From Rhizodiscina lignyota (lineage: Eukaryota > Ascomycota > Dothideomycetes > Aulographales > Rhizodiscinaceae): a DNA stretch of 64,000 nucleotides. Within the stretch, counting starts at the first letter, position 1. Each line of letters begins with the position of its first letter. The notes beneath the pieces were generated by a model. The model made no database searches. It was not told the origin of the DNA and was given only the letters and a program-made list of their open reading frames with translations. The position numbers and the translations under genes were made by a program. The stretch spans positions 844,226-908,225 of the forward strand of contig ML978132.1 in the NCBI GenBank assembly GCA_010015805.1, written 5' to 3'. Below are positions 1 through 64,000 of the stretch, one piece after another.

Positions 1-43
1 CTTGTCATATCGCGGCGGCCGTTTCTTCTCTTCTACCATTCCT

Positions 44-3034
44 TTACAAACCGGAGTCGATCTGATCAGGAATGTTGGTGTTGGTCCAAGTGCTCCAGTC
101 TCTGCACGTCTGTGCAGCGATGCTTGGGATGTCAAGCTTCTGCACATCATCTGGACGCTCAAGAGTGTTGGCATACAGGCCAGCACTGACGTGCCATGCG
201 ACGTGGCAGTGGAACGGCCAGACACCCGGGTTGTCAAGGTCATATTGGAGAACAGTGTAAGATGGTGTACTGGTGTCTTGTGCCTTCTGGAGGAACTGGA
301 CATCACGACGGATGGGGTTGTGCGGGTTGACAATGGTGCCGTTCCAGGTGCCGAAGCCCTCCTCGAGAACCCAGAAGTCGTGGCCGTGCAAATGCATTGG
401 GTGGCCGGATTGCGGGAAGTGGTTGTAGACTACTATGCGAACGGTCTTGTAGTCGTGGAAGTTGTACACATTCCTAGGAACTGTTAGTATTTGTATTGCT
501 TCTGATGAAGAGAATGAGCCTTACCATTCCTTGTCAAAGGTGTCGTTGCCCAGGTTTGCCTGCAAGAGGACGGGGCTGTTGTAGTCACCGTGGAAGGTGA
601 TGTTGTTCATGATCCACTCATACTCGCCAGTGGAGTTCTTGATAAGATCAATGTCAATCGTCTTCGTGTGGATGCCAGTCGTAGCTGGGGTCTGGCAGTC
701 GTACGGGATGGTCTCAGAAAGATCATCGTTTTTGCAAGTCAAAAGCTGAGCAGTGGTGACAGAAGAAGTAGACGTGGGAACAGCCGTGGTGTTGGCGTTG
801 TCATAGTAAACACCAGCAAGCGCATAGGGGGAGACACCGCTGTTGATGGAGCAAGAAGACGGACCAGCTGGGCCAGTATCGGCGCGCATCCAGGCAGAGG
901 TAACGTTCGTGAGACCTTCGACAATAATGTCAGTGCGCTGACCGACGGCAAGAGTAACCACGTTGGTGGTGTATGGCTTGATGGGAACATAGTCGTTGGC
1001 AATGACCTGGAGCTCGTGGCCATCGATGGAGAACTTGATCATAGCGTCGGCAGATGGGTTGATGAGACGGAGCAGGTGCTTCTTGCCAGACTGGAACTGG
1101 AACTTGGCAAGACCAGCGTTGGGTGTGCAGGTCTCGTCAGCGGTGGCGTTGGCGCACGGGAAGTTGTTCTTGCCCTGGATCAGGATGTTGTCGCTGAACG
1201 GTGGGCGGCCTGGGTCCGGAGCGTGCATAGTCTCGTTGACAATCGTGTAGTAGTCAGGGTGGTACCAATCGGAAACCATGACCGGGCCAATATCGATATC
1301 GTAGTCCTCGTGCTTGGGGCCGTAGATGACCATGGGCCCGAAAGCACCGCCAGCGTACTGAGCAGAGTAGTGAGAGTGGTACCACGAGGTGCCGTAGCGG
1401 TCAGCGCGGTAGCGGTAGGTGAAGCTGCCTCCTGGGACAATTGGGCACTGGCTCACAGACGGAACACCATCCATCCAACCAGACTTCTTCTGGAACAGAC
1501 CGTGCCAATGCAGAGTAGTACCCTCGTTGTCCAAGTTGTTGGTGACGGCGACCTCGATCCAGTCACCCCAGTTGGCCTCAATGAGAGGACCTGGGAATTG
1601 GCCGTTGATAACAACACCCTTGCGCTTGACACCATCCGGAGCAATGTCCTGGTACGAGACATTAAAGTCGTAGTGGCGAGTGACACCAGTGTTGGGGACC
1701 TCTCCGGTCGTGCCAACGGCCTTGCAGCTGGATGAGCTGGTGCCAGTTGGAGAAGACGAACCAGTGCCCGTTGGGCCAGAGGACACAGTACCAGAGGCGC
1801 TGGACGAGCTGCCGGAGCCGCTGCCAGATCCACTTCCAGATCCTGAGCCGGAGCCTGAGCCCGATCCTGAGCCGGAGCCGCTGCCATAGCCAGATCCAGA
1901 TCCAGAGCCTGAGCCTGAACCAGATCCACTGCCATGGCCGGAGACGCCCGAAGATGAGCTACCCTTGCCGGAGCCACCGTATCCGTGCCATGGCGTAGAA
2001 CCACCGTGTGGGAATGGGCCAGGCAAGTGTCCTGGCAGGTGCGGCTGGCCAGTCGTACCCCAAGTGGAGTGACCGTTGGTGTCAGACTGGGGAAGGGCGG
2101 GCTTCAAGTCGTTGCAGCCGTGGGGCAGGTGTGCCGGGCCGTGGTAAGCGCCAGCGTTCGAGCCACCTAATGGCTTGGTTGGTGGGTATGGCGGGTACCC
2201 ATGGCTGGTGAGCTCGTCGTTGGATGGTGGTGGTGGGGAGCCAGCGCCCTCGGCACCTGGAGAGTGCTTGGGAGGGTAGTGTTGGGCATTGCCGGGCTTG
2301 GGAGGAACCTTGGAGGGCTTCGAAACCGGGGCGGCTGGGGAGGATGGAGACTCGGAGACAGGTGCGACTGGGGTCTCTGAAGCTGGCGTTGGAATGACCG
2401 AAATGGTCTTAATCACTACGCTCGTGACAGTCTCTGATTCACCGCCAGCCGGGGTGGAGTAGCCCTCCGGATGAGAGTATGGGACTGAGATGGTCTGAAT
2501 CACCGTGCTGGTGAGAGTCTCACCGCCAGCTGGGGTGGAGTACGACTCTGGAGCCGAGTACGGGACCGAGTATAGACCAGATGATGCGTTGTATGAAACT
2601 GGGAAACCAGAGGCAGACGCGCTGTATCCAGATGATCCATATCCAGATGGGTAAGAAAAGTAGCTGCCAGATGGGAAGCCTCCAGAGGGATAGGAAGAAA
2701 ATCCACCAGTTGGGATGGCACCGGCCGGCGTGGATTCAGAGACACCAGTCGAATATGGCTTTGAAGGAGCCGAATAGGCCGGGATGCTGGATGGAGCAGT
2801 GCCGATTGGTCCAGCCGGGGTCGAAGAGGAGCCAGATGGCACAATCGATGGGTAGGATGAGAATGAAACTGGCGCAACCGGGCTCGAAAAGGAAGACGAA
2901 GCGGTCGAAAGGCTTACGGAGCTGTAGCTTGGAAGGCTAGGAGAGCTGTATGCAGGCGGGCTAGGAGAGCCATAACCATTGCCATAGCCGCCTGCGAATG
3001 AGGACGCGATGATCGCGCGAGCGGCAACCGCCAT
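44..3034 (-). CDS. Ascomycete laccase (multicopper oxidase) with long Ser/Gly/Pro-rich N-terminal region
   Basis: Exons 3034-525 and 473-44 on the minus strand give 979 aa. The 51-nt intron (474-524) starts GTAAGG, has a CTAAC branch site and ends TAG; joining restores the frame. All four copper motifs are present: HWHG near residue 508, WYHSHYS near 550, HPMHLHGHDF and HCHVAWHVSAGL in exon 2. Leu is at the axial type-1 position, as in ascomycete laccases. The protein ends exactly in DSGL, the C-terminal plug that other ascomycete laccases expose only after processing. Laccases oxidise phenols or melanin precursors with O2 at the surface or outside the cell. Residues about 20-440 are low-complexity, with two similar Thr/Val blocks and a (Gly-Ser)n run near 366-410, suggesting wall anchoring or display. 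The first ~14 residues form only a weak signal peptide, so an upstream exon cannot be excluded. Confidence 0.93.
1805..1935 (-). repeat. Gly-Ser dipeptide-coding low-complexity repeat inside the laccase gene
   Basis: The coding strand has an imperfect tandem array of GGx-TCx/AGx codons giving alternating Gly and Ser (about residues 366-410). Codons alternate between several synonyms, so this is an amino-acid-level repeat more than a perfect DNA microsatellite. It sits in the linker between the Pro-rich N-terminus and the first cupredoxin domain. Confidence 0.8.
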
Positions 3035-5897
3035 CTCGAATAATAAATAGAAATTATTTCAAAACAACGTGTCTAAAAGAGTGACATGGATTTGTAACGA
3101 GTGACTATCGAACACAGCGTAAAGAGTGACTGTGGTCGGTGAGGCAAAAAGAGATGGAATGAGAGAATTGGGGGAGCAGGTGCTAAGCTTTTGAATGCTC
3201 TCTGGGGGCCCTCATTTCCTGGGACATGCTCATGCTGATCTTTTTTCGACAGGAACGTCGCATCTTTGCTGCATTGGGCACAGGCGCTGGGGAGGAGGTG
3301 AAGGAGGCCAATGTCGTTGTGTGGCGCTGTCATCGCGTGTGCACCTGCTTGACCGGCCATCTTCGACGCCTCCGCCACGAGCACCAAGTAATTTCAACAA
3401 TGACAGCCCTGAGAATCCTCGCGCTAAAGCGGCCAAGAGAGACGCCGAAAGCTTTTCTCTCCGCGTTTCGATAGCCTTCTCCCGAGTGCGAGAAGTCGAT
3501 TCAGAGCGAGCTCGGGAAGCAGTGCCGGTGGTGGAAGTGTGTCCAGCGCACTGTTTGCATATACGACGTCAGGAGTAGTCGCATCGTATACATGAGCAAC
3601 CCTGGGCTCTACAGGCGTCGGCGAAGATCTTCATGTCAGTTAGCAGAGATGCCGGAAGTGCTTCTGCCGCTGAGCAGCTGTCCGTCGAATTGGACGGTCT
3701 TGGGCACGATTTGGATCACATCTTTTCACAGTCTACCGCCATGCATTCGAGCAGCGTTCGATGCCAATTTTGGCACATTGTTCTTGGACGTCAAGGAATT
3801 GTCCCCAGAGTGACGCCGTCCAATGCCGGAGAGGGAGGAGAGTTTGGAGACGGTTGGAGCTTGTGCGCCGCGTGCGCCGTGCATCCGCGAGGCACGCCGT
3901 CGGGGCGGGATGGCGGCTAGCGAGCGACTCCATGACTTCAGCTGTCGCGATGTGGAGATGAGAGTGCCTGCAAAACACGACGTGCTGCGTGAGACCCTGA
4001 ATCACAATGCCGGGCTAGAGCGCACTGCGCAGAGCCTCGACCGGCTTGTCACAGTCACGGCGCTTGAGCGCGGTCAGCAGCGCGACGCTGTGCCGGCGGC
4101 GTCGAGCGAGAGAGGAGGTCGAAGGAAGGTTTGCTGCATTCCGCTCCGCCCCTTTTCCCCTGACGCTCAGGCGGAAGCTGCCAGCCCCTGCCTGCCGTCC
4201 CAAAGCGGTGGCTGCTTGCGCCCGGAAGGGACAACGGCGATGGGGTTGTTCTGCACTCGCAGCCGAGAGATGCGCCTCCGATTCACATATTCGCCGCGCA
4301 CCTGGCCGCTGCATGGCGCTTTTAACGTGTTTTACTGCGTGCTTGTCTCTCTTGTGCTCACGCGACGGCGGAATGCCTACCTTCATGAATACCTTCGCGA
4401 TGGGATGCCTCTCGTGCTGCGACGGACAACAGCGCCCGCCCTTCCACTCACCATTTACCAATTTGGATGTATAGCGAGATGTGCGTCAGGGTCTCACTCC
4501 TAATCGATTGCGCTTCCCAGATTTCGCCATCTTTTCTTAGAACAGTCGAGCACTGGCACTCCGTGCGCACCGAAATGATGCCGCATCCTTACGAGCGCCT
4601 CCGAGCCCGCGGAAGCACGCGATTCCTTCCACTCCACGTGAGCCTGACTCTCGAAGCGCCATTGGAGATTCCTTCGGCCTCCCTTTTGCGGCTCTTCGCA
4701 CGACACTGTTATTTCCGCGGGGGATATGACCACAAATTTAGTCTTGGGGCGACGGAAGCGGTAGGCACGGGGTAGGTAAGACGGACAAACTGCTCGCTTC
4801 TGCTCTCGAATTGTTCCATACTGCGAAATGAGACTGGCTCGCATATACGGATGAAACAGCCATTATTGGTGCCTCTCGACGGCAGCAGGAAACACCGCAA
4901 ATTTGAACTTGAACCCAATTTAATGCTTTTTACGTCTCCTTTTCACGATGCGTTGGCACCTCCAGCAACTATCCGCCATGCCTTTGACCTTGGATGCCGA
5001 GTCAAAGGACAAAATCGCCAATGCTTTTCCCAATAGCGCGACTTCATACCTGACAACTCTTCGGCGACCACTTGAGTTCAGGCCAACTTCATCAAACTTT
5101 CGTTCGCACTCCAAGACTATGGCCCACCATCGTATTGCCGGAATGCCTCGTATAGTCTCTCCTTCACGAGCCGCTATTCTACTCTCCCGTCGTCCTTAGC
5201 ATCACACGGTCGTCGCTCCAAGGATGCGAAGAAATCGGAGCTCTTCTCGTCCGTACGTAATCGTTTCCATGGCACCAGACAGCCGAAGGAATCAGAGGAC
5301 CACCCTTATCATTCTGGTAAAGGGAAACAGCAGCATCGTTCATACTTCATAAAGCCTGCATGGAGCAGGTGAGCACCAAGATCAAAATCGTCCTTGAGCT
5401 TGAAGAGAATAATGGGGTTGGTAATCATCAGTGGGACCCATCAAGCGTCTCTAATGCTGCCTCTGCTTTTTGCTGTAATTCCAATTTTATCTCATCTTAC
5501 GTTTCAAAGCACTAGTTCCTCATGCCAATGCGTGAGTACGAAGTGCTATTTCTTTAGCATCACTGCCCTCATTCGATTTAAATGCCTTGGGAGAAACATG
5601 CAACAGAACATATGCTCTTTTACTTCAAGCACTACAAACAATATCTCTGGACTAGACAGAAGTGGCTAAACAATCACAGCACTAGACGTCGTTACCTTTC
5701 GCGACGAACGAGCTCGGAATGGCCTGAAGTGCCAGCCAATCGCAACCTTCATCGTCTTTCCAAATTGACCGTCCCTTCTGCAAGACGCTTAGTTTAGCTG
5801 CTACCACGCTACTTTATCTATTTTTCCTCGCAGACTCGCGAAGAAATTACTAAGGGCTTCAAGAAGCCAAGCTCCGACATTGCACCCAGGACGAACA
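3035..5897. other. Gene-poor interval upstream of the laccase
   Basis: About 2.9 kb without a recognisable protein. The longest open frames (for example 3823-4503 on plus) overlap other frames, have Arg/Cys/Ala-rich compositions typical of chance frames in GC-rich DNA, and show no family motif. The part next to 3034 is expected to hold the laccase promoter and 5' UTR. I see no tRNA or repeat array here. Confidence 0.55.
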
Positions 5898-6356
5898 ATG
5901 GCGGGATTTGGATTCTCCATCGGAGACATCCTCACTGCGGGCAACTTCGCGCGGGATGTCTACAAGTCGTGTAAACGTGCTGGCGATGACTCCAAGGCCA
6001 TCACACGAGATGGTATCGTAACCCTCATATCAACATCCAACGTGTAGCTTTCAAATGCTAATTGACTTCGTGTAGTGGAAATGTTGCAGGCCGTCCTTCG
6101 CGAACTGTACGAAGAAGTCAGCAATCCAAGCTCCCTCATTCATCGTACCAATGCGGACCGGCAAGCACAGTTCAAGACAGTTGTGAAGTGATGCAAGAGA
6201 GATTTACAAGAGCTCGAGAAGATCCTGGCGAAATTCGAATCCCTCGGAACGATAAACCTTCGAACCCGCCATCGCTTGGGGCTGGATTGTTACGGGTCTC
6301 ACTTGAAGATCTCGTGGAGCAGTGAAGAGGATTGTATTAAAGGTTTGGAAATTTGA
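5898..6356 (+). pseudogene. Broken N-terminal domain of a fungal STAND/NLR-like protein
   Basis: ATG at 5898 opens MAGFGFSIGDILTAGNFARD, which matches the usual start of the N-terminal domain of fungal STAND/ankyrin/HET-associated proteins. A 63-nt intron (6013-6075, GTATCG..GTGTAG, CTAAT branch) joins it to VEMLQAVLRELYEEVSNPSS and a helical stretch typical of the same domain. An in-frame TGA at 6189-6191 interrupts the helix; family-like sequence (DLQELEKILAKFESL, then ISWSSEED) continues in the same frame until another TGA at 6354-6356. No NTPase, ankyrin or WD domain follows. I read it as a decayed gene; a sequencing error at 6189-6191 or use of only a short product cannot be ruled out. 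Confidence 0.7.
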
Positions 6357-6873
6357 TCTACAAGTGGGAAGCCTAAAATAGAAGATGAGGTATTCCGAGT
6401 CCCGATCAGGCTTGGGATGGGTGCCTTGAAAAGGCGCGCAGGTGAGAAGTGGGAAGGGCGTACGCACCATATACAGCACCATCGTTGCAAGTATGAAATG
6501 GTTCGTTTTACTCGTCCTCACTCTATGGACCAATTAAATCTAACAAATATTCCTAGGATCTCCATCCACGCTTCCGAAAAGAGGGAAGTGATCTATCCAC
6601 CACGTCCACATCTCCTTAAGAGAAGCTCTTTATGGCTGGAATCGGGTTGTGACTTGTGAAAACGATTGATGCTAAAAGCGTCTCGATCAATAATATTGGC
6701 GTTACTCTACCGACGTGGACACATCGCCACCCTGGGCTTGGTTTACCGCTTAAAGATTCCACACAACGGGCCGATTTGATTATCTGTGTAAAAATTGAGT
6801 TGACTACAGAAGAGAAAGAATTGGTTAATCAAGTCGACTTGTGAACACAATTATGCGATCTTCCATGACCCGA
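6357..6873. other. Interval after the STAND pseudogene, no clear gene
   Basis: Short open frames only (for example 6417-6659 and 6656-6844 on plus). They may be further decayed remains of the upstream gene's C-terminal part, but I recognise no motif in them. Confidence 0.45.
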
Positions 6874-8717
6874 TCAACTCCGTAGCTGACGTTGACTCAT
6901 CTCCGCCGTGAAGAAGCTGTCCTTGCTCTCTTCCAACATGTTGTTCGCTTCCAAAGTGTCAAAATTCCAAGATCCGCACTTCCAATGTGCTCCGGTCGTG
7001 AGTATTTTCAAGCTCAAGCCTTTGATTTGAGTAATTTGCCATAAATGCAGAACCAATCGGCGAGAGCATTCATCGACGCGATCAATTATGATGAAGCTCT
7101 GTTTCTCCTCAGCGAACTCAGCCCATCGCTCTAGAAGCTTCTTAAGTAGCGCCCGTGTCTTCGTTAACGCCTCCTGTGTTTTCTCGGCACTGTCAAGCGA
7201 CTTGAAGTGAGCACTCTCTGTAATAACCATGTGCTTGTTGTCGTTGTAAAATGGTTCGCTCCACAGCAGGATTTGGAAAATGAGATGGGACCACAGTTCC
7301 ATCTCGAGAGCGACTTCATCGCCCGAGTCGTGCTGTCGCTTTAATTTCGAAAGTGAATAGAATGCGGCAGTCCCGTCACGCTTCTTGACGTCGAGGAACA
7401 GACTGGGCGTGGCAGGAGACAGCCAGCACTCTCCATGACTGTTAGTTTGGACATGTGCATTATCGCGGCCGATGAGGAGTAAGAGACCAGATCGTTCCGA
7501 GTTCTTCCACTTGGCGTATATTTCGTTTGCATCAAGCAGACCCAAGCTCACTTGCTCCAGTTGCCAGGCACTACGAGTTCGCTTTCGCGGCGAAGGTTTT
7601 GGCTTGCAGTAGCGCTCCAGTTCGGCAAGAAACGTTCGGGCATATTCGGAAGCATTAAAGCGCTCTCTGATGCTCAAATTTCTCTGAAGCTCATCGGTGA
7701 TATGTTCTGTTCCCATAGTTAAAGCAATAGACATGGCGAGATAGAATGAGAGCCTTACTTTCGCGTTGCTTTTCTTCTCTATCGTTCGCAGCCTTGATGC
7801 TCGCGTTTGTGGTTTCTATTGTCTCTGTTCTCGTTTTTATTGTTTCGGTCGTGGTCTGGATTGTATCCGTTGTGGTCTGAATAGTTTTGGTCCTAGCTTC
7901 GATATCCTTAAGAGAACGGAGAGCATCAACAAAGCTCTCCTCCATCATTTCGCGCATAGCAATCTTGATCTCTTCTGCTACTCTGTTGAGTTTACTCTCT
8001 GGATTATCCACAGCTACTTTCTTGATTCTGACTGGTTGTCACGAGCTTCGTTAGTTGGACAAATTCATCATCACAAGTGAGATTTGCAAAGGAGTTGTTG
8101 CCTACAGAGAGTGCCCCTGTTGTAATATTGATATATCTCATCAGCAAGCTGTGTTGTTAGTCGACACACTTCTCTTGTCCATTTCTTAACAGGCTCGCGC
8201 TCTTTTGCGCCCTTCACCATACGGTCCAAATTCTCGGCTCTTCCAACCCAGTCTCCGAGTACCTTCAGCAGCCCTTCGATCTTCATTTCCTTCGCCCGTT
8301 TTCTGGCGGGTACCTGGGACATGAGCTTTCAGCTTGCCAGAGTGAAGCAGGAGGTAGACTCACAGCCAAAGCCACCAGTAATATACCTGTGGCAATCCCG
8401 CCATACTGATTGTCAACTCCTTTTGCGATCTCCGTCAAGCCATTATAATTTTCCAGGAATGACTGTGCTATTCCAGCGTACGTTTCGATTTTGTGGCCAA
8501 TGTTTCTGATTACTTGGTCTTCTCGTTTCTTTCCAAGTTCCTCAAGGCTTTGACTTGCAAGGTTCAATCGCCTGCGCGCATCTTGAAAGCCATTTCTCTG
8601 CTCTTTCTCAACCTCAATTCGGAAGTCGAAACTCAGGTGTACAAGAAGTCCAGAAGAGCCTGGAACGGCTTTATCATTCGCGATGTGGTGACCTGGAACG
8701 GCTTTGGTCCCTTCCAT
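6874..8717 (-). CDS. Fungal DUF7708/NACHT-like STAND protein, short and lacking a visible Walker A
   Basis: Four exons: 8717-8364, 8313-8106, 8013-7759 and 7706-6874, total 1650 nt, 549 aa. Introns are 50, 92 and 52 nt with GTGAGT, GTAGGC and GTAAGG donors. The N-terminal half resembles the DUF7708-type helical domain before fungal NACHT modules (NGFQDARRR..., then YAGIAQSFLENYNGLTEIAKG...). A Thr-rich heptad-like coiled coil (TIQTTTDTIQTTTETIKTRT) follows in exon 3. The C-terminal half has the pattern LLLLIGRDN...CWLSPA...AFYSL...LIFQIL and a Walker-B-like FIIIDRVDEC. No GxxGxGKS P-loop is visible, and the protein ends soon after the Walker-B-like segment, with no repeat domain. It could be a truncated receptor or a regulator/decoy. 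Exon joins are well supported by frame; function is inferred. Confidence 0.7.
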
Positions 8718-9900
8718 CAGATGTGAATCATAACACTGTCGGTTGGCTTATTCCGCATGGTACGATATGTCAAATGCCCACTGCTACTCTCCCTGTTTCC
8801 TTTCTAATAGACTTTTAGGCTCCGGCGGGGTATGCAGGCAGCCATTGACGAAATGGCATATGTCATTGAATGGTCCTTCCTCCACCGTGGCTGTGTAGAA
8901 AATTCTGCGGCTGAGCCTCATCGACCACGAACATATCAGGACAAGCAAGATGACTACATTTTCATGGAAGATAGCTTCTCTGATTATTCCCAGCTACGTA
9001 CAGCTTCAACTGGAGCGGTTGGCCGGCGCGGGCCGTCGAATGGCGTAACGTGTAGCTGATGCCGATGAGTGCTACGACACTTCAGGACTGAAGCGGCCGC
9101 CTTGCGGTGCGTCTGACAAGTTCTTGTCTCATCATCCATTATCGCACTGTCCGCATGTGGCCTGATTTGACATATACAGTATGGATTGCCTTATCAGGAG
9201 ACAACTTCGTGTCTGCTAATGCACACCCATCATAGTGGCGTGCAGAATCGAGCGAAGGAAGGATTGGCTTCAGAGCAGCCGACCTCTGCAGCCCGGATTT
9301 CCGCCCCTTCTTCAATACGCGTAAGGCTGGAGAGCAGTCTACCCAATTACGATGAAATTGACCCCTCGCTTTGATCAGAAAGATGACCATTGTTCAATCT
9401 CAGAAGGCTGAGGAGGCTTGCACCGGCCGGGGTGCAACCCCGCCTCTCGACATGTCCGTTCTGCCTCAGTTGCTTTTCAGGCCACATCCATTCCACCCAC
9501 GGCAGTATCGCCGATCAGTTGAGGCTTAGAGCGTCTACATAAAGCGAATGAGCATGCTGCGTTCTCATGCGTCCACTCGCTTTCAGCTCATGCATACTCT
9601 ATGTGTGGGCGGAGCATGCTCAAGCGAATTGTTCGCTTTGCCTGAGTGGACGAAGCGGCTACTTGGCCCCTTCACTCCCTTTAGAACTAAGCTGAAGGTA
9701 CCCGGCCTTCCTATGAGGCTCTGCAAACTCAAACCGTCTAGCAACGGGCCCATACTTGTGCGAAGAGTCCAAGGACTGTCATGATGAACAGAGATTCCAC
9801 CAGACAAACCTCGAGTGCGCTCTCGTAGCCTCATTTCGAAAACGCATAAGAGGAGTATACGTTGTAATAGCATGAGCTTGAAAAACAAAACCGTGGCGTC
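8718..9900. promoter_or_regulatory. Shared upstream region of the divergent DUF7708-like and AAA+ genes
   Basis: About 1.2 kb between two divergently transcribed genes. Open frames here are short and featureless. It presumably holds both promoters; I see no TATA box or motif I could defend. Confidence 0.4.
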
Positions 9901-12563
9901 ATGCTGACTGAAACACAGTGCAATATGGCTTCCAATCATGTTGGAAAACTTGACGAGTCACAATCGAAAGAGATGGAGAATTCTTCTCCTCTCGCTCTGG
10001 ACGGACAATTTAAGAAATTCCTTGAAGCATGCAAAGAGCAAAATATTCCACTTACCGACGAGCAATGCAAGATTTTCGGCAAAATTCTAGAGAATGACTC
10101 ATCATCTAAAGATGCTGAGTGCACTGAGAAGGCGAACGGGACTGAAGAGAAGAAAAATGCCGACGATGAAAGAGGTACCAAAATCGAAACGAATGGCGAA
10201 AAGAACGACGATGCTGAAGACAGTGACGATTCTAAAGAGAAGAGCAAGTTCCAGATAGGCCGAGTGCAATACGTCGCCGAGTATGACATGGACGGAGACA
10301 AAGGTCCGCCGCCGAAGCCCGTGTGGCCGCCGAAAAAGCTCGACCCCGAAGCAGCCAACTGTGCCTTTACCATCAAAGAGATCATATCGAAGAACACTGG
10401 CGAACGAGATCATTATGAGCTTATCGTCGATGACCCGAAGCTCAGGAAGCTGATGAAGACTGCTCTAGAGTTGTGGTTTGACCATGTCGCGGACCCTTGG
10501 GGTCAGTCCAAGCCCGTCATAATGGACGATGACGGGTTGCTAATCCGGAACTGGAATAAATTGGAGGAAGCTGCAAAAGGCGATGATTCGGCTGCTCAAG
10601 ACCTTCGTACGCTTATGGAGCACTATCAGTTGATTGCGCAGAAGAACTTCAAGGCATCTCAGGCTCAGAAAGACGAGAAAATGATTGATTTCGAGGGCTT
10701 GCGATGGCTTTTTCGACCTGGCGACAGTGTTATTGTCAACAGAGCGTTCATCGATGAGCCGCAGCTGTTTGTCGTTGAACATTATGGCGAAGGATGGATG
10801 GACACCGACGAAGCATACAGTGTGACATGCCGTGGCTACGACTGGGACGGCACGAAGCTCTTACGCCAAAAATACATACTGTACCTCAGAAAATTTAGTC
10901 GGGACATGAAGATTCAGAACCTGGACTTTTATCCTCTGGAAAGCTACGCTGGGGATAAAGACGAGCTGAAGAAATCGCTTGTTGAGCGAGGATTAAAGTA
11001 CTGGGATATATGCACAGAGATCAACGAGGCGTCAGGGCGGTCAAACAGGGTCTTTGCTCATACAGGTGTCATGCTCACTCACAAGGGGGACGCATATGAT
11101 CTTGACAGGAACAAAGATTGGAAACTTACTCCCCGAGATGCTGTTACCAGAAAGGAGACGGTGAGCTGGTTCTGCATCAAGTTTAACTGTTCCTACTAAC
11201 CGCGTTCTACCACAGTCCGAACAGGTGGTTGTGGACTTCAAGTCATTTCGGAAGCCAGGCCTTGGCCCCGGTGACCTTTCACTTGGCAACCTTGTGCCAG
11301 AGCCAACGGATTGCTGCTGGTGTCGCCTCTGCTCGAACGATGGGCAATGGGCAACCTGGGAAGAGGAATTTGAAAGTACCATGAAAGCCTTTCGCAGCGG
11401 CGACAAACTCCCAGAAGAGCTCCCAACGGGCGCTAAAGAAATTCTTGCCCTCCTGCCTCCTCGAGTCTTGGGATACGCTCTCCATGAGAAAGAATGGGCA
11501 CAGTTCAATGTCAAAGCTCTGGGTCCTGTACAGTGGGAAGGCCAGAAGCAAGCTTGGAAGAATTTGGAGCTTGATCCTCTTGAAAAGGAGCGTATCAGAT
11601 TGCTTGTGAAAAACCATATCCTATTGCGAGAGGGGAAGAATAAGGTGAGACCAGAAGATCTCGTGGGAGATCTGATCGGTGGCAAAGGGCAAGGCCTTGT
11701 GCTTCTCTTCCACGGTAAGCATAATTGCCGAGTGGTTCGCTTGAAGCATTGTTGATTCCATGTCACAGGTGTACCTGGCGTCGGCAAAACAATGACTGCT
11801 GAGGCATTAGCTGAAGAAACGAAGAAGCCCCTTCTTAAAGTTGGCGCAAAAGAGCTTAATTACAGCAATCTTTCGTTCACAAGTACTCAACTGGAGAAAT
11901 ATTTTGACCTGGCCAAGGATTGGGACGCTATCATGCTCATGTACGAAATTATGAAAACCGTTGATGGTAGCATGCTGACAAAGAAAGTGATGAAGCAGAC
12001 GTGTTCCTGCGTGATCGAATAAACTTGGACTCACTTGAAGCTGGACTGGTTTCGGGCAAGTACTCTGCCGGACCTTGGAGGGACTGGACAGTCGCTGACA
12101 GTAAAGCTGCACAGAGATGCTGAGAGTTCTTGAATACTTCCAAGGGGTTCTGATCATGACAACGAACCGCATAAAGGTTATTGATCTGGCCATGCAATCC
12201 CGCATTCATCTTGCTGTCCTCTATTCCGAACTTGAGGGCAGCCGAGCGAAGAAGGTGTGGCACAATTATAGGAACCAGTTGAAGGCCGGAAACTCTACGG
12301 AAACCGAGATTAATGAAATCAAGAGATGGATCGATGAAAGAGATGATGCTCTGGAACCGGACGGCTTGAACGGGCGGCAAATTCGCAATATCTTCACTCT
12401 TGCCCAGATCTTGGCGCAAGAGAATGACGGAAAGATTACTCTGGCCCACATCAAGGAGATGTGGAGATCGACTTTCATGTTTGGACGGCAGCTTAGAGAT
12501 TTTGTCAGCACAGAACAGGACAAATTCATCGTTGGAAAGAATGATGGGAAGAAGGTGAAGTGA
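9901..12563 (+). CDS. AAA+ ATPase with fungal DUF7025-type N-terminal domain
   Basis: Five exons: 9901-11160, 11216-11714, 11769-11940, 11988-12055 and 12115-12563, total 2448 nt, 815 aa. The first three introns (55, 54, 47 nt) are GT-AG; the fourth (12056-12114) begins GCAAGT and is read as GC-AG. The N-terminus is acidic and charged; residues ~110-420 fit the DUF7025 region found before fungal AAA domains. The AAA core has Walker A GVPGVGKT, family stretch MTAEALAEETKKPLLKV, Walker B IMLIDEADVFL, sensor-1 MTTNR and an arginine-finger-type SRIH. Both late introns are needed: reading through gives a frameshifted product, splicing restores LIDEADVF and RVLEYFQG. Substrate unknown; relatives are thought to be remodelling ATPases. 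A second ATG at 9925 is an alternative start. Confidence 0.88.
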
Positions 12564-13879
12564 GAGTGGCATATCACAGATACCTTCCACATCTGCTCTT
12601 TTCTCTCCTTGCTCTGTATGGATCAAAGCCTTGACCTGTTTCAATGTAAAGATTGAGGAAGTAATCTCTCTATGTATTGAACAGACTTATGGATCCAATA
12701 TCGACCACCATCAATTATGTTGATGCCTGTGTCGCACGAGAGAAAAAGAAGGGAGAGTTGCACTGTATTGCGGAGTTCGGGGGTTCTAACCTAATTGGGC
12801 GCAGTGACTTGAGATTGACATTGGTGGGATCCATTGACAATTTCAAAATTCTAAGAGACTTAAGCGTCCAGGCGTGGGTTTGCAGTGGACCCACAGCACC
12901 AACTCATAGAGTCGTCTTCCTCGAATAGCTCGATGGCATAACATAAGTTCGAAGCTCAAGATTTAAGATATGCCAAGCTCCACCGCCAAGCACCAACACG
13001 GGATTGCCGCCAGCCAAGAGCCCTCCGCGAGAGTCCGCCCGTAGCTGAAACGTCCTTTATCCCACGCGTGCTCGATCCATTGGACATCAAAAACTCTCTT
13101 CAAGCTGATTTACTCACGAACTCCTCGATTCAGCCTCATCGAACCCGCTGTCCAACTACAACGGCCCATTTCGTATTCTGAAACGTTCAGCTCCATTCAC
13201 CAGTCTCAAATTTCATGTCTCCGATGTCACTCGAATGAGAGTCTATTTTCGGACGCAACAACATTGCTGGACCACTGTCGATCAACCCTTTTGACACGAC
13301 TCCGCTCCCCCACGTCTGCTCATGGCTTGAGCTACGAGAGATTCATGTTTGCAGACCCAGGAGCGTGAACCTGGAGCGGAATGAGCCGGCAATGCTTCGA
13401 CAACCACCTTCAAGGCAGAAAATCGATTGTCCCCGGTATCCCATGCTCCGGCATGAAATGAAGATTGCCATTAATTACCGGAAGAGTGTTAGTGACAGCT
13501 CCAAAGAACACCTCATACCCACCAGCCAAACGCCTTCGAGAGGAACTAGGTCTTTACGAATCAGTTGTACCCCCAAAGCTCATGGGCAGGCAACATTCGT
13601 GGCTATGCTACAACCAACATCGGCGTTGTTGCGGCGATGGCACTATTCAAGTCCACAGGCAATTCCATCGCGCACCTTGTCTTCAGAAGTAATGGAGCTT
13701 CCGGCGGAACTATTCCGGAGAAATGTAGCAGCCCATCGCTCTTCGAGCAAGTGGCCTGAAATGAAATATAAGTATCTGGCATCTCCTGCGAAATACTCAC
13801 AGTTGGCGGTGCTACCAAGCTTACAGATTCTTCCCACTGCATTTCTTTGTTGTCAATCTTTATCCATCATTTTCTGACG
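12564..13879. other. Intergenic interval between AAA+ ATPase and secreted-protein gene
   Basis: About 1.3 kb. An open frame at 13365-13877 (plus) overlaps frames of similar length and has no signal peptide or family motif. Short CT-rich stretches in the 3' part could be promoter of the gene at 13880. Nothing else supported. Confidence 0.45.
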
Positions 13880-15454
13880 ATGGTTCACATCACTTCCTCC
13901 CGCACTTGTGTGCCTCTGCTACTACTCTCATTGCTACAATGTGCATCTGCGCGGCCATCCCATTTTTACCTCCTTCCTCGGCAAGCAAATCAGTCATTGG
14001 CAGCAGCCAGTGCATCTACCGGGGATCTCACAGCCGATTCAAGCTGTAAAGATCTCTCCGACTACCAATTCAACAACAAGCTTCAGCTGCAAGCGGACTT
14101 CTGGGATAAGACGGACACTTCCGACATGCTCAAAGATTGGTGTGATGGTACATCGGCATGTGGCTCGAACTTTGCATCTGCCTTTGCCGATCCCTGGGGA
14201 ATGGGACAGAGCTTCTCATGCTCAATGAATGTTCCATGCGGCAGGCCGGACTGTTCGAATATGCAGGATGACACGGCGCCAAAAAGCGGAGCAGCTTATG
14301 AAGTCATGGTATCGCTCAGCAACGTCAACCAATACCTCGTCAACCTTCGAGCAGCTCTGAATCAGGGTAAAGACCGATTCAATGGACTGTCAACAGCGCT
14401 GCAGCAGACTTTCTGGCCCAGCCACAACCCAGACAATCTGTTGTTGGGCGAGATTATGAATGGCGGTCAAGCTGCCATGGGTATGATTGCTGCCATTGCT
14501 GGAGGTCCCATGGCTGGCATCGCCAAGGAACTCGTGAACGGAATGCTCAATGGTGTTTACCGCGCAATGACCGGCAAGGATGAATCACTCCAGAACCTGG
14601 CCAGTATGGAGCAAGAGACCGATGAGTGGTACCAAGGCTGCCTCAATTCTGTTAATACGCTCAATGATGACCTGATGACGCTCGGATCCCATGACGGCAT
14701 GTCGGTGCAAGACCTCCTTGCCGACGGTACATGGCTGGATTATCGCGACCACCCAATTCTCAACACCGATGCCTCCAGGCCTCTGGTGCAAGAGGGCCAG
14801 CTTAACGATTTGATGTACCACTTCCTCCTCGGTCAGCTCATCAACTACTCTTGGAAGCAGCAAAGCACCTGGCTTGTAACGTACCCGATGTCCGAGGATG
14901 ATTTCAACAGCCGCACATGGAATGCTGGCAGCAACGATGGCCGCCTCAAGATGTACTACGGCGGTACTGCATGGTTCTTCCAGAGCCTTTACATGGATGG
15001 CAACATTCCCACTGCTCAAAACCCTCCGGGCTGGGACAAAGTCGAAGATAACATGGGCGATGGCTTCGACGCTCACTCAATTATCGTTTCGTCCGCAGAC
15101 GGCTTCAGCGACTCCGGGTTCGACCACGACTTCAATACCAACTTCGACCAGTTCTTTTCTGAGCCCGATACCACAACATGGTTAAGTGTCGGCCCGCGCG
15201 CCAGAGGCTACTTTAGCATTCCGGTCTGCAACCTCGCTGGATCAGACAATGTCGGTAGCTTGGATGAGCTGAACGATTGGCTTGATTCTCCCGGCGATTG
15301 GTTTGCGGACGGCAGAGCCAAGTCGAGCTACTGCGCGTGCAAAGATACGACAGACCAAACAGGGAAACTGTTCTCAGACGCGTTCCCGTCGGATATGGGG
15401 CTACAGCTTACGGGTAATTGTGACCCTACGGAAACTCTACCTCCTGGACCTTGA
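13880..15454 (+). CDS. Secreted protein of unknown function (possibly DUF7872-like)
   Basis: A single-exon gene of 524 aa. The frame extends upstream to 13847, but the first ATG is at 13880 and gives a good signal peptide (basic start, then VPLLLLSLLQCASA, cleavage before RP). The mature protein has many Cys, Trp and Gly: an N-terminal part with paired Cys (SSCKDLSD, WCDGTSACGS, CSMNVPCGRPDCS), a central hydrophobic Gly/Ala/Met segment (residues ~195-235), then an aromatic, Asp-rich C-terminal half and a final YCACKD. I recognise no catalytic motif. The arrangement is reminiscent of uncharacterised fungal secreted proteins such as DUF7872, but I cannot confirm this. Ends in a Pro-rich tail; intron-free. 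Confidence 0.85.
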   Translation: MVHITSSRTCVPLLLLSLLQCASARPSHFYLLPRQANQSLAAASASTGDLTADSSCKDLSDYQFNNKLQLQADFWDKTDTSDMLKDWCDGTSACGSNFASAFADPWGMGQSFSCSMNVPCGRPDCSNMQDDTAPKSGAAYEVMVSLSNVNQYLVNLRAALNQGKDRFNGLSTALQQTFWPSHNPDNLLLGEIMNGGQAAMGMIAAIAGGPMAGIAKELVNGMLNGVYRAMTGKDESLQNLASMEQETDEWYQGCLNSVNTLNDDLMTLGSHDGMSVQDLLADGTWLDYRDHPILNTDASRPLVQEGQLNDLMYHFLLGQLINYSWKQQSTWLVTYPMSEDDFNSRTWNAGSNDGRLKMYYGGTAWFFQSLYMDGNIPTAQNPPGWDKVEDNMGDGFDAHSIIVSSADGFSDSGFDHDFNTNFDQFFSEPDTTTWLSVGPRARGYFSIPVCNLAGSDNVGSLDELNDWLDSPGDWFADGRAKSSYCACKDTTDQTGKLFSDAFPSDMGLQLTGNCDPTETLPPGP

Positions 15455-15743
15455 GCCACGGGTGCAGTACGTGTAGACGTCGGAGTGCGCAATCGTTTCT
15501 GTAAAGACAGTGGATGTTTATTGAGGCTGTGTACCTTTTTCAATAAATATGGGCTGCATCCACTCAATTTAAATCTGGGCCAAGCCTAGCCCAAAGTAGC
15601 TTGTTTGATTTACTGTTTGTTTAGAATATTACCTTCATGACAAACTTTTGTGCATTTATCCCGCCAAACTACCTAGGTAGTCCGATGCCCAACAATAACA
15701 GTAACACACAACGCCGAGCAATCCATCATGCCTGCCAGTCCAG

Positions 15744-16817
15744 TTAAGCCCTGAACTTGACAGCGTTCTTGGATTTGCACGCAGTCTCTTTCCTCGGCTT
15801 CACATTGGTGGCATTACTAACGCCCAGCCACTGTGCCATCAACTGACTCCATTCCCATGGCGCGGTTTGACCACCTGGTTCACTGTCAAAGTACTCCCAC
15901 CCAAACACACCCCCAAACGCCAGATACTTGGTGTTCAGCGCCTTTAGTGTCTTTTGGAGCTGGTCCCATGGCACCCACCCGGAACACTCAGTGCTCGACG
16001 GCGAAGATGGCACACCCATGACAACCTTTTCAGGAGCGAAGCCGTTGGAAACAATATCCTCGTAGCATTGCGGGGTATTCGCATCGCCGAATCCATTGTA
16101 GAATTGCGCGTTATAGAAGGCAATGTCTTTACCGCGTTGCTGTTCGAGCGCTTTGTAGTCAAAGCCGGAGATGCAGCCTTGCGAAGAACATTTCGATGAG
16201 AGGCAAGATGCTACCGGAGACATGGTGATGAGGAAGTCTGGTCCAAAGTCCTTCCTTATGCTATCGATCAAGCGAATGGTGTTGTTGAGGGTGATGGAAC
16301 GCGGTGTGCGCTGCGGATTCGCATCCTCAATGTCGAGATCGATACCATCGAAGTCGTGCGTTTTCAGACCGTCATGTAGGTATTTATACTCTTGCTCCCA
16401 TGTAGACTCATTGGCAAGTTGCATCGATGGATAGCTTCCCAGTAAGGAGCCGATAACCTTGATACCGTTCTTTTGAAGCTGCGCTTTGTCGGACCAGAAC
16501 TCGGTTAAGTTCGAGGCGTTGATTGGCGTGTCCCAGCCTCCGGTCCAGACGTTCAGGCCCTCAAATTCGTTTCCTGGCGGCCATACCTGGAGAGAGGCAA
16601 GGATAAGGTGTGAGACCACGATATCGGAGGAGTTGTTGATGAGTGGGAGGAGGGAGATGTGCTTTCCCCTCTCGGTGAGGGTCCCGTGGTAGTAGATTAT
16701 TCGCGGATCAGACGTAGAGTTGGGTGATGTATTAGCGGCAGACAAGACAGGAGAGAGAAGGGAAGAAAGGATTGAGATGCCAATGAAACATTTAGAGAAA
16801 GAAGTTGAAAACATCAT
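15744..16817 (-). CDS. GH18 chitinase-family glycoside hydrolase, secreted
   Basis: 357 aa from the ATG pair at 16817/16814; upstream in-frame sequence has only a TTG. A signal peptide is clear (CFIGISILSSLLSPVLSA). The GH18 signature is intact: FDGIDLDIED with the D-x-D-x-E catalytic series, preceded by the beta-strand GIKVIGSLLGSYPS and followed by ITMSPVA, AFYNAQFYNGFG and FGGVFGWEYFD, all standard barrel strands. GH18 enzymes hydrolyse beta-1,4-GlcNAc bonds in chitin or related glycans. There is no chitin-binding module or GPI tail. Several N-glycosylation sequons are visible. The 3' end is about 290 bp from the stop of the convergent secreted-protein gene. Confidence 0.92.
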   Translation of the reverse strand: MMFSTSFSKCFIGISILSSLLSPVLSAANTSPNSTSDPRIIYYHGTLTERGKHISLLPLINNSSDIVVSHLILASLQVWPPGNEFEGLNVWTGGWDTPINASNLTEFWSDKAQLQKNGIKVIGSLLGSYPSMQLANESTWEQEYKYLHDGLKTHDFDGIDLDIEDANPQRTPRSITLNNTIRLIDSIRKDFGPDFLITMSPVASCLSSKCSSQGCISGFDYKALEQQRGKDIAFYNAQFYNGFGDANTPQCYEDIVSNGFAPEKVVMGVPSSPSSTECSGWVPWDQLQKTLKALNTKYLAFGGVFGWEYFDSEPGGQTAPWEWSQLMAQWLGVSNATNVKPRKETACKSKNAVKFRA

Positions 16818-16888
16818 GTTTGAGAATGAATTAAAACCAAGGAATGCATGCTTCTCGACTGTCAATGCAGAACGGGATCACGAGACGT

Positions 16889-16898
16889 TATATACACT
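16889..16898 (-). promoter_or_regulatory. TATA-box-like element of the GH18 gene
   Basis: On the minus strand this reads GTGTATATAA, about 72 bp upstream of the GH18 start codon, a plausible TATA position given a short 5' UTR. Position and sequence are seen; use is inferred. Confidence 0.45.
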
Positions 16899-17811
16899 AG
16901 ACACACCTGATATACGGAATAAAACAAGTCATCATTCAAAGTTTTGCAAGGAACGACGCCGTCGACAGAGATGTTCGCAGGGTGCCGAGCCAGGGAGATC
17001 TCCACTCTCTGAGGCACTGTTAGCATATGATGTGGCATTGAGACTCTTAGGGCGCATGGTAAGGCTGGCAAATCAGTGCCACGAGAAATCCAAGGTACCT
17101 GGATACAGGGTGTGGGAGGATTCCCATGTGGCAGTGAATAGGATGTCCAGTTCAAGTGGCAAGGGTGGGTAGCCAGGCGGAGCAGAAGGGTAATCAGTCC
17201 GGCGGCGCCAAGAGTGGGAAGAGTGGGTACTTCAGCCGCCTGGAGATTTAGCGATCATGTGTCCACTGTGCCTTGGTGCGGGTGCCAAAGTACCGAAATG
17301 TGGGTACGATCTGCACTCCTTGGTGGCTGTGCGTGTCTTGCAGCAAATCACCGCTCCTCTCTCCTTATTTTCTAAATAAACTCACTCTCTAGGACTGTAC
17401 TCCCATCCCCGTTCTATATGAACGCCTCTTGTTGATCGTTTTGCCCGATGCCTATTCCGAGACTATCTTTCAAGTGGCGCGACAAAAACGCGCCCTGTTG
17501 ACGCGTCAGTACTCTAAGGCTTTGGATGTGACCTTCTGAAGGGGATAACGCGTTGGAGTTATGTTGCATCTGGTCCTAATAATGTTCTCTATTATGGTAT
17601 ATCATTAGATCTCATCAGAAGCTGCTCTCAGTGCTTCAATTACCAGTCTTTGCACTCTGCCGCAGGCTGTCTCTGCCAAGTGAACTGAGGATCGCATACC
17701 TCAACACGACATCAATATCCATTTCGTCATGCGCCGAGGCTGAAGGACGCAAACCCAACTGAGACCTTGAGGTATGTCGTTCATTCTGATACGCTAACCT
17801 TGATATACCCA
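16899..17811. other. Intergenic region between GH18 start and ADP-ribosylglycohydrolase stop
   Basis: About 0.9 kb upstream of the GH18 gene and downstream of the next gene on the same strand. It probably contains the GH18 promoter. No gene, RNA or repeat recognised. Confidence 0.45.
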
Positions 17812-19941
17812 TCATTTCTGCGGGCTGATTCGCACCTCCTCTGCCGATACGGAGCCATTGGTGACGACGAATCCGATACCACCGTGGCTGAACCGGTCAT
17901 CGCTCGCCTCCAGAACTCCTTTCCCATCAATCTGTGCTTTCAGGGTCGTGTCAACGACGGTGACAGCCACTTCGTACGACCGATCGAGCTCCCATTTGAA
18001 CTCCGCACTGGCAAGCTCCACTTTGGATCGATCGATTGATTTCACAAATGCAATGCGCCCACCAGACGTGAATAACAGAGCATACCATCTCCGAAGCCCT
18101 TGGACACGTACCGCGACACCGCTCGGCGCTCCAAGGTTTACTCTGAAGTTCGAGACGGTTACCGTATAATTTCTCCACTCGCGCGTCCCGTAGCTTATGA
18201 TCCCCTCTCCATCGTTCTGAGCAACGTAAAATGCTGGCCCCTGGTTCCATCTCTTGATCTCGGAGACTCCATTGACCCACGCTTGACGCCAGAAGTCGCT
18301 TGGTCCGTTGAGTGGGCGCCGGAGCGTCAATTCAGGCGTGCTGTCCCAGCGGAGATAGTCCAGCCATACCGTGCCGTTGAGGTGACCAGAGGGAACGGAA
18401 AGCGCTAAGCCGAGCTGCTGAATTGGCTGGCTATCCATCGTGTCTGGTATTGTCCATTTGAGGATATCTGCATTGCCTGGTGCAAGTGTAAGAACGGCGG
18501 GTGCATCGCCCGTTACCAGCTCATCCCCTTTACTGTACACCTTCAGTCGGAGCCTCACATCGACAGAATTGCTGTTGCTCTTGTCGGCGCGGATAAGAGC
18601 TTGCACAGTCTGTCCAGGATACACCAACGGGCTGGCCATGAGATCGTACGTCTTCATCTTGACGATCTCCGGCGGCGTGAATGTCTGCGTCAGAACTTCC
18701 ACTGAGCCCGAAGCTCTCGTCAAACCCTTTACTCGGATAGCCAAGGCCGATTGACCTGTGGCATCTTTGCCATTCTCGACTTTCACGAGATCTGGCGTCA
18801 GGCTGTGCCGCGTAGCCATGAATCCCTGGACACTTCCGGGAAGAGAGAAATGGAATTGTGCACCCTGCTTCGGCGCATCAAGAGGCTTCTCATGCGCAAG
18901 CTGTCGACCCATATTAACAATATCATAGGCTATCCGAACCGCATTGTTGATCGAATACCCGCCATCTGCACTGGAAATGAGCGCTCGATCTGCAAGCGGC
19001 CCACGCCAGTCTGGTCCGCCTTCGAATGCATTCATGCCGTGCATGAGCGCAACAAGACATGCAATATTCCCCGAGTTGCAGTCAGTATCCCAACCGCAAG
19101 TGTTGATGATATGCATGGCTTCGTGGAAGGAGTCTCCGCCGTACACGAGAGAGAGGACCATGATACCATGATTGGGCATGACATGGCAGTTTCCACAATA
19201 TTTGTGATAGCCATACTTCTCCTCGATCCGCTCTCGTGTCTTCAGCCAGTCCTTGTCGTCGCGACACCACTCGCGGATTTCGGCTATCATTTTGGCGAGC
19301 TGAGACTCTCTTGGAATGAAACTGAGGCCGGTGTCGAGAAGATGGTCTACGTTCTTGGATACGAAAGCTTCTGCTTCCATAGCAGCCAGGAGCATGGCAG
19401 CATACACAGACTCGCCATCGTGGCTCACCTTCCCTGCCCTCTCAGCAAGTTTAGCAGCGAGCTCAGGGTTGCCCGGTGCCACCATCCCCCAGCCATCGAT
19501 GAAGATCTGCGCTCCAATCTGCTCCGCAACTGTTTTACCGTTGGTCTCAATGCTGCCACTCCCAGGCGCTCGAATGCCCTTCTTCAGATTCAAAAATGCT
19601 GTGTGCTCGGTGCTGATGCCATTGCCGCCCCACCAGAATATGGAGCGGCCCTCGACGACATTGTTCAGCCACGTATCTCCGATATTCTCGGACGTAATAT
19701 CGGCGCTCACGCCGTGCTCCAGCAAGGCCCTCGGGAAGACGAAAGTGCCAGACACATCATCGTCAGTCACCACAAGTGGCACATCTAGCTTTTCATGAAC
19801 ATAGTACTCGATATGTCCAAGCTCTTTCAGAATCCGTTGATGCGTCCAGCCTTCGAATGGTCGTCCGAGATATACGCCTATGAGTTTTCCAAGAACGCCT
19901 GCGTAGACTCGCTCGAGGTAGTCGGAGGGCAAGTCAGGCAT
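17812..19941 (-). CDS. ADP-ribosylglycohydrolase-fold protein with C-terminal beta-sandwich domain
   Basis: Single-exon, 709 aa from ATG at 19941 (frame open to a GTG at 19974). The N-terminal ~370 residues fit the ADP-ribosyl-glycohydrolase (ARH/DraG) fold: LERVYAGVLGKLIGVYLGRP at the start, VTDDDVSG in place of the TDDT metal-binding segment, and GWDTDCNSGN near residue 300 in place of the GGDTDT segment. Most metal-binding Asp residues are therefore present. Residues ~400-709 look like two beta-sandwich regions of LamG/concanavalin type (WLDYLRWD, WRNYTVTVSNFRV, HGGIGFVVTNG). There is no signal peptide. Related proteins can be ADP-ribose-protein hydrolases, but carbohydrate-linked members exist; the sugar-binding-like C-terminus and a divergent sugar transporter suggest a glycoside or nucleoside substrate. 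Specific activity is unknown. Confidence 0.85.
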   Translation of the reverse strand: MPDLPSDYLERVYAGVLGKLIGVYLGRPFEGWTHQRILKELGHIEYYVHEKLDVPLVVTDDDVSGTFVFPRALLEHGVSADITSENIGDTWLNNVVEGRSIFWWGGNGISTEHTAFLNLKKGIRAPGSGSIETNGKTVAEQIGAQIFIDGWGMVAPGNPELAAKLAERAGKVSHDGESVYAAMLLAAMEAEAFVSKNVDHLLDTGLSFIPRESQLAKMIAEIREWCRDDKDWLKTRERIEEKYGYHKYCGNCHVMPNHGIMVLSLVYGGDSFHEAMHIINTCGWDTDCNSGNIACLVALMHGMNAFEGGPDWRGPLADRALISSADGGYSINNAVRIAYDIVNMGRQLAHEKPLDAPKQGAQFHFSLPGSVQGFMATRHSLTPDLVKVENGKDATGQSALAIRVKGLTRASGSVEVLTQTFTPPEIVKMKTYDLMASPLVYPGQTVQALIRADKSNSNSVDVRLRLKVYSKGDELVTGDAPAVLTLAPGNADILKWTIPDTMDSQPIQQLGLALSVPSGHLNGTVWLDYLRWDSTPELTLRRPLNGPSDFWRQAWVNGVSEIKRWNQGPAFYVAQNDGEGIISYGTREWRNYTVTVSNFRVNLGAPSGVAVRVQGLRRWYALLFTSGGRIAFVKSIDRSKVELASAEFKWELDRSYEVAVTVVDTTLKAQIDGKGVLEASDDRFSHGGIGFVVTNGSVSAEEVRISPQK

Positions 19942-20937
19942 GACTGATCTTGAAAACAATGCATAGAGAGCCACAAAGGCTTTGAAGTGCAGCTTCTTAA
20001 ACTTGGGCTTTGGAGTTTCTAATCAGCTGTGAGAGAGTTAAACATGCGGACTGAGAGCGAGGGGATCTTTCCCCCGGCGGAATATTCCCAGTGAAAATGT
20101 TCTCCTTGTAACTTGTTAGACAAATCGGAGAACGAGACTTGGATGCTGAATGGTTCCTCGGTTATCGTGAAAGACAATCAATTCATTCCGGCTCCATGTC
20201 AGGGTAACAAGAGCCTCAATGGATACAAGTAACCAAGATCAAATGCCCCGCGCTATCCCGGAGATAAAATGCGTCGGCGTCTTAACCCAAGTTGAGAGCT
20301 ATGCATTCAAGGCCGGCCAAGCGCGGTGCAGCGTGTGGAGGTGCTCCATGCGGAGAACCCTGAACTGACTCGTGAATTGTGGGGTCTGAGGAAACATCTG
20401 GAGCTTGAATGGAGAGCACCATAAAGCTTCATCTCTTCAACTGTTTAAATTTCTGATTTCTATCTGGAGTAATACCTTGGTTGTTGAGGCAGACACTAGT
20501 CTAAATGGCATCGGCCATCGACTATCCTAAATATCTTCGAGGAGGGAGGAGTATATGCTGTACATGGAGTCAATGTTAGGGCAGGATGCTTGATCGACCA
20601 AAGTTGCCTAAAAACTTCCTTCATACAACGGCACATGATAATCCGCACCTGTGGTAGAAGGATCAGAAGCTAGCCTCCCAGTAGGCGCTGGATGTTAGTC
20701 GTAACGATCGGATATTGCAACATACGGAAATGCTTCCGTGATATGTATTGGATATATCATTCGCCTTTATGTCTCTGCAATTTCGCTAGCTCTAGGGCAT
20801 TCCTTCCAATTCATTTGCAGTCACTCTCTACTTGTTCGCGTTTCAATTGCCCGAGACTTCGATAGCTCGTCAGAAGTGTGTTCCAATCGACGAAACGTCC
20901 ATTCGTAAGAAATTGATTGAGATTGACACCTGTTACC
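19942..20937. promoter_or_regulatory. Divergent promoter region between ARH-like gene and sugar transporter
   Basis: About 1 kb separating divergent starts at 19941 (minus) and 20938 (plus). It likely carries both promoters. No gene-like frame or repeat. The shared location is the main reason to suspect co-regulation. Confidence 0.45.
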
Positions 20938-22603
20938 ATGGACTCGAAGGACGACAAACCTGAATTCAATGAGAAAATCACCTCAGACACGGCTACAGCA
21001 GCCGCCATCGCCACCGATGACGAGCACTCCATGACTGTTCGCGAGGCTTTCAGACGATATCCCTGGGCCTGCTTCTGGGCCATCGCAATGTCTCTAACCA
21101 TCATCATGGAGGGCTATGATGGTATCCTCCTCGCCAATCTGATCGCCTACCCGTCTTTCAAAAAGCAGTATGGCAACTACTATCCCGCTCTCGGCCAGTA
21201 CGTCGTGTCCGCGCCTTGGCAGGCTGGCCTTGGAAACGCAGCGAATTGTGGCGCCGTCTTGGGGCAGTTCTTGAATGGCTATGTCACTGAGAGATTCGGC
21301 CATCGGAGGGTGATCATGGTTGCTCTCGTGTTCCTAACCGGCTTCGTGTTCATTACGTTCTTTGCGAAGAGCATCGCCGTGCTGTGCGTCGGAGAGGTAC
21401 TGCTTGGCATACCATGGGGTATCTTCGCTATCATGGGCTCTGCGTACGCCTCAGAAGTGTGCCCACTTGCACTCAGAGGATATCTGCTGGCGTTTGTCAA
21501 TCTCTGCTGGGTCATCGGACAGTTTGTCGCTGCTGGCGTTCTGGAAGGGCTTGTGAACAACACCACGCAGTGGGCGTATCGCATACCATTCGCTGTTCAA
21601 TGGGCTTGGCCTGTACCACTCTTCATCCTTGCGCTGCTTGCTCCCGAGTCGCCATGGTGGCTGATTCGCAAAGGGCGGGTTGCCGATGCGGAGAAGTCTC
21701 TGCAGAGACTTTCTTCAAACATGTCGCCGACACAGATTCAGTTGAAGGTCGCGATGATGATGCACACGAATGCGTATGAGGAGACGCTGAACACCGAAAG
21801 CAGCTATCGGGACTGCTTCCGAGGGACGAATCTACGCCGAACAGAAGTTGCGTGTATGATTCTTGTTGCGCAAACACTTGCTGGAGAGGCCTTCGCCTAC
21901 AATGCGTAAGTTTATCATGGATACGAGAGCTTGTCGCGGGAAACATACTTACGTCTCGCTCCGCAGAACCTACTTTTTCACCCAAGCAGGTCTCGCAGCC
22001 AGCGACGCGTACAAGATGAACTTTGGCGCGACTGCATTAGCGTTTATCGCAACATGTGTGAGCTGGGTGCTCATGACGTATTTCGGCCGTAGGACGCTCC
22101 TCTGCACCGGCTTAGGCTTGATCGCCCTCGACTTGCTGCTCATTGGTTGTCTGAGCTACGCTGGAACGTCAGCAGCCACCTGGACGCAAGCCGCATTTGC
22201 GATGCTCTGGCTCGGACTCTACTCTTCGCTTCTTGGCCCGCAGTCGTTTACCGTGGCAGCTGAAATTTCAGCGACGCGATTGCGTGCGCAGACACTCTCA
22301 CTTGCTCGGAATGCGTATAACGTGGTCAACATTATCGACGGAGTTATTGAGCCGTACTTGATTAATCCGACTGAAGCAGGACTGAAGGGCAAGACAGCGT
22401 TTGTGTGGTTCGGAGTTTGTACACTTACCCTGGTGTGGGCGCTTTTCCGATTGCCGGAGACGAAGGGGAAGACGTATGAAGAACTGGACGTGCTATTTGA
22501 GAAGAGGGTGCCGGCGTGGAAGTTTAAGACGACGCAAGTGAATGAGGTTGCGGAGGCGAATGAGATATTGCGCGATAAAGATTGGATGCCAAAGACGGAC
22601 TAG
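20938..22603 (+). CDS. MFS sugar transporter, alpha-glucoside (maltose) permease type
   Basis: Exons 20938-21905 and 21967-22603 (intron 61 nt, GTAAGT..CGCAG) give 534 aa. The upstream frame lacks an ATG before 20938. About twelve membrane segments are visible. Sugar-porter signatures are present: GYVTERFGHRRV after TM2, PESPWWLIRKGR before the central loop, FGRR in the second half and PETKGKTYEELD near the C-terminus. The combination ITIIMEGYDGILL-like TM1 and AYNATYFFTQAGL in TM7 is typical of fungal MAL-type alpha-glucoside:H+ symporters. Exact sugar is not readable. Divergent from the ARH-like gene and followed by an aldehyde dehydrogenase on the other strand. Confidence 0.92.
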
Positions 22604-23189
22604 ATGATATTGAAAACGGCCCAAACGTGTTGTCGGACGGTGGTATGGTGTTGTCGGTTGTTGCGCTTTAGTACTGTTCGCGAGAAGTGTCCGGATAAAG
22701 AACTTCTGATATTATGAAACTATACGTCTGTGATCTTGCTTTGTCACTAAGCCTTCACTATGTGAAAGTTCTTCAACAGCGCATTTTATACACGCCTGAT
22801 CAGGTTAAAGCCTCCGGTGCTCCAAAACCCTGCCGTGTCATAAAGGGGCTAGGAACAAGTCGGGAGGCCACGTGGGGGAGCGGAGCTTGGGAACAGGGAG
22901 CTCAGGGTTATCCCATGTTTTGAGATATTCCAGAGTGAAGTTGATGAAACTCAAAAGTGAAAGTGGCTGATGGGATGCAGTTACATGAGGCACCGAAAAT
23001 TTAGAGATGGAAGCTACGGAGTGCAGGTCAGATGTATTGCAGCTGAATCTGATATCTGCAGTAGACTAGCATGCTGATTTCGTCATGTTTCTTGCGCCAT
23101 ACTGATGTGAGCAGAACGAAGGACAGCTTTTGTATTCTTGCACAAACCCATCATTCCGGCGTTCAATGTCTTTTTAAACTTGCCTAACT
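22604..23189. other. Convergent 3' intergenic region, no gene seen
   Basis: About 590 bp between the convergent sugar transporter and aldehyde dehydrogenase genes. Holds presumed 3' UTRs and terminators; no conserved frame or repeat. Confidence 0.5.
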
Positions 23190-24765
23190 TCACTTCTTCA
23201 AGTTCATGTTGATGTGAATGGTCTTCGGTTGCATGTAGTTCTTCAGGCCCTCAATACCGCTCTCACGGCCGTAACCGCTCTGTTTGTAGCCGCCAAACGG
23301 CGTCTGTGGTGAGCCGGCCCACGATGAGTTGATGGCGACGGTGCCTGACTCCACCTTGCCCGCTACGCGCAGCGCGCGGGCCATATCAGAGGTGTAAATT
23401 GTGCTGCCGAGGCCGTATGTGGTGTTGTTTGCCAACTTGATGGCGTCATCCTCGTCCTTGAATGTTCGTACGGAGATGACAGGGCCGAAGATCTCGTCGG
23501 TGTAAACCTTGGACGTCAAGCTTGGGTTCAGAAGCACAGTCGGTTGAACGAATGTGCCCTTGTCGCCGAGGCGGTCGCCACCTGTCAGTACCTCAACACC
23601 CTCGGCCTTGCCGTCCTTCAAGAAGCCCATGACGCGGTCGAACTGCTTCTTGTCGGCCAGAGGACCAAAGGCTGTCTCGGCCTTCGCTGGGTCGCCCATA
23701 ACCTTTGCAGCGTTCTCGTATGCTTCCTTAACCTTCTTGACATACTCCTGCGCAATGCTCTCTTGAACAAGAACGCGAGATGAGGCGACGCACACTTGAC
23801 CGGAGTTGCGCAGGAAGCCGTCGGCGGTGTGGAAAACGGCGTTGGTCATGTCAGCGTCCTCAAAGATCAGCGCAGGTGACTTGCCGCCGAGCTCGAGAGT
23901 GACCTTCTTCATGTTGGATTTCGTAGCAGCTTGCTGCACAGCACGCCCAGACGGGGCGGAGCCAGTGAAGGCGATCTTGGAGATCTGCATGTGCGAGGCG
24001 AGCATGGCACCGACGGGACCGGCACCAGCGACAATGTTGATGACACCTGGTGGGAAGCCAGCTTCCTTGATGTATTCACCGTAGGCAGCGAGGCCGAGAG
24101 GTGACTTCTCAGAAGACTTGAGAATGAAGACGTTTCCTGTGGCCATGGCGGGTGCCATCTTCCAGGCAGCCAGGGTGTGAGAGCCGTTCCAGGCGCAGAT
24201 ACCGGCGCATACACCTGCATAGGATGTTAATATCTGGTTGCCAGTGGAAAGTGGAGGCGTGAGAAAGCTCACCAAAAGGCTCATACTGAACAAGCTTATA
24301 GTATCCATCCTCATCTGGGGGATAGCTCTCGCCTGCAACCTTGCCTGCGTAGCCAGCATAGTAACGCCACAACGCAGCAGGCCCCAGCACCATCCTCTTC
24401 GCAACCGTTATCGGCTGGCCCATGGCAATGCTCTCCAACTTGGCAAGCTTCTCAGCGTTCGCCTCGAGTAGGTCTGCCAGCTTGTTCATGCACTTGGCCC
24501 GCTTGTGGCCGGCCAACTGGCGCCATGCTGGATACGCGGCCTTCGCAGCGTCAACTGCCCTGTCAATGTCGGCCTCGCTGGCCACTTGGACCTTGTCTGT
24601 CACGAGCGACTCATCCGTTGGGTTGTAGATGGCGACAGTCTCACCGGAGGAGGAGTTGCAGTACTGTAAAGACCAATTGTCAACTCCTTGATGGCCAGAA
24701 TGAGGGGTAGTGGGGAGCTGTCAAGTTACCTCGCCATTGATGAACAAACGGGTTTCGTACGACAT
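23190..24765 (-). CDS. NAD(P)+-dependent aldehyde dehydrogenase
   Basis: Three exons: 24765-24730, 24663-24273 and 24214-23190, total 1452 nt, 483 aa. The first exon codes only 12 residues (MSYETRLFINGE). Introns of 66 nt (GTAACT..TACAG) and 58 nt (GTGAGC..TGCAG) restore a continuous ALDH sequence. Family motifs: WNGSHTLAAWKMAPAMATGN substrate-tunnel region, FTGSAPSGRAV of the cofactor site, general-base Glu in LELGGKSP, catalytic Cys in NSGQVCVASSR, EIFGPVISV, and PFGGYKQSGYGRE near the end. The length is normal for a cytosolic ALDH. It oxidises aldehydes to acids; the exact substrate is not predictable. No targeting peptide seen. Confidence 0.94.
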
Positions 24766-26026
24766 GTTTGCGGCTGTCTAATTCTATGTGATCAATTGCT
24801 CGGCGCTGTTGGAGGTCAATTGGTCTATGTGAGAACTTTTCTCCAGCGAACAAGGGAGATGACATATTGGGCTGCCTTATATGCGGGGAGCTGTGGCATT
24901 TGGCTTGCCAGCTCGGTGAGAGCAGCTCAACCCCGCATATCTCCGGCTTACAACCTTCCGGATTTTAGGAGGGATCGGTAATTCAAGGTCAGCGGCCGCT
25001 TGACTGTACATATCGATGGAGCTGCTTCACCTTTGCTGCTGCGACTTTTCGGAGCACAACCATTCGTCTATGAGCACTCTGAGAGAAGAGACGAAGTCTT
25101 AAGCCCGTCTTGACCCTTTAACGCCCTGAGCTGCCAGGCCTATGACGCGTGACATCACGCGTCTGGCCGGAAAAACACTTTAGCCGGCCGACGCGTTCTC
25201 TCCCTCGCTTCCGCTCCGCTAGCCTCAGCAGTGGAGTAGTCCACGAACAGTCCACAGGACAGGCTCCACTCTTCATGTCGTGCTTACCTACATTATCTCA
25301 ACTTCCACAGCAATATTACAAATCGTCCAGATGATAGTCTGCATGTGGAGCATTCAGGAACGAGATCAGCTCCAACGTCTGGCATGAGACGCGTCCCATC
25401 ACTGGCCCGGAGAATGTGGAGTTCGTGTCGAAACGAGTCTATACTTCATCTCGTAATCGCTCCATCATGCAATCCTGACAGTGCGGCCGATGGGCACATT
25501 GCAAACTGAGTTTCGACATCGCTTCAGCCTGTCAACCTCAGAAGAGCGTCTCGAAGAGCACGTCTGGAGAATTGGACAACACCAGGAAGAACAGATTTCT
25601 CAGAAAGCCTTTCGAAATTTATCGATCTTGGCTTGTGATGTCTGCCTCTATACGAAGGACAACAAGTTGCTATTGTGGTCTTCAGTACGGAGCACTCCTT
25701 ATTCCACGTGATTGAACTCCTGACGGAGGGTTTTCTGTTTCGAATTTTCAATCAACACGAGCCAGCACGCCAGAGCTCAGTCCAAGCGACACCAAACCAG
25801 GCGATTGCTGGACTTGCGTGCTGAACGGCTGCTCTTTCACTCTCTCCGTGGCTAGAAAACATACGGCCGAGAACTATTCGCTGGAGACAACTTGAGGAAA
25901 TAGCATTGCATCAGTTCTATTTACAAAACCTGGAAGCTTTTAGTCTGCGACATTGGTCGTGAAATTTTTTACATCAGGCTGAAGATCTCGAACAGGACAA
26001 AGCCTGCCCGCAACGGCTGAGCCACA
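24766..26026. other. Intergenic interval, ALDH promoter side
   Basis: About 1.26 kb between the ALDH start and the stop of the next minus-strand gene. A few short frames only (25481-25711 plus and its antisense), none with a motif. Presumed ALDH promoter at the left edge; nothing else supported. Confidence 0.45.
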
Positions 26027-27559
26027 TCAGTACTGATACCTGAAATCCCTCTTCTCCCGATCAGTAATGTCCAACAGCTCCTCGCTCAGCACATGATCCG
26101 TATGATCATATCGGCCTTCTGCAACAGCCCGCTCCTTGGCACGATTCTGGAGCACGCAAATTCCTGCATACGAAGCGGCAAGCGGAATCGCTATCGCAGC
26201 ACAGCACATCAGCGTGATGTATCCGTTTTCGTACGCAGCGTGGAAAAAGAATGGCCCGATGACCGTCCCGATCGAGTATGCGGCAAACGCCATCATGTTG
26301 TTTGTCACTTTCTTCGAATGTCCGGAAGTGTTCTGCGCCGGCAGACTGGCGCTGAGCGTATACGCGCCCCAGAAGCAGTATGCGAGGTAGTACGCAGCTA
26401 AACGGCCATGTTTGAGATGTGTTGGGAGTTTCCAGATCAATGCCGTGCCCATGAGAGGGACCAAGCAAGTAATCGCCATTGTCAAGCATCGGATGTTCTT
26501 GGCCTGGACACCTACGATTGCGCAGATTACCGCACTGGAAGTTTGCATGGCGCCAGTCGGCATTCCGAGGAGGACGGATTGCAGTGGGCCGTATCCAAGT
26601 CCATTGACGATAAGCGAGGCAAACGTGGTCAAGCCCCCAGTAAACGAGGCGATGAGAACTTGATACAGGAACAGTACCCAACTCTTGGGATCTAGCAAAG
26701 CTTCTCTGACCTGGTACCACTTGATCCGCTTGTTTTCAATTCCGGTCTGGTTGCTCTGAATGCGGTGGATTGCAACGTACTTTTCCTTATCCGAGAGGAT
26801 GCGCCAAGTCGCTGGATTGGCTGGAAGCAGGAAGAATGTCCAGAAGCCCCAGAGAACTGTAATCCCGCCCATAGTGATGAAGAGCAGCCGCCATGAAGCG
26901 ATTGATGCGTCTTTTCCGCCCACACCAATCCCGTAGCTGATCGGACCGACAATCAGAGAAGCCAGAGCAGCCAGGTATATCGAAATACGAAGGGGTTGCT
27001 CCGCTTGAGTGTACATCATGACACAGTACACCTGGCAGGACGGAAATATTGGCGATTCGGCAAAGCCAAGCAAAAATCGTAGCGCCATGATTGTTGGGAA
27101 ATTCTGCGCTGCTCCAAGCAACATTGTGAACGCGCCCCATAATACAATCATCGTCGGCACCAGCAGATTCAATTTGAGTCGCTGCACCAAATACGCCGCA
27201 GGCACCTCGCCACAGAAAATTCCGATTGCAACGATTGCTCCAATCCAGCTGAGTCCGTTGCTGTTGATGTGCAGATCCTTTGTCATGCCGTACAGCGCCG
27301 CATTTGATACCACAATCTTGTCGACAGCGGAGATCATGCCTGTGAAGAACAGTACGGGCATTAAGTGCAGATCGATTTTGCGCCGCACCGCGCGAGCCTC
27401 CGCTTCGGTGTACGAGTACGCGTGGGTTGTGAGGACATGCGCAGATAAATCCAGAAAACGTTCATCTTCGATTTGTTTTTCAATAACATTGTCGTCGTTA
27501 GTTTGCGAGACGACGAGCTCGATGTTCTCACGATCGTTGATGGCTTTGCTTTCAGCCAT
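26027..27559 (-). CDS. MFS anion:cation symporter, allantoate-permease (Dal5) type
   Basis: Single-exon, 510 aa, ATG at 27559. Twelve membrane segments. Features of the fungal Dal5/Tna1 (ACS) branch: charged N-terminus ending AVRRKIDLHLMPVLFFTGMISAVDKI, LRFLLGFAESPIFPSC in the fourth segment, and the TM10-11 signature NTSGHSKKVTNNMMAFAAYSIGTVIGP. Relatives import allantoate, ureidosuccinate, nicotinate or other carboxylates across the plasma membrane. The neighbouring Zn2Cys6 gene lies 475 bp upstream on the same strand and may regulate it. Confidence 0.92.
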   Translation of the reverse strand: MAESKAINDRENIELVVSQTNDDNVIEKQIEDERFLDLSAHVLTTHAYSYTEAEARAVRRKIDLHLMPVLFFTGMISAVDKIVVSNAALYGMTKDLHINSNGLSWIGAIVAIGIFCGEVPAAYLVQRLKLNLLVPTMIVLWGAFTMLLGAAQNFPTIMALRFLLGFAESPIFPSCQVYCVMMYTQAEQPLRISIYLAALASLIVGPISYGIGVGGKDASIASWRLLFITMGGITVLWGFWTFFLLPANPATWRILSDKEKYVAIHRIQSNQTGIENKRIKWYQVREALLDPKSWVLFLYQVLIASFTGGLTTFASLIVNGLGYGPLQSVLLGMPTGAMQTSSAVICAIVGVQAKNIRCLTMAITCLVPLMGTALIWKLPTHLKHGRLAAYYLAYCFWGAYTLSASLPAQNTSGHSKKVTNNMMAFAAYSIGTVIGPFFFHAAYENGYITLMCCAAIAIPLAASYAGICVLQNRAKERAVAEGRYDHTDHVLSEELLDITDREKRDFRYQY

Positions 27560-28034
27560 GTCGGAGCAGTTGAGGCCAATTCTTGTTCCAAGTCTCGCTC
27601 GTCTGCCACAAGCCTGGCTCCGTCAGATTTTCAAATATAAGCTGGGCAGAAAACATATTTCGAATCTTTTGATCGACGCTTGCTGTCGGGGTTGTGCATT
27701 CGTTGGATCTAACTCCCCGCGTGTGGGGTGCAGCGGATCCTGCGCTTCCGCCAATCACAAATGAGCATCATCATCAACAGCCAATCACGTACGAGCCGTG
27801 GGAAACTGATTCTATCACAGCCCAAGGATGGATGAAAGCGAGTGACAGCGTTTCGAAAAGACGAACCGGCGCGAATACCGAAGACGAATAAAGAAAATGC
27901 TCACTAAACAGGAGTCAGTCACTCACTGACTTAGGGAAGAATTCTCTTTCGGCGCATTTGAAGAAAGAGTTGAGCGTCAGACCACAGCTGTCATAGGCAC
28001 TCTCTTGGTGATCCGGAGCTTGTTTCAAACCAGT
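27560..28034. promoter_or_regulatory. Intergenic region upstream of the allantoate-permease-like gene
   Basis: 475 bp between the permease start and the stop of the Zn2Cys6 gene, both on the minus strand. Presumed permease promoter; no further signal recognised. Confidence 0.4.
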
Positions 28035-29846
28035 TCATCTCTCTCCCATGGTACTAAAGTCCATTGGAAATTGCCAAGGAAATTCCGAGTTCATAAATCC
28101 ATCCCAGTTGAATGCGCTAGGATCGAATTGACTGTAGTCGAACGCCGGAGGTAGAACCTGGGAGTGAGCCTCTGAGGCATGCGGCATACCGTCTCCATTG
28201 GGGACGCTCGGCTGAAGGGAGCTATTCGACACTGTCGAGTTTGAAACATCGGTATCGGAAGAGTGGTTGCTGCGGCCAAGAGCCTCTGCAGCCTCCAACT
28301 TGCTTCTCTGGCACATCCTCACAAGATTCTCGGCCATAGAGATGACCTTCTGCATTGTTGGTGTCTGGAAGCATTGTTCGATTCTCCGTAGTGCACCCAT
28401 GATCCATTCTATGTGCGACAGACTCTCATGTGTATCCATTGACAGCAGCATGCACAGGAATTGAAAGGGTACGTGCACAACGTGCCACCACGGCTGACCG
28501 TCTTCCGCTAGACGCAGTGCTGCCTCCAAGCCCGGCCGGCCCAGCTCGATTATCAGCGAAAGAGTCGGACGAGGGATGACCGCCGTTGTCAAGCGCATGA
28601 AACGATATACGCAGAATGCATGACAGGATTTATGCAGCTGAATAACATCGTGCACGTCTGTCGGAAGGCGACTGATCTCGCCAAGTAGTGCTGTCAACTC
28701 TTCCATGGACTTGCGCTCTGCCACGTTGCACATTTGTAACCCTATGCGATATATTGAGACGAGCAGTGGCGTGTAGTCGTTCGAGTCGTTGGAGGATAGC
28801 GGCGGAGGACACGGGATTGAGACGAATGATCTACTGGAGGGAGAAGGGTCGTATTCATTGCAGATCCAAGTGTTGAGAAGTCGAGCGACCCAGTGCAGCT
28901 TCGCGTGGAGGCTTGCTTTGTGTGGGTCGTCACATTTGAGTGCGATCGAGCTTCTACAGCTACCCGCATCACCCTCTATCGCTGAGATGGACGAATGAGT
29001 TGCAATCCAAGTAGAGTGTGGATCGACAGCCATGCGAAGATACAAGACTTGGAGAATCCAGGCACTTGCAATGTCGTGCGAAACTGGTGATGTTGAATCC
29101 ACAGGAGTCCAGCTCTCCAACATACTCTTTGCGAGCTCGACGATTTCCGGCTCCGTTCCTAAGGCTTCGGTACCGGAGAACAGCGAGCCAAGTGCTACGA
29201 CACCGCAGAGAACAGTATCATATTCGGTCGAGGATCCATTCCATCGAGTGTGTAACTGTTGTCGAAAGCGTATCGGATCGATGATTGAGTAGACGGGATG
29301 GATCTTTGTGAAGTATACAGAGGAGTACTTCTGGACCTCCACCTGCGAAGTCAGGCTTGTAATGGATCGATCGAAGGCCGTTCTTCTCAGACCAAGGTTC
29401 CACGAGTCACCGAGCGTCGAATAGTACGGTTTCTTGCTTAACTGGTTTGCGAGGCGTTTTATGAAGTTCGACCCGCTGGGAACGATGATCGGACGACGTT
29501 TTATCTGGACGTGGTTCTGCACAGGAGCAGGTTCCGAAGGCATCCATGGACCAATGGAGCTCTCGACGGTGGTACTCCCGCTTGGATTAGCCTCTGATGG
29601 TGCTGCGGGAGGAGTAATCTGCTTGACATTGGGAGAGTTTTCAGGCGGAGTAATGTGGTTCGAGGGATGAACGCTCTTTCGAGAAGGGGTGAAGACACAT
29701 TCGTACTCGTATCTCAGACACGAGTAGCATGGCTCTCGCCCGATGCATTTGCGCTTCTGCTTCCGACACGCGTCGCAGGCCTGTCTCGATTTCCGCCGCC
29801 CGATCGTCCCCTGCTGTCTGTTTCTCGTCGGTTGCTCTGTTGCCAT
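28035..29846 (-). CDS. Zn2Cys6 transcription factor
   Basis: 603 aa from ATG at 29846; the frame extends farther upstream without another ATG that fits. The binuclear zinc cluster is near the N-terminus: ACDACRKQKRKCIGREPCYSC followed by LRYEYEC, with spacing C-x2-C-x6-C-x5-C-x2-C-x6-C, and basic residues between the second and third Cys. After a Ser/Pro-rich linker, the middle region (KYSSVYFTKIHPVYSIIDP, residues ~180 on) matches the fungal transcription-factor middle homology region. The C-terminal end is acidic, aromatic and Asn/Pro-rich (FDYSQFDPSAFNWDGF), a plausible activation domain. Nuclear regulator by family. Flanked by two MFS transporters, which are candidate targets. Confidence 0.92.
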   Translation of the reverse strand: MATEQPTRNRQQGTIGRRKSRQACDACRKQKRKCIGREPCYSCLRYEYECVFTPSRKSVHPSNHITPPENSPNVKQITPPAAPSEANPSGSTTVESSIGPWMPSEPAPVQNHVQIKRRPIIVPSGSNFIKRLANQLSKKPYYSTLGDSWNLGLRRTAFDRSITSLTSQVEVQKYSSVYFTKIHPVYSIIDPIRFRQQLHTRWNGSSTEYDTVLCGVVALGSLFSGTEALGTEPEIVELAKSMLESWTPVDSTSPVSHDIASAWILQVLYLRMAVDPHSTWIATHSSISAIEGDAGSCRSSIALKCDDPHKASLHAKLHWVARLLNTWICNEYDPSPSSRSFVSIPCPPPLSSNDSNDYTPLLVSIYRIGLQMCNVAERKSMEELTALLGEISRLPTDVHDVIQLHKSCHAFCVYRFMRLTTAVIPRPTLSLIIELGRPGLEAALRLAEDGQPWWHVVHVPFQFLCMLLSMDTHESLSHIEWIMGALRRIEQCFQTPTMQKVISMAENLVRMCQRSKLEAAEALGRSNHSSDTDVSNSTVSNSSLQPSVPNGDGMPHASEAHSQVLPPAFDYSQFDPSAFNWDGFMNSEFPWQFPMDFSTMGER

Positions 29847-30689
29847 GGTGAATTGCGATCTGCTTTGGTCGTTCCAAGCCCCTATCCACGGTACGCTGCA
29901 AACGATCAAGCTGCGGTTGCACTCCTTCGCTTGCTTTTGTTCAACAAATTCAATTTGGCCGGTACACAGAAGACAATTCAGAGAAGATGCAAATGGCACT
30001 CTCAAACTCGAACAGCATCAAGCATGGAAGCCACAGAAGCATTGTGGACGTTCGAATTGCCAGAGGCGTCGAATTGGTTTTTGAGGGATGAACGGGACCA
30101 ACGGTAGACAATCGGGATGGTCGGGATGGTCGGGATGGTCGGAGTATCGGGCACTGTGGTTGAGGTTAGTCAGCAGCGACTACACTTTGGGAGAACAGTA
30201 GCCCAGTCCCCTAGTTATCGTTCCCCATTTTACGACAGCGGTTCACTAAACAAGCACAGTTCCCTCATTCTCTATGCTCTATCTATGCTCTATAATAGCA
30301 GTCGGCCAAAACTCGGGAGTTCGGCGCCAACACGGTCTGAAGATACTCCTTGTCCACGTGAAATGTCGCCGCCCTAAACGGCAAAGCGGAGCATCGCGGC
30401 CGCTTTAAGGACGACCTGTGTTCCTCGCCCGCATCTACCTTAATACCTCTGTATTGCTTCATATTCGAATTTCCGAGCGCTAATAGTGGATATGTAACGT
30501 ATGCGTATAGCTGTGATAGAGTGCCGAATGATCCAAGGCAAGTTCTGTGCGTCTTGCACAAGTGGCCATATCTAAGAATGGCTTCGCTCAATTATATATT
30601 TAGTTCTTTCGATAGTATATCAATGCATCTCAGTTGTGTGTGCGTGCATTCAATGCATCTTTGAAACCATCTTTCTCATCTTTATAAAC
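29847..30689. promoter_or_regulatory. Divergent promoter region between Zn2Cys6 regulator and DHA1 transporter
   Basis: 843 bp between divergent starts. It contains a short 9-bp tandem repeat rich in CGG triplets, the half-site bound by Zn2Cys6 proteins (annotated separately). No conserved frame. Confidence 0.5.
30112..30143 (+). repeat. 9-bp tandem repeat (TCGGGATGG), about 3.5 copies, with CGG half-sites
   Basis: Three perfect units TCGGGATGG at 30112-30120, 30121-30129 and 30130-30138, then a partial TCGGA. Each unit carries one CGG at a fixed 9-bp spacing, about 270 bp upstream of the Zn2Cys6 start and 550 bp upstream of the DHA1 start. Direct CGG repeats are typical Zn2Cys6 targets; regulation here is inference. 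Confidence 0.75.
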
Positions 30690-32339
30690 ATGTCTTTACA
30701 ATCTCTCTATCAATATCGGAAGCTACAAAAACTTGTTCGGGAACAGCTGCAGTCGACCGATCGTAATGCCATCACTGCTTCTGACAATGCGAATGCGCAG
30801 AAAGATGAGCTCTCCAAGGAGTCGGATCTGGAAAAGCAAACAGACATTCCAACGTTACCGGCTCCACTTCCAAACAGTACTTCTATTTCCTCATCTGACG
30901 CTACCGGCGAACCCACCTTCATCATTGTTCAATTCGACGGACCAGACGACGAAATGAATCCCCAAAACTGGTCCTTGACGAAGAAAATTTGCACCACACT
31001 TCTCGCACTTTCGTCCGGTATTGCAGGTGCTTGGGCATCCGGCAATGACTCTACCATCATACCACAAGCCAAAGAAGCCTTTGGGGTGAGCGACGTTACC
31101 GAGTCTCTCTCCACCGGCCTCTACTTGGTTGCTTTTGGCTTGGGAGCTTTGTTCAGCGGACCATTTTCGGAGACCATTGGCAGAAACCCAGTATACATCA
31201 TTACGTTGGTGCTGTTTGGGATCTGTATCATGATCGCTGGTCTTGCACCAAATATTGGAGTTCAACTGGCTTTCCGCTTTCTCGCTGGGTGGTTCGGCTG
31301 CACAGCAATCACAATCTTTGCGGGCAGCGTCGCTGACCTCTGGCCTCCAACCCAACGAGTCTTGGTGCTCTCCCTGACGTGTGGTCTCAACTTTTGCGCA
31401 GTCTTTATCTCTCCAGTCGTCGGCGCCTTCATCGGTCAGAGCAGTGCTAGCTGGAGATGGACGGAATGGATCTCTCTCATAATAACTGGCGCCTCGACAG
31501 CCTCCATCTTCTTCTTCGCCCCCGAAACATATGGACCCCAGATTTTGTCATGGAAAGCTGCCATTCTGCGCAAGGAGACGAGAAACACTCACTTCCGCTC
31601 GAATCATGAGTTGAAACTAGAACCGTTGTCGCGCCGCTTGTATCGCAGCACATGGAGGCCATTCGACATGCTCGTACACGAACTGTCCATCGTCCTTTTT
31701 ACAATTTACTTGTCAGTGTTGTATATTGTCGCGTTCACATTCCTCACCGGATACACTTATATCTTCGGAGACATCTACCACATGTCGCAAGGTGCAGTTG
31801 GGCTCTGCTTCCTCAGCCTTGTCGTTGGTATCATCGTGGCCGGCGCAATTTCGGTTCCCCTGCACTTCCACTACAACCACAATCTGCGCATCGCCAAATC
31901 AAAGGGACAATCACACCTCCCAGCAGAAGACCGACTCTGGTTTGCCATCATCACCGCACCCTGCCTTCCCATTGCCTTATTTTGGATGGCGTGGACCTTA
32001 TACCATTCGATAAGCTTCTGGAGCAGTCTCGTTGCGAGTTCCTTGGTCGGAATTGCCTTTCTTGGCATCTTCATCGCATCGTATCTGTATATGATTGACA
32101 CGTTCGATTCGTTTGCTGGAAGCGCACTCGCTATTGGTGCTGTTATTAGATACGTGGCTGCTGGGGCGATGATTCCGGTTTCGATTCCGATGTATGAGAA
32201 CTTGGGCGTACACTGGACTCTGACGCTGCTGGGCTGCATCAGTCTCATTCTAACTCCGGTGCCGTTCGTAATGTGGAAGTTTGGATACGCTATCAGGAAG
32301 AGGAGTAGAGCAGCCAGCAAGAAGGCTCTCGTTGAATAG
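30690..32339 (+). CDS. MFS drug:H+ antiporter (DHA1, polyamine/multidrug type)
   Basis: Single-exon, 549 aa from the first ATG at 30690 (frame opens with GTG at 30636). A ~90-residue hydrophilic N-terminus ends in DDEMNPQNWSLTKKICTT, the classic entry to TM1 of fungal DHA1 proteins. Motif A after TM2 is GPFSETIGRNPVYI; the TM4-5 region has FRFLAGWFGCTAITIFAGSVADLWPP. SPVVGAFIGQ with SWRWTEW is motif-C-like, and PETYGPQIL comes before the central loop. Relatives export polyamines, fluconazole-type drugs or secondary metabolites from the plasma membrane. The C-terminus is basic. No introns. Confidence 0.92.
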   Translation: MSLQSLYQYRKLQKLVREQLQSTDRNAITASDNANAQKDELSKESDLEKQTDIPTLPAPLPNSTSISSSDATGEPTFIIVQFDGPDDEMNPQNWSLTKKICTTLLALSSGIAGAWASGNDSTIIPQAKEAFGVSDVTESLSTGLYLVAFGLGALFSGPFSETIGRNPVYIITLVLFGICIMIAGLAPNIGVQLAFRFLAGWFGCTAITIFAGSVADLWPPTQRVLVLSLTCGLNFCAVFISPVVGAFIGQSSASWRWTEWISLIITGASTASIFFFAPETYGPQILSWKAAILRKETRNTHFRSNHELKLEPLSRRLYRSTWRPFDMLVHELSIVLFTIYLSVLYIVAFTFLTGYTYIFGDIYHMSQGAVGLCFLSLVVGIIVAGAISVPLHFHYNHNLRIAKSKGQSHLPAEDRLWFAIITAPCLPIALFWMAWTLYHSISFWSSLVASSLVGIAFLGIFIASYLYMIDTFDSFAGSALAIGAVIRYVAAGAMIPVSIPMYENLGVHWTLTLLGCISLILTPVPFVMWKFGYAIRKRSRAASKKALVE

Positions 32340-32788
32340 AGTGAGCAAGGTTCCCGGGGAAAACCTGCGTGAATCTTTGATGTTGCTCAATCTGTTGAAG
32401 AAGATTCGAGAAGGTCTGGAGAGTTGTCGGAAGAGAGGAAATAGTAGGTAGAGAGGACAAAATTGCATAGCTCATTCGTTCCTTAGTTATTCAGGTTGTG
32501 GCACCATGTTTGTGTTCCCAATCGAACGGTCGCCCCCACATTTCTTCACCTTCTATGTGTTTGGTATCGATCATTGCACTGTATATGGAAGGTGGTGCAT
32601 GAAAGGTGATAACTGTGTTAAGGGGTGTTGCTTGTGATTGGAATCTTGAAGTTGACGCCTCACTTGACCAAACTCGGACTCCTCCAAACGATACAGGCAC
32701 ACTAACACTACCCAGCGCACATCTCTTATAAAATGCGGAGAACCCCATTACTACAAACACCTCCATTTCCAGCTCAGAAATTTACAAC
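32340..32788. other. Intergenic region, presumed promoter of the 190-aa gene
   Basis: About 450 bp. No gene-like frame, repeat or RNA recognised. Confidence 0.45.
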
Positions 32789-33361
32789 ATGACGTTCACA
32801 AAACGAATCTTCGGTCGCAGGGAGTTTTGGAATCGAGCCAATCCTCTCCAGTTCCCAACTGATTGTCGAGTCGAGGGCATCTCCATCATGTGGAACAGAT
32901 CTTCAGCAGCCGAAGTGGAAATCGACAAAAGCCTGGTACGCGAGAAACTGGAAGAAGTGCGGGAGATTACGTTGGGCGGAGAGTGTTATCAATGCGGCAA
33001 GGTTTACTACGTGAACACCGGATTTCTCAGAAGCGGAAACGATGAGCTTACCGAAGCAATCAGGATGGCCAAGATCCACGCAATTTGGAGAAATCCGGGT
33101 AGCCTAAATCCGAATGACGTTCTTTTCGTAATCTGCTGGCACCATGGACAAACGGACCGCAATGAATTCGGCAAGAAGTGGTGGGGAGAGCTATTCAGAC
33201 CGTGGAACTTCAAACCGCCTGTTCTGTTCTCTGACTTTGACGAAGGAGGCTTCCACGATGTTGTGACAGGAATGGAGATGACATCGCAGACTGAGAACTT
33301 TCGATTGGGGATCGAATCAGACCGAGAGTGCGGTTGGAAACCGATATTGCCAAAGGAGTGA
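32789..33361 (+). CDS. Hypothetical 190-aa protein
   Basis: ATG at 32789, no intron, no signal peptide or membrane segment. The sequence is not low-complexity and has a globular composition rich in Trp and Phe (KKWWGELFRPWNF). One CYQC motif sits near residue 67, followed by VYYVNTGFLRSGNDELTEAIRM; a VICWHHGQTDRNEFG stretch lies near residue 113. I recognise no family. The frame is the longest in its interval and has no competing overlapping ORF of similar quality except an antisense shadow, so it is probably a real lineage-restricted gene, but expression evidence would be needed. Confidence 0.55.
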   Translation: MTFTKRIFGRREFWNRANPLQFPTDCRVEGISIMWNRSSAAEVEIDKSLVREKLEEVREITLGGECYQCGKVYYVNTGFLRSGNDELTEAIRMAKIHAIWRNPGSLNPNDVLFVICWHHGQTDRNEFGKKWWGELFRPWNFKPPVLFSDFDEGGFHDVVTGMEMTSQTENFRLGIESDRECGWKPILPKE

Positions 33362-33706
33362 AGGCGGCAAAGCCTGGAACTTTGACATGCCGGATCGCTC
33401 CCAGAATCGAATTTCGGTGGCCTTTTCTGACTGCTCATGACTCTACAATGCTAGCACGCGTCATTTCTCGTTTTGGTGAGAGGGCGTCAAAGCGTTACGG
33501 CGCCACTACCATATAGCGAAGAAGCAACGACTAATCGGGTATATGTGCCTGCTCAACTTTAATGCTAGCACACACAATGCATATTCTGTCATTACTTATG
33601 CCATGTCACAGTTCACAACTTGCGCGAGGGTTGTTGCGATTGGCCACATCGTCTGTCGCGTGTTGATGACACTGCGCGTATCTGCTCCTCCAAATAATAC
33701 TGCCGC
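33362..33706. other. Convergent 3' intergenic region
   Basis: 345 bp between the convergent 190-aa gene and the Zn2Cys6 gene. No feature recognised. Confidence 0.5.
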
Positions 33707-35821
33707 TCACACCAGACCAGGACCTTCAAATGCGGTGAGATCCATATCACCCAGTTCTCCCCCAAAGAAGGGCTCAGCACCAAAGCCGATGCTGCTGCTG
33801 TATTGCAGTGCTTCCCAGTACTCTGACTTTTTGATGCTCCCATTGAGGACAGGGCACATTGAACCATGCTGCCGCTGTTGACTTGCAGCCTGGGAGTCTC
33901 GCTTAGCAGCTGATACAGATTCATCATACTCTTCCCGCAGTATTTTCAACACAGACTTGAACAGAAAGAAATGATCTGGTGCGGCTCTATCTCCATCAAC
34001 ATCCCCCGCAACCTTGCTTGTGGTGGTGAGTTCTTGCATGCGGTAGCATATGCTCTCAATGATCATGCCAAAGCGAGCTTCTTTCCTCGCATCCTCGTCG
34101 TCCCACTGTGGTGCGGAAGGAATGCGGAAGCAGAGCGTTGACATGATCTTTACTGCATTGATCAGCTGCGCCCACTCGACGAATGACATGTTGAGGTATT
34201 CGGATAGATGGAAAGACAGAAGAGTGTCAAAGTACGCTCTTGTCGCCTTGAAGCATCGTGATAATAGTGTGAGACGCAGTGTCTGGGTATCTGCGGGTGA
34301 GGTACTCAGACGATCCGGGGGGAAGTCTTCGGAAAGGGCAATAGCATTGATTTGCATTTCAGCATAGTGTCTGGCCAGCTGCCAAGATGCTGGGGCAATA
34401 TGTCAGCAACTCCGCACATGGAATATCCTGGCGTTGATTACGAACATGTTTGTTGTGTTTCCGGATCAATGTATTCAAGAACTGAAATCAATTCTTTGTG
34501 CATGGAGTCGCCGGCGCAAAACGCCGAGAACTGATCGAACTGATGATCTCGGATACTCATATCGGCGTGCTCAACTGATTGCTGAAGCATCACATATGCA
34601 CTGATCTGTTGGCCCACACCATAATCGGCCCCCGAAAAGTATGACCACTCATTTCTACATTTAGCGGCCCACTTGGAGTATGGGAGATTGTTTGCTCGGC
34701 GAAAACACACTGCGATGCTTTCACATTCAATCAGCGTTGGCTGGAAGATGGTTACAGCTATGGACTCACGCGGAAGAGAGATAGTAACACCCAAGATATG
34801 CTGCCTGTGTCATCCGAATGAAGCTGGCCTTGTCTTGATCAACTGTTGCAGAGGCAAGTTCACGGGGGTTTGGAGATTCGTTGAAGTGGAGGTCGATAAT
34901 CATAGAAATAGCGATCTGCAGTACCTGAAAGATTTGTCGACTGTGAGGTCTCAAGTGCATTGGATACCTTCAATGCAAGAATTTAGCATATAAGCGTGCA
35001 AGAAAAGGGGCCTAAGCAATCCGGAGCAGCTCACCAGGCAATCTGGACAAGAATGCCTTGAATAAGGTCCAAGCTCTTCTCCCCGTTGGTGACCGCTCTC
35101 TCAGCCAGCACACGGAGAAATTCGGCATGGAGGTGAACATTTAGGGTCACTTCATGCAACGTCATGGCTGAGAGGATGCCGAGGAGGAGGAACGGATGAT
35201 CTTGTTTCATCTGCTGCACAGTCCAGCCTTGAGGGAGAGGGACAAACGGGAAGTAACTGCGGAGTCGCTCATACTTGCGCAAGTACCGTTCCACATCAGA
35301 AGGCTCTAGCGACTGTGGAATGTGGGATCCGAGATTGGGCTTATCCGAGCGCGGACTGGTAGAGGAAACTGTCCCAGATTGGGACCCAGAACCTGAATCG
35401 GATGGCACATTCCCTCGAAACAGTCGAAGAACAACGTTTCGGTGGAACCAATCCAAGCTATTCACTACCTCGGCGGAGGCCCTCGAAGCGCTTGAGTCGA
35501 CAGTATCACCCTTCTGTGTGGGCTGTTCGTGGTCCGATGGATGTTCTGCCCCTGTGGAAGAAAGTTCGCGTCGCCGCCTCTGAGCATACGGTGTCCGCCT
35601 TTGCTTAGAGGCACTTGCATATGTACAGGTATGGCCTGTTACAGAGCAACTGGTTCGAATTCAGCCAATGAAGAGGAAGCAGAGTCAGCATCGAACCTCC
35701 GGCACGTAGGAGATTGTTCGCTTGGGAGGCAGCGAGCCTTTCGAGCACGGCAGCGATCGCACGCACGAGAGATACGTGGAGCAGGACAGGTCGACGATAT
35801 AGAGGAGTTGACAGAGCTCAT
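33707..35821 (-). CDS. Zn2Cys6 transcription factor, five exons
   Basis: Exons 35821-35697, 35649-35035, 34967-34770, 34717-34446 and 34389-33707, total 1893 nt, 630 aa. The first intron (47 nt) splits the zinc cluster: exon 1 carries ACDRCRARKARCLPSEQSPTC, and splicing at AG/GTTCGA..CCAG adds R-S-C-x6-C, completing C-x2-C-x6-C-x8-C-x2-C-x6-C. Without splicing the fifth and sixth Cys are lost and the frame stops, so the join is well supported. A basic tail (SKQRRTPYAQRRRRE) follows. Exons 2-4 hold a fungal-specific middle region (HPFLLLGILSAMTLHE, FQVLQIAISMIIDLHFNE, YLGCYYLSS). The first and fourth introns use GTTCGA/GTTCGT donors. Divergent from the HD-domain gene, 406 bp away; a candidate regulator of the adjacent oxidoreductase genes. 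Confidence 0.87.
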
Positions 35822-36227
35822 GATTGTCTCGATTTCCGCGCTGCGGAAGAAAGTTGAGAGAGACGATGTGACGTCTTTGAGGCCGGCGTTGATGATGACT
35901 TTGGCCGACCAGATCGGAAGGAAAGTTTTGACGACCTCCGAAGAGGCGGAAGGGAATGTTTAGCGGCTGTCTCCCGACTCTGCAGGAACGCAACGCCGCC
36001 GGAAGAGCATGAATTGCACAACAATCGCCTCACGAGTATCAAGTAATCTGAGATATCTCTCACACTTGATGATCCGAGTATCGTGGCGATCAGCCTCGGT
36101 CGTTTGATGTATATATACGTCCTCAAATATGGCGTCTCATCTCCACATCCGTGCTAACATTTTATCGTAAGTCGACCATTTTAATCTCTTCAATATTAAG
36201 TCCTTTCTTTGGGCCATAAGGTCCACT
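35822..36227. promoter_or_regulatory. Divergent promoter between Zn2Cys6 regulator and HD-domain gene
   Basis: 406 bp. A TATA-like GTATATATAC lies about 115 bp upstream of the HD-domain start on plus. Likely shared promoter region. Confidence 0.5.
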
Positions 36228-36986
36228 ATGGCCTCTTCAATTCTCCCAACGAAGGTCATTGCGGGCGTGACAGTCGTCGATACGCCCTTGGTCCGCGCCG
36301 CTCAGGAATACGCCCGCGCACACGGCGATGACATGACTTTCAATCACGTCATGCGTTCTTGGCTCTTCGGCGTCATCATCTATCACAAACTGAGAGCTAA
36401 AGACGCTTTCCCATCTGTCGATCTGGAGGTTCATGCCTTGAGCGCGATCTTGCATGATCTTGGTTGGGATACTACGGGAGAGCTCATTTCCAACGACAAG
36501 CGCTTCGAGGTCGACGGAGCGATTGCAGCTAAGAATTGGATCAAAGAGAGGCAAGAAAATGGAATGGCGAAAGACTGGGATGAGCACAAATTGCAGCTCG
36601 TTTGGGATGCTATTGCTCTTCACACCACTCCCTCAATTGCAGCATACAAACAGGCAGAGGTTTCTCTCTGCGGTCTGGGAATCGTTACCGACTTTCAAGG
36701 CCCCTACTCTGATCCTACGCAGATGACAACTTGGGATGAATTCAATGCAGTGAAGGCAGAATTTCCGCGGCTCGATCTGGCTGGCGGGATTCGGAAGATG
36801 ATGTGTGGCTTTTGCAAGACAAAGCCCCAGACAACATACGGTTCGAATCTCTTTGCCGTCCTGCTAGAGGATCTAGCTAACCTTGGTGCAGACACCTTTA
36901 TGATGGCTTTTGGGAGGAAGCATGTTGAAGGCTACAAGACGGATGGAAATCTTTCTATCGATATAATGGACAACTGTATCGAATGA
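36228..36986 (+). CDS. HD-domain hydrolase, cyanamide-hydratase-like
   Basis: Single-exon, 252 aa, ATG at 36228. The metal-binding HD pattern is visible: FNHVMRSW (first His), LHALSAILHDLG-like segment HALSAILHDLGWD (His-Asp pair), FEVDGAIAAKNWI and IALHTTPSIAAY (later His). The layout, with an N-terminal LVRAAQEYARAH helix and a central DFQGP segment, matches the fungal cyanamide-hydratase/Ddi2-type HD family. Known members hydrate cyanamide to urea, while many act on unknown small molecules. No targeting signal. Its divergent pairing with a Zn2Cys6 regulator suggests inducible expression. Confidence 0.85.
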   Translation: MASSILPTKVIAGVTVVDTPLVRAAQEYARAHGDDMTFNHVMRSWLFGVIIYHKLRAKDAFPSVDLEVHALSAILHDLGWDTTGELISNDKRFEVDGAIAAKNWIKERQENGMAKDWDEHKLQLVWDAIALHTTPSIAAYKQAEVSLCGLGIVTDFQGPYSDPTQMTTWDEFNAVKAEFPRLDLAGGIRKMMCGFCKTKPQTTYGSNLFAVLLEDLANLGADTFMMAFGRKHVEGYKTDGNLSIDIMDNCIE

Positions 36987-37165
36987 TGGAGCATGTGCAC
37001 ATTCTTGGCTCATGTTTGGAAATATTTTCTAGCATTGCAACGAGGCTCCCTGATCCATTGAAAAATAGAAAGTTCAGAACCAAATTCCTGCCAATTCGTT
37101 GCAATCGATGTGTGACTCATACCTTCATGACAACAGTCATTTAGTTGACAGGAACGTTGCCCCTA

Positions 37166-37820
37166 ATGAATTGTGGCATTGCAGGTAATTATCTCATATC
37201 ACACTTCACTGCTTTTTCAAAGTTCAGGACGTCTCGCACGCTTAACGAGTCAACGGCGTGTTAGAGCTTCACATGTTGACATACAATCTAGGTTCAGCAA
37301 CTCGAAGCTAGCGAAATCAGTTGCATCCAACGTCTCGAACTTCACACGCCTATCCATCGATGATATAATTGCGACTCGTCACGGAATATACGGCGCCGAC
37401 TGCCCTGCAGATCCTGATGTATACCAGGATTACCAGGAGGAGGCAGACGACATCTTCATGGACAGCTTCCGGAGTCATCTTATCAACAAGCAAGACGTTG
37501 TACTTGACAGGGCATTCTATGACAAGAACGACAGAGACAAGTGCAAAAGGATGGTAGAAGAGACCGAAGCGCGATGGGTGCTTGTGTATTTGATGGCTGA
37601 GAAGGAGGTGCTCTGGCAGAGAATCTGTGAGAGGAGCCAGGCAGAGAAGATCGCGGACTCGGCGTTGAATATAAGTCGACAACTATTCGAGATATATTGG
37701 GTGGCGTTTCAGGCGCCTGTTGGTGAGGGTGAGTTGATACTGGACGTGGAGACTGGACAAGATAAGGCGACCAGGCCTCCTCGAGTATGTGAGCATGGCC
37801 ATTGCGATCACAGCTATTGA
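37166..37820 (+). CDS. P-loop kinase-like (AAA_33 family) protein with degraded N-terminal nucleotide-binding site
   Basis: Proposed exons 37166-37184 and 37228-37820 (intron 43 nt, GTAATT..TTCAG), 203 aa. From about residue 35 the sequence fits small P-loop kinases of the AAA_33 type: LAKSVAS...FTRLSIDDI, HGIYGADCPADPDVYQDYQEEAD, VVLDRAFYDKNDRDKCKRMVEE, WVLVYL and QLFEIYWVAFQAPVGEGE. The Walker A that should precede LAKSV is missing: MNCGIAG and SNSKLAKSV look like its two halves, separated by about 25 unrelated residues. Either the first intron is mis-modelled, a Walker A exon has been disrupted, or this is a young pseudogene. Alternative starts at GTG 37173 change nothing. Convergent with the BVMO gene. 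Confidence 0.6.
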
Positions 37821-38143
37821 ATTCCAAAGAGTGAAGGAATGCCCAAAATTGCCTCATTAAAAGCATGAATCTTGGAGATGCGGAGTTCGGGGGTAATTTC
37901 CTATTTGGGAACACCAAACGTACAGTTCCGCAGGCCACATCATCGGGCAGAGTAATGGAATTTTGATGGCCATTATACCCTCTCGCTACTCTCTCAAAAC
38001 GCAGAACAATCCGCTAATCACGACATCTGGATCTTTGCGCGCCACAAAAGCTGAATAGAGATATTGGAGGAATGAATGCCTGGATCTTTCTACTTCAAGG
38101 AGAAGCGGCCAATGTCTGATAAGACTCTCAATTGCTCAAAGCA
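37821..38143. other. Convergent 3' intergenic region
   Basis: 323 bp between the kinase-like gene and the monooxygenase. No feature recognised. Confidence 0.5.
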
Positions 38144-39967
38144 TTACAGCAGTTCAAGCTCCTTATATTCTCCGGCAGTCACCTTATCGCACCTCTCCCG
38201 AAACGCAGCCGCACTACCACTATACCGCGCAATATACCGCTTCTGTTTGCCGTCAACGTTCGAGTTCACTCCCGTCATCCACGAGTCAACCTTGCTCGAC
38301 AATGTGCCTTTTCCAATGTCGATCACATACTGCGTCCACTCTTCGACCGCATCATCTGTAGGCGCGAACTTGGTCAGTTCGTGCTCTTTCATGTACCGCA
38401 GCAAGTCCGTAATCCATCCGACGCCGTATTCGATACTACGAGGCAAATTCCCAAGAAGCACGTGTGGGCCCACAATCATGGCCATGTTGGGGAAATGGTT
38501 CACGGTTATTCCGAGAAACGTTTGCGGCCCATCCGACCAGTGCTGCTTCAGCTGAAGTCCACCCTGACCACGAATATCGATCCTGTCAAAGCTCCCAGTG
38601 ATGGCATCAAATCCTGTCGCGTATATAATCAGGTCAAACTCCAGCTCCTTCTCGCTCGTCCGAATTCCCTTTTCTGTGATCCGCACAATCGGCGTCTCCT
38701 GCAAGTCCACCAGCTCAACGTTGGGTTGATTGTACACTTCAAAGTACTTTGTCTCCAGTGGGACACGCCGTGTACCAAAGCCGTGGTCCTTTGGTATCAG
38801 CTTCTCTGCGACAGTCTGATCTTTCACGCGCTGTCGAATCTTCTTTGCAACAAACCTGCTAATCTCCGCATTCGCTTTCTCGTCCTTCAGTGTATCCGCG
38901 AAGCTGCCAAGCCACAGTCCAAATCCTGGGCTGGCATATCGCTGCTCATAAAAGGCTTCGCGTTCCTCGGGACTCACATCGAATGTGTTCCGCAAGTCTG
39001 GAGTGTGAAGGAAGCAGGAGAACGTGTTTTGGCACTTCTCGAATATATCAGGATATGTCGTCTTGATCTGTGCCATCTCGTCGGAGGTGATGGGCCGGTT
39101 GTGTAGTGGGACGGACCAGTTCGGCCGGCGTTGAAAGACATGCAAATGCTGAGCAGTCTTTGCGACTTCTTGGATTGTCTGGATTCCAGTTGCACCAGTG
39201 CCGATGACAGCGACTCTCTTCCCTTCGAAACTTCTTGGGCCGTCCTTTGGCCATCTGGCAGTGTGGAATGATTGGCCTTTGAAACTGCTCAAGCCTTCAT
39301 ATCGGGGCAATGTCGGTGTCGACAGGGGTCCAATAGCAGTGACCAGGAAACGAGCGGAGAAGCTAACTTCAGATTCCAGGAAGACGTTCCAGCATCTAGC
39401 GTTGTTGTCGTAATGAGCGGCGGTCACTTTACTGTGGAACTGGACATCGCGCCGGAGATCGAATCGGTCTGCGACATGTTGGACGTATCGAAGCGTCTCT
39501 GGTTGACCAGCGAAATGTTCCGTCCACGTCCAGTGATCCAGAAGGTCTTTATCAAAAGAATAACAATATGAATAGCTTTCGGAGTCGAATCGAGCACCTG
39601 GGTAGCGGTTCCAGTACCTACAACGTGGTCAGCTCGATGCAGCACAATGCAAAACCATGATCGACAATGAAGCAGCCACTGACTGAGAACAATGATCTCG
39701 TTTGCAAGTTCTGCGTCGCAGCTCATTATTGCAGCTTCCAAAGTTAGCCGGCGAAGGGTTGAAGACTTACCAAGTTCCTCCAACATCTGACCCGGCTTCG
39801 AAAACCTTTACTTTCATTCCCAATTGACGAAGTCTGTGAAGTTGATACAGACCAGATATGCCTGCTCCAATGACAATGGCATCGAAATCCAAACCATCGT
39901 TTGAGGACTGATGCTGGATATGGCCATTGAGTCTATTTTGCACGACCTCGGTCTGCAATGCAGCCAT
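38144..39967 (-). CDS. Baeyer-Villiger monooxygenase (flavin-containing)
   Basis: Exons 39967-39771 and 39617-38144, 1671 nt, 556 aa; the 153-nt intron (GTAAGT..TTGTAG) is long for this window but joins GGTW to [17 protein letters not shown] exactly as in the family. The first Rossmann motif is [10 protein letters not shown] near residue 30 (FAD) and the second is [12 protein letters not shown] (NADPH). The Baeyer-Villiger fingerprint FxGxxxHxxxW(P) is present as [12 protein letters not shown] between them. A late [16 protein letters not shown] is also typical. It inserts oxygen into a ketone to give an ester or lactone using NADPH and O2. No membrane anchor or signal is visible. Neighbours are an SDR, a GST-like protein and another SDR, consistent with alcohol-to-ketone-to-ester catabolism or secondary metabolism. 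Confidence 0.93.
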
Positions 39968-40694
39968 GTTTGATTTGATAGAAGGAAAAAGAAGAGAATT
40001 AGATGGTTCAAATATGCTACTTAAACAACTGAAGAATTAAATAGATGCGAGAGAACCATTCATTAGATTTGTCGCAATGGATATCTCACCATAATGCTCT
40101 GATGTTGCTTCCAAAAAGGGGTGCGGGGAATATCCTAACCTCGCAACCGCGGACTACATTTATTGACCGGGCGACATATCATGCGATCGAAGAGAGTTCG
40201 AGCTCTGCCCTAGTTACGAGTTCTGCTCGCCTCAGAAAACGACAAGTGGAGGTTTCGTTGCCCTTAGCAAAGTGAATTTCTTGCATGATTTCTTTTGACT
40301 CACGCCTGCAGAATCGACTTTATTGACCGACCCGCTTGAAGGCCACTTTTGAGGCTGTGTAACTGGAGAAGTCACGTTACGTTACGTTGCACCGTCTGAT
40401 GCCCGCTTCAACCCAGCTAGCTCAATTCGTACATAATGACTTCAAGTCTTCAGTCAATCTCAGAGGCACACGCCTCCAGTCATCTGTACAGAAGCCAAAG
40501 AAGACACATATGTCCGTCTCTATTGAAACATTTCCTTGAACGCTAAAGGTTGATTTACAAGCGAGCATCATCAATATAAACATCCTTTCTGTGCCATATA
40601 GAGCCTCGATACAGTATCATTTCAATCCCACATATTTCAAGCCTTTGCGCATCCTTTCTTCCCCAAAGTCTCCATCAACGGAGATATCTTCACC
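39968..40694. promoter_or_regulatory. Divergent promoter between BVMO and SDR
   Basis: 727 bp between divergent starts at 39967 (minus) and 40695 (plus). Contains a short ACGTT-type triplet repeat near 40373-40390. Likely shared regulation of the two enzymes; inference. Confidence 0.45.
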
Positions 40695-41565
40695 ATGAGC
40701 CTACAGGATAAAGTTATCGTCATCACTGGCGGAGCGCAAAGCATAGGGCTCGAGACATGCAAAGTGCTCGTGGAAAGAGGAGCCCGCGTCTCAATTGGTG
40801 ACATTGATGTAGCCGCTATCCAAACTGCTACGAAGCATTTCGACGACAGTGGACTGAATGATCGAGTTCGCTTCACCAGAGTCGATATTGGCAATAAAGA
40901 CGAGGTTGAGTCCTGGATCAGAGATACTGTAAGCTGGGCAGGAAAACTGGATGGTGCGGCGAATATTGCAGCCATCAACGGGCCGTTCGAAGGCTGTTTA
41001 CTCAGGGAGACGCCTGACGAGCTGTTTCACAGGATTTTGCGTGTCAACATAATTGTAAGTACTCACGCAGGACAAGAAACAATGCCTGATCTCTGCTGAA
41101 GTACATTTCACAGGGAACTTTCTACTGTATGCGTGCCGAGCTGAACAATATGAAAGATGGTGGGAGCATTGTCTGTGTCTCAAGTGTGCAAGGTGTTGTT
41201 GGATGGCCGACGTCCAGCACGTACTCGATGACCAAACATGGCCTCATTGGAATGGTTCGCAGTGCTGCAAAGGAGGAGGGTCATAGGAATATTCGGATAA
41301 ATGCTGTGGCACCGTAAGCTTCTCTTCTCTTACCTGGTCCCCCGGTGGGTGCGGTTGTGTGAACTCAAGGCTCACTAACACGATCCAAAGAGGTGCAATT
41401 GACACGCGTATGGTCAATCCGCGGGACAAAAACAACATTGATACGCCAATTCACCGCATTGGTAGTCCGAGGGAAGTTGCGAATCTGATTGCATTTTTGC
41501 TGAGTGATGAAGTAGGCTTCATTACAGGAGCGACATATACAATCGATGGTGGAAAGACTTGCTGA
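40695..41565 (+). CDS. Short-chain dehydrogenase/reductase (classical SDR)
   Basis: Exons 40695-41054, 41114-41313 and 41391-41565, 735 nt, 244 aa. Introns of 59 nt (GTAAGT..CACAG) and 77 nt (GTAAGC..CAAAG) restore the frame. Motifs: cofactor TGGAQSIG near residue 11, Asp in GDID suggesting NAD(H) preference, NIAA, catalytic Ser in CVSSVQG, YSMTK for the Y-x3-K pair, and a C-terminal [13 protein letters not shown], all diagnostic of classical SDRs. It oxidises or reduces an alcohol/ketone. Divergent from the BVMO, so it could supply that enzyme's ketone substrate. Confidence 0.93.
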
Positions 41566-41859
41566 ATGATCATAAAGCTCAATGATGTCTTGTGAGCAGT
41601 TCTTGTCTGGTTGCTGAGTTGTTCGGATACATAGACAGTGGAAGTCGAATGGTAGCTGCTGCAAATGTCCAAAAGCGATGTGATTTCCGAGATCGACACT
41701 TTGCTCTATACGACCGCCGAGAACAAAGCTCGTGACATTCGACCGAAGGCAAGTGCCTTGTAGACCTGGAAACTTGTTGAAACCCTGATTCCGATTATAC
41801 TGTTGTCTGTTTCTGTTCAAACTTCTCGAAGTCCTTTCCGCTGAGCCATTGCGGAGACA

Positions 41860-42612
41860 TCACCTCGTGCCAAAAGTCTTCAGGTCATAAGTTCCGCCCT
41901 TCTCCAAAGCTCTCTGGTACGCCGGCCTCGCATAGACTCGATCGACCCACGCTTGGACCTTTGGATACTTCTTGCCGTCAAAGTAGCCTCTCTGAGTCGC
42001 CATGTCCATGCACCAACTCATGTTGAAGTCTGCCAGGCCCATCGACGAGCCAGCAAACCATGGTTTCGTTTCGCTGAGGACGTCCTCCATCACTTGAAAT
42101 GACGGCTGCATGTCGTTCTTCCAGTAATTGACGATTGGGTTGACCATTAGTCGTAGCAAGTGACGAATCCCAAATGGCATCATAGCAGGAATGATATCAA
42201 ACAGCAGTGCCGATATAATTTTAACAGATAGTGTGTTGTGCGCAAGAACGTCGAGATATTTGGCTCGCTTCTCGTCTTCAGGCTCTGCATCCCAGATTCG
42301 GTTCGCATACGTCTCGTTTACAAATTCCATGATGAGGATGCTCTCAGCCAAAACGCCAGGGTACTGATTAAGCTGATACACCTTGGGACCACGGCCATCA
42401 TTCTCTTCGACAGTCATAATTGGGGATTTTCCGATAGGGAAGACAGCTTGAAGATCCGGATTCGGCCCGTACCGTCGTTTGTAGAGCACGAGGTTGTACT
42501 TGAATCCATCTTTGTAGCGATGCGATTCGACAATTTCCTCAAGAGCCCAGAGCACGCGCATGGATTGCGACGAGGCAAGGTGGTGCAGAGTGGGCACGGA
42601 AGGTTGCTCCAT
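41860..42612 (-). CDS. Glutathione S-transferase-like protein
   Basis: Single-exon, 250 aa, ATG at 42612. The N-terminal thioredoxin-like half has LHHLASSQSMRVLWALEEI with the usual Ser and helix-1 arrangement, then LVLYKRRYGPNPDLQAVFPIGKSPIM containing the cis-Pro, and LAESILIMEFV for the glutathione-contact E-S. The C-terminal helical half ends AWVDRVYARPAYQRALEKGG, a typical GST C-domain end. It conjugates glutathione to electrophiles or isomerises them. Sits between two SDR genes; convergent with the first SDR (294 bp) and divergent from the second. Confidence 0.9.
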   Translation of the reverse strand: MEQPSVPTLHHLASSQSMRVLWALEEIVESHRYKDGFKYNLVLYKRRYGPNPDLQAVFPIGKSPIMTVEENDGRGPKVYQLNQYPGVLAESILIMEFVNETYANRIWDAEPEDEKRAKYLDVLAHNTLSVKIISALLFDIIPAMMPFGIRHLLRLMVNPIVNYWKNDMQPSFQVMEDVLSETKPWFAGSSMGLADFNMSWCMDMATQRGYFDGKKYPKVQAWVDRVYARPAYQRALEKGGTYDLKTFGTR

Positions 42613-43829
42613 TGATGATGATTGATCCGATCGTTTCTTCCGTCGATCTGAATAGCAAAGACGGTCCTGTAAGCTTCAGCAATCGCGATATATGTAAAGA
42701 TGAGAGCCATGATGAATTTGGCTCTTAAGATGCTCCTCAGCCCTCTTCCGTCGGAGAGACACCGTCATCAAGTAACCCCCAAGTCATCGGCCAAGGGCAT
42801 GCCAATTCTCTCCGGGGACTTGGCGGGTTCATTCTTTCTTCCGCCTGTCAGCCCTCTTGACAGTCATACGATGCGGTAGTCTCCAGGATACTCAACCACA
42901 GCTAAGATTGGTGTCTCTCATGCCGAGTGGAGATTACGGCCTCCTTAGCCGCAGATTGATTGAAGTCTTCATGTCCGGCTTTACTTCGGCACAGCCTCGG
43001 TTCAATGGGAATATGAGAGGGAGAAGGATTTTCGCCAATTGGTTTTTGGAGAGAATTCCCATCAACTGCAAGTATCTTGTTTCGAAAATTTAACACCAAT
43101 TAGATCGACTTTGCTTGCATATCACGGCTTCTGATGCGCATGATCCTGTTTTCAAGTCGATCCGGGTTGTGCTTCCGCGTGAGGCGCCTGCGATGTGGAC
43201 TGAGACAAGTACAGAACAGACGACCTGCACGTAATCCAGCGCTTCACGAGTTTTGAAAAAGGTGAACGACGAATCGTGGAGAGAAGTGTAGGAACAGATA
43301 CTCCACGGGCTCTATACGGTCTGATTGTCTTGCTCTCTCTCTTGCACCTTCACCTGGCCCTCTCGCAGCGACGACGAAGACTGCGAAACATTCCACTTCA
43401 GGACCATGACGATGATAATAGTCAGGACGACCTCCAGTCGCATATCGGCCTACTGAATCTTTCTTGCAGGTAACGAAGCAGCAGCGGCTTTGGTGATGCT
43501 CACTCAGTTTGTCTCGACTCAGAAATGGAATCCAACAGCGTATATTACGGAGCGAATCGTCTGAGCAAATATCGGTGCAATATCTGTGGTAGGCACATTT
43601 CTTGTTCCTTCCAACTGGCTCTTTACATGTTTCATTCAGCACGTTACTCGAGTGATGGGAATTCAGAACGCTCCTTCTCGTTCCAGCAATGTCGACGGAA
43701 AGAGACAAATGCCTTCAGAAAGTTGGCTTTGCTCATCATCTTCAGTGCCTTTCTCTCTCACAGTCAATAAACATCTCTACACAACTCGTTGAATCATTCT
43801 TTCAAGACATTTCAGAACACTCCGACAAA
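42613..43829. promoter_or_regulatory. Divergent promoter between GST-like gene and second SDR
   Basis: About 1.2 kb. Open frames at 43244-43708 (minus) and shorter plus frames lack motifs. The plus frame of the SDR extends back to an ATG at 43689, so part of this interval could be N-terminal coding sequence. Confidence 0.4.
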
Positions 43830-45146
43830 ATGAATGAACAACTCAGACACCACACCGCAAACGTCCTCAGCCAATGCATCTACCTTCCGGAGCCCACTCT
43901 GAAGGAGGAGACCATCCCAAGCCAAATCGGAAAAGTCCATATCATCACTGGCGGCGATACAGGCTATGGCTTCGAGTTGGTGAAGATGTTGTACAACAAA
44001 GGCGCAACAGTCTACCTCCTGGGCCGGGACGAGGATCATTTCGAGGACACACGCGAAACTGTATACGCAGATTGCCCGGATTTGCGCGGCAACATCGAGT
44101 TTATCCAATGCGATCTTGCGAATCTCAGGACCGTGAAATCTGCGGCAACTGAGTTTCTGCGGCGCGAGGAGCGACTGGATGTGCTTGTCAACAATGCCCC
44201 TGTCATGCGTCCGCCAGCCGGAATCGAGTCGGTACAAGGCTACGATCTGCAAATGGCGCACACCCTCGGGCAGTTCATACTGACAAAGCTCCTTCTTCCG
44301 CTGATTCAAAAGACTGCAACAATCTCGAATCCAGGCTCCGTTCGTGTGATATGGGCCAGCAGCATCGCCGTCGACCTTGAATCGCCCAAGGGGGGGATTG
44401 AATGGGACCCAGAAACCGATGCTCCCAAGAAGATGGGCAGAGACTACAACTATGTGCAAGCGAAAGTTGGCAATGTCTTTCTCGGGATGGAGCTTGCCAG
44501 ACGATTCCGCGATCACGGCATTGTCAGCAGGACCTTCAACCCAGGAAACATACAAAGCGAGCTGTACAACATGACAGTGATGGAAGACGCTCTTACAAGG
44601 AACCTGCTGCTCTACTCTACGATCAACGGCGCATATACGGCACTGTATGCGGGTTGGGAAGACATTGAAGGTGATTCGTATGCGGCATACGTAATTCCAT
44701 GGGGAAGAGAAGGTCGTTGCCGTCCTGACCTCGTGGATGCGGTGAAGATGAAGGAGGATGGTGGCACTGGAGGCGCAGTGGCATTCTGGGACTGGTGTGA
44801 GCGGCAGACAAAGGAGTTCTGGTCTCAGCGACCGACAAAGAAGGTCTCCTTTGACACTGAGACCCTTGAACGCGACCGCATATACTACGACAAGGCCACA
44901 ACACAACTCTGTGACCATCTTCAGTCAGAAGGGACTATTGTGACGGCCCGGAAATCATGCAAGGAACGGCTGGCAGGCAAGCAACAGCGCAAGAAGATTG
45001 TCAACAAGGCACGGAAGACAATCAAGGAACAACGCAAGCAGGTCGCTGGCGAAGCATGTGAGACAGATAAGGAAGAACGTAGGCGATACCGAAAGGAGTT
45101 GAAACGCGAACTGGCCAAACTTGCCAAAATGACCAAGAGAAAGTGA
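43830..45146 (+). CDS. SDR of the retinol-dehydrogenase/Bli-4-like group with a basic, Lys/Arg/Glu-rich C-terminal tail
   Basis: 438 aa from ATG at 43830; an upstream in-frame ATG at 43689 would add 47 residues that do not resemble the family. Core SDR motifs: KVHIITGGDTGYGFE for the cofactor, LLGRDEDHF, CDLANL, NNAP in place of NNAG, WASSIAVD (catalytic Ser) and YVQAKVGN (Y-x3-K). The core is like fungal light-induced alcohol dehydrogenases and retinol-dehydrogenase-type SDRs that act on lipophilic alcohols or ketones. From about residue 350 a ~80-residue tail follows, dense in Lys, Arg and Glu with predicted long charged helix (KQQRKKIVNKARKTIKEQ, ending LAKMTKRK). Such a tail is unusual for SDRs and could bind nucleic acid, ribosome or membrane. 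Confidence 0.87.
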   Translation: MNEQLRHHTANVLSQCIYLPEPTLKEETIPSQIGKVHIITGGDTGYGFELVKMLYNKGATVYLLGRDEDHFEDTRETVYADCPDLRGNIEFIQCDLANLRTVKSAATEFLRREERLDVLVNNAPVMRPPAGIESVQGYDLQMAHTLGQFILTKLLLPLIQKTATISNPGSVRVIWASSIAVDLESPKGGIEWDPETDAPKKMGRDYNYVQAKVGNVFLGMELARRFRDHGIVSRTFNPGNIQSELYNMTVMEDALTRNLLLYSTINGAYTALYAGWEDIEGDSYAAYVIPWGREGRCRPDLVDAVKMKEDGGTGGAVAFWDWCERQTKEFWSQRPTKKVSFDTETLERDRIYYDKATTQLCDHLQSEGTIVTARKSCKERLAGKQQRKKIVNKARKTIKEQRKQVAGEACETDKEERRRYRKELKRELAKLAKMTKRK

Positions 45147-45274
45147 GGGAAACAAGGCTGGACAATTATTGGTACCGGGAAAGATTGTCCGCAACAGATT
45201 GTACAGTAAGCTGAGTATACTATTGACTCGCGGCATTGCCGGTAAACACAATGATCATCCGTTCATATACTCAA

Positions 45275-47467
45275 TTACGCTTCGTTACTCAGAGTCATGC
45301 CGAACAACTCTCCGCTCCAACCACAGCCCGCACCGCCAATCTGCTTTAACGGCGCCTCAATAGCCATGGGCGCATAGTGGTAGTAATCACCGTTAATGCC
45401 CATCCTGGTGATGAATTCCTGCTTCGCAGAAGTGTCGCCAATCGGCAGCGCACCCGAAACTGCTGCAAATGTTTGGTTCCCCTGTCCGATGATGCTGAGT
45501 TTGAGCGATTTGCCAAGAGGCAGAGAAGAGTTTAGGCGGTAGTAGTTGCCGGAAGCAAAGAGCGTGATATTTGGAGTAAGCATGAGCGAGGAGTCGCCGC
45601 CTGCGAGTACAACCGTGTTTGTGGGATCTTCCAGCTTGTTGATTTTGAGGGAGAGCGTCAGAGTATAATTTCGGCCTTTGGAGGACAGTGGCGTGGTGAA
45701 TGAACAGGAAGGCGATATCTCAATGCCGCCCTCACTACCTCGAGAACACGATGTTTTTGCATCGTAGCCATTTCCAGAGACGTCTTTGACTGCCGATTTT
45801 CCTTTTGCGCCATACCCATTACCCGAAGAGATGGCGTACTTGACGATTGTCGAGGACTTTGAAGCAATTGCGCGATCCAGATTCTGCGCTGGAATCGCTG
45901 GGTGAAGCTTTGAAAAGGTAGACCAAAACTCGGATTCCATGAGGTTGCCACCCCATTGCTTGTCGGCCAATGCGGGAATGCCCTCACGCCAGGCGTAGTA
46001 TGCTTCCGAGTAGACCGAAGCGTTTGCGCCATAGTCATTCCAGAGAGCCGCAACTTCTCCCAACACCAGTGGGTTTGATCGTGAGGGGTTGTCCGTCTTG
46101 TTGTTCATGTTGAAGATGTACGGATACCAAAGTTCGTCCCCTCCGTATGGGCTGCCGTGGAATGTGCGGGTGAGATTGACGGATTGCGGGTAACTTCCAG
46201 ACCATTTGTTGACGACGTAGAAAGCATCATCAGAGTTCAGGACAGAGTAGCCGTTCAAGATGTAGTCATAGTACGGGTCGTCGTCGAAGAACTCCCAGTG
46301 CTGGACGCTGACGTTGTGATAAATGTTTGTGTAATTCTTCTTTGGAGGGAACGTGCCCCAGATTCGGATATACTTGCCAGACGTCGCACCGATATAGCCA
46401 GACATGGCGTTGACGAACCTGTTGTAGTCGTCTGCAGGGCCAGTGTACTCGTCCGCTCCGATCGAGACTGTCTTTGTGTGAAACCACGGTAAGAACGTTC
46501 CCCAGATGAGTTCCATCGTTGGTATTGTCTCCGGTTGAGAGATGTTTAGCAAACTCAGATCTGGCTCAAGTCCGAGCTCTGGCTTCCATTGCACGATGAC
46601 GAGTGCATGACCGGGTGCTTCGATCTCAGGGATAATGGTAACACCACGAGCAGCGCATTCTGATTGGACTTGATCGAACTGCTCACGCGTGTAAGACTCG
46701 TTCTTGTGCTTGTTCAAGCCTGCTACTGCCGGAGAATCAGACCAAAGTCGGAATCGTGCGTAGAGTTCCAGGGATTCCTCTCGCGTGTAGTTCGCGTTGT
46801 TGAAGAGATTGTCGGAGAGATGCACGTGGAATGTGTTCTGTTTGAAGAACGACATGTACGAGCATATCTCGATCAAAAACTCTGGAGGGTAGAAATGACG
46901 CCCTCCGTCCAGCATCATTCCTCTTGTGCCCCATCCAGGAGAATCGACGGCAGAGCCATATGGAAGATGACCATCAGAGAGAACTAACTGTTGCAAAATA
47001 GTACGCGTTCCCCACCATGCACCAAGTGGACTGGCTCCTGTTATCGTGATCCCAGACGAGGATACAGAAAGTGAATATCCTTCTGATGTTTCTTGTCCTG
47101 CAGCATCGAGGTAGTCTCCGGCGTCACCAATGGTCAAGAAGATTGCATCGGAAGAACCTTTCTCGCCCTTGGAAACTTTGATTTTGCTGTGAAGTGCAGC
47201 TCCGAGGTCTGATGCAAATGTCGTCGCAAAGTCTTCCAGTGTTGGAGGAATCAATGTCTGACCGCGATCGTCTGTTGCCGAGGCGTACTTGGAGTCCACT
47301 ACGATTGACTTGACATCTGCTAGCGAGAAATCTCCATACCCTGATTCTGTGAATGGGACAGTGGGAATTCCAACAAGACGAGCAGTCACAAGAACAGACT
47401 GAAGCAGAAGAAATAACGTTGCCGTCCCCCAAAAATTGAACATGGCGAAAGCTGTATAGTATCGCAT
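45275..47467 (-). CDS. GH20 beta-N-acetylhexosaminidase, secreted
   Basis: Single-exon, 730 aa using ATG at 47467 (ATG at 47443 also possible). Signal peptide FNFWGTATLFLLLQSVLVTA. The N-terminal GH20b-like part contains DAIFLTIGDAGDYL and GYSLSVSSSGITITGASPLGAWWGTRTIL. The catalytic barrel starts PGWGTRGMMLDGGRHFYP, continues NTFHVHLSDN and IIPEIEAPGHA, and has the catalytic Asp-Glu pair in SIGADEYTG. A C-terminal ~180 residues look like a LamG/concanavalin-type beta-sandwich. GH20 enzymes release terminal GlcNAc or GalNAc from chitin oligomers or glycoconjugates. Convergent with the SDR (128 bp) and divergent from GH35. Confidence 0.93.
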   Translation of the reverse strand: MRYYTAFAMFNFWGTATLFLLLQSVLVTARLVGIPTVPFTESGYGDFSLADVKSIVVDSKYASATDDRGQTLIPPTLEDFATTFASDLGAALHSKIKVSKGEKGSSDAIFLTIGDAGDYLDAAGQETSEGYSLSVSSSGITITGASPLGAWWGTRTILQQLVLSDGHLPYGSAVDSPGWGTRGMMLDGGRHFYPPEFLIEICSYMSFFKQNTFHVHLSDNLFNNANYTREESLELYARFRLWSDSPAVAGLNKHKNESYTREQFDQVQSECAARGVTIIPEIEAPGHALVIVQWKPELGLEPDLSLLNISQPETIPTMELIWGTFLPWFHTKTVSIGADEYTGPADDYNRFVNAMSGYIGATSGKYIRIWGTFPPKKNYTNIYHNVSVQHWEFFDDDPYYDYILNGYSVLNSDDAFYVVNKWSGSYPQSVNLTRTFHGSPYGGDELWYPYIFNMNNKTDNPSRSNPLVLGEVAALWNDYGANASVYSEAYYAWREGIPALADKQWGGNLMESEFWSTFSKLHPAIPAQNLDRAIASKSSTIVKYAISSGNGYGAKGKSAVKDVSGNGYDAKTSCSRGSEGGIEISPSCSFTTPLSSKGRNYTLTLSLKINKLEDPTNTVVLAGGDSSLMLTPNITLFASGNYYRLNSSLPLGKSLKLSIIGQGNQTFAAVSGALPIGDTSAKQEFITRMGINGDYYHYAPMAIEAPLKQIGGAGCGWSGELFGMTLSNEA

Positions 47468-48316
47468 GCGCAGACAATTAGGATAACGAAAAGCTGTCAA
47501 TTACCTTGAGCCATTCAGGTCTACGATGGAAATCAGGCGGAGCTCGATTTATGTGAGTGAGTTGATGCAGAGCTTGAACATGCGGCACCGAACCGGATCG
47601 ACGCCTTGCGGCAGGACAAAGTTGATAGCATGTGTGGCTGCAGATACAGAAGCATGATGCCACATGGCGGAGCCTATTTTGATAGCAAATGTAACGCTAT
47701 GGCAGCAAAGCAGAGTTGTGCTGCTGAAGATTTTCGCATCCCGACATCCGCTGGAGAGGAGGTACGAGTACTTTGTCGAGAACGCCGTGGGTCAACTGAT
47801 AGCAACGTCCCAGCACAGCGTTCCCATATTGCCGACATGATATGCCCCACTTGCTGAAGGTAAAATAGAGCAGAGCGCTGCGAAAGAGGACCCAGAGGCT
47901 GGTCAGTTGCAGAAAGCAGAAAGATCGTCATGGTGGAGCGACTTCGGAGGAAAACATGCCGATTTACCTAGCAGGCTTGCCCAATCGGTGCTAGCGCGGT
48001 TCTCCTCGTTCTTTGAAATATCACCAGCCGAACCTTCTCTCCGCAGCGTTCACCTCCAATGCAACTTTATATCATCCTGCCTGCTACTCTCCTGGAGTGA
48101 ATGCTACACCACCTGCGTCAGTGCGTGGTATCATCATGCTGCTCTGTAGATCTCTGGCTGTCTTTGTCCATCAATTTCCCGGAATGCCGCACAACGCAGG
48201 CGGCTAATATCTCTTTCATCTTCAAGCACAACTATGAAATCCCAAGGTAAGCGGAGGAGATTGTGCTGAGGGTGTTACCACAGCTTCTTTCATCTGTCTC
48301 GTTGCTAGCTGCAAAG
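47468..48316. promoter_or_regulatory. Divergent promoter between GH20 and GH35 genes
   Basis: 849 bp between two secreted-glycosidase starts on opposite strands. No competing gene. Suggests co-induction by the same glycan; inference. Confidence 0.5.
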
Positions 48317-50284
48317 ATGAGGTTTCTTCTGAATTACGTTTTTCCATTTCTGCTATCTTCACAGTTCGTGCTGTCGTCCCCAACATCTACTCAATCTGCA
48401 TCATCTCCATCGTTCACTTACAATAGCAAAACTTTTCTCCTCAATGGCTCCCCATATCAGATCATTGGCGGCCAAATGGATCCACAGCGAATACCGCCCC
48501 AATATTGGCGCGACCGCCTCACGAAAGCCCGCGCAATGGGACTGAACACCATCTTCTCTTATGTCTTCTGGAATTTGCTCGAGCCTGTCCAGGGCACGTG
48601 GACGAGCGCCGAACCTGCCAATGACATTGCAGAGTACTTTCGCATCGCGCAGGAGGTGGGGCTGCACGTCGTTTTGCGACCCGGACCATATATCTGTGGA
48701 GAGAGAGAATGGGGTGGTTTTCCAGCGTGGCTTGCTGATGTTCCCGGAATGGTTGTTCGGAGCTACAACGAGCCCTTTCTCGCAGCTTCGAAGAGTTACA
48801 TCGAGCGTTTGGCGAACGACATTCGGGATCTGCAGATTACTCGTGGCGGCCCAATTCTCATGATTCAGGTCGAGAATGAGTATGGTTCTTTCGGCGACGA
48901 ACACAACTACACCTCTGCTCTTCGAGATATGCTGCGCGAGAACTTTGAAGGCATGACGCTATACACGAATGACGGCGGCGTGGATTGGACTCTTGAAGGC
49001 GGTGAAGTCCACACTGTGCTTGCCGAAATTGACGGAGATCCGACAAGCGGGTTCAAATCGCGTGAATTGTACATTAATGATACCACCGAACTTGGCCCGC
49101 TGCTCGACGGAGAATACTACACGTGGGCACCCGATCAATGGGGCTCGTACAACCCACACAATACGACAGTTGGAAATCCAGCGGACGTCGAGCAGTTTGT
49201 GAAAGATTTGGATTATGTTCTTGGAAATCAATCTGCAAGCATTAGTCTATACATGTTCCACGGTGGCACAAATTTTGGTTTCGGAAACGGTGCTCTGTGG
49301 CAGAATCGCACGACCGCATTCACAACGAGCTACGATTACGGTTCGCCGCTAGATGAGAGTGGAAGGACCAACGACCTCTACTCGACTCTGAGGAGTACCA
49401 TTCAGAAGTTTGTTCCCAAAGGCAGCATCCCTGATGTGCCTGCCAATCTTCCACGCAGTACAATACCGGTGTTCTCCCTGACTCCCACAGCATCATTGTT
49501 CGACAATCTCGGTCATGCAGTATCTGGACAGTCGCCGCTCACGATGGAAGCTCTAAAGCAGTCATATGGTTACACGCTCTACGTTCACACAGCCGGGTCA
49601 AGTACCTCCGGCGTCGTCCATCCAGGCGATCGCGCACGCGATAGAGTTATTGTGTACAAGAACAACGTTCGCCAAGGCATCATCGACAGCCAATACCAGC
49701 ATCCGCTCAATATCAGTGTCTCTTTGAAAAAGGGCGACAAGTTGCAATTACTGGTGGAAAATCTTGGGAGAGTCGACTACTATTCACGAGGGAATCCATA
49801 CCGGAACTACCTCCAGGACCCTTACAAAGGCATTCTGGGAGATGTGACTATCGGAGAGGAGGTATTGAAAGGGTGGGAGATGTATCCATTGTCGCTAGAC
49901 GATGTGTCGTTTGCTCCAAAGGCGTCACAGTACGGCGCGAAAGTCAAAGCCGACGATCCTCCGGTGTTCTATCACGGCTCGTTTACCGTCGCTAAGCCCA
50001 AGAACAGTAATCCAGCGGTATTGGATACGTATCTGTCAGTTCCGACGGGACTGAAAGGAAACGTATGGGTCAATGGCTTCAATCTCGGACGATTCTGGTT
50101 TGTGGGACCACAACAATCGCTATACCTTCCTGGTACGATCATCAAGCCTGGCCAGCAAAATGATGTCGTTGTTTTGGAGTTGGAGCCTGGGATTCGCAGT
50201 GGTAGTGAGAATATGGTGGCCAATGGAATGGCTGAGCGAGCATGGGGAAACAATCCGGACATGGATTGTGAGAACTGTGTCTGA
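48317..50284 (+). CDS. GH35 beta-galactosidase, secreted
   Basis: Single-exon, 655 aa from the first ATG at 48317 (frame opens at a GTG). Signal peptide MRFLLNYVFPFLLSSQFVLS. GH35 hallmarks: FLLNGSPYQIIGGQMDPQRIP, NTIFSYVFWNLLEPVQG, LRPGPYICGEREWGGFPAWL, acid/base Glu in IQVENEYG, nucleophile Glu in LDGEYYTWAPDQWG, MFHGGTNFGF and TTSYDYGSPLDE. C-terminal jelly-roll domains end with VNGFNLGRFW and LYLPGTII. Hydrolyses terminal beta-galactose from oligosaccharides or glycoconjugates. The size (under 700 aa) is that of the shorter, animal/bacterial-like GH35 group rather than the ~1000-aa fungal type. Confidence 0.95.
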   Translation: MRFLLNYVFPFLLSSQFVLSSPTSTQSASSPSFTYNSKTFLLNGSPYQIIGGQMDPQRIPPQYWRDRLTKARAMGLNTIFSYVFWNLLEPVQGTWTSAEPANDIAEYFRIAQEVGLHVVLRPGPYICGEREWGGFPAWLADVPGMVVRSYNEPFLAASKSYIERLANDIRDLQITRGGPILMIQVENEYGSFGDEHNYTSALRDMLRENFEGMTLYTNDGGVDWTLEGGEVHTVLAEIDGDPTSGFKSRELYINDTTELGPLLDGEYYTWAPDQWGSYNPHNTTVGNPADVEQFVKDLDYVLGNQSASISLYMFHGGTNFGFGNGALWQNRTTAFTTSYDYGSPLDESGRTNDLYSTLRSTIQKFVPKGSIPDVPANLPRSTIPVFSLTPTASLFDNLGHAVSGQSPLTMEALKQSYGYTLYVHTAGSSTSGVVHPGDRARDRVIVYKNNVRQGIIDSQYQHPLNISVSLKKGDKLQLLVENLGRVDYYSRGNPYRNYLQDPYKGILGDVTIGEEVLKGWEMYPLSLDDVSFAPKASQYGAKVKADDPPVFYHGSFTVAKPKNSNPAVLDTYLSVPTGLKGNVWVNGFNLGRFWFVGPQQSLYLPGTIIKPGQQNDVVVLELEPGIRSGSENMVANGMAERAWGNNPDMDCENCV

Positions 50285-50406
50285 AACAAAAACAGAGTCC
50301 ATACGTGCGTAGAGAGGGTATTTGGTATTTTACAGTTGAATCTCGAAACATGCTTCATCTTGGCCCGCAAAACCACATGGCATGCCGTTTTCGATGCAGT
50401 TGAAAA

Positions 50407-51928
50407 TCAACTCCAAAGCTTCGGCCCTCCGCTCCTCAACTTCTGGAACACTGCATTCGGGTCGTACTTTTTTGAGATTTCCCTCATTTGATCCATATTT
50501 CGGGGCTCCCAACTGGCAAATGCATCTTGCGTTTCGTTCGCATTGTTGATGTACAAGTACTTGTGAGACTTTCCCTCGGCCTCCGCTACCCGCTTCATCT
50601 CGTCGCTGATCATCTCTGTCCAACGCATGACGCGCTCATCGTCTTTTGCGTGCTTCCAAGTGGACCATTGCATCATTCCGACAATGTCTTCTTTGAGATT
50701 GTCGATTGCCCATGGTCCATCACGGTTCTTTTCGAACGCAGCGACTGTCATGACATTTGCAAATATATGGAATTCACCGCCTTCGATATCTGAAAGATGC
50801 TCTTGTGCTGAAGACTGGTAGAGCTCGAAGAGACGTTGGAGCAGCTTCGTATCTTTGTATATTGTCGATGTCGAGACGTACCGTCTATTAGCTTGTTAGT
50901 GATCAGGCGTGGACGACAGCGAAAATGGCTGTCCAAAATGTTGCTCACCGGAAGCCATATGGGGCAACCATGAAGCTGAATTTCACGACGCCCGGCCAGC
51001 TACTCTTTTTGAAGGTACTATTGACCATCGGGAGAGCATTGAAATGTCGAAATACCGGTGGTGGTTCGTCCGAGTCGTGAGGCCCATCATAAAAGAGACT
51101 TGCCATAACCATTCCTTTAGCTGGACTCATGAGCATGACGCCGACATGCGGGCTATTGCCCTCCTCTGTGGTGAACGAATCGAGCGCATCGAAAGCCGCA
51201 CCGAAGCTCGTGGGAGCGAAAATATGAGCGCCTGCCCAGATGTTCTGCCTCGCAAATGTCTTCAAGTCCAGGCGCGTGACGATGCCAAAGTTGCAGATAC
51301 CCCCTTTCAGCGCCCAAAACAGGTCTGGATGAGATTTCGCGGTGACGTCGAGAATTTTGCTGTCCGCAGTGACAACCTGGAAGCTCACGATTGTATTGGC
51401 CGCGAATCCAAAACGATTCCAGTATGGGCTGAGTCCTCCACCGAGCAGAAGACCTCCGAGTCCTGGAGTGGCCTGATTGCCTGCTCCGTCATCAGCGTCG
51501 CACTAACCAGCTTGCACAGTTCACTGACCAGCAGCAATTGTGGTTCCTTTCTCTTCCAGGAAATCATATATCTCTGTGAGTGTAATTCCAATATTGGTCC
51601 GTAGGACCGTTCCGCCTTCACTACCGGTCTCGATCAATTCCAAGCCCTTCAGGTTGGAAGTAGATATCACGACTCCTCCATCACTGTTCGACGCCCATCC
51701 ACGATTCGCATTATGCCCTCCTCCTTTAATGCTGAATGATATCTGATGCTCGACAAGTTGTTCCAAACCTTTGGCCAGCTCTTCAGCAGAGTTTGGTATG
51801 AAGACGGCGCCAGGTTTCAAGAAGACAGTGTCGGTCCAGTATTTGGATGCGCCTTGGTATTCTGACGAGTCGGGAAGGAATGTCGATTGAGGCAGCGTTG
51901 CCGCGAAGGTGTTAATGCTTGAAGTCAT
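50407..51928 (-). CDS. FAD-dependent oxidase with berberine-bridge-like C-terminus
   Basis: Exons 51928-51529, 51480-50949 and 50884-50407, 1410 nt, 469 aa. Introns of 48 nt (GTCAGT..AGCAG) and 64 nt (GTGAGC..AATAG, CTAAC branch). FAD_binding_4 features: PGAVFIPNSAEELAKGLE, IKGGGHNANRGWASN with a His that is the usual 8-alpha covalent-FAD attachment site, GVVISTSNLKGLE, and after splicing G-NQATPGLGGLLLGGGLSPYWN. Substrate-side markers: PDLFWALKGGICNFGIVTRLDLKT. The C-terminal KKYDPNAVFQKL resembles the BBE domain. Relatives oxidise alkaloids or the anomeric carbon of sugars. No signal peptide is visible, so it may act inside the cell. Convergent with GH35 at 122 bp. Confidence 0.9.
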
Positions 51929-53842
51929 CGTTTATGTCGAGGTTTGAGGTGAGGTCGATTTCGAGGGAGGAATGCGGGGAGGGTCGGGCAATATGTATCT
52001 GGTATGGGCGACTTGTGCATCGCGCGCCTACTCAATAGCAAATGTAATCATGCCAATGGTTCTGTGAGCTGAATATGAATGATGAAGCAGCCGCAGCTTA
52101 ATCCGTGTTCTGCCGGCTTATAATTGCTCCACTGTCAGCAAAATTTCCGTCAGCAAAGCGGAATGAAAATGAGATGTCCAGTAGACTGAAGATTCAAAGA
52201 AACAACTGGAGTCGCGAAATCAGAACAGGGTTAACTGTCCGGAGATGGTTCCAATACGCGTGCGAAGTACGCGTCGTTCGAGTTGCATGTAAGACGTATG
52301 ATCATATCAGGGCAGAATGGAGCCAAGATTCCAATTGGGATACAGTCTTACTGAATTCAGCATATACCGGGACTGAATGGATTATGCATAATTCAAGTGG
52401 CAAGGTATGAGCTTGGAAGTGTCGGTGATGACCTGAAGAATACTAAGGGCCTGAGATAGTCTCGGTATCTTCGTCGGCATCATTTTCGGCATAGAAAGCG
52501 GACAGCGAGACAAGACATTGAGCGGTCAATACTAGATTTCCGTCGGAGAAGCACGTTTCGTATGGTAGTGATGTCGGCAGATGAGATTGATCCAGCAGGA
52601 TGAAGACGCGCTTGTCATGGTCGACATCAAAGATTACAGATCACCGCAAGAAGAGATTGACGCTGATACGATAAGATTGATAAGATCAACACAACGGACT
52701 TTTCGGCCTTTCACGATTATCCGCTCCGACGACACTTTCATCCCTGCGTCGTCATGATGGCGAGGTTGGCATGCATTTCGAGACGACCCTCATCCACATT
52801 ACATTTTCACGATGTTCTGATTCGTGGACATGTCCGACGATGCCGAAGCCCGAGAACAGGTACACAAGGCAGTGAAGACAGTTCCCATGATGCAAGTCCG
52901 AGTCGTGTGATGCATGGAAACGACGATCTTCTCGTCCCCCGCCTGAACTCGGTATAGCGATGGGCGATGTCCCAACTCCGAGCCCTTTCAATCTGTTCAA
53001 GTGATGTTTGTTTGGAATGAAGCTAACATACGCTAGATGCCTCTCACGTGGCAATACTTTGCGTTCATCCTGTGCAAGACATTTCATTGCACTTTACGCA
53101 GACCAATGCCGAGTACGTTCTCGCATCGAAGCATGGGCGATGCTGTCATGTTTAAATTGCCAAGATATTCGGGCTACGGGAATAGGCTGCAAACAACCAC
53201 AACCAGGAGATCCCATGGATTATGCGTGGAGGTTGGGCCAATCGGCTTGAAGCACGCCCGTGGAGCAGGAGTGGGCAACTTGTTCCTGAAAGATGGACAG
53301 ATTCCCTCGCCATTCGTTCTGCAAGGGTCCGTTGCATCATGGCTACGTGCCTAATCAGGTCACCGGATGTACCATCTGAACCTAACGTGTTCTCCACAAG
53401 CTACCCTCCACAAGCCATCTCATCCCAGGATCATCCTCAATCCACGCCGTTTCTTTCAATGAGCCACGGACAGCATGCGAGTTCGCGTGGATTCCCTGGA
53501 AGCGGCTTCTCATGCCTTCTAAGCGGGGCAATCGCCCGGCGAACAGGTGCCGACTGAAGTACTTACGAAGCAGATCGGCACGCGGGGAAGATTAACCACG
53601 CATCGTATACTCTCGAAATGTTACGTGCAGATGACACGTTGGAATGCTGAACTACTCGTTCAAGACCCTGATCTTCAAGCTCTCTGATGGACAGCATGGT
53701 TCTTGGCTCACGATGCAATACCAGAAGTTCCGTAGTTATTAGCACCCTGAAGCTTGGCTCTAATGTTTGGTAAGTATAATGCAAGGCTCCTTGTACACCA
53801 TCGTCTTGTTTCGCTTCAGGTACCTTTCAATCCATTCTCAGT
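51929..53842. other. Long divergent interval between FAD oxidase and GH27
   Basis: About 1.9 kb. Several short frames (53008-53250, 53222-53557 plus and antisense) overlap each other and have no motif or signal peptide. Probably promoter DNA for both flanking genes, perhaps with decayed sequence I cannot identify. Confidence 0.45.
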
Positions 53843-55372
53843 ATGTCTCATCATCTTCGATATCTTTTGTTTACGCTCAGCGCATCGTACGCTGTAGTGT
53901 ACAGCAACCCGAACAATGATACTGGAAAATTGCCAGGGATGGGATGGAATTCATGGAATGCGTACAATTGTAACGTGACAGAAGACGACATCCTGACAGC
54001 CGCGAAGTCAATCGTCGACCTTGGGCTCAAAGACCTCGGTTACAATACCGTGACAATCGACGACTGCTGGTCCATGAAAGACGGACGAGACAATGCAACA
54101 GGAAGACTCCGACCGAATATGACGAAATTTCCGGATGGTATCTCGGGCGTTGCGGACAAGGTTCACGCAATGGGTTTGAAATTTGGCATCTACTCTACTG
54201 CTGGCAACATGACTTGCGGAGGATATCCTGCGAGTTTGGAGCATGAGGAGATTGACGCTGAGACTTTTGCGGACTGGGGCGTGGATTTTCTGAAATACGA
54301 CAATTGCAATGTTCCGAAAGAGTGGGAAGATGTCTGTCAATACTGTTTGCCCGATGAGCTTCAGTCTGACGTAAAGTTTCAGCCGAATGGGACTTGTGAG
54401 TCAATTCAGAAGCTTTCATTATAAATGGCTAATCTGTGATAAAGGTAATAAAAACACATATCCTCAGCCGTATGTGTCGTGCCACGCCCACAGCTAGCTT
54501 CTAATGAGGCTGCATCTCCTGAATCCGAGTGCTGACAAGCTCTGTGTAGTGAATTCCCCCCACTCTGTCCGCAAAGCTTTGATTACACGACTTCGAAAAC
54601 ATTTGAGCGGGCAAAACGAATGCGCGATGCCATCGACAGCACGAATCGCACGATTCTGCTCAATCTTTGCTTCTGGGGTTACGCAGACGTTCAATCATGG
54701 GGCTCACAAGTCGCAACATCGTGGAGGTCAAGTGATGATATCCAACGTACGACACGACTCGTTACTGTTTCGACATGATTTGCTAACGGCATCGCAGAAA
54801 ATTGGCCTCGCGTCGCTGCGCTGCTGAATTTCAACGCCTTCCATCTCAGCAATACCGACTTTAACGGTCATTCCGATGCCGATATGCTCGAAGTCGGCAA
54901 CAATCTCACCATCGCGGAAGCCCGGTCGCATTTCGCATTCTGGGCAGCAATGAAGTCGCCTCTGTTCATTGGCACGGACTTGACGAAGCTCTCCTCATCG
55001 AATGTCAGCATTCTGAAGAATCCCTACCTTGTCGCGTTCAATCAGGATCCAGAGTACGGTAAACCCGCAACGCCGTACAAGTGGGGATTCAATCCCGATT
55101 GGACGTTTGATCAGTATCATCCCGCCGAGTACTGGGCTGGCCCGAGCAGCAATGGAACGCTGGTGCTGATTCTGAATCCGAGAAATGATACTACTGTCAT
55201 GAAGACGGCAGACTTTTCAGAAATCCCTGGCCTCGACAGTAAGAGCCCGTACGGCGTTACGGATGTTTGGACGGGAGAGGATCGCGGATGTCATAAGGGA
55301 TCGTACACTGCGGATGTTGGAGTACATGATACAATGGCCATATTGCTGCAGAATCGGTGTGATAATTACTGA
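53843..55372 (+). CDS. GH27 alpha-galactosidase, secreted, four exons with a 25-nt microexon
   Basis: Exons 53843-54395, 54445-54469, 54550-54746 and 54798-55372, 1350 nt, 449 aa. Introns: 49 nt (GTGAGT..TAAAG), 80 nt (GTATGT..TGTAG, GCTGAC branch) and 51 nt (GTACGA..CGCAG, GCTAAC branch). The second exon is only 25 nt; splicing it gives [20 protein letters not shown] in frame. Signal peptide [19 protein letters not shown]27 marks: [41 protein letters not shown], nucleophile Asp in [21 protein letters not shown], acid/base Asp in SWRSSDDI, and [18 protein letters not shown]. It releases terminal alpha-galactose (or GalNAc). Last intact gene before the RIP-mutated end. Confidence 0.93.
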
Positions 55373-55860
55373 TGTTAATCGCTTGTCATGCCGCTCGCTT
55401 CTTCAATACTTTGCAAATTTCTCACGGCTGCCATCTCCGCTGCATTGACAGCTATGAGATGATGTCGGAAGTAATGTCACGCTCCGCCGGCTTGCAAATG
55501 TCAAAGTTAGTCCAATGCTCCTCTTACGCCGAGCTGTTTATTCCACGTTGCCTTGTGACTTGTCGAAAGGAGACATTCGATATTGGGGCGGTGATAATTC
55601 AGCAAAGGCCAAAAGAGACAATGAGGCACTGTCAAGCGAATCGGGTCCAAAGCTCGGAGAATTAAAAATCAGCGAGTATTCTAAACAGGGCTCTCGGCCC
55701 TCTCCACTTCCTCCAAACCCATATTACTCTCTTAAGAGGGCTCTCGGCCCTCTTGTTAGATATAGGGGGTGCTATGCTAACCGGCTTAGCTTGCAATCTC
55801 TAAGGAGGACGATTCTATATATATCTAGCCTTAGAAGGTGCCTTATTCGCGCCTTTAGCA
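55373..55860. other. Transition from gene-bearing to RIP-mutated DNA
   Basis: About 490 bp. It includes two copies of a GGGCTCTCGGCCCTCT motif (near 55688 and 55738, 50 bp apart). CpA and TpG become rare from about 55850 onwards. An open frame at 55515-55871 has no recognisable product. Confidence 0.55.
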
Positions 55861-56013
55861 GCTTTAATTAATGTAATAATAAGCCTTATAAACGTATATC
55901 TCAATCTATGGCTCGGATTCGGGTTAGGGCTTAGGCGCGCGGCGGGCCTAAATAGGGGGAAAAAAAGAGCGGGACGGCGAGCGGCGGGTACTACTCAAGC
56001 ATTCTACTCTAGA

Positions 56014-56083
56014 ACGCGTCGCCTTCCCGCAACTTGCCCCATTTCACCCCCTTATTGATACCTAGGAACGCGTCGCCTTCCCA
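56014..56083 (+). repeat. Direct repeat GAACGCGTCGCCTTCCC, two copies 51 bp apart
   Basis: Two near-identical copies start near 56014 and 56065, each followed by a C-rich stretch with ATTTCACCC. A third degenerate form (GGAACCCGTCGCGAATTCC) lies near 56144. They retain CpG-rich sequence and sit upstream of the DUF3505-type fragment. Function unknown; perhaps part of the element's own repeat array. Confidence 0.6.
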
Positions 56084-56306
56084 ATTTCACCCGCCTACCC
56101 CCTATGTTACGCGCACGGATCGCGTCGTGATTTACTGCCCTCTAGGAACCCGTCGCGAATTCCTCTCCCCCTGAATCTGGGCTTGTATAGCCTGTACGCT
56201 GCGCGCCCGTCCGCACTTAATAATAACTACTTTAACTACTATCATACTATTAATCTAATCGTACTAATCTCTTTTTTAATCTCTCTCGCGCTTACTCGCT
56301 CGCTCG

Positions 56307-56352
<46 letters not shown>
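56307..56352 (+). repeat. (CT)n microsatellite
   Basis: About 46 bp of nearly perfect CT dinucleotides, interrupted once by TTT near 56316, preceded by CGCT units. It creates a spurious Leu/Ser-rich open frame. Confidence 0.95.
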
Positions 56353-56353
<1 letters not shown>

Positions 56354-56399
56354 AGCTTATTATCTCTTAAGAATAATATTTTAAGCCCTCGTCGATAAA

Positions 56400-56850
56400 A
56401 CTAAGCTATCCAGCCGCTAGGACTCTCTTACGAGCGCAGACTAAGACTAGAGGCTTACTATATTAGGGCTGTATCTAGACTAAACTAAGCGCGTTATTAT
56501 CTGTACAGAGTGTAAGTACGCGCTTAAGCCGTCCGCTAAGGCCGTGTCTAAGCACCTTTAGGAGAAGTACTAAGTGCCTACCGAAGCCCGCCGCGGCCTT
56601 AATACCTTTATTAACTTACTAAACCTACTACATCCTAATAAGCTTAGTCTCCGGCCTAACGGCTCTATACTATACCCGTACCTTACCGTCCAATCTAGCG
56701 CGGCTTGTAAGTACTACTAGTACTAGTCTACTAGCCTTAACCTCGTACGGCGCTACCTAGCGAAAGGGTACGGTCGAAAGGGCAGCCGTAAGACCTAGCT
56801 TCGTAATAACCTCTATACTAGTCTAAGCCTAACTCGTACCATACGACCGG
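56400..56850 (+). pseudogene. RIP-degraded DUF3505-like (C2H2-type) protein fragment
   Basis: Reading plus strand in the frame whose codons start at positions divisible by 3, the sequence from about 56460 gives ILGLYLD, then from 56499 VIICTECKYALKPSAKAVSKHL, stop, EKY, stop, VPTEARRGLNTFINLLNLLHPNKLSLRPNGSILYPYLTVQS, CKYY, STSLNLVRRYLAKGYGRKGSRKT. This matches the pattern C-x2-C...KHL..KH.VP...L.RPDGS..HPHL.VQ...C.HC...S.S...RRHLAKxHxRKxS of fungal DUF3505/ORSAL-type proteins, with His and Cys converted to Tyr and Gln/Trp to stop, as CpA/TpG mutation predicts. No functional product is possible. It shares strand and phase with the helicase remnant downstream. Confidence 0.65.
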
Positions 56851-56999
56851 TTTAAGTCGAACTGATTTAAGCCTGCTAACAAATTTAGCGCCGGTAGGAT
56901 AAGGAGGGGGTCGGACTGATTTAGGGTTTAGAGTCGAACCCGATTTGCGAGAAAGTAGCAAAGTAGTGCCTAGGGGCGGGTTTTAAGCGTATAGAAATA

Positions 57000-57200
57000 T
57001 AGTCCTAGCCGCGCCCGACCCGGCCATGCAGTCAGAACTATTAGGGTCACGGTGCGTTGTTGCGTTGTGGCCGTGGTCCGCGGTGTGCAGGAGTTTTCGT
57101 GTTCGCGGTCACGTGATCCGAGCAGGATTGGCAGTTCAGCGCAGTACGCAGCGAGCAAAACAAGTCGCGGTCGGACGCAGCAGGCAGGTAGGATAGTAGG
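57000..57200. other. RIP-spared island upstream of the helicase frame, with a TCACGTGA palindrome
   Basis: About 200 bp that keep many CA and TG dinucleotides in otherwise depleted surroundings. It contains TCACGTGA (57109-57116), an E-box-like palindrome, about 410 bp upstream of the likely original helicase start. No protein homology seen in any frame; it could be part of the former promoter or a fragment of unmutated DNA. Confidence 0.45.
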
Positions 57201-58279
57201 TAGTATATTACAGTTAAAGGCGGGTAAGCTGTAGTTAAATATAGTAGGTTAATAGGGTAGTACGCGCCTGTTTCCACAGTACGAAAGTAGTTTCGTAGTC
57301 ACGTATTTTAAGTAGGGCGGGCGGGCGGGTATGCGCGCGTAGCGCGGCTAGGGGCTAAAGCGTCGAAGCTACGAAATAAGAAAAGGGGGAGAAGATTAGG
57401 GATTTAAGTAGATAATAAGACGTATTATTGAGTTCAGAAGGCCATTTAATAGTTGCCCTAGTTATTAGTTAAGGAAGAACCTATAGTAGAACTAAGGAGG
57501 GAGGGAGATTAAAAGATTAGGGGAGAGATAGCAGGTTTCAGCGATTATTTCGAGTATTTACCGTAGTACAAGGCGATTATTTACAGGAGGTGCAGGTACG
57601 CTATTATTAGGAGTAGTATAGGTTTACATTTAAGCTAGAAGCATAAGAGCGAGTTGACGGTAGACGCGCGTAGGGCGATTGTAGTAGAGGCGAGTAGTAT
57701 CGCGGTAGAAGACATCGTAGTTACACGTGAGGAGGTCTAGTATCTAGAGCCTACGTTAGCGCTATTAGCTAGTTTGTAGTTATAGGACGATAGTTATTAG
57801 TACGACGAGTACAAACACATACGCTGCACGCGGGAGGATATATAGAAGTATTATAGGTAAGAGTACAAGTAGGCGAATAGGCGCGGCCGCGGTAGGGCGA
57901 TAAGGTTAGCTATTATAAAGGCGCGAGAGCACGAGATATAGACGGCAGGCGTGTATTACTAGCAGTTTTTCAGGATAGGAGGGTAGTAGCGGTTGTTTAA
58001 GGTAACGGCGAGGCTAGGGGGTAAGGGTAAGGGTAAGGGAGATAAAGGAGAAAGTACAGTTAATAGGGATAAGCAGATACAGCGCGTTATAAGGCAGTAG
58101 ATAGAGAGGGTTTTTATGTTAGCAGATAAGCGGTTAAAGCAAGAGGCTAAGGAGGAGAGGGCGATAGTCTAGGCTAACACGAATAGATACGTACTATAGA
58201 CGTAGTTAAGGAGGGCGGGATAGGCGAGGCATTTAGAGGGGTTTAACCGTAGGTAGTTAGTTAAGATAGCGGAGATACT

Positions 58280-58405
58280 AGTAGATAGAGATAAGAGCGA
58301 CAGCGATAGTAATAGTAGTAGTAGTAACGATAGCAGCGATAATAGTAGTAGCGAAAGCAGTAACAGCGAAAGTAATAGCGAAAGTAATAGCGAAAGTAGT
58401 AGTAT
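58280..58405 (+). repeat. Ser/Asn/Asp-coding trinucleotide-rich tract
   Basis: In the helicase frame this reads as runs of Ser with Asn, Asp and Glu (AGT/AGC, AAT/AAC, GAT, GAA). Repeats of AGTAATAGCGAA-type units are visible at its 3' end. It is a low-complexity linker of the former helicase. Confidence 0.75.
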
Positions 58406-59981
58406 AATAGATGTAAGAAGAGAGTAGGAGTTAGTTAGGGTGTATAATATAGTACAAATAGTTATTTAGGAGGCGTAAAAGGCAGCATAGCTAGAAGTTA
58501 TAGGTTTTACAGCCGCATATTATATAAATAGGAGAGAGACAGGCGAGATATCGAATAAGAAGCTATTAAACACGAGGTAGTAGGGCAAGACGATCGAGAG
58601 GTACGCCGAGGTTTAGTATAAGGTAGTTTGTTATATTTAGAGGACGTAGGGTTTACTAAAGGCGATAAAAGGGGGGAGGGGGAGGAGGAGTAGTAGGAGT
58701 AGTAGTAGTAGCGACAGTAATAGCGGGTTAGGGGACGCGTCGACAGGGCTAGTAGAAGAGGATTTAGAGGAAGATTTAGAAAGGGATTCGGGGTTAGATA
58801 AGGAGATGCGTATAGAGATCGAAAGGGCTAGGTAAGAGGGAAGAAGGTAAGAAGGGAGGGATAGGAGAGAAGAGGCAGAAAATAGTATTAAGTAGAAAAG
58901 ACCGCCGTATAGATTGACTAGCAGACAGATTAGAGTATTAATACAGGTTAGACAGGCTATTAGGCGTGAAGAGGAGTAGGGTAAGAAGGTATAGGGGCGG
59001 GGGTAAGAGTAGAAGTAAGAGTAGGAGTAAGGAGAGGAAGAGAGGGGAGGAGATAAAGAAGATAGTAAGGTAGAAGCGGCGATATTAGAGTTTTTGATCG
59101 CATTGTTAGACCACGACGTGCAGGACGACGCATATACAAACGGCATCGTTAGTAGATTGGCGGTTTTAGGGTTAGATAAGGATTGCGCGTAGAAAGGGCC
59201 GTCTAGGGCGATACAAGCATTGTTAGCAGTCGTTACAGTCGCTAGGATATTAGTTTTATACTACGTAAAGTTAATAAGGGAAGTAGTAATTAAAGAGATA
59301 AGGGAAGAGCAAGGTTTTAGCTAGGTAGAGGCATTAAAGAAGGCGCCGACCCATTTCTAGTTAGCATAGGAGATAGTATACAGGTTTATAACGTTAACCG
59401 CATTTAGTAGCAAGCTAACGCCGATAAATTAGGTTTTAATGTTAAGGATGTACGGGTTAAAGGTATATTATAGCATGGCGGCAGACGGAGTAGTAGATTA
59501 GGTTGGCGATAGGTTGTTATACGGCTACATTAGTTTTAGCATACCGGATTTACAGGCAATAATCTATAGGTTAGTATACGCGTTATAGTTAAGGTTTAAG
59601 AGGAGGTTGTTATTATTACATGTTAACGACGAGGGCTAGCCTAATAGCGCGGATACGACAACGCGGTTACTACTAGTAAAGATAGACTAGATAGTAGATA
59701 ATATAGTAGAGATAAGGGTTAGGTAGAGTTTCGTAGACGACAGGCGGAATAGAGAGGCGTTTAGCGGCGTTAATAGTAGTAAGTAGATAGTAGACAGAGT
59801 TATAGGAGAGTAGTAGTTACGCGAGGAGTTTGTCGATACTAAGGCTACGTACGATATAATCCGTAGAAGCTAGTAGTAGTAGTAGTAGCGGCGGTAGCAG
59901 AATAGTAGCGATCCGGTTATGTAGAAGAAAGATAGGATCTAGTAGTATAAGAAGGATTTAGACGCGTATAGGCAGGATTTA

Positions 59982-60372
59982 TTGGTATTAATATATATAA
60001 TAGGAGGACAGCTAGCTAGGGGCATAGAGATCGTTATAGTATGGTATAAGAACAGCGCGGACGGCGCGGGCAGAGGCATTTTCGTGGAGGACGGGATGGT
60101 GGTGTACGTGGTGCGGTACCACAAGGGCGTGGGGTTCAGCGGCAGGGAGAAGGTGATCCACCGGTATTTGCCACACGAGGTCGGGTCGTTGTTGTTGTAC
60201 GATTTGTGGTTGGTGAGGCCGTTTTGGGACAGGTTGGAGAGTGTTTCCACCGTCGCATCGACGGCGGCGGCGGCAGCGGCGGCGGCAGAGGTCGAAGGAG
60301 ATGGCAGCGGCAATATCGCCGGCAACAACAGTAGAAATATCGCTAGTAGTAGTAGAAGCGGCCGCAGCCCGT
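59982..60372 (+). other. RIP-spared coding island 1 of the helicase remnant
   Basis: An uninterrupted open stretch in the helicase phase; CA and TG are normal from about 60045. It encodes GRGIFVEDGMVVYVVRYHKG, then IHRYLPHEVGSLLLYDLWLV and an Ala/Gly/Ser linker. Upstream (to ~60040) and downstream (from ~60375) the same frame is full of TAG. Codons keep CAC, CAG and TGG that are converted elsewhere. Confidence 0.7.
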
Positions 60373-60479
60373 TTTTGTAGGAGCCAAAGCTAGAACAGGC
60401 GTAGCAGGGCCTAAAGATAAGAGGGAGAAGACAGTAAGGAGGAGGAGGAGGAGGAGAAGAAAGGGATAATAGAGAGGAC

Positions 60480-60740
60480 AGACAGCAGCCGCCGTCGATG
60501 AAGACGGTGTATTGGGACACGGACAGGGTCAGAAAGGCGATCCAGAAGGCCAGCATGACATATTTAGGGGTGAGGATAAACATTATGTGTTGGAGGCACA
60601 GCAGCAAGGCGATTTACAGGCGGTATATCAATGACAAGGCCATCATCCAAGCCATCACGAGAGGAGATGAGGACGGTGGGCAGCAGGGAGAGGACGAGGG
60701 GGGGGAGGGGCAGTATGTCAACGGGTTTAATTAGAGAGAG
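60480..60740 (+). other. RIP-spared coding island 2 of the helicase remnant
   Basis: Open in the helicase phase with normal CA/TG. It encodes KTVYWDTDRVRKAIQKASM, MCWRHSSKAIYRRYINDKAI and a Gly/Glu-rich acidic linker, the segment before the helicase core. TAG stops reappear directly after 60730. Confidence 0.7.
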
Positions 60741-60989
60741 GTCGGATTCCATTTACAGATAGGCTATAACGCGTAGATAGGGGAGGGCATATATAGTAAG
60801 GGCGTCGATAAGTCGCTATTCTATACTATAGCGCAGTAGGTCATGTTTCGGAAGGTTAGTAAGGAGTAGCATAAGTTTTTAATGTTCGAATCGGCGTTAC
60901 AGGAGCCGGCTAAGCAGGGTTTAGTAGCGGCCTATAGGAGGCAGTAGGCGGAGGAAGAAGAGTTTAGGAGGTAGGTAGCAATACGGAAG

Positions 60990-61247
60990 ACAGACATAAG
61001 GAAGCAGTTGCGGAAGTTGGTCGGGCCAGACGCAGAGTTCAGAGGGTTGCAGGAGCCGGCGATCAAGGCGATTATGCAGCAGAGAAGCCCGGTGGTGGCG
61101 ATCATGGCGACGGGAGAGGGCAAGAGTTTGTTATTCATGTTGCCGGCGTTTTGTTCCACGGGCATGACGGTGGTGGTGGTGCCGTTGATCATGTTGAGGC
61201 AGGACATGGCGGCCAGATGCAAGGCGGCGGGGATAGAGTACGTAGAG
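60990..61247 (+). other. RIP-spared coding island 3, carrying the helicase Walker A motif
   Basis: Open in phase, encoding LVGPDAEFRGLQEPAIKAIM (Q motif-like), Walker A ATGEGKSLLF and VVVVPLIMLRQDMAARCKAAG (motif Ia). Mutated sequence begins at the TAG around 61247, with motif II (61377-61388) already damaged to DECY. Confidence 0.75.
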
Positions 61248-61909
61248 TAGAGTAGCGTAAGGCCGTACGAGTAGGCGTTAATCGTATTTATAACGCTAGA
61301 GTTAGCGGTAGGCGTAGCGTTTAGCCAGTTTTTAAACAGGCAGAGGGTAATAGGCCGGTTAGATCGAGTAGTAATTGACGAGTGCTATATAGTATTAGAT
61401 TTGAGCGAGGGGGGCGGGTAGAGGAGTCGGGTTTTACGGTTAAGGGAGTTAATTAGGGTAGAGACATAGATAGTATTTTTAACAGTAACATTACCGCTAG
61501 CGGACGAGCTAGAGTTTAAAAGATTAATAGGGTTCGGCGGTAGTAATAGTAAGAAGAGAGGCGGCGGTAGCGGTAGTAGTAGTAGAGAGAGCAATAGTAG
61601 TAGTAATAGAGAGAGTAGTAGTAGTAGCAAAAGAGAGAGTATAGAGAGAGAGGGAGAGGGAGAGGGAGAGGAAGAGGGAGAGTATTAGTTTAGGGCGCCG
61701 ACTATAAAGAAGAATATTAAATACCAGGTAATTTTTCATAGCTAGGCGGAAGAGGAGGAGACGGTAGTTAGATTAGTAGAGGAGAAGAGGGCGTAGTATG
61801 CGATACTAGGCTAGATTATAGTGTATTACGATATAGTCAAGAAGACGGAGAGGTTAGTAAAGGTTTTAGGGTATAAGTATTTCTATAGAGTAGTAGGTAG
61901 TAAAGAAGA

Positions 61910-62130
61910 AAAGGCGAAGTTGTTACAGGTGTTGAAAGAAGGCACGGAGCAGGTTTTCACGGCGACAAACGCGTTGGGATTGGGGGTTGATGCGCCGACG
62001 ATTAGGGTGGTCATACACGTGGGCAGGGTGAGGAAGTTGAGGAGTTTCGTGCAGGAGAGCGGCAGGGCGGGCAGGGACAGGAGGGCGTGCGAGTCGATCG
62101 TGTTACAGGCGGTTAAGGTCGATTAGAGGA
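61910..62130 (+). other. RIP-spared coding island 4, carrying helicase motifs V and VI
   Basis: Open in phase, encoding KLLQVLKEGTEQVFTATNAL, GLGVDAPTIRVVIHVGRV and FVQESGRAGRDRRACESIVL. The frame before it (61690-61900) is recognisable but mutated; after 62127 TAG stops resume. Confidence 0.75.
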
Positions 62131-62348
62131 CGGGTAAGGTCATATAGGAGGATAGGAGCTAGTAGGGGATAGAGGATAATATGATAGAGTTTATAGATTC
62201 GTAGGGTAATAGCTAGTATAGGAGGGTAGTATTAGACAGGGTAATAGACGGTAGGAGGGACAGAGAGGGGTGTAAAGAGGAAGAGGAGGCGTATAACGTG
62301 TATTACGGGAGGCGATTACAAGAGGGAGAAGGGTAGTTATAAGGGGAG

Positions 62349-62466
62349 GGATTGTAGTAGCAGACGGGATTGTAGTAGGTAGAGGGATTATAGTAGTAGG
62401 AGGGATTATAGCAGGCGGAGGGATTGTAGCAGGCGGAATTGTAGTAGGTAGAATTGTAGCAGGTGT
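62349..62466 (+). repeat. 18/15-bp minisatellite coding (GLQQxE)n in the helicase remnant
   Basis: Five 18-bp units followed by two 15-bp units, in the helicase phase: GGA-TTG-CAG-CAG-x-GAG-like, with most CAG now TAG. The original protein had a Gln-rich repeat here, between the helicase core and the C-terminal cysteine-rich domain. Confidence 0.8.
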
Positions 62467-62754
62467 ACATATATAGCTAGAGTAGGCAGAGTAAGGGGAG
62501 AGGGAAAAAGAGGGTTATTAATAAGAATAGCGATAATAGTAGGGATAGAAGTAGGGACGAGAGGGAAAGGCAAGAGTTAAGGATAGAGTTTAATAGGGAG
62601 ATAATAAGGCGTAGGGCTAGAGTAAAGGGCGAGAGGGTATTATAATAAGAACAGATAATTATAGAGTAGAGGTTAGAGGATATATTAGAGGAGTAGTACG
62701 CGGGTTGTGCATATTGTTATGTAATAGGCGATAGAGTATATATAGGGCACGAGT

Positions 62755-63029
62755 TCGAGGAGTGTTTAAGGGTGGGAAGCGAGGTCGACGCAGAGATGTT
62801 CAAAGAGGTGGTCAGGGAGGTTAAGGAGGGCGTCGAGTGGCAGAGGTTTGCGGGTTGTTGGGGTTGCGGGGTGCCACAGGGGGTTTGCAGGACGTGGGAG
62901 TTGAACGAGGCGAACGGCAGGTGGAAGTGGCGAAGGCAAGGGGTTTTCCAGTGCCAGCATAGGAAAGGAGTGTTGATCGAGGCGGTGGTGGCGTTGTGGT
63001 ACGTGAAAGGGGAGGAGTTTAAGGGGTAG
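62755..63029 (+). other. RIP-spared coding island 5, C-terminal cysteine-rich domain of the helicase
   Basis: Open in phase, encoding GSEVDAEMFKEVVREVKEGV and a Cys-rich segment with CWGCGVPQGVC and CQHRKG. The pattern C-x2-C-x-x-P-Q-x3-C-x-x-W is typical of the C-terminus of fungal telomere-linked helicases. A sixth island (63090-63224) continues to the frame end with DDLGGFKRSLVKWLGFKEMV. Confidence 0.72.
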
Positions 63030-63356
63030 GTAAGAGGGGAGAGGGGGTAGAAGCAGGAGTTTTTTAATAATAAAGGTAGGAGGGGTAAGGATGTGGATGT
63101 TGAGGTTGGCAATGACGACGATTTGGGGGGGTTCAAGAGGTCGTTGGTCAAGTGGTTGGGGTTCAAGGAGATGGTGGGCGGGTTCGAGAGCAACAACGCG
63201 TGCAAGGTGTTGATTCGATTCGGGTAGCGGCGTTTGTTTATTTATTAATTGTCAGATTGAGCGGGCGAATTTAAGGCGATTCTAGGGCAGTTTTCGAGCA
63301 TGAATTCAAGACAGCGCTAGTTGCGTAGGGAGTGTCGGCGGTAGGAGAGAAGGGGG

Positions 63357-63480
63357 CGATCCGATAGGTATTTGCCGCGCGAGGTGGGCGAGTTGTTATA
63401 GTACGATTTGAGGTTGGTAAGGCCGTTTATAGGGTTTAAGTTAGAGGAGGTTTTTACGGCGATCGCGTCAACGGATTTAG
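63357..63480 (+). pseudogene. Duplicated fragment of the helicase middle domain (copy A)
   Basis: After the helicase stop, this stretch encodes, with RIP stops, IR-YLPREVGELL-YDLRLVRPFIGFKLEEVFTAIASTD. It corresponds to IHRYLPHEVGSLLLYDLWLV... of the main helicase at ~60150-60260 but differs at many positions, so it derives from another family member, not a recent local copy. Confidence 0.7.
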
Positions 63481-63570
63481 ATAGTAGCAGTAGGATTAGT
63501 AGTAGTAGGGACAGTAGTAGCAGGAGAGGTAATTAGTATAACCGTAACCGCCCCCGTTTTTAAATAGTTA

Positions 63571-63620
63571 GGACGATTTGAGGTTAGTAAGGCCGTTTAT
63601 AGGGTTTAAGTTAGAGGGGC
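63571..63620 (+). repeat. Second, shorter duplicated helicase fragment (copy B)
   Basis: About 47 bp are almost identical (one A/G difference) to 63403-63447 in copy A, offset 170 bp. It again encodes DLRLVRPFIGFKLE. This indicates a local duplication after copy A was placed. Confidence 0.72.
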
Positions 63621-63734
63621 AAGTTTAGAGATGTTTTAGGGTAGTTTTCGAGGCGATTTCAGAGTGGTTTTCAAGTGGGAATTCTAGTAGGGTTAGGGAG
63701 TAGTTTTTCAGGCGAAATCAAAGAGTAAAGGCGA

Positions 63735-63885
63735 GGGTTAGGGACAGTAGTTAACAGTAAGGGTTAGGGATAGTAGTTAACGATAAGGGTTAGGGACAGT
63801 AGTTGACGGTAAGGGTTAGAGACAGTAGTTAACGATAAGGGTTAGGGACAGTAGTTAATAGTAAGGGTTAGGGACAGTAGGTAGT
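63735..63885 (+). repeat. 26-bp tandem repeat with embedded GGGTTAGGG (telomere-like), six copies
   Basis: Units start at 63735, 63761, 63787, 63813, 63839 and 63865 (last partial). Consensus: GGGTTAGGGACAGTAGTTAA then C/T, A/G, R-T/A, A-A. Each contains GGGTTAGGG (one unit has GGGTTAGAG), the fungal TTAGGG telomere motif on the G-rich strand running to the right end. It is subtelomeric or interstitial, not a true telomere. Confidence 0.88.
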
Positions 63886-63977
63886 ATAGGGGAGTTTAAA
63901 GAGGGAGACGAGAGTAAGAAAGTAGTAGTAGTAGAGGCCCGAACGGAGCAAGGCAGGGTGCGCGGCGTCCCCGCGCG

Positions 63978-64000
63978 GTTTGTTTGTTTGTTTGTTTGTT
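63978..64000 (+). repeat. (GTTT)n simple repeat at the window edge
   Basis: Five or more GTTT units run to the last base, so the true length is unknown. It follows a GC-rich CGCGGCGTCCCCGCGCGG segment. Confidence 0.9.

Follow-up and report, generated by a model that had tools for sequence, protein, structure and literature searches.

A telomere-linked helicase element at a contig end

The analysed window is a stretch of 64,000 nucleotides from Rhizodiscina lignyota, and all positions are given in its coordinates. It ends together with contig C12, which terminates at position 64000, and its last part (56833-64000) is the C12 copy of a telomere-linked RecQ-like helicase element. The aligned family comprises 11 copies, full or truncated, on seven contig ends, and the left homology boundary at about 56829 is common to the other copies. 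The copy on contig C2 joins TTAGGG repeats directly, and on contig C10 the copies and TTAGGG are separated by about 5 kb of intervening DNA. Since terminal TTAGGG arrays are confined to these two contigs, chromosome ends are missing from the assembly. The helicase frame is broken, and Pfam detects DEAD (9.6e-10) and Helicase_C (3.9e-11) domains on two of its seven pieces; relatives reach up to 55% identity. With RecQ-like DEAD and Helicase_C domains and several copies beside telomeres (seven contig ends), the family resembles fungal TLH genes, which in Fusarium oxysporum lie at most chromosome ends, next to FoTeR elements that show signals of RIP (PMC12857005). In contrast to these genes, the copies of the present family are mosaics, with no intact copy found among them. 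The features of the C12 copy are:

56833..64000, + strand: telomere-linked helicase element reaching the contig end, gene directed towards the telomere
57004..57199, +: low-mutation stretch on the 5' side, 2/60 sites mutated, 17 expected
57528..63227, +: RecQ-like helicase frame, broken by many TAG stops and some TAA stops, start set by the match to P0122
59073..59148, +: small extra unmutated run, 29 sites, log10P -4.8 (leave-one-out)
60056..60377, +: island 1, unmutated; run 60056-60432, log10P -12.5 (leave-one-out), right edge trimmed at the in-frame TAG at 60378
60378..60471, +: short mutated tract, 3 stops/31 codons, few informative changes
60472..60711, +: island 2, log10P -4.7 (leave-one-out), -18.2 (simple test)
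60712..60983, +: mutated tract, 6 stops/90 codons
60984..61229, +: island 3 with helicase motif I, log10P -6.4 (leave-one-out)
61230..61914, +: mutated tract with motifs II and III, 8 stops/228 codons
61915..62123, +: island 4 with motif VI, common to copy C21a up to 62049, log10P -8.2 (leave-one-out)
62124..62809, +: mutated tract, 25 stops/228 codons
62810..63023, +: island 5, 52 sites, log10P -12.9 (simple test only)
63024..63092, +: short mutated tract, 2 stops/23 codons
63093..63229, +: island 6, the weakest, 29 sites, log10P -6.0 (simple test only), length within the longest runs of the null

Unmutated islands alternate with mutated tracts

The mosaic of six islands (322, 240, 246, 209, 214 and 135 bp) interleaved with mutated tracts within 59980-63227 is real in the assembly. 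Both strands of the islands are free of mutations, and their frame stays open to the final stop, which bears out the sharp mosaic that the original prediction had seen in this dead helicase: there is one in-frame stop in 453 island codons, namely the natural final one, versus 44 in 624 tract codons, the absence of stops being partly by construction at two edges because these were trimmed at the stops at 60378 and 62124. Trp and Gln codons are kept in the islands where stops occur elsewhere. The islands (1366 bp) contain 195 CA+TG and 32 TA dinucleotides, or 143 and 23 per kb compared with 146 and 35 in the rest of the window, so that the CpA and TpG content is normal as proposed. The tracts (1882 bp) contain 72 and 270, and the resulting Fisher P of 8e-56 is descriptive only because the island edges were picked from the same data. 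The mosaic is nearly bimodal. When C12 is taken by itself, its intact (CA/TG) and mutated (TA) dinucleotides fall into 167 runs, whereas none of 5000 shuffles gave fewer than 244, and the longest intact run is 22 compared with a shuffle maximum of 19. The switching is abrupt, as had been described, the nearest mutated and unmutated sites at the edges being 1-26 bp apart. The tracts had been called almost saturated, but they are heavily rather than completely mutated: 34% of the polymorphic RIP sites of C12 outside the islands carry the mutation. Introns are ruled out as the cause of the alternation, since one reading frame spans islands and tracts.

The islands had also been said to coincide with the conserved helicase blocks, and selection on a C12 copy that is still functional is another conceivable cause. 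Motifs I and VI are indeed inside islands, and poorly aligned codons are rarer there (0.11 vs 0.23). However, conservation among homologues does not differ between islands (0.625) and tracts (0.602), 373 of 1081 circular shifts giving as good a result. Motifs II and III are located in a tract, the stretches from island to island hold 44 in-frame stops, and other copies carry islands in other places. The conservation test and the motif placement thus rule out selection on conserved blocks, and we regard a preserved function as a highly improbable cause of the mosaic.

The copies carry a two-strand RIP signature

RIP as generally described is restricted to a sexual cycle and requires a RID-type enzyme. 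The differences between the copies are almost purely RIP transitions, C:G to T:A on both strands, with a single transversion column in 6413 among the six long copies and non-transition differences in 37 columns among all 11, many of which come from copy C5a at 57601-57900. CpA is the preferred target (77-86% mutated; 897/1166 and 968/1124), followed by CpG with about 40% (38-42%; 625/1630 and 687/1629), and CpT (1/32 and 101/2076) and CpC (2/412 and 69/2622) are rarely mutated. The mutations target the repeats and spare single-copy DNA, the overall substrate index of window positions 1-56000 being normal (1.35). This is the pattern known from RIP of ascomycete repeats, C to T on both strands with CpA strongest, yet in contrast to usual RIP CpG is also strongly mutated and individual mutated copies may contain wholly unmutated blocks.

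The long copies are collinear and almost gap-free across the islands they reach. Together with the single transversion column, this refutes the earlier suggestion that the islands are missing from, or diverged in, the repeat partner. In the mutated tracts both strands are evenly affected, and patches confined to one strand are absent there (SD of z 0.70-1.01); mutation density outside islands is mildly uneven, four of the 11 copies exceeding the 99% limit of the null.

Islands occur throughout the family

The mosaic had been described for a single gene; it is present in C12 as stated, but it is a property of the family rather than of this copy alone. In the leave-one-out test, we found 15 unmutated blocks in seven of the 11 copies, mostly at differing places (log10P down to -21.0). 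Islands 1-4 of C12 pass this strict test; islands 5 and 6, where only three other copies extend, remain below its threshold. C12 has six islands and other copies have one to three, the amount being greatest in C12 as the least mutated copy and nil in C10a, C10b and C5b. At the C12 island positions the other copies are mutated, save where islands overlap. Within islands, runs of C sites and of G sites have common edges, and no density ramp is seen at these edges: in the island copy the first five outside sites are mutated at 0.55, the first by definition, followed by 0.33-0.48.

Some sequence states recur between copies. C12 and C21a have zero differences in 61901-62000 and differ in the flanks, and C2 and C10b have a common mutated haplotype at 57602-57744 (64 sites, 35 mutated, log10P -13.6). 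Two island edges are at identical positions in different copies (0.30 on average under the null, P 0.036), and four pairs of edges are no more than 5 bp apart (P 0.031); within one informative site the number of coincidences is not unusual (P 0.23). In copy C20 the block beside the island is the most mutated of the whole copy (22/30 sites, 10.9 expected).

Origin of the islands

The best explanation, and the one we somewhat favour, is that after RIP short tracts were copied in from an unmutated copy, through gene conversion or template switching. A single recent telomere-linked helicase element would have been ancestral to all copies, RIP would have mutated both strands, and blocks of about 100-320 bp would later have been overwritten from an unmutated copy. 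Candidate routes are ectopic gene conversion, a template switch from one chromosome end to another, and the patchy repair of mismatches in a heteroduplex. Such events would restore blocks on both strands with sharp edges, and the donor may have been an intact copy in a mating partner or at a chromosome end that the assembly lacks. The two-strand blocks, the common edges of their C and G runs, the lack of a ramp, the open frames and the haplotypes of C2/C10b and C12/C21a argue for this explanation, as do the 15 blocks found in seven copies. It is the part of the original prediction that fits best, although no live donor appeared in the assembly among the best-scoring candidates of our searches. 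Other helicases of the genome (on C1, upstream on C21, and a RecQ on C5) are too distant to have served as donor (no more than 45% in the short search, around 35% in the long one). Post-RIP copying also leaves the coincident edges unexplained, and copying alone does not predict the heavily mutated block of C20. The mildly uneven density outside islands speaks against it too, as does the island amount, which peaks in the least mutated copy, an outcome equally expected from incomplete RIP. Given the lack of a donor, an assembly artefact and patchy RIP remain as alternatives.

In patchy RIP, some blocks would have stayed unpaired during repeat pairing and been spared, and paired blocks would have been mutated. 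Before RIP the copies hardly differed from one another, so that a single burst is possible, denser mutation goes along with fewer islands per copy, and some edges recur. On the other hand, the tracts with their evenly mutated strands resemble the product of several mutation cycles, in which the edges of spared blocks would blur; even strands and edges without a ramp would need these edges to stay fixed from cycle to cycle. Watters and colleagues reportedly observed in 1999 that one RIP event in Neurospora gives strand-specific patterns. Neurospora RIP is described as spanning the extent of shared homology (PMC4858203). We consider sparing of unpaired blocks unlikely.

Improbable in our view is also an assembly or polishing artefact, in which an intact copy missing from the assembly, or another individual in the sample, contributed reads that were folded patchwise into the consensus of mutated copies. 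The island sizes are similar to a read length, ends are absent from the assembly, where terminal TTAGGG occurs only on C2 and C10, and the most mutated copies have no islands. The tiling of islands among copies, striking by eye, would also fit, but their overlap is not significantly below expectation (284 bp vs 458, SD 146, P 0.12). Against it, the switches occur without a shared word and often between mutated and unmutated sites 1-3 bp apart, the C12 edges are out of step with, and show no trace of, consensus windows of 500 bp, and haplotypes are common to mutated copies as well. Of 18 cases, there are four in which the copy with the island has the fewest mutations in its flanks and one in which it has the most, a weak argument because flanks need not mirror the island.

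Post-RIP copying would share short tracts and sharp edges with ectopic gene conversion between repeats. In Zymoseptoria tritici, median lengths of 539 and 432 bp are reported for such conversion tracts (PMC10294615). Unlike known ectopic conversion, RIP would here be reversed patchwise, by shorter tracts and from a donor that is not in hand. In the titles and abstract openings that we searched, which covered little of the subscription literature, we found no description of a RIP mosaic of this kind. If the blocks were copied in after RIP, chromosome ends would partly and piecewise reverse an otherwise irreversible genome defence, which bears on the persistence of telomere-linked helicases in RIP-active fungi. 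If they were spared instead, they would provide a natural readout of repeat pairing during RIP.

Loss of CpT on one strand

Besides the mosaic, essentially every CpT is lost from the telomere-pointing strand of the element. CTC and CTT are absent across 7167 bp on this strand only, the CTY-free run beginning at 56833, and RIP does not explain this loss. The unmutated blocks may make an older mutational process visible. We tentatively propose a second process in telomere-resident helicase elements, in which nearly every CpT may be lost first, CpC next and in the end every C, from the strand with its 3' end towards the telomere, more strongly nearer the end, possibly by cytosine deamination while single-stranded at resected or uncapped ends. 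If this loss were general, single-stranded exposure of fungal chromosome ends could be measured from sequence alone. Relatives of the element were found at four loci in viral_contigs and among the best 80 of 567 matches in genome_contigs, and composition was examined in the four viral loci and L050. A comparable one-strand CpT loss was not found in the four viral_contigs loci, and L050, a distant fungal helicase contig, shows a graded C-context loss along its length, while its frame of 1590 codons is still open.

Terminal helicase element and its copies

The window forms the final 64 kb of contig C12 (908225 bp; genome of 33.4 Mb in 29 contigs) and ends in a telomere-linked helicase element:

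56833 to contig end, + strand, helicase element (C12 copy)
~57528-63227, + strand, single helicase frame interrupted by TAG and TAA stops

Two of the seven frame pieces gave Pfam matches (DEAD, 9.6e-10; Helicase_C, 3.9e-11) and the other five gave none, while the nine best relatives of the read-through product have 1093-1817 aa and 38-55% identity, one of them being named a RecQ helicase. Full or truncated elements also occupy the ends of contigs C28, C20, C21 (two, in tandem), C2, C10 (two) and C5 (three), and 11 copies including C12 were aligned. TTAGGG repeats directly adjoin the C2 copy, and the helicase gene is therefore directed toward the telomere. The left end is precise (56829-56900, beginning with CTAACT) and is joined to differing sequence at differing places; the same left edges were found for the copies on C28, C20, C2, C5, C21 and C10. 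In the tandem arrays of C21, C5 and C10, a 3'-cut upstream copy abuts the left end of the following copy, with no telomere repeats in between. In these respects the element behaves like a discrete end-directed element. Since terminal TTAGGG arrays are present only on C2 and C10, most ends may be unassembled. On C10, the helicase copies are separated from the TTAGGG telomere by about 5 kb of other DNA. Close to the end of C12 (63734-63880) there are about 5.7 repeats of a 26-bp unit that includes TTAGGG. A GH35 protein of the window has metagenome proteins as its overall nearest relatives (81%); the best named ones are from Viridothelium virens (75%), Bathelium mastoideum (76% over 87%) and Bogoriella megaspora (72%), genera that belong to the lichen-forming Trypetheliales or stand close to them.

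Unmutated islands in a RIP-mutated gene

The mutation process is RIP. Taking island DNA as the unmutated reference state and scoring the other copies, CpA is mutated at 77% and 86% on the two strands, CpG at 38% and 42%, CpT at 3% and 5% and CpC at 0.5% and 3%. Only one of 6413 columns holds a transversion among the six long copies, and non-RIP differences fall in 37 columns across all 11 copies, many of them from C5a at 57601-57900. As other differences are nearly absent, the long copies must have been alike shortly before RIP.

The sharp mosaic of mutated and unmutated blocks proposed in the original prediction was recovered, with six C12 blocks standing out (islands 1-6: 60056-60377, 60472-60711, 60984-61229, 61915-62123, 62810-63023 and 63093-63229). 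The islands (1366 bp) hold 195 CA/TG and 32 TA, the tracts between them (1882 bp) 72 and 270. With two edges trimmed at stops, the natural final stop is the sole stop among island codons, as compared to 44 in-frame stops in 624 tract codons. This trimming applies where the informative-site runs overshoot, namely at a conserved Trp that reads TAG (60378) and at a stop at 62124. The sites flanking an edge are 1-26 bp apart, but because sites mutated in every copy are invisible to the comparison, edges are placed no more accurately than to within a few tens of bases. In the islands, runs of C sites and of G sites end at identical edges.

A coincidence of islands with conserved helicase blocks, also suggested beforehand, did not hold up: using untrimmed edges, which leave four stops inside islands, conservation across 13 homologues was 0.625 in island and 0.602 in tract columns, a difference equalled or exceeded in 373 of 1081 circular shifts. 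What we take to be motifs I and VI lie in islands; a tract holds the presumed motifs II and III. Where the homologues are nearly invariant, the window carries the majority residue in 100 of 106 island and 71 of 92 tract positions, and of the 21 mismatches in tracts, 19 are changes that RIP could produce.

Islands across the family

Because an island renders its own sites informative, the run test was repeated on sites polymorphic among the remaining copies only. In this restricted test, 15 runs with log10P below -4.5 were found in seven of 11 copies (C12 five, C5a three, C21a and C28 two each, C21b, C20 and C5c one each), and none in C2, C10a, C10b or C5b. The strongest of these runs are:

59441-59672, C21a, log10P -21.0
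59656-59853, C20, log10P -15.2
59152-59366, C28, log10P -13.3
60056-60432, C12, log10P -12.5

Of the five C12 runs, four correspond to islands 1-4, and the fifth is a small one at 59073-59148. The simple treatment alone gives significance for islands 5 and 6, and the length of island 6 is within the longest runs of its null. Edges recur near 59150-59154, where C28 and C21b begin (59152) and the adjoining C12 and C5a runs end (59148-59154), and near 61901-61915, where C12 and C21a both begin at 61915.

Misplacement of reads during assembly is an unlikely though possible source of the mosaic. Mutated and unmutated sites at the edges are often only 1-3 bp apart, the C12 edges do not match 500-bp windows and, as a weak argument, the island copy was least mutated in the flanks in four of 18 cases and most mutated in one.

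Copying versus sparing

The mosaic looks real and family-wide. The preferred reading is that telomeric genes mutated by RIP were restored patch by patch, in that mutated blocks would have been replaced once, late, by copied unmutated sequence; an assembly artefact and patchy RIP are less probable sources. In favour of copying, 44 of 55 copy pairs agree beyond the site-specific rate prediction (the remaining 11 all include C5a or C5c), and C2 and C10b have a common mutated haplotype at 57602-57744 (64 sites, 35 mutated, log10P -13.6). C12 and C21a show no differences at 61901-62000, while their flanks differ. For conversion tracts of Zymoseptoria tritici, median lengths of 539 and 432 bp are given (PMC10294615); the islands here are shorter. 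Against copying, no donor was found in the assembly: among 26 of 31 candidates scored, every listed element match has stops, and the stop-free matches are distant helicases (≤35%). Exact matches between copies are also seen for two island edges (P 0.036), and four pairs are ≤5 bp apart (P 0.031), but counted to within one informative site the coincidence is ordinary (P 0.23). Island overlap among copies is low, not significantly so (P 0.12). Most islands are in the least mutated copy and none in the most mutated ones, a pattern compatible with a preference of conversion for similar partners, with incomplete RIP or with misplacement of reads.

Patchy RIP would have to spare blocks with the same edges in each cycle while their flanks were mutated repeatedly; a single late replacement seems the likelier course. 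Single-strand patches are not in excess outside islands (SD of z 0.70-1.01), so that the tracts look like several mutation cycles summed, and there is no drop in mutation density approaching island edges. This argument against sparing weakens if there was a single mutation cycle with a stable pairing pattern. Density in 30-site blocks is mildly uneven, exceeding the 99% limit of the null in four of 11 copies, in C12 mainly via 57004-57192. In C20, the most mutated 30-site block flanks its island (59546-59883, C20 coordinates; 22 versus 10.9 expected).

One-strand loss of CpT

In unmutated island DNA of five copies (2563 bp), CpT occurs three times (observed/expected 0.04) with normal ApG (1.15), and CTN is not used for any of the 62 Leu codons. 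The + strand lacks CTC and CTT throughout the 7167 bp that begin at the element's left edge (56833-64000), through 5' flank, gene and 3' flank; the next longest such runs in the window are 241 bp on the same and 356 bp on the opposite strand. Long CTY-free runs likewise begin at the left edge in the other copies, with a few CTY at junctions. As RIP here barely affects CpT, it is not the cause. Three further helicase regions of this genome show no CpT loss, and neither does the telomere-adjacent 5 kb of C10.

Evidence for a one-strand process is thin, coming from the sequence of this family and one contig, L050 (1-9784), a fungal-type helicase contig in a bacterial (Erythrobacter) bin with 30% identity. 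Along L050, CpT starts at 20-27 per 500 bp and declines to 0, and CpC declines next; as 100 N lie close to where the helicase begins, the first of these steps may reflect a scaffold join. The last 284 bp contain zero C on the depleted strand, while CpA, CpC and CpT are retained on the opposite strand. The T gain is smaller than the C drop, and hence the loss is not solely C to T. The end of L050, whose telomere side is placed by TTAGGG words rather than an array, may be degenerate telomeric DNA; despite the graded loss, its helicase frame of 1590 codons is open.
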